Positions 1-64,000 of a stretch of DNA of 64,000 nt are shown one piece after another. Positions within the stretch are counted from its first letter, which is position 1. Every line of letters begins with the position of its first letter. Both the position numbers and the translations under genes were made by a program. The notes under the pieces are model-generated. The model was not told the origin of the DNA. It saw only the letters and a program-made list of their open reading frames with translations, and searched no databases. Source of the DNA: Sporobolomyces roseus (Eukaryota; Basidiomycota; Microbotryomycetes; Sporidiobolales; Sporidiobolaceae); assembly GCA_016617785.1 (NCBI GenBank), contig JADILM010000001.1:1550001-1614000 (forward strand). The letters are read 5' to 3'.

Positions 1-23
1 CATCAAATCTGACTCTTTCCTCC

Positions 24-144
24 GGGGATGTAGCTCATCGGTAGAGCGCTCGCTTAGCACTTGTTCACTCTCACCGGCCTTAACAAGCTACAGATCAATA
101 CAGTCGAATGCGAGAGGCAGTGGGTTCAATTCCCATCTTCTCCA
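24..144 (+). tRNA. tRNA-Ala (AGC) with anticodon-loop intron
   Basis: Cloverleaf seen directly. The 5' acceptor strand GGGGATG (24-30) pairs with CTTCTCC (137-143) apart from one T-T mismatch and a G-T pair, followed by discriminator A144. The D arm is intact. The anticodon stem CTCGC/GCGAG encloses anticodon AGC at 56-58. The T loop TTCAATT sits on a GTGGG/CCCAT stem. A 49-nt intron (60-108) lies one base 3' of the anticodon, the canonical nuclear tRNA intron position. CCA is not encoded. It decodes GCU/GCC alanine codons after A34-to-inosine editing (known of the family). Confidence 0.93.
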
Positions 145-498
145 GATTCTCTTTTTGCCCTTCTACTGTGGTTCAGAGGCTTTCTTCGACCCTCGTAGCC
201 GGCATCGTACGTAGGACCGTCGACCTTTTTCGCACTTTCGACGAATCTGCCAATGTGTCCAGTGTTTCCCGCGAGAGACAGATCGTGTACATGAGGCTGA
301 CCGACGCGCTAGGACAGTGCAGCTAGTTAAGCTTCACCTCTCTCATGATTCGGGTCCTGAAGCGTTACTTTTCGATTCCCGGATATAGAAAATTGCAATG
401 CTCTCTGTCCACTGCAGAACGTCTCTCATCATCGCGTCTCATGTAAAAGGTGCTTCAATACACAAACGAGATGAACAGGATGGCGGGAAGATCCGGAT
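145..498. other. Intergenic, tRNA to unresolved gene
   Basis: About 350 nt between the tRNA and the 3' end of the unresolved minus-strand gene. Reading frames here are short and look non-coding. No long T tract suitable as a Pol III terminator stands out directly after the tRNA; only short T runs follow it. Confidence 0.4.
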
Positions 499-1353
499 CT
501 ATCCGGGTATAGGAGTGTACAAACGACGACAAGTTTGACACATGAGTGGAGAGCTCGGTGAAGAAGAATCTGCGCAAGTACAGCCAAGAGTGAGATCAAT
601 ACTCGAATCGCTAAATAAACAGGAAAGAAAGAGAAAGAGCGCACCTCGAGAAGTAGGAGGAAAGAAATCGAATTCGTTCAAATCGGAAGTTCCAGGAGTG
701 CTCGGGGTGAGAGGTGGAAAGTAACTGTTCGAAGCACACTCCTGATTGTACATACTCGAGTCGAACCCGACAGGCTTGAATTCGTCTTCGAGGTATATTC
801 GTCGTGCGGTGTCGAAAACGGGTTCTTCGAGAGATTCGATATCTTTGAAAGCGACACGAGCTACTGGCCTCGGCTGAAGTAGAGAGGTGGATCAGAAGAG
901 AGCTGGAGAGCAAGAAAGGAGGGAGATGTCTAGCTCACAGCGATGTAGAATGACCCCCATTGACTGAACTTTCGCAATAGCTTTCGAGCTTCGCCGCTCT
1001 CGAGCTCTTCGAAAGCTCGTGTTCTCGTCCTGGTGTCTTTGAAGACAAAGCTACTGTTCTCGTGCGCAAAGAACTCAGCGGTGAGCACGAGAGGGAAGAA
1101 GAGGAAAAGAAACGAACACTGAATCCGACCGATCTCGCACCAAAACTCCAGCGCCTATCGCTCGAGCAACAGGCACGAAGTCCTTCGATTGTTCGAGAGG
1201 GACTGATCTTGTCAGCAAATCCCTTCGGGGTTGATGTTTGCAGTGGAAACCCACTTTCAACGACGACTGAAGTTTGACTCCGACTACAGTGATCACTCCC
1301 GCTTCTCGAAGCTGTAAATTGGTAAGCCGTTTTGGAGGGTTCGCTTCCGTCAT
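499..1353 (-). CDS. Unrecognised multi-exon protein, model incomplete
   Basis: Coding-like minus-strand segments lie in order. A start ATG at 1353 begins MTEANPPKRL. An exon near 1040-945 has an acceptor CAG and reads about 33 residues ending SQWGSFYIA, then GTGAGC. A third exon (~885-650) contains FKDIESLEEP and a proline-rich PPLTPSTPG stretch. The junction between exons 2 and 3 keeps frame; the one between exons 1 and 2 does not close cleanly with any strong donor I found. I do not recognise a domain. The C-terminus is either unspliced, or spliced at GTGCGC to an exon ending at 499. The nearest neighbour upstream is SSO1 on the same strand. Confidence 0.4.
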
Positions 1354-2186
1354 CGAGGTCTTCGAAAGTTGTGGGCTGAAGAGTTGTGCGAAGGAAGGTT
1401 GAGGAAGGTGGAAAAAGAGAGAGAAGAGCGAGGGAAAAAAGCTGGCGTGGTTCGAGCCCGAGGCTTCAGGCGATAGCACTAGAGTGAGTGAAGTTAGAAT
1501 GGAGTATAAGAGGAGAAGGGAAGAAAGGGGAGAGCAGAGAGCGGCTCAGCGAGAATTTCGAAATCAAAAGTCAACTTTTTCGATGTTCGCTCTTTCCCAC
1601 TTTCTCCTTTTACCATCGAGTACGGTAAGTCGCAAACAACCGTACAAACCGATAGATCATTCGATTGGTATAAAGTCGAAGAGTAACAATTTCAATTAGC
1701 CAAGTCAAGAACAGCCTAGGAACGATCAACGGGGTGGGGAAGGGGGTAAAGAACAGGGCAGTACGTGCAAAATAAGCCGTGATGTCGAGCGTGTAGAGAA
1801 GGAGTAAAAGGCGAGTAAGGTTATATAGTAGGCACAAAGAGAGGGAGAGACGAATTATCGAGGAGAAGGAGGGAAGACGAGGAGGATGAAAAGTCTATAG
1901 ATGGCTTAGATCTTGTGAGAGAGGGAGAGAGGTGAGAAGTCGGACAACGAGAGTGGGTAAAGTTGGGGTACTGGAGAGAAGGCGAGAGTTAAGCGAGAGA
2001 GAGAGAGATGAGGAGAGTCGTCGATCTAAAGCGAGTCGGAGTCGTCGATTTAAGCGAGTCGGAGTCGTGCGGGGTTGTTGTTGTTGTCGTTGCGTGCTTT
2101 CTGTTAGTGTGTAAGGATTTTATAATGATTGTAGTGATGTCGAAAGAGTCGAAGAGTGGGAGGGAGAGAAATGCAATGGGGCTTGA
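1354..2186. other. Intergenic, purine-rich, upstream of the unresolved gene
   Basis: About 830 nt, strongly purine-biased on the plus strand (GAGA/GGAG runs, e.g. 1484-1560 and 1850-2010), so the minus strand is CT-rich as is common for fungal promoters and 3' UTRs. It should hold the 3' UTR of SSO1 and the promoter of the minus-strand gene starting at 1353. No convincing exon was found. Confidence 0.4.
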
Positions 2187-3990
2187 TTAGTTTTTCTTCT
2201 ATTGACAGTGAAGAAGAGTGAGAGGAAGGGGCATGGTCAAGTCAGTCTCCTTCGCTTTAGGTCTCGAGCGCGCAAGGGGGACCTTCGATAGAATTAAAGG
2301 CAGGAGAGAGACCGAGGGAGGTGACGGAGAGAAGAAGAGAGCGGAAAACTTACGAGACCGTAGTAGACACCGATAACAACAGCGATAATGACAATGATAA
2401 GGATGATGAAGAAACAGATCCAACGCTTTCGGCGAGCGGCACGAGCAGATTTGACCGCTTTCTTCGTTTGATCAAGACTGCGAATCAAACACGAAGATCC
2501 ATGTCAGCCTCTCGTCCTCGAGACGATATGGATACAGGCTTTGGACGCACCCTTGTTCGACATCGGTGTTGACTTGAGCAGCTTGAGTTTCAATCATCTT
2601 GACGCTCTCATCTTGTTCCAGCACGAGAGTAGCCATCTAATCGGAACGAAGGTGCCACCTTTTGTCAGTTTGAAGATTTCGCAGCGACATAGTGGAAGAG
2701 AAGCTTACATCCTGCATCATTTGAGCGAGTTGAGTGATAGTCTCCTCAATCTTTCGCAGATCTTGGTTTCTGCTCTGAACTTCAGCAAACGCCGCACGAG
2801 CTCCGGATGCTCGAGATTGCATCAACTAGATCGACTCGTAGCTGTCAGCTCATGGTAAAGAGCGATTCATGAGACAAGACGAGAGACATACAGCTTGCGA
2901 GAAGATTTGAGCTCCACCTTGAGAATCATCGTAAGCAGCTCGGATCTCTTCTTGAGTAGCATCGGGCTTGACTGTGAAGAAGGATGAAGAATACATGGTG
3001 AGCAAGTGAACTCGAGATGCGTTTCTAAACCTGAACTCACCAATCTTGATCTGTCGCTCCATTCGCTGTCTGTACTTGTCCCTACTCCTCTTCTCGACCA
3101 AGTTGTACTCCTCCAAAGCCCTCTTGAAAGAATTTTGCAAGTTTGCAATCTGCAACTTTCTCGTATTGAAATTCGGGTCTCCCTGAACCGATCGTTTGTT
3201 CTGATCATTGAGTTTCGTGATTCGGTTTCGGATCGAGTTTGTCAATCCAGAAGTCGAGTTGGTGAGTTGAGTGAGTTGGGCGGCGGTTTGCGCTTGAAGT
3301 TGATCGTCTCCGGTAGAAGCTAATCGACGGGAATGTAAATCGGAAACGTTGGTAATGTTGCCTTGAAGTTGCTTGATCTCGTCTTGAATACTCTCGACCT
3401 AGATCGAATGAGGGAAAACAAACAGATCAGCACAGCCTCGAGAATTCGGAAAAAGAGGAACGACAAAAACTGACCTCGGCAAAGAAAGGACTCAAATCTC
3501 CTCCTGGTTGAGGTACTCCCGAAGTGTTCATGGGTTGCATTTGATAGTTTCCATTCGCTGAACCGACAGGAGGAGGTGCGTAAGGGTCTTGTTGTTGAGG
3601 GGCGTATGCGTTTGAAGGTTGAGCGTATTGAGGTTGAGAGTATTGTTGCCTGAGGAAACGCACTCTTTTTCGTTAACAGCTCTTCCTGAAGTGAAAGTCA
3701 AGGAACGTACGAGTATCCTCCACCACCGTATCCACCTTGTGCTTGTCCGTACTGAGGTTGAGGCATTTGTTGCTGAGGTTGACCGTACGCCGGTTGTTGT
3801 AATTGATCACTCCATTGTTGTTGAGTTGGCTGCTGCTGGTAACCTTGCTGTTGGTTCTATTGTCCCGCTCAAAAGAAGCATCGATCAGTTTTATTGTGAT
3901 GATATGCGGATTCTAAAACACGCGCCCTTGCCTGGAGCTTGGAGTGGAGAGGAGACTTACGCGAGCTTCACGAAGACGATCACGAGACAT
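2187..3990 (-). CDS. SSO1: Plasma-membrane t-SNARE syntaxin (Sso1/2-like)
   Basis: Qa-SNARE that pairs with SNAP-25- and synaptobrevin-type SNAREs to fuse secretory vesicles with the plasma membrane (known of the family). Nine exons read MSRDRLREAR (3961-3990), a Q/P/Y-rich stretch, an Habc-type helical region (exon 3041-3398), the SNARE motif (2354-2971, with VLEQDESVKMIETQ), basic KSARAARRKR, and a C-terminal membrane anchor of I/V residues. The Q/P/G-rich N-terminus is longer than in yeast Sso1. The last exon is uncertain: the best closing model uses a 155-nt intron to 2187-2198, ending KKN-stop (375 aa, in frame); an alternative ends near 2239. Divergent from IML1 across ~235 nt. Confidence 0.9.
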
Positions 3991-4224
3991 ATTGCGCTAG
4001 TATTGAGTGATTGAAGGGTTGTTAAAGGAGCGTAAAGTCGTTGGGAGAGAGAGAGATGAAACGAGGGTCCGAAATTGGAAAGGGCGAGGCAAGGTAATTC
4101 AAACTGGGTCTGGCTGACTACTTTCTGAATTCGTTGTGAGGTTATCCGGGTGAGCGACTAGTGGGTTATAGATACTGTCGGAAAGGAGGAGTGAGAGGGG
4201 AGAGGAGAGGAAGAGGTTTGCTGC
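3991..4224. promoter_or_regulatory. Divergent promoter region SSO1 / IML1
   Basis: About 235 nt between divergent start codons. No clear TATA box or named operator is visible. The plus strand becomes GA-rich just before the IML1 start (4176-4215). Confidence 0.4.
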
Positions 4225-7200
4225 ATGAAGTTGATTGAGTACGAGTTGTCATCCTTACTTCTCACCACCTCGATTCAAGAACGAGCTAGGATGGCTCAAG
4301 TACTAGAGCTACATATCGATACATCCGCAACTACCGACATTCAAATCAATCCAGCAAGCTACCCTCCCAACTCGTTCCCTGGAGATTTCATCGCTATCAG
4401 ACCTTACCTCGATCCATCAAGCAAAGGCAAGGACAAGGATTCACCTCTGTTGTACAAAGTACCTCATGCATCAGATGACGAGACTCAAACGGGAGAAGCC
4501 AAGCTCGGAGGAATTGCTGCTGGAGGTGGGGTCGGAATCGCAAGAAGGAGAAACGCTGCTGCTGCGACTGTATCTCCTAGTCTAGCAGCTGCATTCGGTT
4601 GGGTCAAGAATAGGATACAAGTCCAATTGACACTCGTGAGTTTGGATCTGGCGTTTTGGTTGAACTTTACACTGATTTCGTTTTGTCTCTCGCAGATCAC
4701 TTCCCCTCCTCCCCCTTCAATGTGTGCATCACATGTAGAACTCTACTTCAACAATCTCTACCTCTCTCGGCCAGACGCATTCGTCCTCTCTCTCTCCCTC
4801 AGCGACAAAGTCCTCTACTCGAATCAGCGAATCCTTCTCCCCGGTTCTGGCGCTCGACTCCGAGTCGGCGATATGTGGTCCTCGACTTCTCAGATGACTT
4901 CTTCACGACGTAGACGAGGCTCAAGATCTGCTGCAGCCGACGAGGACGTCCAGTCGACTTCTCACAACCTCGATTCGGCCTACGTAACGGATTCGACCAA
5001 ACTCATCTTCAGATCCGAATCGTCTCGAAGTTACATCTTCATCGAAGTCTCGCAAGAGATGTGGCAGTTTGAGGAAGACGGTGGGATGCTCGTCGAAAAG
5101 TGCGAGATGTTCCTGGAAGAAGTCTTCGCTCATTACAGTGGGAAAATGACGAAGGAGGCGGAAGATAAACGGTCAAAGGGGATACCAACGAGTCATGTGG
5201 TCAGCGTCATACTGTATGGAAGAGTCATCTATGACGATCAGGAGGATGCAGAGGAGGAAAGAGCTCCGCTGAGTCAAGCTTCAGACGGAACTTTTTATCG
5301 AGATTTCTTCAAAGTGAGCTTTGAGTCTACTTCGTTCGTGCTCAGGTACTCATGAGACTGTATACAGGTCATCCTCGATCTGAAGCCTTCACCTTCCTCC
5401 GCCGTCATTCAAACTGTCGCCGCTGAACTTCGACGCTGGCAAGAACTCGTCCTCCTCCGCACTCGAGCTGACGGAACCGAGAAGCTCTCTGGACGACTCG
5501 CCTGCGCGCACGAATCGCCGGTACTCGAAGCGACGAACCTCGCGCTCAACTCGTTCGAAGAACACTGGATCGATCGAGACCTGCATCGAACAGGACTCGA
5601 AGTCGTCGTTTTGACTGCCGGTTCTTCGTTCTACCAAGTTGACAAGGCCTTACTGAGGTTGACGACAGAGCGGATGTTGTATCATGGGATTGGACTAGAT
5701 TTGATCAGTCTTAGCAAAATGCCTCTTCATTCGGTGCCACTCTTCCAATTCTCAAGCCCAGATCCAGCTGCTGCAGATTCAATCCAACCTGAAGAATGGG
5801 ACAATCTCACAGCGTTGGATAACGTGAGCGTAGCTGGTCAGGATGAGGGAATCAGTGGGAACGGGACTGGGCAACGCAAGCCGGCAAACGGAGGAGGAGG
5901 ACCGATCCCACCGAATTCTTCGAAACTTGATTCACTCTTCTCGGTTCACGCAGCTTCTTCTCTACACTCAGCCAACTCTCCTGCCGCTCGATCTTCCCTC
6001 TCTTCTCGACATCCGCAGCTTCGACATCGACCATCGATGTCTTCTCTTCGCGATGTCGATCGTGCTCCTCCTTCCTCACCGCTTCGAGAGAGTCATCATC
6101 CCCTTTCTGTCCAACAACAACGTGCCCTACCTTCCACTCCTCAGTCGATATTGAAACCAGTCTCGATCTACACCTCATCAGGAGTCGGAACGATAGCTCG
6201 AGGAGTCGCAGTGCCAGACGATCAACGAGATCCACTCTACTACGATCCGCTTCCGACTCTCAAGTCTCACGTCGCTCAGCACTCTCGCGCACCATCAGCT
6301 TCGACCGCACCATTCCCCGCCTCTTCGACTCACGCCTCGATGATTCCTTCCTCTCCCACTCCCCTTCCCCTCGAACCTCCAACTCAACTCCCAAACTCCC
6401 TCTACTACTCTGAACCCCTCTTCGTCTTCCCTCATTTCTTCGGCACGCAACCGGACAAACCTCATCGAGTCGATCGATTCATGCCTCGAGCGAGATGTTA
6501 CGAACTATTCTCCCAAGGTCTAGGCGAACGAATTTCAATCGCCCTCCCTCTGCTCAAACACGACTCCGCTTTCGCAAGTATCACCACGAACGAGAATGAG
6601 GATGAAGAAGGTCGAGGTTACTTGGATGAGATGGAGAAGAAATTGAAAAGGAGGGAAATGTTTGATGCTGCTGCTTTGGGAGTTCAGGATCTCGATACAG
6701 CATGGGATGAAACGGCAGGAGCCAATGGAGGAGGTATCATAATTGGCCGGAAGGGAAACTGGGGAGTTGGGAGACAGGTGGGAAGCGGAGGAGAATTGGG
6801 AGGAGGGAGAGATAGTGGAGTGAGCGAAGGGGTTAGTACTGGTGGAAGCTATGGAGGGACAACGAGTGAGAGCGCAAGTGCGAGTGCTGGAGAACGGGTA
6901 GGGAACGAGGAGGACGAAAGTAGTCAAAGCAGTGCGGGCGAACAAAGTGACGATCCGAGGGGGAGTTCGAGGAGAGGAAATAGGAGTTTGATCAGAAAGG
7001 AAAGCGAGAGTGAGGGAGACGAGAATGGGTTCGGGATAGGAATGCCTTCAGTCATGGTCGCCGCTGCGAAAAGCGAAGCTCGTCAATCGCGACAACACCG
7101 CACCGGATCGGTTTCAACTACAGCTTCATCGAATCACGGCGAACCAGAACGAGGTCGACAGTCGTCGAGGAAAGGACCGACCCCTCACGAGAACCCTTTA

Positions 7201-10029
7201 CCTTCGAATGATTCGGGAGGAAGGAGTCGAACCCCGGTACCGAAAGTGAGGAGGCAGGAACGCAGCTCTTCGATAGCAGCCTCAGTTCGAACCGCAACGT
7301 CAATGAGAAGTCGAGGGGATGGAGGATCGAATCACGGCACTTTACACAATCTTTCGAATCGAAAAGCGTCGACTCCAGCTCTCATCGCTCGTCTCACAGG
7401 TGGACCACCGCCTCCTCGCTCAACCTCGTCGAACAATCCTTCTCCTGTTCTCGAGTCTTCCCCTCTTCCTACCATCACTTCACCGCCGAAACAGAATATC
7501 GCTCTTCCTCGACCAAGCTGGCTATCCCTCTTCAGCCGAACAAACTCTTCCTCCTCTGCAACAACGATCACGCCTGCGAATGTCGGCCCCCTCCCCTCGA
7601 CACCACAAGTTGCCGTAGCACGCGTCGACGTACAAGCCAACATCAACACAGAGGCAGGAACGTCGCCATCTAAATCGAATGCCACCGGATCACCAGTTCT
7701 CTCCGCAACTTCGATTTCCCAGCGACGTGGTTCAGCTTCAATAGAGCAGATCGAAGCAGAAGACGCCGTGGCGGCCTCGACATCCTCGAATCAGCAGCCT
7801 ACTCAACCCATCACGATCGGGTCGAGAGGAACCCCTTCACGAGCGAAAGAAGATGGTCGAGGAAAGCAGAACGAAGGAGGTCAAGCTACGAGTCTGAAGC
7901 GAGACAAGGCTGCCGCTCCGGGTCAGATCTCCGGATCCCTCAAGGCGTATGAACCGGGAGAAGCGATGAGAAAAGGGTTGGGCAAAGGAGGAGGTCGAAT
8001 CTCGGTCGCTGCTCGCTTCAACCCTTCGAAACCAGGCAAGAGAAGTGTAGGACTGGCAGATCAAGCGAGGAGATGGGCAGGAATCATGGTCATCGAAAGA
8101 AAGAACATGCGTCTGGGCGTGAAATGGAGGTGAGTCGACATGGTCTCTCTGTCTCCTTCTGCGACAAGTTCTGACTCAGTCTCACTCTTCGCAGATCCAT
8201 CACTCGAGGTGCTTGTCTACCTATCACTACCGACTATATCCCTTCGTCCGACGTTCTCTCGAGTCAATACTCCGAATATCGGTACGCTGTTCCGACCAAC
8301 TCGGTCACTTCCTCCTTCCTCCTTCGACCTGATCATCCGAAGCGATCTCACATCCTCACCCTCGTCACCGAACTCATCTGTCAACGACTCTCTCATGGCT
8401 TCCAGATCTTCACTCCGACTGCATCGAAAAGCAAGCCCGATTCCTCGAAAACTCTGCCAGACATCCTTCAAGAGATTCAGAACGGAGAAGTCACACCGGT
8501 CTACCTTTCCCTCTCGAATCAAATTCATCGCATCTGGTACGATCGCCGCAGTCAATCAGTCTTTGTCAAGATCCTCCGTCGACGTCGAACTTGGGCGAAA
8601 CCTGAATACAACTATCAACCTTTGATTTGGACGCAAGGCGCAGACAGAGCCGATGTTACACCTCTCTCGTGCCCTTACCCAGCAATGGTCGATCCAGTCG
8701 AATGGCAACACGCAGATCGACTCGTCGCAGGTGCAGAAAGTCACGAATCGAATCATGCTGTGCGATATCGAAGTACTCGACTTGTCTTATTCCCAGCACT
8801 CAAGATACCTGATCGAGACTACATCGTCGGACGAACGAAAGCGCTACAAGTCGAGGAAGGGGAAGAAGTGACGGATCAGATGATTCAGGAGCAAGGTTTC
8901 TACACTCTTCTCGATTTGATCGAGAATGCTAGGTGGACTCCTGCAGGAATGGAGAAAGCACCTATCTCGGTTCATCAGTGAGTCCCTTGTGTCCTCTCTG
9001 CGATCAACCCTTAGCTCATGTTTCGCTTGTAGGACAACTCTCGACGCTCCGAATTGGGCAGCGTCGATCGCTCGTGCAAGTGGCAGTCAGCCTTCGTCGA
9101 CGTCAAACTCTCCCGCTATCGCGCCCGCGCACCCAGTCATTGCTCGAGCTGGATGGCTTTCTCGCATGCAGTCGAAAACAGGTCGAGAAGAGACCGCACC
9201 CTCGACACCTTCTAACGAACGAGACCTCGACTTTCATCCGATCACGCCTAATCCTCCAGCTCTCACCCTTCCCGAATCGATCACGAGTTCCTTCAAGACC
9301 GCTCCCGAGACTTCGAAGAGACCCGTCGTCAAAATGACTCACGCTGTCATTCTCGACTTGGACCCTAGTAGACGTTCTGAACGTTCCGAACGAGTCGTCT
9401 GTCACCTCGATCGATCTCACAACGCTCAAGCTGCCTACCACATCGAGCTCGCTTGGCTAACGGCGTCTGGCAAAATCGTTGACAACGCTATTCAAGCATG
9501 GTCGAGGCAAATGGCGAGGTACGGTATCACTCTCATCGAAGTCTCAACTCGACCAGTCCTCGCTCGTCACAACCCTTTCCAGAAACCTACGATCATTCGA
9601 CCAGTTCTTCCTTTACCTTCTTCGGACGATGACGAAGACTGTCCAACTCAGCAGTGAGTCTTGACCACACTCTCTCTCATGATCGTTCTCTGACGATGGC
9701 TTCCTTTCTGCAGGGATTACCTCGCTTGCATCCTCGGTTCCCTTGATTTCTTCCTCGACCTCGGAGCCGATTCGACTTTCCCCGACGAACTAATCGCTCA
9801 ATACTCCTATCGTCGCAACCCAGTACTCCACTCACAATTCGTCCATCGATCTGGAGCCGGTCTCGTATCGATCTTGGCCGAAGAGGATGGACCTGGATTC
9901 GCCTACGTTCCGAATCGAATCTTCACCTCCCACCATCCCTCGATCGACGAGAATGCACCTGCAAGAAAGCTGAGAGAGTTGTGTAACGATGGAGAGCGAC
10001 TGAAGAAACTTTGGAGTAGCTTAGCATGA
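4225..10029 (+). CDS. IML1: Iml1/DEPDC5, SEACIT (GATOR1) subunit
   Basis: Vacuolar-membrane component of the complex that inhibits TORC1 through the Rag GTPases when amino acids are scarce (known of the family). Six exons (4225-4635, 4696-5313, 5368-8129, 8195-8977, 9033-9653, 9714-10029) close in frame to 1,836 aa; an in-frame ATG at 4291 (MAQVLELHID) may be the true start. Visible family signatures are an N-terminal part with NPASYPPNSFPGDFIAIRP, a central block with SLSNQIHRIWYD and RYRSTRLVLFP, and a C-terminal part matching the DEP/C-terminal region. Exon 3 holds a long disordered Ser/Gly/Pro insert (roughly residues 560-1000), a common elaboration in basidiomycetes. No defects seen. Confidence 0.92.
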
Positions 10030-10136
10030 GAAGGAATCGTACTGTTTGCAACACAACGGATCTCAACAGTTATCTTCTTATCACAATTTTCTCAAGCAAT
10101 GCACTAAGCCTAACCCTCCTCTCATTCTCCTCTGAC

Positions 10137-12643
10137 TCATTTCGTAATGAAGATCCTGTACACCTCTGGCTCCGTCTGTCCTTTCCCTTTCGGTGTAAGC
10201 GTGAACTCTGCCATGTTTAATCCCTTCTTCGGAATGAAAATGAAATCTTTCGGACTATCTTGACTTCTCCCTCCTTCATTCTTCTCGTTGTTCCTTGACA
10301 GAGCCGTATCTGGTCGTGAAGAAGTCGAGACGATAGGGTTGACGGGTAGACCTTCTTCCTCCTGTGCGAATTGATTCGCTCCATTCGTATTCGAGAGTGA
10401 GGACGAGGAGGGAAAGACGATGGATCCATCTCGACGCTGTCGGCGGTAGGAAGCGGTGAACTCGATTTGGGTCGTCGAAGGGGATACGGCGAGAGAGTGT
10501 TGACGGGATTGGAGGTTTGCGAGGACGATCGGTCGTGAAGCGGGAGTTGTGGAAACAGTGAATTCAGTCATCACTGTCAAAGATAAAAATCAGCGTTGCA
10601 ATCAAGGGGAATCAAGGAAAGCGAGACGGAACATACGAGGAACTTCACCGAGTGAAGGGATTTTGGCTAAGGGTTTCGGAGTGAAAGAAGCTGATGCGAG
10701 TCGAGGAGCATGATATGATGCGCCGTTTGTTGCAGGAAGAGGTTGAGTAGGACGTTGAGGGGAAAGTGATGCGGCGAGGGTAGCGAGGGAATCGAGAGCA
10801 TTGTTCGCACCTTGCGAAGGGAGAGTCGTCAATCCCGGACTCTCGAGACCCACCGATGCGAAAGGATTGTTGAAGGTTTGAAGTTGCGGTGAATCGAACC
10901 CGTTCTCGGCGAGACCCGAATAATCTCCTCCAGCATCTGAATCCTCTCCCGTTTCATAATCTCCTTGACTCATGTCGTCCTTTTCATCCTCATTTGGTTG
11001 AACTGACATTCCTCGATCCGGTTCTGATTGCGCGTTCTCGGCTTGAGCTCTTCGTTTCGCTGTGTTGTACTTGCGAGGTGGAGCGAAATTTGGTGGTTTC
11101 TCTCGCATGATATCGGCCAAATGACCCTACATCGTGCACTAGATCAGTATCTACTGCAAAGGGAGGATATGCGGAGGGCTTACAAGCATGATATTCGCAT
11201 CTTGCCAAATCACTGAATTCTCCTCATTGTAAAACATGGCGTTTCCAAAACAAGTTTCGACGTCTTGTCTCCATTGATCGACAGTTCTGTACCTCCTCTG
11301 ATTCGTCTTTGAGAAGATGTTGTCGAGGGAGATAGGGTTCTGTATGAATTGATAGTAATCTGCCCATTCTCGTTTGTCGGGGAGAACTCGGAACGCATCG
11401 GCATAGGTTCGACCACTATGTCAGATTCGAATCCCTTCAGTCAAGCTTATGATATCTGAGAGAAGCAACGAGACATACTGTGGATCCTTCTTGTGAACGA
11501 GCTGATCAAACTTCTTCAATAACCAAGGTTTGAGCGTCGGACCTCTCTTTCCACCTCCATTTCCTCCTGCCTGTACATAATCTCCATCGTCACCTCCACC
11601 AAAATCTCCGGGAGGAACGGTCGAAGATCCACGTCGAGCATTACGAGGAGCAAGTACTTCCTCTTCTTCTGGAGGAGGCGCTTCACCCGTCAGGAATGCG
11701 TAGTTCGCTCGTAGGTTTTTCTGGAATCGAAATAAGATTCATGAGCATGATAGAGATGTAGAGAGGAGAGGAGCGGAGAAGCGTACATGTAGCTTCTTTG
11801 CGTCTAGAAAAATTGAACTTTCTCTCGCGTTGAATCGCTTCGCATTGACAAAGATTTGGTTCATATCCGTCTTGGCATCGAGCAAGCAGTTGTAGGAGTC
11901 TGTTCATCCTTCACGCTTCAGCTAACTCGTACTGAGCGATGAACAGAGCAATGAACGAACGGCTATCTAGTTTCTCTTTGATCTGGCTAAAGCAAATCGG
12001 TTTCTTGATCTTGTCGTAGTAATGAGGGTACAGTTCTGGATCTGGTAGTTCGGAGAAAGCGTGGTAGAGGAATCGGTTTGGGCTGTAGCATCGAAAGTTG
12101 CGAAGAAAAATCAGCGATTCTCATTTCGGCACAAGACGACGAGTGATCTGGACTCAACTCGTTCGGATCCCGTTGAGCCATCAGCTTGTCATAGAGTATC
12201 ATCGCGGTCTGTCTGACTTGTTCAAACTCTTCTGGCGTCTTCGCTGGCAAGATTGCGGGATTCGGTGAACCTGCTCTTCGACCACCCTGTTACACGGTAC
12301 GAAGCTCACGTTAGCTCATTCTCCCGCACTTACGGAGGCTCTGGAGTGTTGTTGGAGGTCGAGAAGGGTTGTTCGGAGTTGGCAAAGAGGTGGGGAGTTT
12401 GCCAATGTTTCCTCTCCCTCTCCCTCGCATGTGAAGGCTCTCGAGCGCGACGGAGACAGCTAGTAGGCTCGCCTGAATGGATATCAAGAAGAAGAGACTC
12501 ACCTCCTCGTCTCCCTGACCTCTCTTCCTTTTCCTCGACTCAAGGATGTTACCTTCATCGACCTGTGACAGCCTCCTGCTCTTGTTACGCGAGCCTGGCT
12601 GCTCTATAGTGGTGTTACTAGGCGGTGGCGAGGCTTGCTCCAT
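10137..12643 (-). CDS. Tandem-bromodomain chromatin remodelling protein, RSC4-like
   Basis: Two bromodomains in tandem followed by a long tail, the layout of Rsc4 in the RSC nucleosome remodeller (inference from architecture; the domain reads acetyl-lysine on histones). Exon 1 (12503-12643) encodes a basic KSRR/RKRKRG segment. Bromodomain 1 spans exons at 12159-12286, 11961-12082, 11787-11899 and 11479-11720, with YPHYYDKIKKPICFSQIKEKL and NQIFVNAKRFN. Bromodomain 2 follows, with WADYYQFIQNPISLDNIF and CFGNAMFYNEENS; the asparagines in NAKRFN and NAMFYNEENS are placed like the acetyl-lysine-binding Asn. The C-terminal half is acidic and Ser/Thr-rich. It could instead be another double-bromodomain factor. 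The end lies ~110 nt from IML1 (tail to tail). Confidence 0.85.
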
Positions 12644-13104
12644 CTTTCGAAGTTGTTGAGGTGAGGAGCGATTCGGGATGATTGAGTAAGACGAGACAAA
12701 AGTCGTTCTCTGAATTTTCGCAGAGTCGCATTCGGTTTCTCTCCTTCGACTCGAGAGACGTCGAGGGATGGTGAAAAGGAAACAAGTCACATTATTGGAA
12801 TGAAGTACGGCAGTGGTTTCGAAAGGAAGCGGATAGTGAGAGAATGCGGTAGGAGGGAAGAGAGACCTAACGAAATGATTGAGAGTAGAGTAGGGTGTAG
12901 AGTAAGCGCTAGAGTAGGGTAGGGAAAAAAGGATGAGGGGTATCTAAAGAAAGCGAGAAGGGGAGTAATCAAGAAACCGGGAGGGGGAGCAGGGAGAATA
13001 TAAGGGAGGAAGAGGAGGGTAACGAAAAAGAGCGATAAAAAGGTAGGACGACTGGAATGGAAGTACACATGGAAATGCAACGGCAGGAAAGAGAGAGGCA
13101 AGAT
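12644..13104. other. Intergenic between RAS1 3' end and RSC4-like promoter
   Basis: About 460 nt with no supported exon. It contains the promoter of the RSC4-like gene and the RAS1 3' UTR. The plus strand is GA-rich with repeated TAGAGTAGGGT-like units around 12880-12925. Confidence 0.45.
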
Positions 13105-14581
13105 CTAGAGGATAACGCAAGAACAGCAACCAGCTTGAGATGACTCTTCTTGTTGGAACTGATGCGGTTGAGATGAAGGAGCTCCTCCTCCTCCAGGTCT
13201 GCCTGCTGCTTGATCCTGTGAGCGATGCAGCAAAGGCAGTCAGAAGTCTGTCCATGACTGTCAACAGCAAGACGGCTCACCTTGTTGTATCTACGAATCT
13301 CCCGCACGAGTTCTTGGAAAGCCTCATCGACATTCCGTCTCGCTTTCGCTGAAGTTTCAATGAAGCGGCATCCAAACTGTTGCGCCAATCGTTGACCCTC
13401 TGTTCGTACAACACAAAAGGTTCAGTAGACAGTCAAGGAGCTGAGCGACTGAACCATGTAGACGAACCCTCTGTTTCGATCTGTCGCTCATTCTCCAGGT
13501 CTGATTTGTTCGCTACCACAATCACCGGGAAGAAGTCCTTATCCTTGACGCCTGCATTGTCACTCTTCAGTGAGTAAGCGTGATCAACGACTGAAAAGCA
13601 GAAGTAAATCCTTACGAAGAATCTGTTGATGGAAAGTTGTGATTTCGTCGAAAGAATTTCTTGAAGTGATCGAGTAAACAAGCAAGAATCCCTCTCCAGT
13701 TCTCATATATTGCTCACGCATCGCTCTGTGAGATTGGTATCCCTTTCGATCAGATAACGCGTTCACATCGAATCGAGCAGAGTTTGGAAACTCACGAATA
13801 TTCCTCTTGCCCTGCGGTATCCAATACATCTAACAGCGCAACTTCTTCATCGATCATACATTGTTTTCGGTATGAATCTCTGCAAAACGAGTGTGAAAAG
13901 CGATTAGTCCGAGGGTCGTGGGAAAGAGGGTTTCTTCGTTTTTCGATGAGTTGCTGCGCTTACTCCTGTTTTCGGATCAAGCAAGCATGCGACAAGGTCA
14001 GCAAAGGTGATCGAGGAGATTGGAATGGTACTTGTCTGTTAGGTCCCACTAAACTCGCTCGTTCCTCTCCCTGCAAAGTTTAATACCTCTCGCTTTCTCC
14101 CCACTCAAATCTCCGATTCACAGCCCATTCTCACTCGCGCTCGGGTAGCTTGAGCATAGTGTGAGACGCTACTATCCGCTTGAGGAGGCTATCGCGTTGT
14201 TTAGTCGATGAAAAAGAGGGGAGAAACTAACAATAGTTGGATCGTATCTAAACACAAAACAAGAGATCAGTTTCGAGTTCTTTTGGGAGTACTAGACATG
14301 AGAGAGAGAGAGAGAGAAGAGTATGAGATAACGTACTCGTCAACGAAATGGGATTGAATGAATTGAATCGTGAGAGCACTCTTTCCCACTCCACCGCCTC
14401 CAACTACCACCAACTTGTATTCTCTCAGGAATTGTGCCTAGTCACAGCGACGCATCAGTATTGTACTCGAGCTGCTACACCGTGGGAGTGGAGTGAAGGG
14501 GGGAACAAGGGTGACGAGAATGGGAGATGGGGGGGAGGGAGGAGGCTTGAGAATCACTTAGGGAGTACTCACCTTTGACAT
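13105..14581 (-). CDS. RAS1: Ras small GTPase
   Basis: Membrane-anchored GTP switch controlling cAMP and morphogenesis pathways (known of the family). Nine exons: 14573-14581, 14337-14437, 14232-14247, 13965-13966, 13796-13879, 13616-13725, 13468-13551, 13281-13399 and 13105-13215. Total 636 nt, 211 aa. Motifs: P-loop GGGGVGKS, effector loop [32 protein letters not shown], and a hypervariable tail ending CCSCVIL, a CAAX box with upstream cysteines for palmitoylation. The odd part is exon 4: only the 2-nt GA at 13965-13966, flanked by AACAG and GTAAGC, restores frame and the invariant Glu of PTIED. Catalytic Gln of DTAGQ is present. Confidence 0.95.
14297..14318. repeat. (GA)n microsatellite in a RAS1 intron
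   Basis: About ten GA units inside the second intron of RAS1, close to the donor of that intron on the minus strand. Length polymorphism here would not alter the protein. Confidence 0.8.
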
Positions 14582-15690
14582 GACCACGGCTTTGAAATGG
14601 TATCAACTGATTTCTACTAGGCTAGAGTCGAGAGGAAAGAGTACAACAGAGCAAAGAGGGACCCAGCTAGGAAGGGGAGATTGGAGAGAAGAAGGGAACT
14701 CGTTTCGCTTCCGGCACTACTTTCGAGAGTCTGAACACGATTCAATTCGCTGCTTCTCTTCCTTCCTCTCACTCGATTTCGCGTCTCACACTCTGCTCTT
14801 CGCCGCCGTCAACTTCACCTCCTTCATCTCGATTGCTCGCTCGGTGTTCATTGTCCATTTCGGTGATCTCGCCGCTTCCGATCTTGCTTTGGAGTACTCT
14901 CGCATACCCTTCAGTGGACCTCACGATAAGGCTGTCGCATCGTCAAGAACATTGAACGGATTTTCGAACGGTACGTTGAAATCGACCTTTTTTTTAAACT
15001 TGCTTACTCGCTTTGACCAGTCCTCGACGCTTCAGTATCCGCTACCTGATCGCCCAGTTCCTCGAGATACGTGAAGACGACGGCGGTAGTGGCGGCTGAG
15101 CATCGAAGGCCGGGAGCACTCGTCGATTAACTTTTTTTGGTTTCCTCGCCCTCGACAGTTCTTCCCACCAACATCGGCTAGTCTTCCGCCTTTGAGATCA
15201 TCTAGAGATGGTGAGCAGGTACCCGTAATGGGCCAACGCCTACGATCAGAACCAGGAGACGGCAACGTCGAGAGGATCCAGGTTATCTTCAAAACTTGCG
15301 ATCGACTTTCGAAGTCTACGGCCTTGGAGCTTTGCGTCCTTTCACTCTCACCGAGCCCCAGTGGGCACCGTGAGCTACTGAGGATGCTTTCGAACATTCA
15401 AGGTTTGTCGTCGAGGATCAATTGAACGAAGCCGACCCTCGTTTTTGCGAGACTTCTTTGTCGGAAGATCGACAGCGATTTATCTGACATTATCGACTTG
15501 AACATGGTGAGCGTTAAGAATGAATTTGTAACAGCTGCGTTTGACGTTGAAATGAACGTTGAGAAATTGAGAAAGAAAGTTGGTGAGCGTCATGAACTTT
15601 GCGAAGAGTTGCAAATGAAATGCAGGCGCTTCTTCTTCCATCTTCCATCTTCACTTCTAAACACTCGCTCGCCCCAACTAAACAAATACA
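14582..15690. other. Long divergent interval with coding-like fragments
   Basis: 1.1 kb between the divergent RAS1 and coiled-coil genes. Several plus-strand stretches look like coding sequence: 14760-14965, a segment after a TTTGACCAG acceptor at ~15020 reading RRFSIRYLIAQFLEIREDDG, and 15390-15480 reading FVVEDQLNEADPRFCETS. Their frames could not be joined by convincing splice sites. This may be a small multi-exon gene, a decayed gene, or promoter and 5' UTR sequence. Confidence 0.3.
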
Positions 15691-16737
15691 ATGGTGACTC
15701 CTCACCGCGCTGAAACTCTTTCTCAATACTCTGCTCAACCAGGAGCTGTTCAACAAGTCGAAGCTCCTTCAACTTTGCCTCACACTCAACCTGCATCAGA
15801 GGTGCCTGCCGCTGCACCCGCTCACGTTGAACCTACACATGTACCTGCTCAACAAGCCCCAGCTGCTGCAGCCACCGAGGCTCACCCTGTTAGTCTCATT
15901 TTTCCATCTCTTGTTTTGATCGACTTTGATCTAAAGTGGCTAACCTCGATCGACTCGTTCAATAGACTCCCGCCGCTGCTCCAACTGAGCACAAGCTCGA
16001 TGAGAAGGAAGTGAAAGCTCAGGAGAAGGAACACGAGCAGTTAGTCGAATCTTTCGAATCTCTCTCTCAAGTTGATCGATCGATTCACGTGATCTTCAAG
16101 CTAACTCCTCTTTCCCTTTGTCATTCGATAGACTACAAAAGAAGTTGCAAAAGGAGGAGAAGAAGGATAACAAAGCTGTTGAAGCCGCTTTGAAGACTTC
16201 GAACGCTCAAGCCAAGAAGGAAGAGAAAGCTATCAAAGTGCGTTCGATTGGCACTTTCCATCACTCTGTTGTCGAGTACTGATTGTGGAGGGTCGAACGA
16301 CTCACAGGCTGAAGCGAAAGCTCGAAAGGCTGTCGACAAGTACACCAATAAAGAAGCGAAAGCTGCTCGCAAGCTCGTCAAGGCGCAAGAAAATCACGAC
16401 AAGAGTGTCGCCGCTCTCAACAAGCACAAGAACGATCTCGCTGTGCGTTGACTTCTCACTTTCGAAGGGTTTTCCATCCGTTTTTTTTTTACTGACTTTC
16501 CTCTTCTTACTTTCCTCTCTTTTCCAGCTTCGTGAGCAAGAACGTCAACGACTTGTCGCTGAGCGAAACCCCAAGCTTGCCGCTCTTCAAGAGCAACAGG
16601 CTATGAAGAAGGAACACGACGTGAGTCCCTAAATTTGACTACCTTTCAGTTTACTATTGATTGACCTCGCTCCCTCGTTCTCTCAGGTTGCCCGCCAGAA
16701 CACTCTCAAGGCTCATACTCCCGCAACTCACGCTTAA
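15691..16737 (+). CDS. Lysine/alanine-rich coiled-coil protein
   Basis: Six exons (15691-15888, 15966-16039, 16132-16237, 16308-16442, 16528-16620, 16687-16737) close in frame to 218 aa. Residues 1-75 are Pro/Ala/His/Gln-rich and probably disordered. From about residue 80 to 200 the sequence is a Lys/Glu/Ala heptad-like helix (KEEKKDNKAVEAAL, KARKAVDKYTNKEAKAARKL). It ends KAHTPATHA. No signal peptide, membrane span or catalytic motif is visible. I do not recognise a named family; small abundant lysine-rich proteins of this look occur across basidiomycetes and may bind nucleic acid or membranes, but this is inference only. Confidence 0.85.
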
Positions 16738-17483
16738 AGCTCTCATAATCGTGACTGCTGCGACTGATTTGGTTCTCATCTATTATTTTACTCTTTACTT
16801 GCCCTAATTCTCGATTACCATCTGGCTCTTGATATTCCCAACCCTACTCTACTAGCCCCTTCATCACCTCTCTAATTACTACATAGTCATCAAATGCAAT
16901 CCACTAATCTTCATTTCTAGTAACTTGGCTGACCGTGATGAAGAGAAGCGAGTTTGCGAAACGACGAAACCTACGAAGCGACACGGCAGGAATACGTTTC
17001 GCTCGGTAGAAGCGAATGATCAACGTCGAGAGTCGAACATTAGACGTACTCAATTGGGCGACGCAGAACTTGAGACGAGTTGGGATTTGGGAATGCGAAA
17101 GTTTTGCTTTCGAGCTTTCAATTTCTTCGTTTTCAACACACAGCGCAACACAAAACTTGCTCTCGACGACTCAATAACTCCCTCCTCTCGCTCTACAGCT
17201 GGATTGCGCAGAAAACGTCACGAACCGTTGCGTCTCCCGGCAAATATGCACGCGCCTATGCACCTGAATTTCCAAAGTCCTTCTCCCGCTCCCTTCTCCT
17301 CATTCACGAACGCTTTCTAGGCGTACGTAGGACCGATTGATTCGGTCTTACTCACCTGTTCACTTCCTTCAGCCGAAACCTCGAACGCCGGCGGACTGAC
17401 AGCTCTCTTCAAACGACAAGGGCTACCTTTCTTCGGTTCCTCTAGTTCTGTTCGACCTCAAGAGTAGCTCACAGTGATCTCAG
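16738..17483. other. Intergenic, upstream of the ferric-reductase-like gene
   Basis: About 745 nt. Open frames at 16925-17340 lack family similarity I recognise and are not joined by splice sites to the next gene. The last 150 nt could include a 5' UTR intron (GTAGGACC at ~17326 to CTCAG at ~17483). It should hold the promoter of the oxidoreductase. Confidence 0.35.
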
Positions 17484-20113
17484 ATGGCTCATGGTATGAT
17501 GGGTGGCTGGTCCAACCACGCGTTTTCTCAAGAAGGGTTCGAAAGATTGAGGCGATCGGTTCAAACGGTCAATCTCGTCGATATCAGAGAACAGAGTCAG
17601 TTAGTTGCTAGAGCAGGAGGATCAACAGGTGGACACGCGAGTGCCGCGATGGAGGAGATGGCGTTCTGTGAGTCGAGAAGATTACTAAATTCATTTCTCT
17701 CGCGATTTACCTTTTCTTCTTCGCTCACAGGGAACGACGTCTCTGCGAAGAACCTCAATCTCCTCGTCGGCTGTTTCCTACTCCTCTGTTTCCTCGCCTC
17801 ACTACCTCGCTGGATCGACTTCTTCGCCGCACGTGGTAGAGGGTCAGGCTGGAGGTTGTCAAAAGTCGCGAGATCGTCGACAACGCACCCTTCGGATCGT
17901 CTCGACGCGAAGGAGTACTCTGAGAAGGGAGTTGATATCAAGATTGAGGTCGAGGAGAGCTGCAAGGCGAGGCTACCGAGAGTTGTGCCGACGGGAGCTT
18001 TCACTTCGAGGCGAGTTCTCTCCTTGCATCCGGATTCGTCACCACCACGCTCACGACCTGTGAATCCACAGACTTCGAACCTTCCAATCAACATATCTCA
18101 TCCGTCCATTGGCTCTCCCCTTCTCTCTCCTCTCTCATCTTTCCCTCGCCAAAATCCTCGTCTGCCTCCTCTATCAAGCCATCGTCGTCTTCTGCCTCTT
18201 CTACCACTGCACGGATCATAAGACGAACTGGAGGAGATCTGGCTATATCGCTGTCGCGCAACTCCCAGCCGTCTTCCTCGCTGCTTTAAAAAATGGAGTC
18301 GGATTCCTCCTAGGTTCTTCTTACGAAAAAGTGAGCCTCATTCTCTGGTCGAATCCCTCCGAGCAGCACTGACTCAGCCGCAACCGACAGTTCAATTACC
18401 TCCATCGAGTCGCCGGTCGACTCGTCATGCTCGCCTCGCTTCTTCACGCTCTACTTTTCCTTCGCAAAACTGGTTGGGAAGTGAACTGGCAATCTGATAC
18501 CCACGTGACCGGTATCGTCGCAGTACTAGCTCTGTAAGCTATCAGCGCGGCTCCAGTAAGGTCTGGTCGGGCCGACTTGAGCTGATAGACTTGTCTCTTG
18601 CAGGTCGATGATCTTCATCTCTTCTCTCAAGTCCATTCGAGACGCTTTCTACCAATTCTTCCTCGGTACGCTCAATTCCTCAGTATCAGCCTCGAAGTAC
18701 CTCGAGCTGATGGAGCAACGACTCGAGGGTACAGTCTCGCACATTCTCGGTTTTCTCACTTTCCTCATCGCCGTTCAGCTCCACGTTCCCTCGACCGCTC
18801 GACCTTACACAGTCGCATGTCTCGTCATATATCTTCTCGATGTAAGCTCTTCCCCGTCACTCGATTTCTTCGAGAGAAAGCTAAAGCTCGACGTGATAGC
18901 TTTTCGTGCGAATGATCAAAACTCGAATCACGACTGTTTCCCTCGCCCCTCTTTCATCCGAGACGACCATGATCCAGTCAAATTCTCTCAACGATGGCTG
19001 GAGAGCGGGGCAGCACGTCTTCGTTCGAGTCTGGACTTGGAGAAGATGGTTCGAATCGCATCCGTTCTCGATTGCTGTCGCTTCTTCAGCTCAGTCTCCT
19101 CTCGAGTCAGTCAGAGCACACTTCTTTTGATATTCGATTGGCTGACACATCACCTGACGACAGCACGAATTCGCACAAGTTGACCTTGTTGGCGAAATCT
19201 TGCGGAGGTTTTACTCGTTCTCTATACGATCAATCTACTTCTAGCTTAGCTCCCCTCTACTGCACCGTCGAAGGTACATTCACTTCTCAAAATAATTCTG
19301 ACCATAGCTGATCAGTCTCGTCGACCGAACGCAGGACCTTACGGACACCCTCTTTCCCTCAATTTCGCTTCGTATCAATCTGTTCTTCTCTTCGCTGGTG
19401 GATCCGGTATTACCTTCTGTGCCAGTATCATTGAGGAGCTCATCGGAAAGGCTGCGAGAGGTGACTCGATGAATCGAGATATCACGCTAGTTTGGTGAGT
19501 CCTCTCTCTTGCTCAAACAGAGACATCAATTGTTTAGTTGACTCATACGGACCCTTCGTACAGGTCGATGAGAGACCTCGAGAGTCTGGAATGGTACAGG
19601 TCGCTACTTACTTCGCTGCTCCGAGTTGTCGAGCTCGAAACCTCACTTTCCGTTTCAATCTATCTCCATGGTCAGTCTTCCGCCTGCTTCCTCCTTCTTG
19701 AGCCTTCTGACCCGTCGCCACACTTTTCCAGTCACGTCAACTGCGAATCTCCCCTCGATCTCTCCAATTCCCTGTTCCCTCCTCTCGTCTACCCGCCCAA
19801 ATCCATCTTCCTATCTCTCCCGCTCGATCTCAACAATCCTACACTCACTCACTACGCAAGATGCGTCGAATCCGAGAGGGTTTGCTTTGCCGAATGGAGG
19901 AGGAATGGGAGTCGGAGTGTGCGGACCAAGTGGCTTGGGAAACCGAGTAAGGGAAGCGATTAGTAGAGTCGAGAAAGAAAGGGCTTTCAAAGTGTGAGCT
20001 ATAATCTCGCTCTTCGAAGCTCATTGGCAGCTGGTCAGGTTCGCACTCACTGACGACTCGCTTGGAACGACAGAGGAGGAATCGTGCTGCACGAGGAAAC
20101 TTTTGGATGGTAA
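17484..20113 (+). CDS. Ferric-reductase-like transmembrane flavo-oxidoreductase
   Basis: FRE/NOX superfamily: passes electrons from NADPH via FAD and two haems across a membrane, typically to reduce Fe3+ or Cu2+ for uptake (known of the family). Eleven exons close to 671 aa (17484-17667, 17731-18037, 18072-18330, 18391-18533, 18604-18841, 18900-19105, 19164-19273, 19335-19494, 19564-19670, 19732-19993, 20074-20113). Visible: TM helices, the haem-helix segment NYLHRVAGRLVMLASLLHAL, FAD motif HPFSIA, NADPH motifs EGPYGH and LLFAGGSGITF, and a C-terminal GPSGLGN. Closure requires a 34-nt intron at 18038-18071. The physiological metal cannot be read from sequence. Confidence 0.88.
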
Positions 20114-20395
20114 AGGAAAAGCGGGTCACCTCGTTGACCGAGGTCGACTCTTAGGAAGGAATAGATCACGTCAATACGCACATAGTCCCTCGTTTGTTCA
20201 AGCTACAGGAACAGCACTTCGTTTCTTTTTTTCAGTTTCTTAGTTTGTCGGATGTTCGGGGTCACGATCTGCCAATTTAGCCTTCTAGTCCTTGGCTACT
20301 TACGCTCTCACCTAAACGAGAGGACCCTGAGAGAGCACGAGAAGTTGAAGCGATTGTGTTACATTTACAAGTTTTACTGATGAACGAGGAGAAGA
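20114..20395. other. Convergent 3' region, oxidoreductase / prefoldin
   Basis: About 280 nt between the two stop codons, presumably shared 3' UTR and polyadenylation sequence. A TTTCTTTTTTTCAG stretch lies at about 20220-20236. No gene is seen here. Confidence 0.4.
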
Positions 20396-21064
20396 TCATG
20401 CTGTTACTGCTGCTGGCGGTGCCGCGCCTTGCTGTTGCTGCTGTATTTGGGTTTGGATGTGTACGACCTGTTCGCGGCAGTCGAGAGGAGGATCAGAATT
20501 GCTTCAAAGCGGGAACGAGAGAAAGCGATTTTACCTCTAGTTTCTTCGCCTCGAGCTTTCCTTCCAGTGATTTCAGGTTCGTTTCTGTTCTCTTGCTGTC
20601 AGCATCGAGGCAAGGGTGTCAGTTTCGAGCCTCAGATGACGGCAGAGTAAGAGGGAGAACGAACATTTCACCATCAATCCATTCTAATCGTTTCTCAACA
20701 TTATGTTTCGCTTCCTCTTGATCTTGCTTCATCAGAATCGGTCCGATCAGCTTGTACACTTGGTTCTGAGGAGTCAAAGTCGAGAATTCCTGTGCGAAAG
20801 TCAAGCAAGTTGAGAGAGATTCTGAGAAAGCAGAGAGAACGAGGCGGCTCACCTTCTTGACGCCCTCATTCTCAGTCTTCTGTGCATCTAGTCGCTGTCT
20901 GTTCTCCACCGCCTTTGAGTAGTCTAGAGGGAGAGGGGGAGGGAGAGGATTAGTGTCGGAATTGAGTCGAGGTGGAGTGATGAATGAATGAGCAGAAGGT
21001 ACTCACCGCCTTGTAGCTTTGTGTATTCTCCTGTAGCAGTCTGTAGCTTGAGATTGAGTTCCAT
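20396..21064 (-). CDS. YKE2: Prefoldin subunit 6 (beta type)
   Basis: Subunit of the hexameric prefoldin co-chaperone that hands nascent actin and tubulin to the CCT chaperonin in the cytosol (known of the family). Five exons (21007-21064, 20853-20923, 20665-20789, 20535-20595, 20396-20467) close in frame to 128 aa, the usual length. The beta-prefoldin pattern is plain: N-terminal helix, EFSTLTPQNQVYKLIGPILM hairpin, then EAKHNVEKRLEWIDGE and a C-terminal helix with GKLEAKKLE. The last exon is a Q-rich tail (QIQQQQQGAAPPAAVTA), an addition to the core fold. Divergent from the F-box-like gene over ~110 nt, so the two probably share a promoter. Confidence 0.93.
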
Positions 21065-21173
21065 AGTGAGCTGTAGATGCGAAATAGACGAGTCGAATTC
21101 GTTTCATCTCCTTCCCCTTCTCCTATCACTCTGATACCTTCCTAGCTTCGTTTGACTCATTAGAATAGTACAA
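21065..21173. promoter_or_regulatory. Short bidirectional promoter YKE2 / F-box-like gene
   Basis: Only about 109 nt separate the divergent start codons. C/T-rich on the plus strand (CTCCTTCCCCTTCTCC at ~21109-21124). No specific factor site is recognised. Confidence 0.45.
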
Positions 21174-22658
21174 ATGACCTCTACAATCGATATCGTACGC
21201 CGCTTGTTTGCTCCCACTCGCTCTCCTTCTTCGTTGACCTCACTTTCTCCTCTTTAGGTCGATCGATTCTCTTCCCTTCCCAATGAACTCCTCAACCTCA
21301 TCTTCGACCATACCTACATCATTAATGCTCCCTCTGCACCTATATCAAAACGCTTCCTTCCTTTCCACCGAATTCACCTCTACCGCTCGATTCACCTCTC
21401 CTCCCCTCAGCAACTCAGACGCCTTTCGAAGACAGTCAAGGCCAAGAAACCTTTAGGTCCTTGAGTCCGATCCCTCACTCTTCCGCCTGGTCTCCAACGT
21501 AGCACCAAAGTCGTTGCCGAATCGTCAAAACTTCTCAAGAAGTTGCTTCCCCTCCTTCCGAACCTCGAGCACCTCGATGCAAAGGACGTCTACTACATAG
21601 TCGATGTCATCGAATCCATAGGTCGCTCGAGCTCTCTCAGTCGCAGTGTCACGAATTTTGTATTTGGCGCTCCCGAGGTTCCGCACGGCGAATTCATGGA
21701 GACAGAGGATCTCTACAAGGTCATCCAGAATCTAGAGTCCCTCGAGAACCTGACCCTGTACTACTGGGGGATCTACGACTCAGGTATTCTCGACGCTCGA
21801 GACGATACCGTTTTCCCTCGCATCAAAACTCTCCAAATCCACGGCGAAGGAGCAGAGGATTTCAGCATCAGCGAGATTATTCAGATGTTCCCTCTCCTTC
21901 TGGACCTCACTCTCCACAGTACATACATCGACCTCTCCCGTTGGTCCTACGCCCTCAGCCTCCTACCTCGAACCCTCGAATCTCTCACCTTACTCGTTGA
22001 ACATTACGGCTGGTCGCCCGCTGATCATGACCTTCTCCCGTTCATATCTCTCAAACGCATCCACCTCGACCAAGCGTGCTTCTCTCCTACGATCTCTCAC
22101 ATATTCAAACAGCTGCCGCTCGTCGAGAAGATCCACCTCGGAGACGGTCCACTCGACATAGAAGCTTTCCTCTGCCTCGTCATTGGTCCCTCCCGTCTCG
22201 TTCACCTTCGACATCTCATCCTCGACCTTGACTGTGGCTCGTTCGGTCCATGCATCACGATCAGAGGTACTGAGGTTGTACTCGAGGAGAATGATGATGG
22301 CGAAACGTGTTGGGATCTACCTGAGCAGTTCCTCGACGGCGTTCTCGACCGACTCTCGATGACACGGTTGATCGAAGTAGCGAGATCGTCAGGTATCCGA
22401 GTCGAAGGAACGATTCTCAAAGCTCTCAAGGTCCTCAAACTCCACTGCATCGACTCGAACAACCGAGCCGTCCTCGCCTACTCTGGACCTACCGATTTCC
22501 GTCGATTGCACAAGATCAGAATGGAGGCCCTTCGTTACGACTATCGATTCCCCGAACTCGACTTTGATTCCCTCGAACGAGACAAACTTGAAATAGTCGA
22601 AACGAAACTAGAGGAATCGAAATGGAGTGTATTCGGATTCAAGGAGAAGGAGAAGTAG
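21174..22658 (+). pseudogene. F-box/LRR-like protein with in-frame TGA
   Basis: Exon 1 (21174-21194, MTSTIDI) is spliced by GTACGC...TTTAG to exon 2 at 21258. Exon 2 starts with an F-box-like helix (RFSSLPNELLNLIFDHTY), the motif that docks substrate receptors on Skp1 in SCF ubiquitin ligases, then a leucine-rich region with LPNLEHLDAKD, VFPRIKTLQIHGEG and LPRTLESLTLL. The frame stays open to 22658 except for a TGA at 21462-21464, where a sense codon is expected between KPLGP and VRSLTLPPGL, a typical F-box protein junction. No intron removes the stop in frame. It is a recent nonsense allele, a sequencing error, or a readthrough gene; translation could also restart at a downstream codon. Confidence 0.7.
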
Positions 22659-23072
22659 TCGAATATGAGGCAGGCGAACAATTTGGGGCACAGGAGCGAG
22701 AATGGGAACGGGAGTAGAAAGGAATGGAATGATACGCCTCGAAACGGGACTACAACGAGTTCTTCTTCTTCTCGCAAGTTGAGCCTGAAGCGCACGTCTC
22801 TTGACTCTTGACTCTCTTCTGCTCAGCTATGCTTCTTTGCGCGTCCACAAGTCTACGTGCAATCACTCCCGAGAGACTGCTTCGGTAATCTTGGTTGACT
22901 CTGTTCGCATCGCAACTCGAGGAATCGACCGAAAAGAGACCAAAGAGGCCGCAGGTACGACTCAAGAGAGAGACGTGCAAGACTACACGAGCCGATGTGA
23001 GATAGGATCACCAAGATGCGAGAAATTACAACAGCTTAAAATACTAAAATCAATCGATATCCTTGCCCTTTT
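22659..23072. other. Convergent intergenic region
   Basis: About 410 nt between the F-box-like gene and the PRP16 stop. No exon or RNA gene supported; AT-richer just before the PRP16 end (23027-23060), consistent with polyadenylation signals. Confidence 0.4.
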
Positions 23073-27945
<4,873 letters not shown>

Positions 27946-28070
27946 GTTGAATGTTGGATGAGACTTGGAGAAGAGATGAGAGGAAAGAGAGAAACAGAGA
28001 GTCGCGAGTCTAATGGGTTGACTCCATTCCAATCACATCACCTTGACAACGACAAGTAGATTCAAGTAGC
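27946..28070. promoter_or_regulatory. Bidirectional promoter PRP16 / GCD2
   Basis: 125 nt separate the divergent starts of a splicing helicase and a translation initiation factor subunit, a common arrangement for co-expressed growth genes. No named site recognised. Confidence 0.4.
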
Positions 28071-29940
28071 ATGTCTTCACCTAGACCACCATCCCTACTA
28101 GCACAAGGGAGACCCACCAAACTATCAAATAAAGATCAATCTTCTTCTTCTTCCTCAACTCCGACTCCCTCAACTCTCAGTAAACCAAAGAGTGCTAAAG
28201 AGTTGGCAAAAGCAGAGAAAGCAGCTAGGAGGGCAGCAGCAAAAGGAACTACTACAGATCAAAGTAATTCGCAAGGAGGAGCAGGAGCAGGAGATGCAAC
28301 TACTAGTACACCTAAGGGGAAAGGGAATAATAATCAACCTCAACCTCAACCTTCAAGTGGTAAACACAATCAACAATCCTCCTCCTCCCACTCGTCAAAA
28401 GGAGGAGATCCCACTTGCACTTCCTCGACCAACTTTCCCTCCTCTACTTCCTCTCATCCCATCCCAAACCCTCAATCAACCCCCTCCTCCTCATCCTCAT
28501 CTTCATTAGATCCATTACAACCTTTCCTCCACCTCGATTTACCTTTGCCTTCTTCCTCTCTGTCGCATTCTTCAAAATCGAGTACCGCCAATATTCACCC
28601 GAGCATCTTGAGGCTCGCTCTCCAATACTCTGAATTCAAAGTAGTAGGTGCAAACGCGAGATGTATAGCAATGTTGGAAGCTTTCAAAGATGTAAATCAA
28701 ACCTTCTCTCCCTCCTTTTCTCTTCTCTTTCTCAAGCTGATATGCTCTTGATTAACATAATAGATCATTACTTCTTATACTCCACCACCTCAAACTACAC
28801 TCACTAGACACTTACCGACGACTCACCTCAACCCTCAAATCGCTCATTTGATCCGTGCGAGACCTTTATCAGTTTCAATGGGTACAGCCATTCGTTTTCT
28901 CAAATACGAGATCTCCCTAATCGAAATGGAAATGGATTTAGACGAGGTACGCTTCTCTCCCCCCCTTCTCCCTCTCACCTCATACTGACATGAGAGTTTG
29001 AGTTTATTGAATGAAAATAAAAGGCGAAATCACTTTTATTAGAAAAGATTGATAGTTTCATTCGAGATCGAATCCTTTTGGCTGGAAAAGTCATTGAACA
29101 ACATGCGGTAGAGAAAATCAAGGATGGTGACACTATCTTAACTTATAGTAGGTCTAGTGTAGTAGAGGGAGTTTTATTGGAAGCGAAAAGAGTTGGTAAA
29201 GAGTTTAGTGTGGTAGTAGTAGATTCGAGACCACTCTATGAAGGTACGCCCCCTAAACACTTCCCTCCTATCTCTCGCATTTAGAACGGGTTTTGGTTGA
29301 GGTCGTTCATTACAATTAAATAGGCAAGAATCTCCTTCATTCACTCCGACTCGCTTCGATTCCAACCACCTACGTACTCCTCCCTTCTCTCTCCTTGATC
29401 CTCCCTCGAATCTCTCTATGTTTCCTCGGTACCCACTCGCTCCTTTCAAACGGATCAATGTTTTCTCGAGCCGGTACGGCAATGGTAGCCATGATGTTGA
29501 AAGAAAAGGGAGTACCAGTAGTGTGTTGTTGTGAGACTTATAAATTCTCGGAAAGAATCATGTTGGATAGTATCGTTGGTAACGAACGAGGTCATTTTCC
29601 TTTCTCGCTTTTCTTATGCCCTCCTCCCTCGCTGACTTCATCCCTCTCAAATTTTTATTCAGCTACCCCAACTCCTCTCTTACAAGATCTCACTCCTCTC
29701 CCCTTGAACCCTCCCCCTCCTCCTACAACAATCACAACCTCATCGTCGAAACCCCCTCTTCCCCCCTCAACCGCACCCACCAAGCTCCTCCCTCAATCAC
29801 TCTCCCCCCTCAATTTGTTATACGACGTTTCGAGACCCGAGGATGTCACGGTGGTAATAACAGAAGCTGGATTGATCCCGGTTCAGAGTGTACCGGTTTT
29901 GCTGAGGGATTACAAACCTGTTCAAGGGAGGAATACTTGA
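28071..29940 (+). CDS. GCD2: eIF2B subunit delta (Gcd2)
   Basis: Regulatory subunit of the guanine-nucleotide exchange factor for eIF2; senses eIF2-alpha phosphorylation and limits translation under stress (known of the family). Five exons (28071-28691, 28764-28946, 29024-29243, 29324-29590, 29663-29940) close to 522 aa. Residues 1-150 are a low-complexity Ser/Thr/Gln/Lys N-terminus. The Rossmann-like eIF2B alpha/beta/delta domain follows, with KIKDGDTILTYSRSSVV, VVVVDSRPLYEG, SNGSMFSRAGTAMVA and CCCETYKFSER, ending NLLYDVSRPEDVTVVITEAG. A Pro/Thr-rich insert (LPLNPPPPPTTITTSS) sits before the last strand. No defects seen. Confidence 0.93.
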
Positions 29941-30463
29941 GATCTCGAGAGATTTTTTTGGAAATTTCTTTTGATTTTGGGAAATAGTTAATGGATTTCG
30001 GAGAGAGAAGTGGAGACGACGGGAAAGTAGGTGGGCAGAGATGGAAAAAGGAGGGAGAGGAGTGGAACGTAGAAGGGAAAAAAAAAGAGTATAGAAACTG
30101 CAGCCTTTTTTTCGAAACATCCTGCAAAGGACACCTTTTGCTCTCTCTCTCCGCATCTTTTTCGCGAACTGCTCACACGTTTTGTTACAGTCTACATCGA
30201 GAGAGGCTCTACGTATCGTTGCAACAGAAGGATAGAAGTAATTCGGGAACGAAAAAGGTAGAGGTTTGCGAAAGCCTAACGAGGTCCTGGGAGGAAAGGA
30301 TTCGAGATCTTTGCGGGGTTACGCAAAACTCAGCTACTTTATCTACACTGTCTCATAGAGCTGAAACTGGAAGAGACTCACGGGTGCTACTGAGTTTGTG
30401 GGAGGGGGAGGGGGAGGGTTCGAACGAACTAGATGATCGTGAGGTGGAGGATGAATTATACTT
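29941..30463. other. Convergent intergenic region
   Basis: About 520 nt between the GCD2 stop and the end of the minus-strand unknown gene. Contains an A-run at 30080-30088 and a GGGAGG-repeat at 30400-30415. No convincing exon. Confidence 0.4.
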
Positions 30464-31702
30464 TCAGCAGGATGGAGCTGTGGAGCTGGTGATCTGTCAG
30501 TGGTGGCCGACAAAGCTCAGACATAGCGGCAGTAGGAAGCTCACCCAATTTCGAACGTTGCCAAAAGCTCGCAAATTTCGCTCGAGTAAAGCTTCGAATG
30601 GCGCCTCTAGGTCACGAGGATCTACGTGCTCGAGAGCAAGCTGCCATGCTGCTTGTTCTTTCGCGACTTCAGGTGTGAGGACGCGACTGACTCCGGCAAC
30701 GAATTCGTCAAAATTGTCACGGTAACCCCTCGGAAGCGCCGTTTTCAGATTTGGCTTCCAAATGGCATCACTCTTGGTAGGGTCAGAGTGAATCGTATCC
30801 TCAAGGAGTTCGGCAAACAGTCGAAGGAGGAAGACTTGAGCACTTCGTCGATGCGAGTGTAAAGATTTCGCTGCGTCGTTGTGCGCCGAATATTTCTTGA
30901 CGGACTCGACACGGATTCGTTCGAGTACTCGGATGAAGAAATGAGCCGGATGAAGGGTTGCGATAGTCGCTAGATGCTCGTGTGGGAACCGACAAGTGTT
31001 GACATGACCTTCGAGTCTCCCGCGAGGTCGGTGCGTGTCGAAGTATGCATGATGAACGACTAAGCTATCGCTGTAAGCTAGATGGTGAGTCCATAGTCTG
31101 TAGGCATGTGAAAAGTGAAGCGACATTACTTACGATGGGCTTTCTGGAGGACGAGGGCAGTAAAATTCTGATAAATTGCGTTGATGCAGGTGAGGTATCT
31201 GACTGATAGTCGCAGGGAAGAGTACAGGCAAGAGTGCCTGTGCTCTCTCAATCACGAGACTTGCTACCTGCTCGGCCTCCTCCAATCCAGTATTGACGCC
31301 ATCAAACGCAAATTGCGGAATGAGAAGCACATCGAGGGTCTGTGTTCCTGTTGAGTCAGCTGGTGCTCACCAGAGCGACAGAGAAGAGCGACGCTCACCA
31401 GATGAGCTGATGGGATCAAGAGTGTACGTTCCGCGAGGTTGTGCTCGGGCTGATCCCAAAGTCCATAGAAGATCGCCAGTGATCCAGCACCTGAACCAGT
31501 GGCGAGCTCCGTCTCAAATCGTGATGGGAAGGCGAAAGACTCTGTACTCACCGATGTAACACAACTCATGTGGGATCGAGGCAGTTTCCTTCAAGCCATG
31601 CCGTATTCTGAGGTTGATGTCGTCGAGAGCTGTCTGTAGCAGCGCTGCAGCCGCCATTTGTCCATAGGTCGGGTAGACAGCGACTTCTGATAAGATAGGC
31701 AT
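30464..31702 (-). CDS. Unrecognised protein, 343 aa
   Basis: Five exons (31552-31702, 31399-31490, 31134-31339, 30545-31097, 30464-30493) close in frame to 343 aa with good splice sites. It begins MPILSEVAVYPTYGQMAAAA and contains LAERTLLIPSAHL, HLAYSDSLVVHHAYFDTHRP, a His-rich RFPHEHLATIATLHPAHFFI and a Trp/Ala-rich helix AKEQAAWQLALEHVDPRD. The C-terminal exon adds only ITSSTAPSC. No signal peptide, transmembrane span or cofactor motif stands out. The many conserved-looking His and Arg residues suggest a soluble folded protein, but I cannot name a family. Confidence 0.75.
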
Positions 31703-32304
31703 GTCGAGGGTTGAGAATCAAGAGTCAAACAGGAGGAGAGAGAAGTGAGAGAACGAGGTGCGAACTTGAATCGACCACGCGGAAACCGGATAAAGACACA
31801 AAATCCCGCAGGTTGCTAATCTGACTCCTGGGGCTCACCAAAGGCTTACATAATGAGTTGCTAGGTCTCCCAGATGCAGAAGGAGATACAAATACAAGCT
31901 TGGAAGGCAGGATCCGCTGTTGAATCGTTTCGAATCGGACGCTTTCTCAACGTCAAGGCAGACTGGGACACAGCGTCTCGTCTCTATCCTTTCATGAGAC
32001 TCTAAGAGGGGAGTAGACCATTCAATGACTTGCGTAGAAAGACTTGGACGCGTGAATGGGAGATAAAGCTAATCTTTCGCGTCGAATATGCAATCTCGAA
32101 GCTCACTCAAGTGTCGCTCGCTCCTGAATTATCGGTGCGTCCCGAGGCACATCGACCAGACCCTCACTCGATGAATCCGATCTCTTCGTTCTTAGGGTTT
32201 CGATAGGATTCGCAGAACAAGAGAGGGAACTAAGAAGACAGAACTACACACAGCGGAGAAGACGCACAACATGACAACAAGTAGGCTCGACTGACTGAGC
32301 CTTT
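31703..32304. other. Intergenic, promoter of the 343-aa protein
   Basis: About 600 nt between two minus-strand genes. No splice-linked coding sequence or RNA gene recognised. It must hold the 3' UTR of the cytochrome b5 gene and the promoter for the gene starting at 31702. Confidence 0.35.
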
Positions 32305-33333
32305 CTACAGCTTCGAACCCTCTTGAACGGGACCTTTGAGATATTGTTTCGCCGTCTTTTCCAGAATCTTCTTGTTGTGGAATTGCCAGAACATCTCGGT
32401 GCTATCCTTTCCGCACGCCTTTCTCAAGACCGCTGCTCCTCCTGGGTGAATATCCTGTTGCAGAAGATCGAGGGAAGGAATGAAGAAGTGTCAGTGACGA
32501 CGAGCAGTTGAACGATTGTGAAAGATTTGGTTTTCCTCCTCGGTCGACGCTCGTAAGCTCGTAGGAGGTAGAGACGTCACGACCCCATCTGGAGAGACGT
32601 ATTTGTCTGAGCCGATGATGCTGTCCTTCGGACTCGAGTAAAGGGACGTTCTGCCTCGTTTCCTCATCTTCGTGATTTCCTCGTTCTTCCCTCACAGTCT
32701 GTCTCCTCTTGCCTACTACCACTGCGCAACTATCCGCGTTTCATCAACACAATCATGTCCTCTGCCTCCCGGCGACACTCCAGAGGCGCTAAAGTGTGAG
32801 ATATCCTTACGAGGAATTCGGTGACATCTAAAGAAACCGACCCAGTCAGCCCATTCACTCCATTCCGACGATCCGAGAGACGCTCACCATATACGTTGCC
32901 TTCGATGATGACCCACGCATCATCAGCACTCTTGTGTTTTGCGACTTCAGCGGCGGAAATGGCCTGAAAAAAAAGGGAGATTTAGGTGGGGGTCAAGTCG
33001 AAAAGTCAGCTTTCGACTCTCTAGAGGAGACCGGTTATAGCTCGTGTGCTTAAGACGAGCTCGATTTGTCCATACACGAAGACGAATGTCCCGCTTCTGA
33101 TCCTACATTCCTCAAGTTTCTGCCGGAAGTTCGAGCGAAAGGTGAAAAGAGGGACTCACTTTGGACATGCTTGGTTGTGAAGTTTGCGGGTTGACAGACT
33201 TGAAGCTAGGTGGTTCAGAAGACGGATAGAATGTCCAACAAGCGATTGAGAGGAGTAGGAAGATGAAGAGAGCGGTCAAGGTCGTTTTTCGTTTTTGCTG
33301 TAACTCTGATTCGTCGTTGAGATACCACTTCAT
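32305..33333 (-). CDS. Membrane-anchored cytochrome b5-domain protein
   Basis: Small haem-binding electron carrier (family knowledge). Four exons (33160-33333, 32888-32963, 32811-32827, 32305-32454) close to 138 aa. The N-terminus (MKWYLNDESELQQKRK) is followed by one membrane span (LTALFIFLLLSIACWTF), so the haem domain faces the other side: signal-anchor topology, unlike the tail-anchored classic Cyb5. Haem ligands: His in DIHPGG and His in WQFHNKK. Exon 3 has only 17 nt and is followed by an unusually long 350-nt intron (32455-32804). A longer in-frame N-terminus back to 33618 exists but looks less protein-like. Ends ~375 nt from the kinase stop. Confidence 0.88.
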
Positions 33334-33707
33334 TCCCTCGCCTTTCGAAAGCGGTCTTGTATAGCTCCTAGGTGACCTGCGAGCTGTGGACGTTGATTGA
33401 AGAGCCAAACCGGAACCCTTCCCCTCCAGATTCGCGTGATCTTGGATCCTCGAAAATGTACGACTCGTGAAAGAGGACCAACGAGGATGGAAGATGATTG
33501 CAAAGAGATAAGGCAAAGACAAACGACGAAGAACAAAACGACGAAAGAAAGGAAAACGAAAAAATCCGGAGAGCTGCAAATAGAGGTATCGAGGTAGCTG
33601 CATGAAAGAGAAATTCATTAGAGTCGACCGGGTGTATAGTCGTCGACTCGAAGTAGTGAGAGAGAAGGGTATAGATAGCCGATAGAAAAGAACCGTCTTT
33701 GTCGGAA

Positions 33708-36369
<2,662 letters not shown>

Positions 36370-36830
36370 TGATTGAGAGCTCTTTCAGAGAGCCTGTGCA
36401 GGAATTCGATCAGTCTTGATAGAATAGTAGATCTCGTAGATCGACTCACCAGTCGATTAGAGTTCAGTTGAAGCGAGGAAAGAGTGGAGGTGAGGTTGAG
36501 AAGAGTTCGTGAGGAGCGTTCGCAAGGTTCGAAATTCGAACATGTTGGTAACTTTGTTCTTCCCCTTTTCTTACATCGGGAAGCTCTTCAGGGAACTCAC
36601 TCCTTATTCGGTAGGTTTGCGAGAGAGCGAGAACATGAAGAGGTCGTTTCGCGATTGGAAAAAGAAATCTTTCGCAACTTGCGAAAACAGCTCGCGATTC
36701 ACGACGATTCGACCAGAAAGCGACAGAAGGAAAACAGGGCATTGCAACGAGTGACTAATAGAAAGTGAAAGGAAAGAAAGAGAAGAAATAAGCCTAGAGA
36801 GAACCCGCTCAACATCGAACAAAGTGTGAC
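36370..36830. other. Intergenic, kinase promoter
   Basis: About 460 nt between the kinase start and the stop of the next minus-strand gene. No supported exon or RNA gene; a possible 5' UTR intron lies directly upstream of the kinase start (GTGAGTCG at ~36448 to CACAG at ~36394, read on the minus strand). Confidence 0.35.
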
Positions 36831-38211
36831 CTAAGCGGCGTCTCGCTTGTTACCAGTCATAGCCTTGATCGAGATCCTGTCTTGCGCACAGATCCTAACA
36901 GCGTTGTAGAGCATCTGAAGACGTTCTTGAGTAGACTTGCTGTCCTTTGAGACCCAAATGTCGGGCTTGTTGAACTCCATCTGCTTGATGTGGTAAGCAA
37001 AGTTGGTCTCGGTCTCCAAATCCTTGAGGACGGCGATCATGAGGAGTAGGAACATGTCATCGACGGGACGAACGACCGACCTGAGTATGAAAGATGAGGG
37101 AGTCAGTCGAAGAAACGAAGAGGAGGAGAGAGGATGAGCTACTTACTTGTACTCGAGAGCGGGAACGTGGATGAAGTTGTAAGGCTGCTTGGCCATCTCT
37201 TGAGGATCGCTGATAATACGAAGAGTGAGAGTCGTGAGCAGAGAGAACGACAAAGAGAGCGGCGAGAGTGCGAAACTTACTGAGAGAGAACGACAGTGTT
37301 GTGAACTCCCCATTGAACACCTTCTTCTTCTTCGAGAGCGGCCCACATGGATTCGAGATCCTTGACAGGTTTGCCAGATCCACTCCATTTGCTGTTACGA
37401 GAACGAACGATATCAATTGAGGTTCTGAGAAAACCAAAAAAATGGGAGGTCAGAGCTTACCGCATGTCATCCTCAGCGAAGAGACCAAGAACGCCGTCAC
37501 GTTCGTCGTCCTCGGGTCCGCCAGTAGGCAAGTTCAGTTCCTTGAGAACTTTCATTCCCTCTTTTCTTGACATCGAGGTGTAGAAAACGAAGCACCATGG
37601 CGTGTGTTGTAAAAGTAAGTAGCTCTGGAGTTGAAACATCGAATGAGACGAAGGGAGAGAGATCGAGTGATGTTTAGGGCACTTACCATCAGAGTCTTCA
37701 TGTAAGGACGAGAGATAACGTCGGTGTAACCTCCTGATAAGTGGTAGGGGAGCTTCGCATCCAAGATACCGTCAAGGGAGATGACCAAGAGAGGGTTCGT
37801 GGCTTGAACGGGACGAGACGGGACGTTGACCTGAGAGAGATAATCTCGGTTCGCGGTGTGTCCAGTGATACCTCCGAGGATGCTAGCGAGACTGCAAGTG
37901 CAAGGTCCGTTGTTTCCTCCGATGAACTGAGCAAGAGAGGGGAGAAGGGGAAACGGAGAGAGAGAGGAGTCATGAGGTGAGCGGCAAGAGATAATTGAGA
38001 AAAAGGAGGTTGAACTCACTCGAACGTGGATGGGGCAAGGAGAGGCAGTCGTAGTGCTGCTGTCCCCTCCGAAAGGAACGGCAGTGATTGACATCCTACG
38101 AGTTCTCTTGAGGACGGTGACGGAGACGTTGTTGGAGTTTCCGTTACTCGGTTCAGATCCACCTCCAAGCAATGAAGCGAGTTGAGAGTTGAGAACAACT
38201 GGGGCCGACAT
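36831..38211 (-). CDS. FCP1/NIF-homology HAD-fold protein, nucleophile Asp absent
   Basis: Six exons (38020-38211, 37687-37926, 37461-37624, 37281-37391, 37147-37209, 36831-37080) close to 339 aa. After ~130 residues comes an FCP1-homology (NLI-interacting factor) type fold: LLVISLDGILDAKL in place of the catalytic DxDxT loop, then RPYMKTLM, TPWCFVFYTSMSRKEGMKVL, KDLESMWAAL and NTVVLSHDPQEM. In active members the first Asp of DLD(E/G)T is the phosphoryl acceptor; here that position is Ser, so it may be a pseudophosphatase or a Tim50-like binding protein. The C-terminal helical region ends TGNKRDAA. Family assignment rests on motif order only. Confidence 0.65.
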
Positions 38212-38527
38212 CTCTCTAGTGAAGGGGATACTTTGGAGGGGGAGGGGAAAGGTATGGAAAGGAAAGAAAGAGAGAGCGGGAGAGAGAGAGAGAAAGGAGG
38301 TTCTTGAGGTCGTTTTTCTCCGAAACTCGCCGCGGACACCCAAGCGAGACAGGAGACAAAGCGGCGGTGCAAAGTGGGTCGTCGTCAAAAGTAGTGGCGA
38401 GTAGACTATAGCAAGAATGTGAGCAGAAGTTGCAGTTTGGAAGAGTGCGAAGGTCGATGAGAGCGAGCCGAATGGAATTTTGTGGTGAAACTGAGTAAAC
38501 CCCCCTTGTTTCCAACCGACGAGCTAG
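38212..38527. promoter_or_regulatory. Divergent promoter, NIF-like gene / XLF-like gene
   Basis: 316 nt between divergent starts, with a purine-rich tract (GAAAGAAAGAGAGAGCGGGAG) at 38260-38300. No named factor site recognised. Confidence 0.4.
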
Positions 38528-40046
38528 ATGGAAACGTGGAGCGAGGTGAGCACTCTCTGTTTGATTAGGGATCTATCGTAACTCACCTTGACGAGCTTGT
38601 AGGAGCTCTCTCGCTCTTTCCTCCCACTTCAATGGTCTTCCTTCTCCACCTCGACTTCAAACCTCTTGATTAAGCTCCTACACAAAGCAGAGCCACCCGA
38701 ACTATGTCTACTAGCTACCGACTTGCATGGCGTCTACTATGAAGGCCTCAAGGGAAGGCAATTGAATCGAAGAGTCGATGACAGTGTTGCTAGTTCCTCT
38801 GAATCGCAAACCGAGTCTCTAGGGATCATGGCTGGTGTTGGACAAGAAGGTGAAGAGCTCGTGAGGAAGACTATAGGCGGATTGGTCGAATCAGTCGAAA
38901 CGGGAAGAGGGAAAGCAGTCTTGAAAGAGGAGGGTTTCGAGGTGAGTCACTCGTTCAGCTGTCTGAGTTGACATGAGACTGACCCAACATCTGTAGCAAT
39001 TTATCGACATCACAATGCCGAACGATACAACATTCAGATTCGTTCTATTTCGACTTGAATCCGAAAGCGCCGCCTGTCTCGCTTCGCATCTCATTCAACC
39101 GCTCCTCGGAACGTCCTCTGCTCTACTTTCGCTATTGCGTCAAGCTGTACCCGACGAAACCGAGTTGATCGGAAAGTTGGAACCTGCGATTGATTCGTCG
39201 GGAAGAGCGGAGCGATTATCAGAAGGGAGAAATTGCTCAACGTTCTTTCGAGTCGGTGGAGCTGGATTACTAAAGCGGTGGGAACAGTCGATGTTGAGTG
39301 CAAAGTCGAAGAACACGGGTAAGCTACTCCTCGCTCTGGCCTGAGTCTCTCTGGCTGACTCTCAAATCGTTTTAGATCCTCTGCAACTCGCTCTTCCCGC
39401 TCCTCGACCAGCTCGACCGTCACCGAAGAAAGCCGTCGCAACACCTAACAAACCCGCTTCTCCCGCTCCTGCTTCGTCTTCAGCGTCTTCACCTCGAAAG
39501 ATTCCCGATTCGCCTTCGAAACGATCTGGATTGGCTTCAAAAATGCTTGATCACCGGACGCAAGAGAAGGGAGAGCGAGTAGGATGGGAAAATTCACAAC
39601 CGGAGGAGTCGACGAGTACGAAAGGAAAGGAACGAGAGATTGAAGTGGACGTCGAAATGCAAGATCCAGAGGTTAACGAAGAAGATGCAGAAGAACCAGC
39701 GACCGATGACGACGAATCTCCCTTCCCGCTCTCTCTCCCAGTATCTTATCAACCAGCACGTCTCTCCCCCTTCCGCCAACCTCCAAATCTACCGTCACCA
39801 CTCAAACTCGACCGTTCCCCAAGTCCCACTCTCGCACCGACGACGCCGAGCGGTTCTCGTGTGTCCCCTCCTCCTCTTCATCCACCATCGCCGTCTCAGG
39901 AGGATCTCGAGGAGAAGAAAGCGAAGAAGAAGCGAAAGGCAGAGCAAGAAGAAGCGGAGGAACTCGAACGTCGGAAAGCGAAATTTGCGAAGATGAAAGC
40001 TGGTGGAGCGGCGAAGAAGAAGAAGAAGCTAACGAAGGGACTGTAG
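38528..40046 (+). CDS. NEJ1: XLF/Nej1-like non-homologous end-joining factor
   Basis: Stimulates DNA ligase IV at double-strand breaks together with Ku (family knowledge). Four exons (38528-38545, 38603-38941, 38997-39318, 39376-40046) close to 449 aa. The N-terminal head matches the XLF layout: early WSEELSRSFLPLQW, LLIKLLHKAEPPELCLLATD, GVYYEGL and LNRRVDD, followed by a coiled-coil-like helix. Residues ~240-449 are disordered and acidic/proline-rich. The extreme C-terminus is lysine-rich, ending KKKKLTKGL, which resembles the X-type Ku-binding motif (basic run plus a terminal hydrophobic). It is longer than human XLF (299 aa) because of the tail. The assignment rests on pattern similarity. 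Confidence 0.72.
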
Positions 40047-40522
40047 AGACAACGGGACTGTAGAGAGTATCGGATTACTCAGAGCAATCGATCACGGATC
40101 GTTTGCAAAACTTTTCGAGTCGCTCTCAGCTGAGAATCTTCTACGATTCAACTTCACTAATGACTTCACTTTTATCTCTCGGCACGTATCACACTCTCTT
40201 CGCCAATTTGACGCAATATCGCAACAGTGGGTCCCTTCTGCGTCGGCTTAGAGCCCCGGCGGAGTCCGCGGCCTTGTATCGAACCTCGACATGGCGCCTT
40301 CACCTCCTCTTCCTTCTTCATCCCCTCTACCGCAATCTCTGCAGACAGAGGGTGCTTCTTGTTGATACTAGTAGCTCCTTTCGTATCGGCCCATCCAAAT
40401 CCGACTTCGTCAACAAAGCTCACGCTCTCTCCTCGAATTCCTTGAATCCTCTTATCTCGGTTTCCCCACTTCCTCCGCCGTCTCGCATCGCTTTTCGACC
40501 ATCTTAAGCTCGTTGAACAACC
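40047..40522. other. Intergenic, promoter of the PQ-loop-like gene
   Basis: About 475 nt; open frames have no recognisable product. It should hold the 3' UTR of the XLF-like gene and the next promoter. Confidence 0.35.
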
Positions 40523-43061
40523 ATGGCTGAAGATCAAGAAGGGTGGACTGTCATTTTACAAGCAGCTAGCGGATTTGGGTGGCTCGCAAGTTCGCTCTTC
40601 TTTCCCTACTTCACGGTTCTTCTCGCTTCACTTCCCTTGGCTCACTACTTCTTGACCGTCGAAATAGCTGCGTTCGGTACTTGGCTCTTACTCCCTGCCT
40701 GGTGGCATATCATTCAAGAGAAACCTCGCAACTTTTCTTGGAAGGTTTTCCAGTATTTCGTACGTATCGCTTCCTTGACTCTTGAATCGTCGTGGAGAGC
40801 TAACGAGGCTCTTCTGCTCGCAATCTGACAGTGTTGGTGGCTCGCAGGCGATTTCCTTCACTTGACAGCGCTACTATTGGAAGGTGCAGGGTTGCATCAA
40901 TGGATCCTATACGTGTGAGTGCTGGCCTTTTCACGCTCCTCGAGGAGTCGAACGTCGCTGAATAGCTTCCGTCGCAGTATCATCGCAGCTTTCGAAACCG
41001 GAATTCTCATCACTCTCGCTCTCTACGCTCACGTCTTTCACGTCATCAAATGGCCGCGCCCGTGGCAATCGAAGCTTTCAGATGAAGTTAAGAAGAAGCC
41101 GCATGCCGCTCATATAGGTACAGCAGGGTTCATGTTCAGTGTTCTGCCTGAAGAGGATATCACGCCCAAGCGAAAGCTATTTGGAATCGATCGCAAACTC
41201 GCTCACAACCTTTTGGGAACAGCTGTAAGCTCTTTCACTCTGAGTAGCGAGGAATGTCGCTTACATTTCGATCGACACAGTTCTTCATCGCTTGCGCTGT
41301 CGTTGTTTGGCTCGTCGTGGATGTCTTTCAACTTACGAATCTGCCGGTACCGCACCCTTCGATTTGGCCTAACGATGCGAAGACTATCGTCGCATATGTC
41401 TTCGCTTGGATAGGTGAGCTTTTCTTTTGCTCTCGAAATTAGAAGCACGAAGCTCACCGCTATCGAGGGACTTGCAGGTTTCTGCTGTTGGGGTTAGTCG
41501 ACTCTCTCACGCTACCCTGTCAACTCTTAGAGCTGATCATTTCCCTATAGTCTGGCCTCGAATCTGGGTGATCTACAAACGAGAAGACGATATCGACACT
41601 TCGAGCGTTGTCATCGGTCTTGGTGAGTCTCGTCCATTCCTTTCCCTGAATTCAAGCTGACTGGATGATCTGTAGGTGCGCATTTCTGCAACATGGCGGT
41701 ACGACAGATCTCCCCTAATTGTATGCTGCCTCAATTGATACCGTTCCTGCACTTGTCAGAACATCGCTTTCCTCAATTTCCGAGCGGAAAAATCGGCATG
41801 GGCACAACTTCCTTTCTTCGCCACCTCGTTCATTTGCTCCGGTCTAGATATCGCTGTGAGTCGGTCGTTATCTCCTGATTCTCGCTCACCGCTAAAAGCT
41901 TGTTGTTGTTGTTAATTGCAGCGTCTCATTCTGAAGAAGAAGAACGATAAAACTATCCTTCACGCCTACAAAGAGAAGAACTATCTACAGAAAGACGCCA
42001 AGTATCAAGCCAAGAAGAAGGAGTCGCGTCGGAAAGAGCAACGCAAGATCGACTCCGAACGGGAGAAGCGCAATCCCGGGCTCAAACCTGTCTTTCCGAA
42101 AAAAGGCCCTTCGCCGTACGATCCTCGATACCATTCTGACTTCCCCAGCGACAGCGACTCTTCTCGATCAGCATCGTCTCATCCTGCTCGACCGATCCCC
42201 GACGTCGCTCAACTGATTCTTGGATTCGGCTTACCTCTCAATTCGAAAGAACGCCGTCGACTACAGCTGGACATGGCGCGGAAACCGGGAGAAGCACGTC
42301 CGGAGCTACAGGAACATCTGGATCGAGTTATCAAAGAGCTCACGGAACGCGAGAAGAAAGTAGATGAAGAATTGGACGACTTGCTCGAGAAGGAACATGC
42401 TTGGATGCTCGGGAAGGAGCAAAGTGAGAGTCGGAAGCTGGACAAGAAATGGTACGCGATTACTGAGGCGAACGGTTATTCTGCTTTACCGACAGATCTT
42501 CAGAGACTGTTCGAGGAGAAGATACCATTAACGCACGAGAAGGAGGAACGGGAACAATACTTTGGTGGGATCGACTACCAAGCCTCACAAACTCTACGCC
42601 TCGCTAAATTCGTACATGGAGACAAGAGCGAGTTTGTGCGGAAATTGAACAACGAAATACGGATGTGGGAGATGCAGAGGGAGAATTTGATGGGTCAAAT
42701 CCTCCTTCGACGCAGTCTCCGACGCAACGAACCACTCGAACCGCCTGTTTCTCACGCAGCACCTCTTCCTCCAACTCCCTCTCGCTCTCACCGCTCGACA
42801 ACTGCCTCGATCCACGATCGACCTCCTCACTTATCTTCCCCTCACGACTCAGCAGTTCCTACTCCCGATACACCAACCACAGCTTCCCACAGATTCCTCT
42901 CCCTCAGACATCAGCGACGACAATCTTTCGATAGCGACTCTTCCTTCTCGTCTTCCGACTTCGACTCTGACTCCGAACGATCCCTCGACGAGGAGGAACT
43001 GCTCGCTCGAAACCGCTATTCTAGGTCAAAGGGAGGCAGAAGATACGCAGAGAGGTGGTAG
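40523..43061 (+). CDS. PQ-loop-like multi-pass membrane protein with charged C-terminal tail
   Basis: Nine exons (40523-40759, 40832-40914, 40978-41224, 41281-41413, 41478-41492, 41551-41622, 41676-41698, 41760-41855, 41922-43061) close to 681 aa; exon 5 has 15 nt. Residues ~1-300 form about seven membrane segments with the two-repeat pattern of PQ-loop transporters (vacuolar cationic amino-acid exporters, SWEET-related): LLPAWWHIIQEKPRNFSW, CWWLAGDFLHLTALLLEGAG and VWPRIWVIYKREDDIDTSS. In both loops the Pro-Gln pair is degenerate (PAWW, PRIW). From ~residue 300 a soluble Lys/Glu-rich helical tail follows (KKKESRRKEQRKIDSEREKR, VIKELTEREKKVDEELDDLL), ending in a Ser-rich region. This tail is not part of the usual family. 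Confidence 0.75.
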
Positions 43062-43603
43062 ATAACTAGTGAGGGATACGAGTAGGACGAGGCTTGAGGA
43101 GGAGGCATCGCTTCGTTTGTCGATAGTTTCAACTTTGGTTAATTTTGTTCAAACCGCTCTCAATTTTCCTGTTTTCTCTCCACTTTTAATTCAGATTGCA
43201 ACGTTATTCTCCTCGCTTAGTCTTTGCCACGACAGCGACTTACCCCAGTTCGAGAGCAAATGAATTTGGGTCGACTATGCGAAACGAAATTGAGTTTCAG
43301 CGAGAGTTGCCCTCCTTCACTTCACGCGTGTCTCAATATTTTCAGAGAGCCGGCTCGCCTCCTTCAGAGATCGTGGCTCAAGTAGCAAAGCTCTACACAA
43401 TTTCTCAAAGCCCGTCAGGATCACTGAACAAATTCATCTTCTCTCTTCTTCCCCGCTCGACTCACCCAGCCAGCACCACCTTATACATCACCTAAAAGCT
43501 CCCGCAAAGCTCCTAAGAATCACAGACACCCCCTCCTCCCCTCTTCCCCTTGCCCACTCGCCCCCTATCCTAGATCTCCCTCCTCCTCTCCTTCCTCCTC
43601 AAC
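43062..43603. other. Intergenic, pyrimidine-rich promoter
   Basis: About 540 nt. The last 100 nt before 43604 is a C/T-rich tract (CCCCCTCCTCCCCTCTTCCCC), typical of fungal promoters. No gene supported. Confidence 0.45.
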
Positions 43604-45220
43604 ATGCCAGGGAGACCTTTCCGCTCTCGCCTAGGTATCTCAGGGCCTCAACCGACTCATTCAGCACTCGGCAAAGCGAAAGGAAGTCAATGGGGAACTA
43701 AGAGGGCGAAAGCGGGACAACGAGTCGGGAGGATTGATGCTTTCCCCGAGGAGGGAGGAAACAAATTGGTGCTCACGGACAGTGATGATGAAGCAGAAGA
43801 GATGAGTACGAAAAGGTGAGCTCATCTTTGCGATTTTCCGAGTTTGAGGAGGAGGTGTGGTTTTACTTCCGAACGAGCCTTTTCCGAAGCTACCAGAAAG
43901 CTGATGCTCTTCACTCTTTGTAGACGTCGAGCTACATCTTCTGCCGGTACCGCAGCACGCGCCCTCGCCGCTACGAAGAGAGCTTCCTACTCGCACACTC
44001 GACCTCGTTCACCAAGTCTCGATGGTCTCCCTTCCGACGTCTCTAGCGTTTCATCCCACTCCTCCGACGAGGAACCCGACTCAGACGATCCAGACCGCGA
44101 AAGCTCAAAGTACAGTCGCTGGAAAGAAAAGGCTAGGAAAGCTCAGTCAAAGAAGGAGCAGGGGAATCAGAGAGTTGGTACGAGTGCAGGAGTAAGAAAC
44201 AGGAATGAGAATTCAGAGATGGATGAGATCAGGAGGAAGAGAGCGGAAGCGGCAGAGAAGAGGTTACAACAAGACAAGACGATCACGATCGAAGGAACGG
44301 ATACCGAGGAAGAACGGGAGTACCAGGCGAGGAAACAGAAGCAGAGGGATCAGCACAAGGGACCGTCAGTCGATGACAAGGGGAAAGGGAAAGAGGTGGT
44401 TGCGAGGAAGAGGGTGGTCAAGAAGAAGACGCAGGATGTGGCGAAGGGAAGGTGTTTGGGCGTCTCTCCCGAACAAGAAGAACTAGTCAAACTCGAAGCA
44501 CAACTATCCGACATGCCTCCAGCAATGCGCAGCAAGTACCTCAAAGAAGCTGCTGACAAGCTCAAGATTGCTCCGCCCCGCGCCTCGACCTCTCGTCGTC
44601 GATCCGCTTCTTCATCCTCTCCCGCCCCGGAACCTCAGCCTCGTCGTCAACTTTTCAATCGATCTCAATCCGAATCTTCCGATGAAGATCTCATTCATCC
44701 CGACGAGATCGGCACCGACAAAACTCGTGAAGCTCGTCGTCGCCGTACGCAAGGGAACAAGAAACGAACTTCAACTGGCTTCAGCATTCAAACTGGAGCG
44801 AGTGGGTCCGGATCAGCTGCTACCTTCACGACCGGTGGAGGAGGACACGACGATGATTCGATCTTCAAACCTCGCAAACACTCGAAGCAACGTCGTCAAC
44901 CTTCCCGTTCCCCTTCACCTCCTCGTCCCGCTCGTCGTCGTGCAGATCCTACGGTACCTGAATTCGTAGACCCTCGTGTGGATCTCGCGAAACGCAAAGC
45001 TCGCGAACTCTCAGATCCTCCTACCGACGCTTACTCTTCTTCGAACGGAGAATCGGATGATGACGATGGGAAGAAGGGGAAGAAGGGAGGAGGGAAGAGG
45101 AAGAAAGGAGACGATGATTTGCTTGATGATATTGAGAAGATGGAGAGGGAGATGAATCGTAGGAAACGAATCTATAGGGAAGAGAGGAAGCCTGGATATA
45201 GCAACCCTCGCAAGAATTGA
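43604..45220 (+). CDS. Disordered, charged, probably nuclear protein
   Basis: Two exons (43604-43815, 43924-45220). Begins MPGRPFRSRLGISGPQPT. Rich in Arg/Lys/Ser/Asp/Glu throughout: acidic-serine patches (SSHSSDEEPDSDDPDRES), basic clusters fitting nuclear localisation signals (RKRVVKKKTQ, KKGKKGGGKRKKGDDDLLDD) and an RSPSPPRPARRR stretch. One short segment, EEELVKLEAQLSDMPPAMRSKYLKEAADKL-like (~residue 255), looks folded and helical. I do not recognise a family. The composition suggests chromatin or RNA-processing association, by inference only. Confidence 0.8.
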
Positions 45221-45557
45221 GGAAAGTAATCGCTTGAGCTTGTTGATACCCGTTTGTTTACCCTCCGTTTATACCTTTGCTTCTCTCTTTCGTAATACCT
45301 CTTTGCTTTACTCTCGCTTCTCAATCCGTAATCTCAGTCTGTGCCGTTTCGACAGTCTTTTAGCGACACTGCGAGAATCGTATGTGTATTCCTGACACCG
45401 TGGAGATACAAAGAAGCTACACAATGTAGTCGCAAAGTGTGAATTCAGGAATACACTGAATTCTGAACAGGACCTTGACGTTGCTGAGCCGAGTGTAGTA
45501 GCCGAGTAAGCTATAGGGTAGGACAAAATGGGTACGAGCACATAGAGACGAAGAAGC
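45221..45557. other. Convergent intergenic region
   Basis: About 340 nt between two convergent genes; T-rich 3' UTR-like sequence around 45240-45330. Nothing else seen. Confidence 0.4.
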
Positions 45558-46862
45558 TCATGGACCTACGAAAGGACCGAAAACGGAGAAATCTCTTCGT
45601 TCGACAAGATCAGTTAAAGTCGCTGGCTGACCGTGATAGACCATGTCAGCAAGCGATATACTCTTAGAATAGGAGGGACTAGTCTCACTAGATCGAAAGC
45701 AGACAAAGGTGGCGAGTTCCAGAGTCGGATGAGGCTGTTGAGAATCGTGTTCACATGCTCCTCTTGCAAGCGAGATACCGCGCCTGCGCCCATTTCCATG
45801 GTCTGTATCTCGGCAAGCGCGGCGGAGCTCTGGCCTTGAAGAATGAGTTTCCACTCGTGAGCGATTCGAGCTTGCTGAGGCGAGTAGCGTTGAACGATTC
45901 GTTCGAAGATGCTCTGAAGGTTGCTCTCGCCGGCTTGGAACGTTCGTTTGAGATCGAGATCTCTTTGAATGTGCTCGTACATCACACTTGTGGGCTGTAA
46001 GCACGAGTGTTCTCAGCCTTTGTGACGGAGAAAGTGGAGTCGAAGAGTGAGAAGAGAGCTTACGAGAAGCAAAGCAGAGGCTGCATCGACTCCTATCATT
46101 CTCCTCCCGTGATGTTGACGGTCATGCGGACGAAAGAACCCTTGATCGATAGCTAGGTTCGTCCACTTCACGATCGACTTGATCCTTCCAAACTCGCGAT
46201 TGTAGAACATTTGAACCGAATTTGGGAGATTGTCCCAGTCTCGCGAGCAGAGGTTCCAGATCTTTTCGATCTGTAGCTTGCAGTTCTCGTAACGACAATG
46301 TTGAGTACACTGTCGGTAAAGCTCATGTGCTGTCTCTGTCGAGTGAATGATTGGCTCGAGTTCTGATCGGAAGTATGAAGGGATCGGGACCTGCTCCGCG
46401 AACGTCAGCTGTCAAGCGTTTGAGAACGTATCCGTGATTCGGAGAAACGTACCGGTGGAGCTACGAGACGAAGTTGATGTTGAATCTCGCAATCTTCGAC
46501 AACGAATTCTACGGATGGCTGAAAACCATATTTCGATGTCAACGTGCTGCTCCCAACTTACGGCGAGTACACCAAGAGCTCACCAGTGGATTCCAGTCCG
46601 CTCCTTTTCCTTGTGCTATCGCCGTTCTTCTACCCCTCTGCAAAAGATCAATTACATTCCTCCGAGCCTCCCTACTCTCGAAATACCAATTCTCCCCCAA
46701 ACTAGCCCAGATAGCTTCTGCTGTTGCTACAGTCCCATCGTTTGAGAAGACTCGGATCGCTTCTTGCAGTTCGTGAAGGAGAGGTTCGAGTTGTTGTTTC
46801 CGGTAAGAGATGTCTGCTGCGAGGGTGTTCGGGGACTCCTGTGCAGCTGCCGTTGGATCCAT
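45558..46862 (-). CDS. Unrecognised protein, 348 aa
   Basis: Five exons (46584-46862, 46453-46518, 46064-46390, 45689-45994, 45558-45626) close in frame to 348 aa. Starts MDPTAAAQESPNTLAADI. Contains a helical segment QQLEPLLHELQEAIRVFSN, ENWYFESREARRNVIDLLQR, a Cys-rich stretch YRQCTQHCRYENCKLQ, and HDRQHHGRRMIG, then helices ending FSVFGPFVGP. The C and H residues could bind a metal, but the spacing fits no motif I know. No membrane segment. Function unknown. Confidence 0.72.
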
Positions 46863-47194
46863 TGACGACGGTAAGAGCTGTCAAGGTTTTGAAGGAGGTG
46901 GGGCAGCGAAGGATGAGGGAGGAAGGAAGAGGGGAAGAGTCGCTGGTGTTGAAAGGGAGTCAGAGTCGAAAGGGAGTCCCGAGCGTTGCAATCTTCGGAG
47001 AAACCGAGGTCACGAAGAAAGCCGGCAAGCCATCGTTGGCCATCACTGTGTTCGTCGATGAAGGGTCGCGGCTCGACTCCTCGAGGGCTGTCGCTTTCCT
47101 CCTCTCGCTCTGCTCAAACTCTCGAGAGTCGATTCCCATCGCTGTCCAACGCCATCTCCATCTCCTCATACATCTTGCCGGTCCATCTCGCTTC
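46863..47194. other. Intergenic
   Basis: About 330 nt between two minus-strand genes, open in some frames but without start/stop context or splice sites supporting an exon. Confidence 0.3.
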
Positions 47195-49184
47195 CTAGCA
47201 GTTCTCCCTCTCCTCCTTTGCGACCGCTTCAGCCCATTCTCCAACTGCCTTCTCCAACATCTCTTCCCATCCTTCTTTCCTTGAAGCAATCACTCGCGCA
47301 TCAAAGGGCCTTGCACCGAATTCGAGTGGTATGGTTGACGAAGGAGGATTCTGTGCAGAGAGAGTGATTGAATAGCGATGTTTGAGCGCTCTGCGAAGCC
47401 AAAAAACCAATCAGCGAACTTCCTCGATATTACTCTCCTCACTGAGTGCTTCATCGGAGCTAAGCAGCAAGAGCAAGGTCTAAGAAGGAATTCTCAACTC
47501 ACGCAGCCCAACTTTGTAAATTCTGAACTCTCCTGAACGTATTCCCGACTTTCTCTCCCCCATCACTCGCACCGGACCAACTTCTCTCCATTCCGCTCGA
47601 TTCAGGAGCAGCTGTCGAGAATTCGTGGATCGAAGTAGACAGGATGAAACCAAAGGGGCTTGAAGAAGATGCGAGGACTTGATTGTAGGATTGACAGAGG
47701 ACGGTACCGGTTGACAGGATCGATAGGAACTCGAGTCGGGAATTTGGGTTCGAAGTGAGAGGGACCGAGAGGGAGGGGAGCTGGGAGAGAGTGGTCGGAG
47801 GGAGATGAGCTTGAATGATTGAGTACGCTCGATCTGGCAGAGGATCTCGAAGGGGTTGTCAACCTCTGATCCTCATCGACAGCTGAGTAGAGCGCAAGCA
47901 GACGTACCTAATGATGATTCGAATCCTTGTCCTTCAGCCCAAGAAGGTAGCTTCTCCTCCTCTGATTCTTTCTGACCCTCGGAAAACCCTTCGTCCCTCA
48001 TTGATCCTTCACTCCTCCTCCCTCTCTGCCTTTTCGCTACATCCGATAGATCCAGTAGCAGTTGTACGCTCCCGATCCATTCCGTAACGAGCTCACTCTC
48101 CTTCCCACGCGATTCAAGTAAAACCGATTCATCGTAAATCGTCAATTCTGATTCTTCGTCCTCCTCCTTCACTTGTTCAACGAGCGTCGATTCTGAGGCT
48201 GAAGAGGGCGCGCCGATCCCTAACACGGTACGATATTGTTCCTCGACTTGTTTGAGCATTCCCAAAACGTCCAAACTTTGTTTCCTAACCCTCACTACGA
48301 CTCTATCTCTCTCACTCACCTCCGACACCTCCTCTTCAACTCCAATCGAAGAGGATCGACGAGAATGAGTAATTGAAGTCGGAGGTGGTGGTGGTCCTAG
48401 GGAAGTTCGGGGTCTTGCTGCTGTTGAGATGGAGAGGGGATCGTTAGGCGTTTGTAAGAGATTCGAGGTGGAAGTGGAGGTGGAGGTGGAGGGTAGGGAA
48501 TTTAGCCATTGTTGGATCGAGCGAATTGACGAGGTCGTTACGAGGAGTAGATTCGTTAGTGAGGGGCCGGAGTTCGAAGCTTCCGAGTCGCTTAGTTGCC
48601 ATCTGTTGTATTACTTCAGTACCAATCAGCTGAACTCGAAAGAGTGGAAGAGAAAGAGAATCGCCTCACGTTTCACGAACTTCGTTCAAGGCTTCAAAAA
48701 CTTGATTCCTCAATTCCTTTTCATCCTTGACACTCTTCCCCGTTTCTCCCGTCTCCCATGGTAGCGTCGTACTTATTGTAGGTCTCTCCGGTTCCGGTCC
48801 CAAGATCAATCCCCTCTCATCTCCCTCATCCTCTCCTCGCTTCCTCCAACTCTCCTCTTGTCCCGCCATTCCCTCTCGTCTCCCAATCCCTCTATTCTCT
48901 TTCTCTTTCTCTTTCTCTTTCTCGCTAGACTCGATCCCAATCTTTGCAAACCCATGTTGTAAATGAGCGATCGAGGGTAAAGTCATGACGGATTGACGTT
49001 TCAACGCGGATCTCGCGAAAGGTTGGTCGGATTCCGCTTTCGAAGGTGTCGGTGCGATCGGACGTGGCGATAGCTTCCCCCTATTGACCGGTGACGCCTC
49101 CGTCTGCACTCCTACATCCACCTTCTCCACTTTCGTCTCTGCCTCTTTCGTGAAACTCCCGAATTCGAGTTCTCCATTCTCCAT
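47195..49184 (-). CDS. Unrecognised protein, 578 aa, with possible CH-like C-terminal domain
   Basis: Four exons (48670-49184, 47908-48602, 47503-47833, 47195-47390) close to 578 aa. The start at 49184 (MENGELEFGSF) is the first in-frame ATG after a stop. The N-terminal ~170 residues are charged and disordered with an EKEKEKEKEN repeat. The middle has a Ser/Thr tract (STSTSTSTSN) and helices. The C-terminal ~170 residues look folded: LEFLSILSTGTVLCQSYNQV resembles the core helix of a calponin-homology fold, followed by GEKVGNTFRRVQNLQSWAAA. That comparison is weak. It may be a cytoskeletal or cell-end adaptor, by inference only. Confidence 0.65.
48893..48931. repeat. CTCTTT hexamer-type tandem repeat (codes for EKEK)
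   Basis: Tandem TTCTCT units on the plus strand, inside exon 1 of the 578-aa protein, where the minus strand encodes alternating Glu-Lys. Confidence 0.85.
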
Positions 49185-49350
49185 CTCGTCCTTCCCCTGC
49201 GTCGATCCACCTGTTGACCTGGACGCATTCGGTATTCTCGCATAGCTCCTCGAATGTGAGAAACGTGCTGTCGATCCACAGGAGACATCTCCGATACTTG
49301 AAATTGACGGAGAGGGAAGATTTCAACGTTGCATATCACTACACAACTAG

Positions 49351-50144
49351 CTAGCAGTGCACGAATACAGAGCTCCCAAAGTGATAAAGGAAACCTCGCG
49401 GCGTTCCATCACGGAAGGTATAGAACACTACAGGTTCAGCCACTGGCGCTGTAAGAGCAGGCCAAGTGTAGAGTAAAGTTTTTGAGAGGCTAGCTTCAGC
49501 TGTGAGAAATCACGACGGATAAGTCATACGTACAGCCGAGGAAAGAGAGAGGAGCTTACCACTTCCGACCGAGATCACAATAGGAGTTTCCATCAAAGGA
49601 CCCTCAACCATTCTTTTCTCGACCTGTTCAACTTGATGCACTCTTAGTCATTGAACTACAGTAGAGAGTCGGAGAGAGATGCTCACCAAAGGAAATGTTG
49701 ACTCTAGCTCTCTTCGGCTTGAAGCTGCGAAGACGGAGGCGAACATCGAGGCCTAAGCGCGAACGACGAAAGCAAGAGATCAGTGCTCGTTCTGACCGAT
49801 CAGAGATTCCACAGTAGCTCACCAAGGTCCGTCGCTCCGTCTGTGAGTATATCGTGTTCTTGCTCTTTCGGAAGTGGGAGGGTGAAGAGAAGAGAGGTGA
49901 AGTGAGAAGTGATGGAAAGGGAAGCAAGAGCAGAAATGAGAAATCGTCTCTCGTCTTTCACCTCCGACGGACTCCGCGCACCCAAGACGCGCGTCACAGA
50001 CCTTCGCAGTCTCTTCGCAGTCTTTTCGCAGCTCATTAATGCATTAGGGGCCCACTCGGAGCACTTCCCGACGAATGTTCTCGACGGAGTCCCTCGCGAA
50101 AGAATCGAATCAACGACGGCGCTCCTGTCGTGGATCTTTGGCAC
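49351..50144 (-). CDS. Unrecognised small protein, about 202 aa
   Basis: Four exons (49823-50144, 49687-49752, 49560-49631, 49351-49499) close in frame to 202 aa when started at 50144 (MPKIHDRSAVV); a later ATG at 50034 is also possible. The folded part begins ERRFLISALASLSITSHFTS, then LLFTLPLPKEQEHDILTD, VRLRLRSFKPKRARVNISF, MVEGPLMETPIVISVGSG and VFYTFRDGTPRGFLYHFGSS, ending VFVHC. The alternating hydrophobic pattern suggests a beta-rich fold. No family recognised. The stop is ~165 nt from the start of the 578-aa gene on the same strand. Confidence 0.6.
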
Positions 50145-51214
50145 TCAGCGACCGAGGAATCGATGAACGGCTTGGATTGAATGTTTACCAGTCTCCAGGG
50201 TACTAAGGCAAGCGACATTCGGATGAAAGTCCGAAAAAGAGAGTGAATCATCCATTTCGCACTCGAGAAGGTGGCGAAGGTATCCCGTGCTTCGTTTGCG
50301 AACGAACATACGAGACAGAAGCTCGAGGGAAGCTCGAGGCGATCCTGCGCGCTACAGACTAGCGAGAACACGATGAAGGGAAGACCAGAGGCGAAGTGGC
50401 AGAACAACGGCCTCAAAACGGTGTGAGCCTTTGATCAACCGTGCTGGAAGCCTCAGGGGGTCATTGCCATCGATGAAGTGACTCCGAAGGACACCGAGAA
50501 GTGCCTAATCTCAAGGATCGCGCAAGTGCGGATTTCGAACGAGATCGGAGTTTCGACTGTTCGTATCGTATTCTCTCGACCGATCCACCGCGCATACGTT
50601 GACTCGCTCATCTAGCGATGCAGCTACTATTCTTCCATAGATCGCATCCGCGCTCGACAGGATCTCGTGAGAGTCTCGAGAATCGATTGTCGGCTATAGA
50701 GATGACTCTTGCGAAAGAGATCATTTGAGCTCTCCGAAAAGACCCGAGAATACCGCGACCCCAGTCGTGATGAGCTATACGAAGCCAACACCGACAACCG
50801 AATGTCGATAGCAAAAGTGTAGCCGCTTTCGTCAAGTGTCGTCGACTCGCTTTGTTCCTCTGTATTGACAACAGTTTCTGTTTACCTTTCGAGCTTGACA
50901 GTGATTCGAGCACTGCGCCGTCGAGTTTGATCGTATCTGTTATTAGGAATGAGAGTTGGATACGTTTTCTACGGATTCCAAGTTGTTGAGAGAGGGACGG
51001 TTTTTGTAGTCTCTCTTCTCTTTCTTTCTCCAGTTAATAGACACCTTAGAACGCTGTCTCTAGTTCAAGTTACCGACTGAGAGATCTCTACAACAGTATC
51101 GAAGCAGCTCAAGACATCCTCTCGTGACTGAGATGAAAACAGTCAACACGGAGAGTTTTCAACAAGATGCGATTACTCAACAAAAGATTCCCCCTCTCTC
51201 GAAAGCCAACTGAA
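50145..51214. other. 1.07-kb stretch without a supported gene
   Basis: The longest gene-poor interval after 14.6-15.7 kb. No tRNA boxes, snRNA signatures, long open frame with splice context, or terminal repeats were recognised. It separates the PHD-finger gene (3' end at 51215) from the small gene starting near 50144, so it must hold that gene's promoter and the PHD gene's 3' UTR. A spliced or noncoding RNA cannot be excluded. Confidence 0.4.
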
Positions 51215-53870
51215 CTAAACGTCTACTTCCATCCTACTGCAAGTCTCGCAATACCACGACCCTTCGGGAGGAGTCGCGATACCGACACAAACAAAATGGT
51301 ACTGCAAAACATCACGATTTCGATCAGCGAACCCCTTTCTGTGCGCGAGAGAGAGAAGAGAGAGCGAGAGAGAGAGACGTACCCATTCAAATTTACATCC
51401 CGCACTGTCACAACCGATCATCTCTTCATTATCCTCCAATCCGCAGAAACAGTGAACTCCTTGTTCTCGTAATGCTTGCACCTCATCGTCGTCGTCGAGC
51501 ATCGGAGGAGGTGCAGCTTTGAACGAAGTACGACGGGTTCGAGTCGACCGGAGAGGACCAGTAGTGAACGGAATAGGCGGCGAGTTTATTTCGCTGCGAA
51601 AGTGCAAGATCACTCGAGTCAGCGAGTAGTACTAGAGAATCCTCTTCAACGGGGATGGATTCGAGCGAAAGTGAAGAGCTTACAATTCATCCTCATCCTC
51701 ATCATCATCGTCATCCTTCTTCTTCTTTCCTTTTCCTCTTCGACTCTTGCCTCCTCCCCTCTCACTTTCGACACCTCTCCCACCTTTCTTTCCTCCAGTC
51801 TTCTTTCCTCGACCTCCCGAGATCTTCCCTCCAGCGCTCATCAAATCCTCATCTTCTGTCGATTCCTCCGCTTCGTAACTCGACGAAACCCCTTTCTTCC
51901 CTCTCTTCTTCGTCCTTCCTTTTCCACCACCTGCTGTACCTGCAGCTCCTCGTTTCTTTCCTGTCTTCATCTTCTTCTCGGTCTCTTCCTTCTTCCGATC
52001 CGATAGTATAACTGCCAACTCTGCTTCGCTTATACCAATCCAACAGATTCCGTCTTTCGCGAGATTCGCTCGACGATGACTCGAAGCTGCATACAGAGGC
52101 TAGAATCAGTTCGTTTCGTCACTTTCCGTGAGAAGAAGAGAAGTTTTGGACTCACGTAGATAATCCAAGCACAACCACTCGAACACATCTCGCTCATCCT
52201 TGAACACCTTCGGTTGTCCCCCGTTCGTCCAATCAGCATTCTCATATCCTCCGAAACCACTCAATACTTTTCCCCTACCATCGACGAAAGAAGCATCGAT
52301 ATCAACATTCGACTGCGACAGACGAAGAGAGAATAGAACGTACTGCCTCCTCGCATGCCTCATCAAACAATCACTGTAATAAGCTGAAGAATGGACGAGA
52401 GTCCTCATCACCGGTAGATTCCTCCTCTCCACAAACCACAAATCGAGGAAAGTGATCTTTCCGTTCAAACCTCGTTGACCGACGGTTGCGAAAGCGACGC
52501 CATCGTTGCTGGAGAAACTTCTGGGTAGCTTGGATCGATCCGCGTTCGAAGCGGGCTTGTAGACGAATCTGCACGGGAAGAAGACCTTCGGTTGATGCCC
52601 AGGATCCTCTTCTTCTTCCTCTGTTGCTATATGCCCATCGCAGTGTATCGTCAGTCTCCTTCTTGTCGCGCCTAGAAGAGGAGAGAGCGATCGAGAAGCT
52701 TACAGTGATTCCCATTCAACCAATCCAACCACTTCTCTACCAATTCCCTCGTCCAAACATCCGCAATAACCAAGAAATCTCTGTCGTGACCCTTGAACCT
52801 ACCAGCTCCACCGCTGTACAGGAGTCATCCTCGTCAGCAGCGACGCAAACGAAGGTTGACGAAAAAGCGAGATAATTTACCTCCCACCTCTCTCCAACTC
52901 GACATCAACCGGAGAGGAGTATTCCTTCAACATGTAACGCAGGATATCGGTAAGATCCTGGCAATTCTCGAGCGTAATCTCACTGCACAGTAAAGGAGAG
53001 AGCTGATTAGCAACTCGTCGTTTCGAAGAAGATAGAGAAGAAAGCTTACAATTGAATGTCTTCCATTACCTTCAGATACTCAAGTTGACCCTTCTCGTAT
53101 TCGTACGAGTGAGGTTTCCATCGACGATTAACTCTCGGTTTTCGTAGGTCGTCCGCGAATTCCTCAGGAGTTCTGATGCCTTTCTCCCTCAAAGCTCCAA
53201 CCGATGTCAATCCTGCCACACTCTCACCAGATCGTCAGCATCCGATCACAAGGAAGAGCTCAGAAGGTACTGCTCACCGATTCCAGGAAATCTGATCATT
53301 TTCATCTTCTCCTCCTGATAAGTTGCAGAGCCTTTGATTTTCTCTACTCCCCTCACCCCTTGTCAGCATGATCGATGAGCACATAGATCGAGACGAGTAG
53401 ACTGACCTGCTTCACCAACGATACCCCCTTCAATGATCATCTGCGAAAGATCGAAATCGACCGGACGATTGATCTAAAGTTTCATCTCGACTCTTTCGTC
53501 AGCTTCGAATCAAACAAGCGAGAATCAGGTACGAACTCACATCATCCTGAAACCTTTGTACTTGATACAGAGCAACCAACTTCTCATCCGTCCTGATCGC
53601 GAAACGCCCAAGATCCTCTAAAAAGAACAACGTCTTCTTTTTCTTCTCGTCGCCTCCGTGCAGGTTCGCTAAACCATATCGGAACGTCAGCTCACAGTTC
53701 TCGAGCTAGTGAGGAGAGTAGAGATACTTACCTTCGTCCATTGCGATCGACGCATGCTTGACTGATATTCCATCAACGATATCTCGATTCTTCGACAGGA
53801 GATAGCCGTGAGGATTCTTCAGAACCTCCAGGTCCCGCCAAGCTACGTGGTTCCACTTGTCTGAACTCAT
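51215..53870 (-). CDS. PHD-finger protein with unknown N-terminal region
   Basis: Eleven exons close in frame to 648 aa (53732-53870, 53541-53668, 53407-53473, 53278-53343, 53050-53212, 52881-52982, 52704-52813, 52156-52626, 51684-52086, 51383-51593, 51215-51301). Begins MSSDKWNHVAWRDLEVLKNP. Includes RFPGIGLTSVGALREKGIRT, which resembles a helix-hairpin-helix; two or three Trp-rich segments (VWTRELVEKWLDWLNGNHY); a basic/acidic linker (GKKKKDDDDDEDEDEL); and at the C-terminus a complete ING-like PHD finger (CFC...EEMIGCDSAGC...WYHFVCVGI...WYCETC), a reader of histone H3 N-termini. The first 450 residues match no family I know. Same strand as, and 382 nt downstream of, the Fanzor-like gene. 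Confidence 0.8.
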
Positions 53871-54252
53871 AAGCGCTTGTAGTAGAGTTAGAGTTGATGA
53901 AGTTTGAGGAAGAGAGAGGAAGAGAGAGAGAGAGCTGTGCGTTTCGATCGGCTGCGAGTGGGGTGAAACATTTTCGTTCCTCTCACTCTCTCTCCTCCTC
54001 CTCATTCCTCTGATGTACAGCACAAACAGTAATTAGTATTGACGGATACAACAAGAAAAAGCAAAACCAAAAAAGGGAGAGCGAGTAAAATAGTTTCAAA
54101 CGAAGACGTTTCCTCCTGCTCCAGCGATTCGAGCTCGCATTTCGTTTTGTTCTCGAGTCGGAAGCTTTCCTTGAGGTCGAGTGAGGGGTCTATCAACGAC
54201 GCATGTATATCAGCAATCTCCTCTTCGACTTGGAAGACATAGAGCGCAAAAC
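53871..54252. other. Interval downstream of the Fanzor-like gene
   Basis: 382 nt holding the 3' end of the Fanzor-like transcript and the promoter of the PHD gene. Contains a (GA)n tract at 53910-53935. If the last exon is spliced at 54258 instead of ending at 54253, translation could extend to 54002 with a hydrophobic tail; I prefer the shorter model. In Fanzor/TnpB loci the guide RNA usually maps at and beyond the 3' end of the gene, so this is where one would be expected. Confidence 0.4.
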
Positions 54253-57200
54253 TCACTCATCAACAACAGCTTTTCGGGTTCCGATTTCAGGCAAAGCGAA
54301 TTCATCCTCCAAGAGCTTCTCGTCGAGCTGAGCGAATAAGAACGAGAGTCAGTGTCGACAATCGAGACGAGAGATGGATAATGAGAGCGAGGACGTGAAG
54401 GAAGCAGTCCGGAACGTACCTCGACGAGTAACCTCCTCTCGACCTCTAACATCTTCTCCGCTTCCTTAACATCAAAAGCTTCCAACAAGTCTTGTCGCTT
54501 CTGTGCGAGGATCTTCGCTCGTCGGAAGGCTGCTCGTTGTTTGTAAAGCCAAAGCTCCGAGTTTCGCTTAGCGTACTTGGCTCGATTCGCTTTCCTGGGT
54601 CGGAGACGCTTGTGATCTTCTCGTCGTTTCGGAATCGGACGACCGTAAACCGTGTTCTCGTGAGCGGGAGAAAAGAGGTGAACTCCTGTCTTTCCTCCGA
54701 GGATACCGGCCATCAGAATGAGAAGAGCAGAACCTCCATCGCGATGATCGAGTCGTCCGCATCCCTCGCAGGCGGTACTTCGATTGATGATGTGACCATC
54801 GACGACAGATTCCGGATGAAAGATACTAGAGTGAAGAAGGAGAACATCGATCAGTAGTTACTCGAGGTAGGATTCGAACGTTGAGAGCGAGACCTCACCC
54901 TCCAGCGAGGCAGAAGGAGCAAGATTGGGAAGTCCAGAACTCGTTGATCAAGAAAACGATATAGGTGATATCCGGGCGTTTTCGCAAACATCGGAAAAAC
55001 ATTTCCATGATAACTCGATCCTTGTTGTGTCCTGACATTCCACTCGAGTTTGGAAGATCATCCGCTCCGTCGAAGATGGATAGTCGCCAAGTCCTTCCCT
55101 TCCTCCAAGGCATCATCGAGTTGATTTGAATCGTAATGAGTCGTTCTAACTCCGATTCCTCCTTGGCTTTTTGCTGTCGACCGTAGCTCTTGATTATCGA
55201 GGAAGTACGTCCGAAACGAGTAGACAGAGGTGTGTTTGGATTGCGTGAGTTGTAGTCTTCGATCGATAGTTTGGCTGCGAAAACGCGAAGATCATAAGTT
55301 TCGTCGTAGTCGAGAACGAGAGAGAGAGAATCGGAGCTTACCACCTTGCGCGTCCTTGTTGGGATCTGTATCGAGTAAGCTACATCAGTCTCGAGAAAGT
55401 AGAGAGAGCGGAGACAAGAGTGTGAACGCACGAGTGTTAAGTTGACCTATTTCTCCGACGAGTTTGTCAGAACGGTCACGAGATGATAGAGGGAGAAGCG
55501 AAGCTCACGATAGATATCATCCTTCTCATTAACCCCAGTCAACTCCGAAAGATTCGAGACTACTTTCGATCGAGTTCTTTGATCGCCAACCACTCGATTC
55601 CTCCTGAAGAGATCCCTATATCCTTGCTTCTTCTGAGGATCTAACCAACAGCCAGCGACGTGAACAACGTTTCCTCGATCGACACCGTAAAACATCGTAT
55701 CTTCGTTCTCGTTCTCGTTCTCGTTCTCGTCTCGCGTCTCCCACTTCAATCGTTCTAGATTTTTTTTCATCAACTTGGTATCGTTCAGCATCTCCTTTTG
55801 CTTCTTCGTCGTCGCCTTCCAAAGAGTTGTACTCCCGTTGTCCGGATCTTCAAACTTGAGATCAACGAGCAGAGGATCAAGTTCCGAATTCAACCAGAAC
55901 TTGGGTTCAATGTGTCGACTCAAGTCGAGAACGTCGGATTCGCTGGCAGACGAGTTGGTAGATGGTGAGGAATTGGTAGATGATGAGGAATCGGAAGATG
56001 AGGAGGAATCGGAAGATGAGGAGGAATCGGATTCGTCGAGATCAGGGCGCGGTGTTCGAGCGGCGATCCAGTAAGCGCGTGACTGAGACCAGTTTCGGCT
56101 GATCGTATCGTTCGATCGTTTGGTTTCGTTCGGAGTAACGTGCATGAGGGACTTGACGTCTCGTAACGCCTCTTGGAATTTCGGTTGTCTCTGAGTTGCA
56201 GGCGTCTTGAAGTTGTCGTCTATAGTCCTCGTGACTTCCTGAACTCCTTGAGGGTTCCACGTGACGTAGTCTCGATGAACGACTAACTTCTCGATCAAAT
56301 CGACGAAAGTCAAGGCAGCTGCGAGAATCAATCGATAGATTAGCGTCGCGATCTCGATCATTCGAGGAAGATAAGAGCGAGCTCACTGTCCTTAGGAAGC
56401 TTATCGAGCCATCGAGCGTCTCGATAGAGCAGGTTGATCGTAGTCAGAGTAACGATGAAACTCCAAGGAAGGTAGATACCAGGTCGATCACATCCAAAGA
56501 GGAGGTTCATGAATTCTGCACGTAGGTGATTGATGACCTTCTTGTAGTAGTCTCTCGTTCCGGTCTTCCCCTTCTCGACTATGATGACTGATTCGAAGAT
56601 CGTGCGAACCGAATGACAAACTTTCTCGCTTCGTTTCTTGTTTCTGGGTGCAAACTTGACAAATCCTTCGACAGGTTGTTGATAAGCGACATCGAAGGCT
56701 GAAGCAGAGGCGAGAGGTTCGGAGGTTTGAAGGCGAGGATAGGAATGAGAGATCGTTGCGATTCGTTGTGCCGGAATCAGTCGGTGAAGACCGTTGATCT
56801 TTCTTCCTGGAAATCGTCGAGATTGGTCGTACTCATCGGAATCGAGCGCAGGTGTCGAGCGAGGAAGAGGTTGATCTCGCTTGCGGTTCTGACGATCGTA
56901 AGTCGATTTCGCGGTCTTCGGATCGAGAGATGAGTAGAATCGATGGGCGCTCGACTTGGCTCCATAGACTTCTTTCGCTTCGAGCCCTCCTCCTCCGATG
57001 GTTGTCGGATTCGATTGGTCAGGAGGCGGATTCGAAGAGCCCTTTCCTCCTCCAGCTTGAGGTTCCTTGACGATGTCGATCTCCTTCTTCGGTCCAGAGA
57101 GAGCTCCATCGGCCTCGATAGCTTGTACTGCACGAGTCATCGCTCGAGTCTCGTTCTCGTAGAGATTGTCGAGAGCTTGAACGAGAGGCGGCTCCGAACC

Positions 57201-60200
57201 CTTGGCGTCGGGAGTGACATAGTAATAGAGTAGATCAGGAGTGCATACACAAGCATCGGGGTCGAATTTCTGTTCGAACGAGAACGAGAATCAGTGATCG
57301 AAAGGAATCCCGAGGGAAAGAAGGGATCAAACGAACATGCTTGATCGTTCCGGCGAGTGCGAGAACCAAGAGTTTGAATCGTTCCATTCCTTCGTAAGCT
57401 TCAGATCCCAACTTCCCAGTCTTCAACTCCTTCAATAAAGTAAGAATCGAACGTTTGGCAGGCAAAACGGTACGAACTCCACCCTTGAGGTCGATAGGTT
57501 GAGTCGTTCTCACCTCGCGACCGGATCTCGTAGTCGCTTGAGGAGCATTCGTAGATTTGCGGAGGGCGCATGCGACGAATTCGACGAGAGTAAGAGGAAG
57601 AAGTCGTGCAATTCGTCGGAGAATCTCGGCAAGGGAGTTGGTAGCGTTGGTTATGTCGACGATTCCAATCTGAGTGAGAGGGGCATTGGGCGAAGTGGGG
57701 CTGAGAAGTAGAGTTTCGAAACGAGCTCGAAGGCGATGTCGAAGAGCAGGAGGGAAATCGGGAAGAGCGGTTTCTTGTTTGGTTTCTCGTGTCTCCCAAT
57801 CTGGTGCTTCTCCGGATAGACCGTAGGCGATGAGATCGTTGATCAGGAGAGATCCATCCTTGTCCGATTCCTCGAGGAGCTTCCAGAGTTCGAGGGTACG
57901 GTGAGGGAGAGGAGTAGCGTTCTCGAGGGCGAAGATCGGGAACAACTGATGAACGAGTTGATAGATTTTAGGAATGCTAGTAGCGGGAGAGAGGAGGAGC
58001 GAAGTGAACAAGTCTCGAATCCATGCGTCGTCCTCGAGTTTCTTCGTCCAATGATTGAAACTCGCGACGGCCATATTCTTGATCGATGGTTCAAGTCGAC
58101 CGTGGACGTCGGGCGCAGAGTACTTGTCACCAGATGCGGCATGACTGGCTTCGACACCGAGACGATACATGTAATCCCATGTCTGTGAGGCGTAGAAATG
58201 GTCAGCTTCGAATCGAGAAACAAGCGAGAGAGATGAACGAACCCCTTGAACATTCGGTCCCGGCTGACCGTTTCCCAGCTTCACACGCTCGCGGAACACC
58301 GACTCCATTCTTCCCTCGATCTTCTCAACTTTGAGCTCCAATTCGAAGAACAAGCTTGGAGAGCGCTCGAGGGCGAAAGCGAGACAGAGTCCCCAAGCTT
58401 CGTTGCCAGCCTCGAGTTCTGGAGTCATCGTAGCACGAATCCACGAAACGGCATGAAACATCGACTCGTCGCTCTTCATGACTGATCAAATGCGGAAATC
58501 GGAATCAGCGGCGAGAAACTAGAGGAGCGATGCGAGAAAGAGCGAGCGTACCTTTCGCAGAGTCGTCTGTAGGTAGTAACGAACTGTATACCGTCGTTGG
58601 AGAACGTGGAATCGTTCGCCATCGATTCTTGAGATCTTTCAACTTCGTCGAGTTGAGACGAGGCGGATCGGGAAATTCGGGAGGAGTGGTAGGTTCGATC
58701 TTGTTGCTGTCATCGATGAGGTCGAGCTGCTGCTGAAGAATTTTGGCGGCGGGAGTTCGTTCTCGGTGGAAAGGTAGATCTTTACCCTTGTCGGTAAGTC
58801 GAGGATCCTCGCGTCTCGGCGTGTCGTCAAGGTATTCGTCAGGAGGAGAACCTGGCCATTGCGATCGAGCGAGGTACTCGTGGTTGTGAGGGCGAGACTT
58901 GTCCGAGCAATTCGCTGCCTCGACTTGCTCGGCGATCTCCTTCATCTTTTCCGCTCGCTCCGTTTCAACCTTCTCCTCCATCTCCTCGAACACACGCTTC
59001 ATAAGATCCTCCTTGTTGAACTCCTTCCCATACATCGTACCCTTGGTCGTTTGCTGAAGTCTCCAAAGTTTCTTGAGATCCAATGTTTTGAGTTCCTTCG
59101 ATTGAGGGAGTTTCGATCGGTGATTCTCCCATTCCTTCGAGTATCGTACGATGTCCTCCTCCTGCGAATTGTCGATAGCAGCGCCGTAGAGAGTAGTTTT
59201 CTTCAGGAAGAAGTCGAGGAGAGGGGCGTGATCTTCTTCTAGGAGAGTTTCCGGACTGATTCCATCGGGTTTGAAGTACTCGTTACCGCAGAGGAGCATG
59301 ACGGCACTAATGACGTCCGGAGAGAAGCTTTTGAAGAGGGTGGGGACGAGTTCCGGAACATGGATCAGGCGTTTGGACTGAACGAATCGTTGCTTTTCGG
59401 AATCGAGAGGGGGAAGGATTGGGGATCCAGCGGAAGGTTGAATCGCGTTTTCGAGATAGGAAGTGCGACCAAGTCGAACCTTCTGAAGGATCCAGTCGAA
59501 CCACGAGAGATTTCCGGTTCCGAATTGATCGTTATCGACGAGAGTCGAAACCGTCCGATCGGACGGGTACTTGAAGTCGGCGGCGGTACCTCCGTTGAAG
59601 TAGGCGCAGTGTTCCACTTCGGGATCATCTTGGGGACGTTGGAGAGGATCAGGATTCGTAACGGAACGGAGGAGCGATTCTCCTTCTCGGTTGGCGTAAG
59701 TTATTCGGATTCGGGAGAGGTTGGCAGAGGAGACGAGTTTGGTAGGATCCTAGAAGAGGAAAGAGGAAAGATTGTCAGCGAACGATCTCGAAGGAGGGGT
59801 AAGATGAGAAAAGGTAGGAGACTGACGAGGTCAAGACGGGTACCGGGAATCGGGAATACAGCGAGATCCAATTCCGTGATACGTTTGCGTTGGGGAGCTG
59901 AGTGAGTATCATCAGTGAGGTGCTGAGAGGGGTGACAAGTGAAGGGGAGAGTCGAACTTACTAGCTGGTTTTTCGAGGTTGCCTTGCTCTCCTGGATCCT
60001 CCTCTCCCGCTCCTCCTTCTCCCTCTCCCTCTCCCTCTCCCTCTCCCTCAGTTCCCTTCATCATGATCGGTCCACTAGCTCCTCCATCAGCACCTACTCC
60101 TCCATGATCCTCGCTCTCCTCCTTTCCCGCTTCCCCACCCTCGACCTCCATTCCATCGATTCGATCTTTCGATTCTCCCTCCATTTCCTCCACTCCCTCC

Positions 60201-60835
60201 ATCGGCTTTCCACCGATCAAGTCATCTCTCGCCTCGTCCAACTTTCCCTCGGCCCCATTCGCTGATTCGTCGCCCTCCAGAACAATCTTCTCGGCACCCT
60301 GCAGATCCTCGTTTCGTTCTTTCCAACGCTTTCGCTGCCTCACATTGTTACTCCTGCTTCGTGACTGAGCAATCTCCTTCTTCTTCTCCTTATTCTCCTC
60401 CTTTCCTTTGTCGTGACGCCGTTTCAACGCTTGTACTCTGATCCGCTCCTTGTCTGTTTCCAGCTTATCATCCGGTCGAGCAGGACCTTCGACCAAGTAA
60501 TCATGATGGGAACCGGGAGCATCGGCTTCATTTTCGTTGATGTCTTGAATGATAGCTAGCTGGACTCGAGTTTGGCGCAATTGAAGGAATTCGTCGAGGG
60601 GTAGGTTCTGAAGGTTAGGAGACTCCATCATCTTCTCGGTAACTTGATGAACGATACCGCTGGTTTCGGAAACATAGTGAACGGGTCGAGGGGGTGGGAC
60701 TGGGTTCGCGGGAGGAGTAGTAGGAGAGGGACGTAGGGTACCTTCGCGTATTCGATACATGAGTGGTGCGGAAATTCGGGCGACGATGGCCAATCCGAGC
60801 CTCATGATAGCTGGATAGATCTTGGTTCCACCCAT
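54253..60835 (-). CDS. Giant Fanzor-like (TnpB-related) RuvC nuclease-family protein
   Basis: Twelve exons: 59962-60835, 59827-59897, 58552-59749, 58243-58481, 57337-58182, 56387-57269, 55509-56318, 55432-55446 (15 nt), 55342-55365 (24 nt), 54899-55274, 54420-54825 and 54253-54327. They total 5,817 nt, exactly 1,938 codons plus stop. The C-terminal ~400 residues show the Fanzor/TnpB core: RuvC-I FYGVDRGN (Asp ~1584, codon 55678-55680), LSIEDYN, a Glu in INEFWTSQSC (~1765), knuckle cysteines CSFC and CEGC, and RuvC-III HRDGGSA (Asp ~1808). The canonical RuvC-II Glu is not obvious; the site ~45 residues upstream reads IFDGADD, matching the known rearranged active site with alternative Glu. The ~1,550 upstream residues (acidic, Ser-rich and helical blocks) are unrecognised. 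Start MGGTKIYPAI; an ATG at 60991 is possible. Confidence 0.75.
55702..55730. repeat. GTTCTC hexamer tandem repeat (ENENEN)
   Basis: Four to five GTTCTC units inside the exon just upstream of RuvC-I of the Fanzor-like gene, encoding alternating Glu-Asn. Confidence 0.85.
55962..56037. repeat. Imperfect repeats encoding Ser/Asp/Asn-rich low complexity
   Basis: Repeated GAGGAATCGG(A/T)AGATGA units on the plus strand; on the minus strand they encode SSSDSSSSTNSS-type sequence in the Fanzor-like protein. Confidence 0.8.
60017..60049. repeat. CTCCCT hexamer tandem repeat (GEGEGE)
   Basis: Five CTCCCT units in exon 1 of the Fanzor-like gene, encoding Gly-Glu alternation. Confidence 0.85.
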
Positions 60836-61164
60836 GTTGAGTTGGAGGAGGGAGAGGGAGGTGAAGTGGGAGGTTTGTGCGGCTCGAAGGAAAAGGCAAG
60901 GGAAGAAGATTGGAAGAAGTTGGGAGGGTGAGAGTAGACTTGAGAGTGTTGGGTGAATGGGTAGTGAATGGTTTGAGCTACTAATCGGCAAAGCTCAATC
61001 GATGAAGGAGAAGAGGGAGAGAGGAGAGAGGCAAGAATTTGGAGGCCATCGGACTTGCCGGTTCAAAGTGGGTTCAAACGAGAAAGGGGCGCAAGTACAA
61101 TAGCGACGGTGAATCGCGCTTTGTGGATTCATTAGCTGATGAGAATGAATAGTCGAGGGTTTGT

Positions 61165-61455
61165 TTGTGGAAACGCTTTGAGCGATTGCGCTCGTCGATG
61201 CGATTTTCGTCGCAACTTTCTTTCTGGCGGCTACAGCGGCACCAGCGAATAGGTAGATTCGTCAACGATTACAGAGGGACTGGATTGCCTCGAGCGAACG
61301 CAGTTTTTGAGCTCAGGAGTTGGGATTTACCAGGAGGGAAAGGGAAAGGAATCAGAATGGCGATTTTTGCAGGTCCTCACGGGATAGAGAAAGGCAGTGA
61401 GGTATGCGTATCGTATGGGAAAGGGTTCTGGGACAACAGGAGGAAGCAAGAATGA
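61165..61455 (+). pseudogene. C-terminal half of a SET domain, N-terminal half missing
   Basis: The frame from 61165 to 61455 contains GRFVNDYRGTGLPRANAVFE, GIRMAIFAGPHGIEKGSEV and CVSYGKGFW: the pseudoknot-forming NHxxx-type motif (NDYRG variant) and the terminal YGKGFW of SET lysine-methyltransferase domains (fungal NDYRG subgroup). The cofactor-binding N-terminal half (GxG, YxG) should precede it, but only ~180-330 nt separate this from the divergent Fanzor-like gene and no frame there supplies it. A weak upstream stretch at ~61055-61150 (SDGESRFVDSLADENE) may be a relic of it, but no GT-AG splice joins the two in frame. Best read as a truncated or decayed gene; a very small single-exon gene is the alternative. 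Confidence 0.55.
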
Positions 61456-61954
61456 GTGAAGAAAAGCTGGCCGGCTCGAGTCAAGCGTCGAAGCAACGTT
61501 GCGAAGAACTCATTGATTACAATACCCTTCATTTTATCGATACCCTCTCTCCTTGTCCTGGCATATACCTCATTCGTCGATTCTTGACGTTGCATGTATT
61601 CTCCTTACCCTGGCGCACTGCAAGCCGACGGGGAGAGTGCAAGCGAAATCAACGAAGGAGAGCAAGAAAGCGGTCGAAATTGCCGCCTCTTTCGTCGACT
61701 TTTGCTGAACCTCATCCTCACTAGCTTCGTTCTGATCGTGGTCGCGAAACATCTTGAAATATGCTGAGATGTTGCGAAAATGACGATTTGGTCACTCTCT
61801 GCTCTTTTTCGCTTCAACCAACTCCACTCCTCTAAATCGATTAGACGCCTCAGCAATACACCCATAGCCTATAATCAACCTACTCAGGGCGGTCTACCTC
61901 GTCAAACCTCCCTCGAAGCCCGCCTGATGCGACTCCTTCAACTCTCTGTTCAAG
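61456..61954. other. Intergenic, UBP8 promoter
   Basis: About 500 nt between the SET fragment and the UBP8 start; frames here show no recognisable product. Confidence 0.35.
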
Positions 61955-64000
61955 ATGGCTCAAACGAGTACCACAACGCTAGTACAACCACCTTTACCCT
62001 CCTATCCTACACTAATACCTCCAACTCAAGCTCCTACGCCTTCAACGAGCTCTTGCAGTCATGCAGTCAATTGGCTCGGCTCGAATTCGACTCTCAACTT
62101 GGAGCGGTTCAATCTCGCTGCTAGCTGGAATTTAGGTCTCGATCGTGGTGGTCAAGGATCTGTGAGCTCCTCCTCTACCTCCACGTAAGCTAAGATTGAG
62201 CTAATCGAGTGACGCGCGTTCAGGTTGCTACCCCTCTTTGCTCAATTTGTCGCAACATTCCACTTCGTCCCTTTCTCTGCCTCACTTGCGGTACCTCCAC
62301 ATGCGGGAAACTCTCCAACCACTCCCACTCTCATCAGCACGCTCAAAAGGAGAATCATTCACTAGGTGAGAAATCCCTCCCTCTCCCTTTTTTTCTCTTC
62401 TCTCTCTCTTTCCTTTTTTCTCCCCCGCTTCTCATCCGAGAGCTGATCCCTCCTTTGTTTGGATAGCGTGGGATCTAAGGTCTGAAGCAGTGTATTGTTT
62501 CGGATGCGAGGATTACGTTTCGAACCCTGTCCTGGCGAGAATCGCGAAAGCTGAAAAGCTGGGTAGGAGGGACTTTACGAAACCTGTCGAGGGTCCACCT
62601 TGTAAGTTACGCCCATCCTGTCGCATGCTCGCTGCATACTATACGTCTCCTCGACTGTGGAGAGATCGCTGATATAGCACGCCTCCTCATCTCACAGCCA
62701 AAAAGAGGAAAAGGACGAGAATGGATTTGACAAGGTTCACCTCGTCTGACCCATCGGATTCTTCCGCTTCGCTCCTCGCTGTTCCTGGTATGATTTCTCG
62801 AGAATACTGCTACCGGAGATGATCTTTATTGACTGCCGACCGCGCATCGTTCTAGCTCGAGGAATCCGAAATTTGGGAAACAGGTTCGTTTCGACATTGC
62901 ACTTCCTTCCGCCTCGGCTGCTCCATCTCATCGTCTCGAACATCACTGACGATAGTGTATTCGATGATATCGACAGCTGTTACATGAGCGTAATCTTGCA
63001 ATCTTTCTTCCTCAACCCATTCCTGAAAACCTATTTCCTGTCCGATCGACACAACCGATCTACCTGTTCAAGAGCGACACAAGGCGATCCTTGTATCTCT
63101 TGTGAAGTTGATGGACTGTTCTCGGAGGTGAGTTTGAAGGTCTTCATTCGCTTCAGACCAGAAAGCTGAATTCGATCCGTCCTGCAACACAGTACTATAC
63201 GTCAGAGAGTCCGAGTCTGGCGCCTACAAAGTTCTTGCACGCGTTCTGGCAGAGCAGCTACGAAGCTCTTGGATACGCTCAACAAGATGCTCACGAGTTT
63301 CTCATCTCCAGTAAGTCTCCTATCGATGCGCGAAAGCATCCTCTCTGGACGCTGTCCAGCCATCGACCATTAGAAGAATCCTCCCTTTTGATCATCGCGC
63401 TGATCTCTTCGTCTCGTCTCTTTCGCACTCACCTTGCCCTACCGACAACCCTTCGAAGCGCTGTCCCTGTATAGTGCACACGACGTTCTCAGGCCAGCTC
63501 AGATCTCAAGTTCGATGCGGTCGATGCGGACACCAAAGCGAGACTTTCGAACCTTTCTTGGATTTGAGTTTGGATGTGAGGGATCGAGTGCTGGGCAAGG
63601 ATCATAAGCGGATAGAGGAGTGCTTGAACAGGTACGCTGAGACTTCGCTATTTGCCAGCGAGAGAACGGGGAGAGAAACTGACTGCTCTCGACTTGTTCA
63701 AATATAGCTTCACGACGGCGGAGAAGCTGCCAGCGCAATACGACTGTGCTGCTTGTGGCAAACCTCCGGAGCAGGCAAGTAAGAGACTGAGTATCAAGGC
63801 TTTACCTCAGGTACTCTGCGTTCAGCTCAAGGTGCGGTCCCTGCTTCCCGTTGTCTCTACTCGAACATTGCGAGCTGATTCTCTTCACCACTCTCCTTCA
63901 TACTTGTAGCGCTTCGAGCATACGAGTGCAGCGGGAAGCAAGATTGATACATTTGTCAAGTTTCCTCTCAACCTCGACATGGCTCCTCATTTGAGTTCAA
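61955..64000 (+). CDS. UBP8: Ubp8/USP22-type ubiquitin hydrolase of the SAGA DUB module (runs off the window)
   Basis: Removes ubiquitin from histone H2B as part of SAGA (known of the family). Start MAQTSTTTLV at 61955. Exons 61955-62161, 62224-62366, 62467-62601, 62698-62787, 62856-62883, 62977-63127, 63193-63310, then further ones to the window edge. An N-terminal ZnF-UBP domain (CSICRN, CLTCGTSTCGK, HSHSHQHAQKENHSLAWD, YCFGCEDYV) precedes the USP domain: IRNLGNSCYMSVILQSF with catalytic Cys at 62978-62980 (Ser where Thr is usual), AQQDAHEF, and zinc Cys pairs in VRCGRCGH and YDCAACGKPP. The junction after 63310 is unresolved: frame is kept only by a 26-nt intron to 63336. The C-terminal His box lies beyond 64000. 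Confidence 0.9.

What the first reader, a model, noticed from the sequence alone, without database searches (positions are those of the whole stretch)
54253..60835. Fanzor/TnpB-type RuvC core at the end of a 1,938-residue, 12-exon gene
Seen in sequence: an Asp in GVDRGN, a Glu in INEFWTSQSC, CxxC pairs, and HRDGGSA in the right order and spacing, and a twelve-exon model that sums exactly in frame. Known: Fanzor proteins are eukaryotic RNA-guided nucleases related to TnpB, usually far shorter, and many use an alternative Glu instead of the canonical RuvC-II Glu, as seems to hold here. Inference: this is a Fanzor fused to, or expanded by, about 1,550 residues of unknown N-terminal sequence in a heavily intron-bearing gene, which suggests long residence in the host and possible domestication rather than a fresh insertion.
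Basis: partly seen in the sequence, partly recalled or inferred. Interest (0 to 1): 0.87.

Follow-up and report, generated by a model that had tools for sequence, protein, structure and literature searches.

The report
Giant fungal gene with Fanzor-like nuclease
A basidiomycete yeast carries an unusually large, intron-rich gene whose last part looks like the cutting domain of Fanzor, the eukaryotic relative of CRISPR enzymes; its structure suggests a host gene kept in place rather than a jumping element, but whether it is guided by RNA is untested.

Summary
A Sporobolomyces roseus protein (1,954 aa, 77% identical end to end) supports one continuous gene. The own-genome searches found two more giant relatives (2,020 and about 1,805 aa; cores 30% and 24% identical); all 11 introns of one pair in order and phase with window introns. 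D1584, E1765, four zinc cysteines and D1808 are invariant in 4 of 4 family members. The core is homologous to the TnpB/Fanzor family from RuvC-I to RuvC-III, but the comparisons fit TnpB as well as Fanzor1. The glutamate sits exactly at the Fanzor 'alternative' place; the other Fanzor fingerprint, DPG, is absent (DRG/DRG/DGG/DVG). No WED/REC similarity, no usable structure model, no terminal repeats, no recent copies, no guide-RNA-like structure downstream were found. Best reading: a long-resident host family from an alternative-Glu TnpB/Fanzor nuclease, with its catalytic residues kept and about 1,580 N-terminal residues of unknown kind. RNA guidance is inferred only. The paper searches found no description of such a family.

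The parts
59962..60835 (-). exon 1 (874 nt); start codon at 60835; acidic, Gly/Glu-rich and basic stretches
   Evidence: first 100 residues 92% identical to S. roseus P0001
59827..59897 (-). exon 2 (71 nt)
   Evidence: flanking introns match C5 in phase
58552..59749 (-). exon 3 (1198 nt)
58243..58481 (-). exon 4 (239 nt)
   Evidence: the 60-nt intron after it (58242-58183) is required by P0001 and has a partner in C5
57337..58182 (-). exon 5 (846 nt; 846 nt in C5 also)
56387..57269 (-). exon 6 (883 nt)
55509..56318 (-). exon 7 (810 nt) with RuvC-I, GVDRGN
55678..55680 (-). codon of RuvC-I Asp D1584
   Evidence: invariant in 4 of 4; position derived from the exon table
55432..55446 (-). micro-exon 8 (15 nt; 15 nt in C5)
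55342..55365 (-). micro-exon 9 (24 nt; 30 nt in C5)
54899..55274 (-). exon 10 (376 nt): between RuvC-I and RuvC-II, alternative Glu, first CxxC
54940..54942 (-). codon of alternative RuvC-II Glu E1765 (E-x6-CxxC)
   Evidence: definition of Ealt; position derived
54420..54825 (-). exon 11 (406 nt): second CxxC, RuvC-III HRD, FSPAHE
54738..54740 (-). codon of RuvC-III Asp D1808
   Evidence: position derived
54257..54327 (-). exon 12 (71 nt)
   Evidence: 94-nt homologous exon in C5

Best explanation
The gene is one member of a small family of giant proteins (about 1,800-2,020 residues) that have long resided in the host genome and end in a TnpB/Fanzor-type nuclease core (RuvC-I, RuvC-II with the displaced Glu, zinc ribbon, RuvC-III). 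The ancestor was most likely a Fanzor or another TnpB-family nuclease with the alternative Glu; which branch is not resolved. Shown: one gene, conserved exon structure, conserved catalytic and zinc residues, homology of the core, no sign of recent mobility. Inferred: the protein is a nuclear, metal-dependent DNA endonuclease whose N-terminal part (about 1,580 residues) takes the place of the WED/REC lobe, binds an RNA guide and/or target DNA, and positions the RuvC core to cut. RNA guidance is the least certain step.
For: Single gene: S. roseus P0001, 1,954 aa, 77% identical over 1-1968; all 11 C5 introns pair in order and phase with window introns, five of them at the same alignment column and six within 8 columns. 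Core homology: PF07282 in 4 of 4 members, best E 6.7e-7; NF040570 guided_TnpB in 3 of 4, best E 6e-4; local hhalign score 42.7 (P 5.3e-5, 148 columns) to a Fanzor1 profile and 46.9 (P 9.7e-6, 53 columns) to a TnpB profile, against maxima of 23.6 and 22.1 in 150 column shuffles each; global mode starting at RuvC-I, score 32.6 to Fanzor1 and 36.4 to TnpB against maxima of 11.0 and 7.2 in 50 shuffles each. Ealt in 4 of 4. Immobility: only three copies found, cores 30% and 24% identical to the window's, 3' flank single-copy, no terminal inverted repeats of 18 nt or more framing the gene.
Against: RuvC-I is DRG, DRG, DGG, DVG, not DPG. The profile comparisons score TnpB slightly above Fanzor1 in both modes, and the second cysteine pair is CxxC as in TnpB, whereas the four Fanzor1 cores compared have C-x4-C (read). 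TNB score of the window protein is 23.1-23.4 bits, below Pfam's cut-off of 26.3; guided_TnpB 18.2 bits against a cut-off of 100. Profile search of the PDB finds nothing at E<=10 although Fanzor1 and TnpB chains are there. Parts of the family score weakly alone (against Fanzor1: window+P0001 P 5e-4, C5 0.003, C1b 0.16). The N-terminal part shows no similarity to Fanzor1 WED/REC (P 0.49). AlphaFold model pLDDT 37. No excess folding and no significant shared sequence in the 3' ends of the three genes; no Rfam hit.
Confidence: 0.6

Rival explanations
1. The core still folds as RuvC/zinc ribbon but no longer works with an RNA guide: the protein is a guide-independent nuclease or a nucleic-acid binder (for instance in recombination, repair or chromatin), recruited from a Fanzor/TnpB-type protein.
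For: No guide-RNA-like structure or conserved 3' element; no recognisable WED/REC; DPG absent; the gene sits as an ordinary intron-rich gene, 225 bp from the next gene (my reading).
Against: All three catalytic carboxylates, the alternative Glu spacing and the zinc ligands are kept in 4 of 4 members although the paralogue cores are only 30% and 24% identical to the window's. Guide RNAs need not lie next to a host gene.
Confidence: 0.27
2. It is the nuclease of a large mobile element (a Fanzor transposon) that is merely old in this genome.
For: Published Fanzor1 proteins are frequently carried by transposons (passages).
Against: Only three diverged copies found, with shared introns, no framing terminal repeats, single-copy 3' flank, neighbour upstream is a deubiquitinase-type gene; the S. 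roseus protein is collinear over its whole length.
Confidence: 0.07
3. The likeness is to the zinc ribbon only: an unrelated giant protein with a TnpB-like CxxC/CxxC end and a coincidental Asp upstream.
For: The local alignment to TnpB is confined to 53 columns around the ribbon and RuvC-III; fold not modelled; the shuffle controls do not guard against likeness of zinc ribbons as such.
Against: Invariant upstream Asp in a DxG context, invariant Glu at exactly the Ealt place, RD, and global alignments that start at RuvC-I beat 50 of 50 shuffles for both profiles.
Confidence: 0.05
4. Gene-model artefact: two neighbouring genes run together.
For: No transcript data were available.
Against: The S. 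roseus relative is one predicted protein of 1,954 aa and the same exon chain recurs in paralogues.
Confidence: 0.01

Closest known systems
Fanzor1 (SpuFz1, PpFz1, GtFz1; RNA-guided DNA endonucleases)
   Same: D...E-x6-C4 zinc ribbon...RD/RN core; core can be aligned from RuvC-I to the C-terminal end; eukaryotic
   Different: 1,968 aa against mostly 600-700 aa (passage of PMC11423790) and up to ~800 (passage of PMC10711439); no DPG; second Cys pair CxxC instead of C-x4-C; no detected WED/REC similarity; not seen in a transposon; no guide RNA found
TnpB (IS200/IS605, IS607), e.g. E. coli InsQ, ISDra2 TnpB
   Same: zinc ribbon and RuvC-III, CxxC/CxxC; global profile score as good as to Fanzor1
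   Different: canonical TnpB Glu lies ~50 residues upstream of the ribbon (passage); about 400 aa; in insertion sequences
Fanzor2 / pro-Fanzor / other alternative-Glu TnpBs
   Same: alternative Glu (passage)
   Different: smaller; Fanzor2 and pro-Fanzor have DPG and IS607-type elements (passages); none of these sequences was compared here
Domesticated transposase genes (general, recalled)
   Same: few-locus, intron-bearing host gene from a mobile-element protein
   Different: catalytic residues kept; I recall no domesticated Fanzor, and the paper searches listed none

Membership tests
Fanzor/TnpB superfamily (Bao and Jurka motif) | D-x(125,275)-[TS][TS]-x-x-[C4 zinc finger]-x(5,50)-RD | tested here: met
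   4 of 4 family proteins match a regex of this form (D-x(125,275)-E-x2-[TS][TS]-x2-C..., x(4,8) before RD); motif
Fanzor/TnpB superfamily | PF07282 TNB / zinc ribbon | tested here: met
   hit in 4 of 4, best E 6.7e-7, but the window member has 23.1-23.4 bits, below the 26.3 cut-off
Fanzor (Fanzor1/Fanzor2/pro-Fanzor clade) | alternative RuvC-II Glu, six residues before the first zinc Cys | tested here: met
   4 of 4; definition, which also says that some TnpBs with D-hydrophobic-G share it
Fanzor (Fanzor1/Fanzor2/pro-Fanzor clade) | DPG at RuvC-I ('near exclusively') | tested here: not met
   DRG, DRG, DGG, DVG; SpuFz1 itself reads DPN in the chain printed, and none of the four fits the listed D-hydrophobic-G of TnpB either
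Fanzor-like TnpB search pattern (PMC10711439) | 12-18 residues between the CxxC pairs | tested here: not met
   22 residues in 4 of 4; weak as a test, since the pattern was made for TnpB searches and the Fanzor1 cores do not fit it either
Fanzor1 | C-x4-C second zinc pair, as in the four Fanzor1 cores used here (my observation, not a published definition) | tested here: not met
   CEGC, CEPC, CHHC, CAEC in the family; read for Fanzor1
Fanzor1 | WED and REC domains upstream of RuvC, TDG motif in WED | tested here: inconclusive
   no similarity by hhalign (P 0.49); no structure available
Fanzor1 | RuvC/RNase H fold | tested here: inconclusive
   AlphaFold2 on 414 residues with 4 rows: mean pLDDT 37.3, pTM 0.25; not used further
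Fanzor | guide (omega/right-end) RNA and RNA-guided cleavage | not testable with these tools
   indirect look at 3' ends negative
Fanzor in a transposon | terminal repeats, multiple copies | tested here: not met

The most novel reading that the evidence does not exclude
Sporobolomyces-type yeasts own a small family of immobile, host-encoded, giant RNA-guided DNA endonucleases: a Fanzor-type lineage that was taken over by the host before ancient duplications, has an N-terminal lobe of about 1,580 residues, keeps its active site, and now serves the cell (for example genome defence or programmed DNA cutting).
Probability: 0.35. Interest if true: 0.92.

Novelty: new variant of a known kind. Interest (0 to 1): 0.73.

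Why it matters
In the papers seen here Fanzors appear as passengers of transposons and viruses. A long-resident, few-locus, giant family with an intact set of active-site residues in a yeast genus makes the question 'do eukaryotes use a nuclease of this lineage, perhaps RNA-guided, as their own?' directly testable, and offers an N-terminal part for which no Pfam family and no Fanzor1 likeness was found.

Tried and rejected
Rejected: the ending at 54253 (S. roseus protein and paralogue show another exon); my own first models that read through short introns. Separate-gene and recent-insertion readings rejected as argued. A claim of descent from Fanzor1 in particular was dropped on rechecking: in the same global mode TnpB scores as well. 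Led nowhere: protein database searches with the cores of C1b (2,477 candidates, E<=0.001) and C5 (2,693 candidates, E<=1) gave no hit, and the first search gave one hit among the 7,981 best candidates, so the reach of the family beyond S. roseus is unknown; these searches see only relatives that share exact words and lie in a length range. Profile search of the PDB: nothing. Viral contigs with the family alignment: 94 pattern stretches, 0 relatives. PHROGs and PADLOC hits weak. AlphaFold model not usable, hence no fold search. PF01844 in the own genome was an idle check. PF07282 in the own genome gave 0 hits at E<=0.001, probably because an intron splits the domain and the match is weak. The first 3'-end folding run used the stops of models that lacked the last exon of C5 and C1b; it was repeated at the final stops, again negative (most negative z -1.3 in 24 windows).

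Literature (listings only, unless passages are cited): 0 papers of the library hold Fanzor with basidiomycete, Basidiomycota or Rhodotorula; Fanzor with fungi and introns gave 6 papers, 5 listed, Fanzor with domesticat 18, 10 listed, TnpB with domesticat, eukaryot, fungal genomes 2, Fanzor with TnpB and eukaryot 54, 30 listed, Fanzor with RNA-guided, intron, widespread in eukaryotes 7; no listed title or abstract start describes such a family. One search (two of five terms) listed 5 of 660, none holding Fanzor. The Jiang et al. 2023 survey (recalled) was not held, so its tables may contain one of these proteins; supplementary tables of the papers were not readable here.
Full report
What is there. 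The finding lies on the minus strand of a 64-kb stretch of a 22.4-Mb, 15-contig genome. A homology search with residues 1200-1958 of a preliminary model returned one protein at E<=0.001 among the 7,981 candidates that were scored: P0001, Sporobolomyces roseus JCM5353_001609, 1,954 aa. It is 77% identical over the whole length, so the host is probably a close relative of Sporobolomyces (Basidiomycota, Microbotryomycetes; lineage); this rests on this one protein. P0001 fixed two points of the gene model: a 60-nt intron, 58242-58183, and a last exon, 54189-54096. The gene then has 13 exons and 1,968 codons.

A family of three. Searching the own genome with the C-terminal core, and again with the cores of the hits, found the window gene and two others, on C5 near 1.649 Mb (L009) and on C1 near 4.093 Mb (L010), and no more (the search scores only the best candidates, so this is a lower bound). 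Both are giants: C5 2,020 aa in 12 exons, C1b 1,805 aa in 13 exons. C1b's model needs one unusual GT..AAG intron, so a frameshift there is possible. The C-terminal cores are 30% (C5) and 24% (C1b) identical to the window's. The N-terminal parts are also related, clearly for C5 (residues 801-1368, 23% identity, E 1e-12, and 354-614, E 2e-7) and only faintly for C1b (best 354-413, E 0.009). The intron phases are 1,0,1,0,0,1,1,1,1,2,0,2 (window) and 1,0,1,0,0,1,1,1,1,2,2 (C5); all 11 C5 introns have a window partner of the same phase, five at the identical alignment column (1357, 2003, 2008, 2018, 2143) and six within 8 columns. C1b shares two exact columns (1357, 2143); eight further introns have a partner of the same phase within 24 columns, two are its own (one of them the odd one), and it lacks partners for two window introns. 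Micro-exons of 15+24, 15+30 and 24+24 nt and a 94-nt last exon (window and C5) recur. The N-terminal part, the core and the introns therefore probably existed together before the duplications.

The nuclease core. In the four-member alignment A1 the invariant residues include D1584 and G1586, E1765, S1769, C1772, C1775, C1798, C1801, H1806, R1807 and D1808. Pfam's TNB domain hits 4 of 4 members (best 6.7e-7; the window member 8.3e-5, below the curated cut-off), NCBIfam guided_TnpB 3 of 4 (best 6e-4, window member 18.2 bits against a cut-off of 100). PDB profile search: none at E<=10. To compare with Fanzor and not only with TnpB, I took a Fanzor1-type ORF from an IMG/VR contig (L081; DPG, TDG, DEFRTS); it matches the solved Fanzor1 chains of Parasitella, Spizellomyces and Guillardia at 3.9e-35 to 4e-23. 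Local profile comparison of A1 with the four Fanzor1 cores: score 42.7, P 5.3e-5, 148 columns; with four TnpB cores: 46.9, P 9.7e-6, 53 columns; Fanzor1 with TnpB: 51.2. Column shuffles reached at most 23.6 and 22.1 in 150 trials each. Subsets are weaker: against Fanzor1, window+P0001 P 5e-4, C5 0.003, C1b 0.16; against TnpB 8e-6, 0.006, 0.0015. In global mode the alignment to Fanzor1 pairs RuvC-I Asp with Asp, the alternative Glu, the ribbon, RD and the end of the protein (FSPAHE near the Fanzor1 end, such as RPSYLSRS): score 32.6, P 3.9e-6. On rechecking, the same mode against TnpB gives 36.4, P 8.1e-7, also from RuvC-I on; 50 shuffles each reached at most 11.0 and 7.2. So the homology covers RuvC-I to RuvC-III, but these comparisons do not tell Fanzor1 from TnpB. 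The second cysteine pair is CxxC, as in TnpB, whereas the four Fanzor1 cores have C-x4-C (read). What points to the Fanzor side is the Glu place and the eukaryotic host.

Membership. The paper that names the fingerprints (PMC10711439; passages and section 7 read) gives two: Glu six residues before the zinc finger, and DPG at RuvC-I; it also reports TnpBs with this Glu but a hydrophobic residue in place of P. The first is met in 4 of 4. The second is not met in 4 of 4. WED/REC similarity was not found. So I do not file the gene as a proper Fanzor; I call it a giant Fanzor-like family whose branch within the alternative-Glu TnpB/Fanzor proteins is open. Fanzor2 and alternative-Glu TnpBs were not compared.

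Mobility. The 3' flank (53860-54500) is single-copy, and so is 60836-61254 upstream. No inverted repeats of 18 nt or more frame the gene; the three inverted pairs found in 52000-63500 are low-complexity CTCCCT runs. The next gene starts 225 bp downstream (53870, my reading), and a gene with a zf-UBP domain (38.9 bits) and sub-threshold UCH pieces lies upstream. Published Fanzor1 proteins are frequently carried by transposons (passages of PMC3627910); the fungi named in its table, as far as shown, are chytrid-, mucor- and ascomycete-type species (my grouping), no basidiomycete.

How it may work. The kept carboxylates and zinc ligands argue for a working RuvC nuclease. Proteins with such a core cut DNA under RNA guidance (PMC10432273, passages and section 5; PMC11423790, passages). 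By analogy the giant would do so, with its own N-terminal part as the guide and target lobe. Nothing here shows a guide RNA: no Rfam match at gathering scores from 48000 to 64000, no unusual folding (most negative z -1.3 in 24 windows of 120 nt around the three stops) and no significant shared sequence in the 3' ends (best blastn E 0.03). A host gene could use an RNA made elsewhere, so this is weak evidence against. Basic stretches near residues 138-175 (for example KRRHDKGKEENKEKKK) could be nuclear signals; this is seen, not tested.

Verdict. Observation confirmed with a small correction. 'Giant, long-resident gene with a TnpB/Fanzor-type core and the alternative Glu' is well supported; 'RNA-guided' and 'proper Fanzor' remain open. 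It is a new variant of a known kind and worth the bench work.

Noticed in passing
window 61255-64000 (continues 458 bp beyond, to C1:1614458): About 3.2 kb with the zf-UBP/UCH gene is duplicated in inverse orientation about 380 kb away (C1:~1996246-1999499) at 95-97% identity; one breakpoint lies 420 bp upstream of the giant gene's start, which is not part of the copy.
   Followed up: partly
window 60013-60049, 55967-56031, 55703-55734: Short tandem repeats in the giant gene (Gly-Glu, Ser/Asp and Glu-Asn runs); the first two lie in the parts least like the S. roseus protein (40% identity in residues 201-300, 55% in 1401-1500).
   Followed up: no
L081 1-4079: A 4-kb IMG/VR contig encodes a Fanzor1-type protein of about 655 aa with DPG, TDG and DEFRTS; a search with it found only its own contig.
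   Followed up: partly
L084-L089: Six IMG/VR contigs hold a short DEFRTS-x2-C-x2-C stretch in an open frame of only 22-31 residues (two near-identical versions in L084-L088), like decayed or interrupted Fanzor pieces.
   Followed up: no
L010 7843-7773: The C1b paralogue needs a GT..AAG intron here; a frameshift or an assembly error is the alternative.
   Followed up: no
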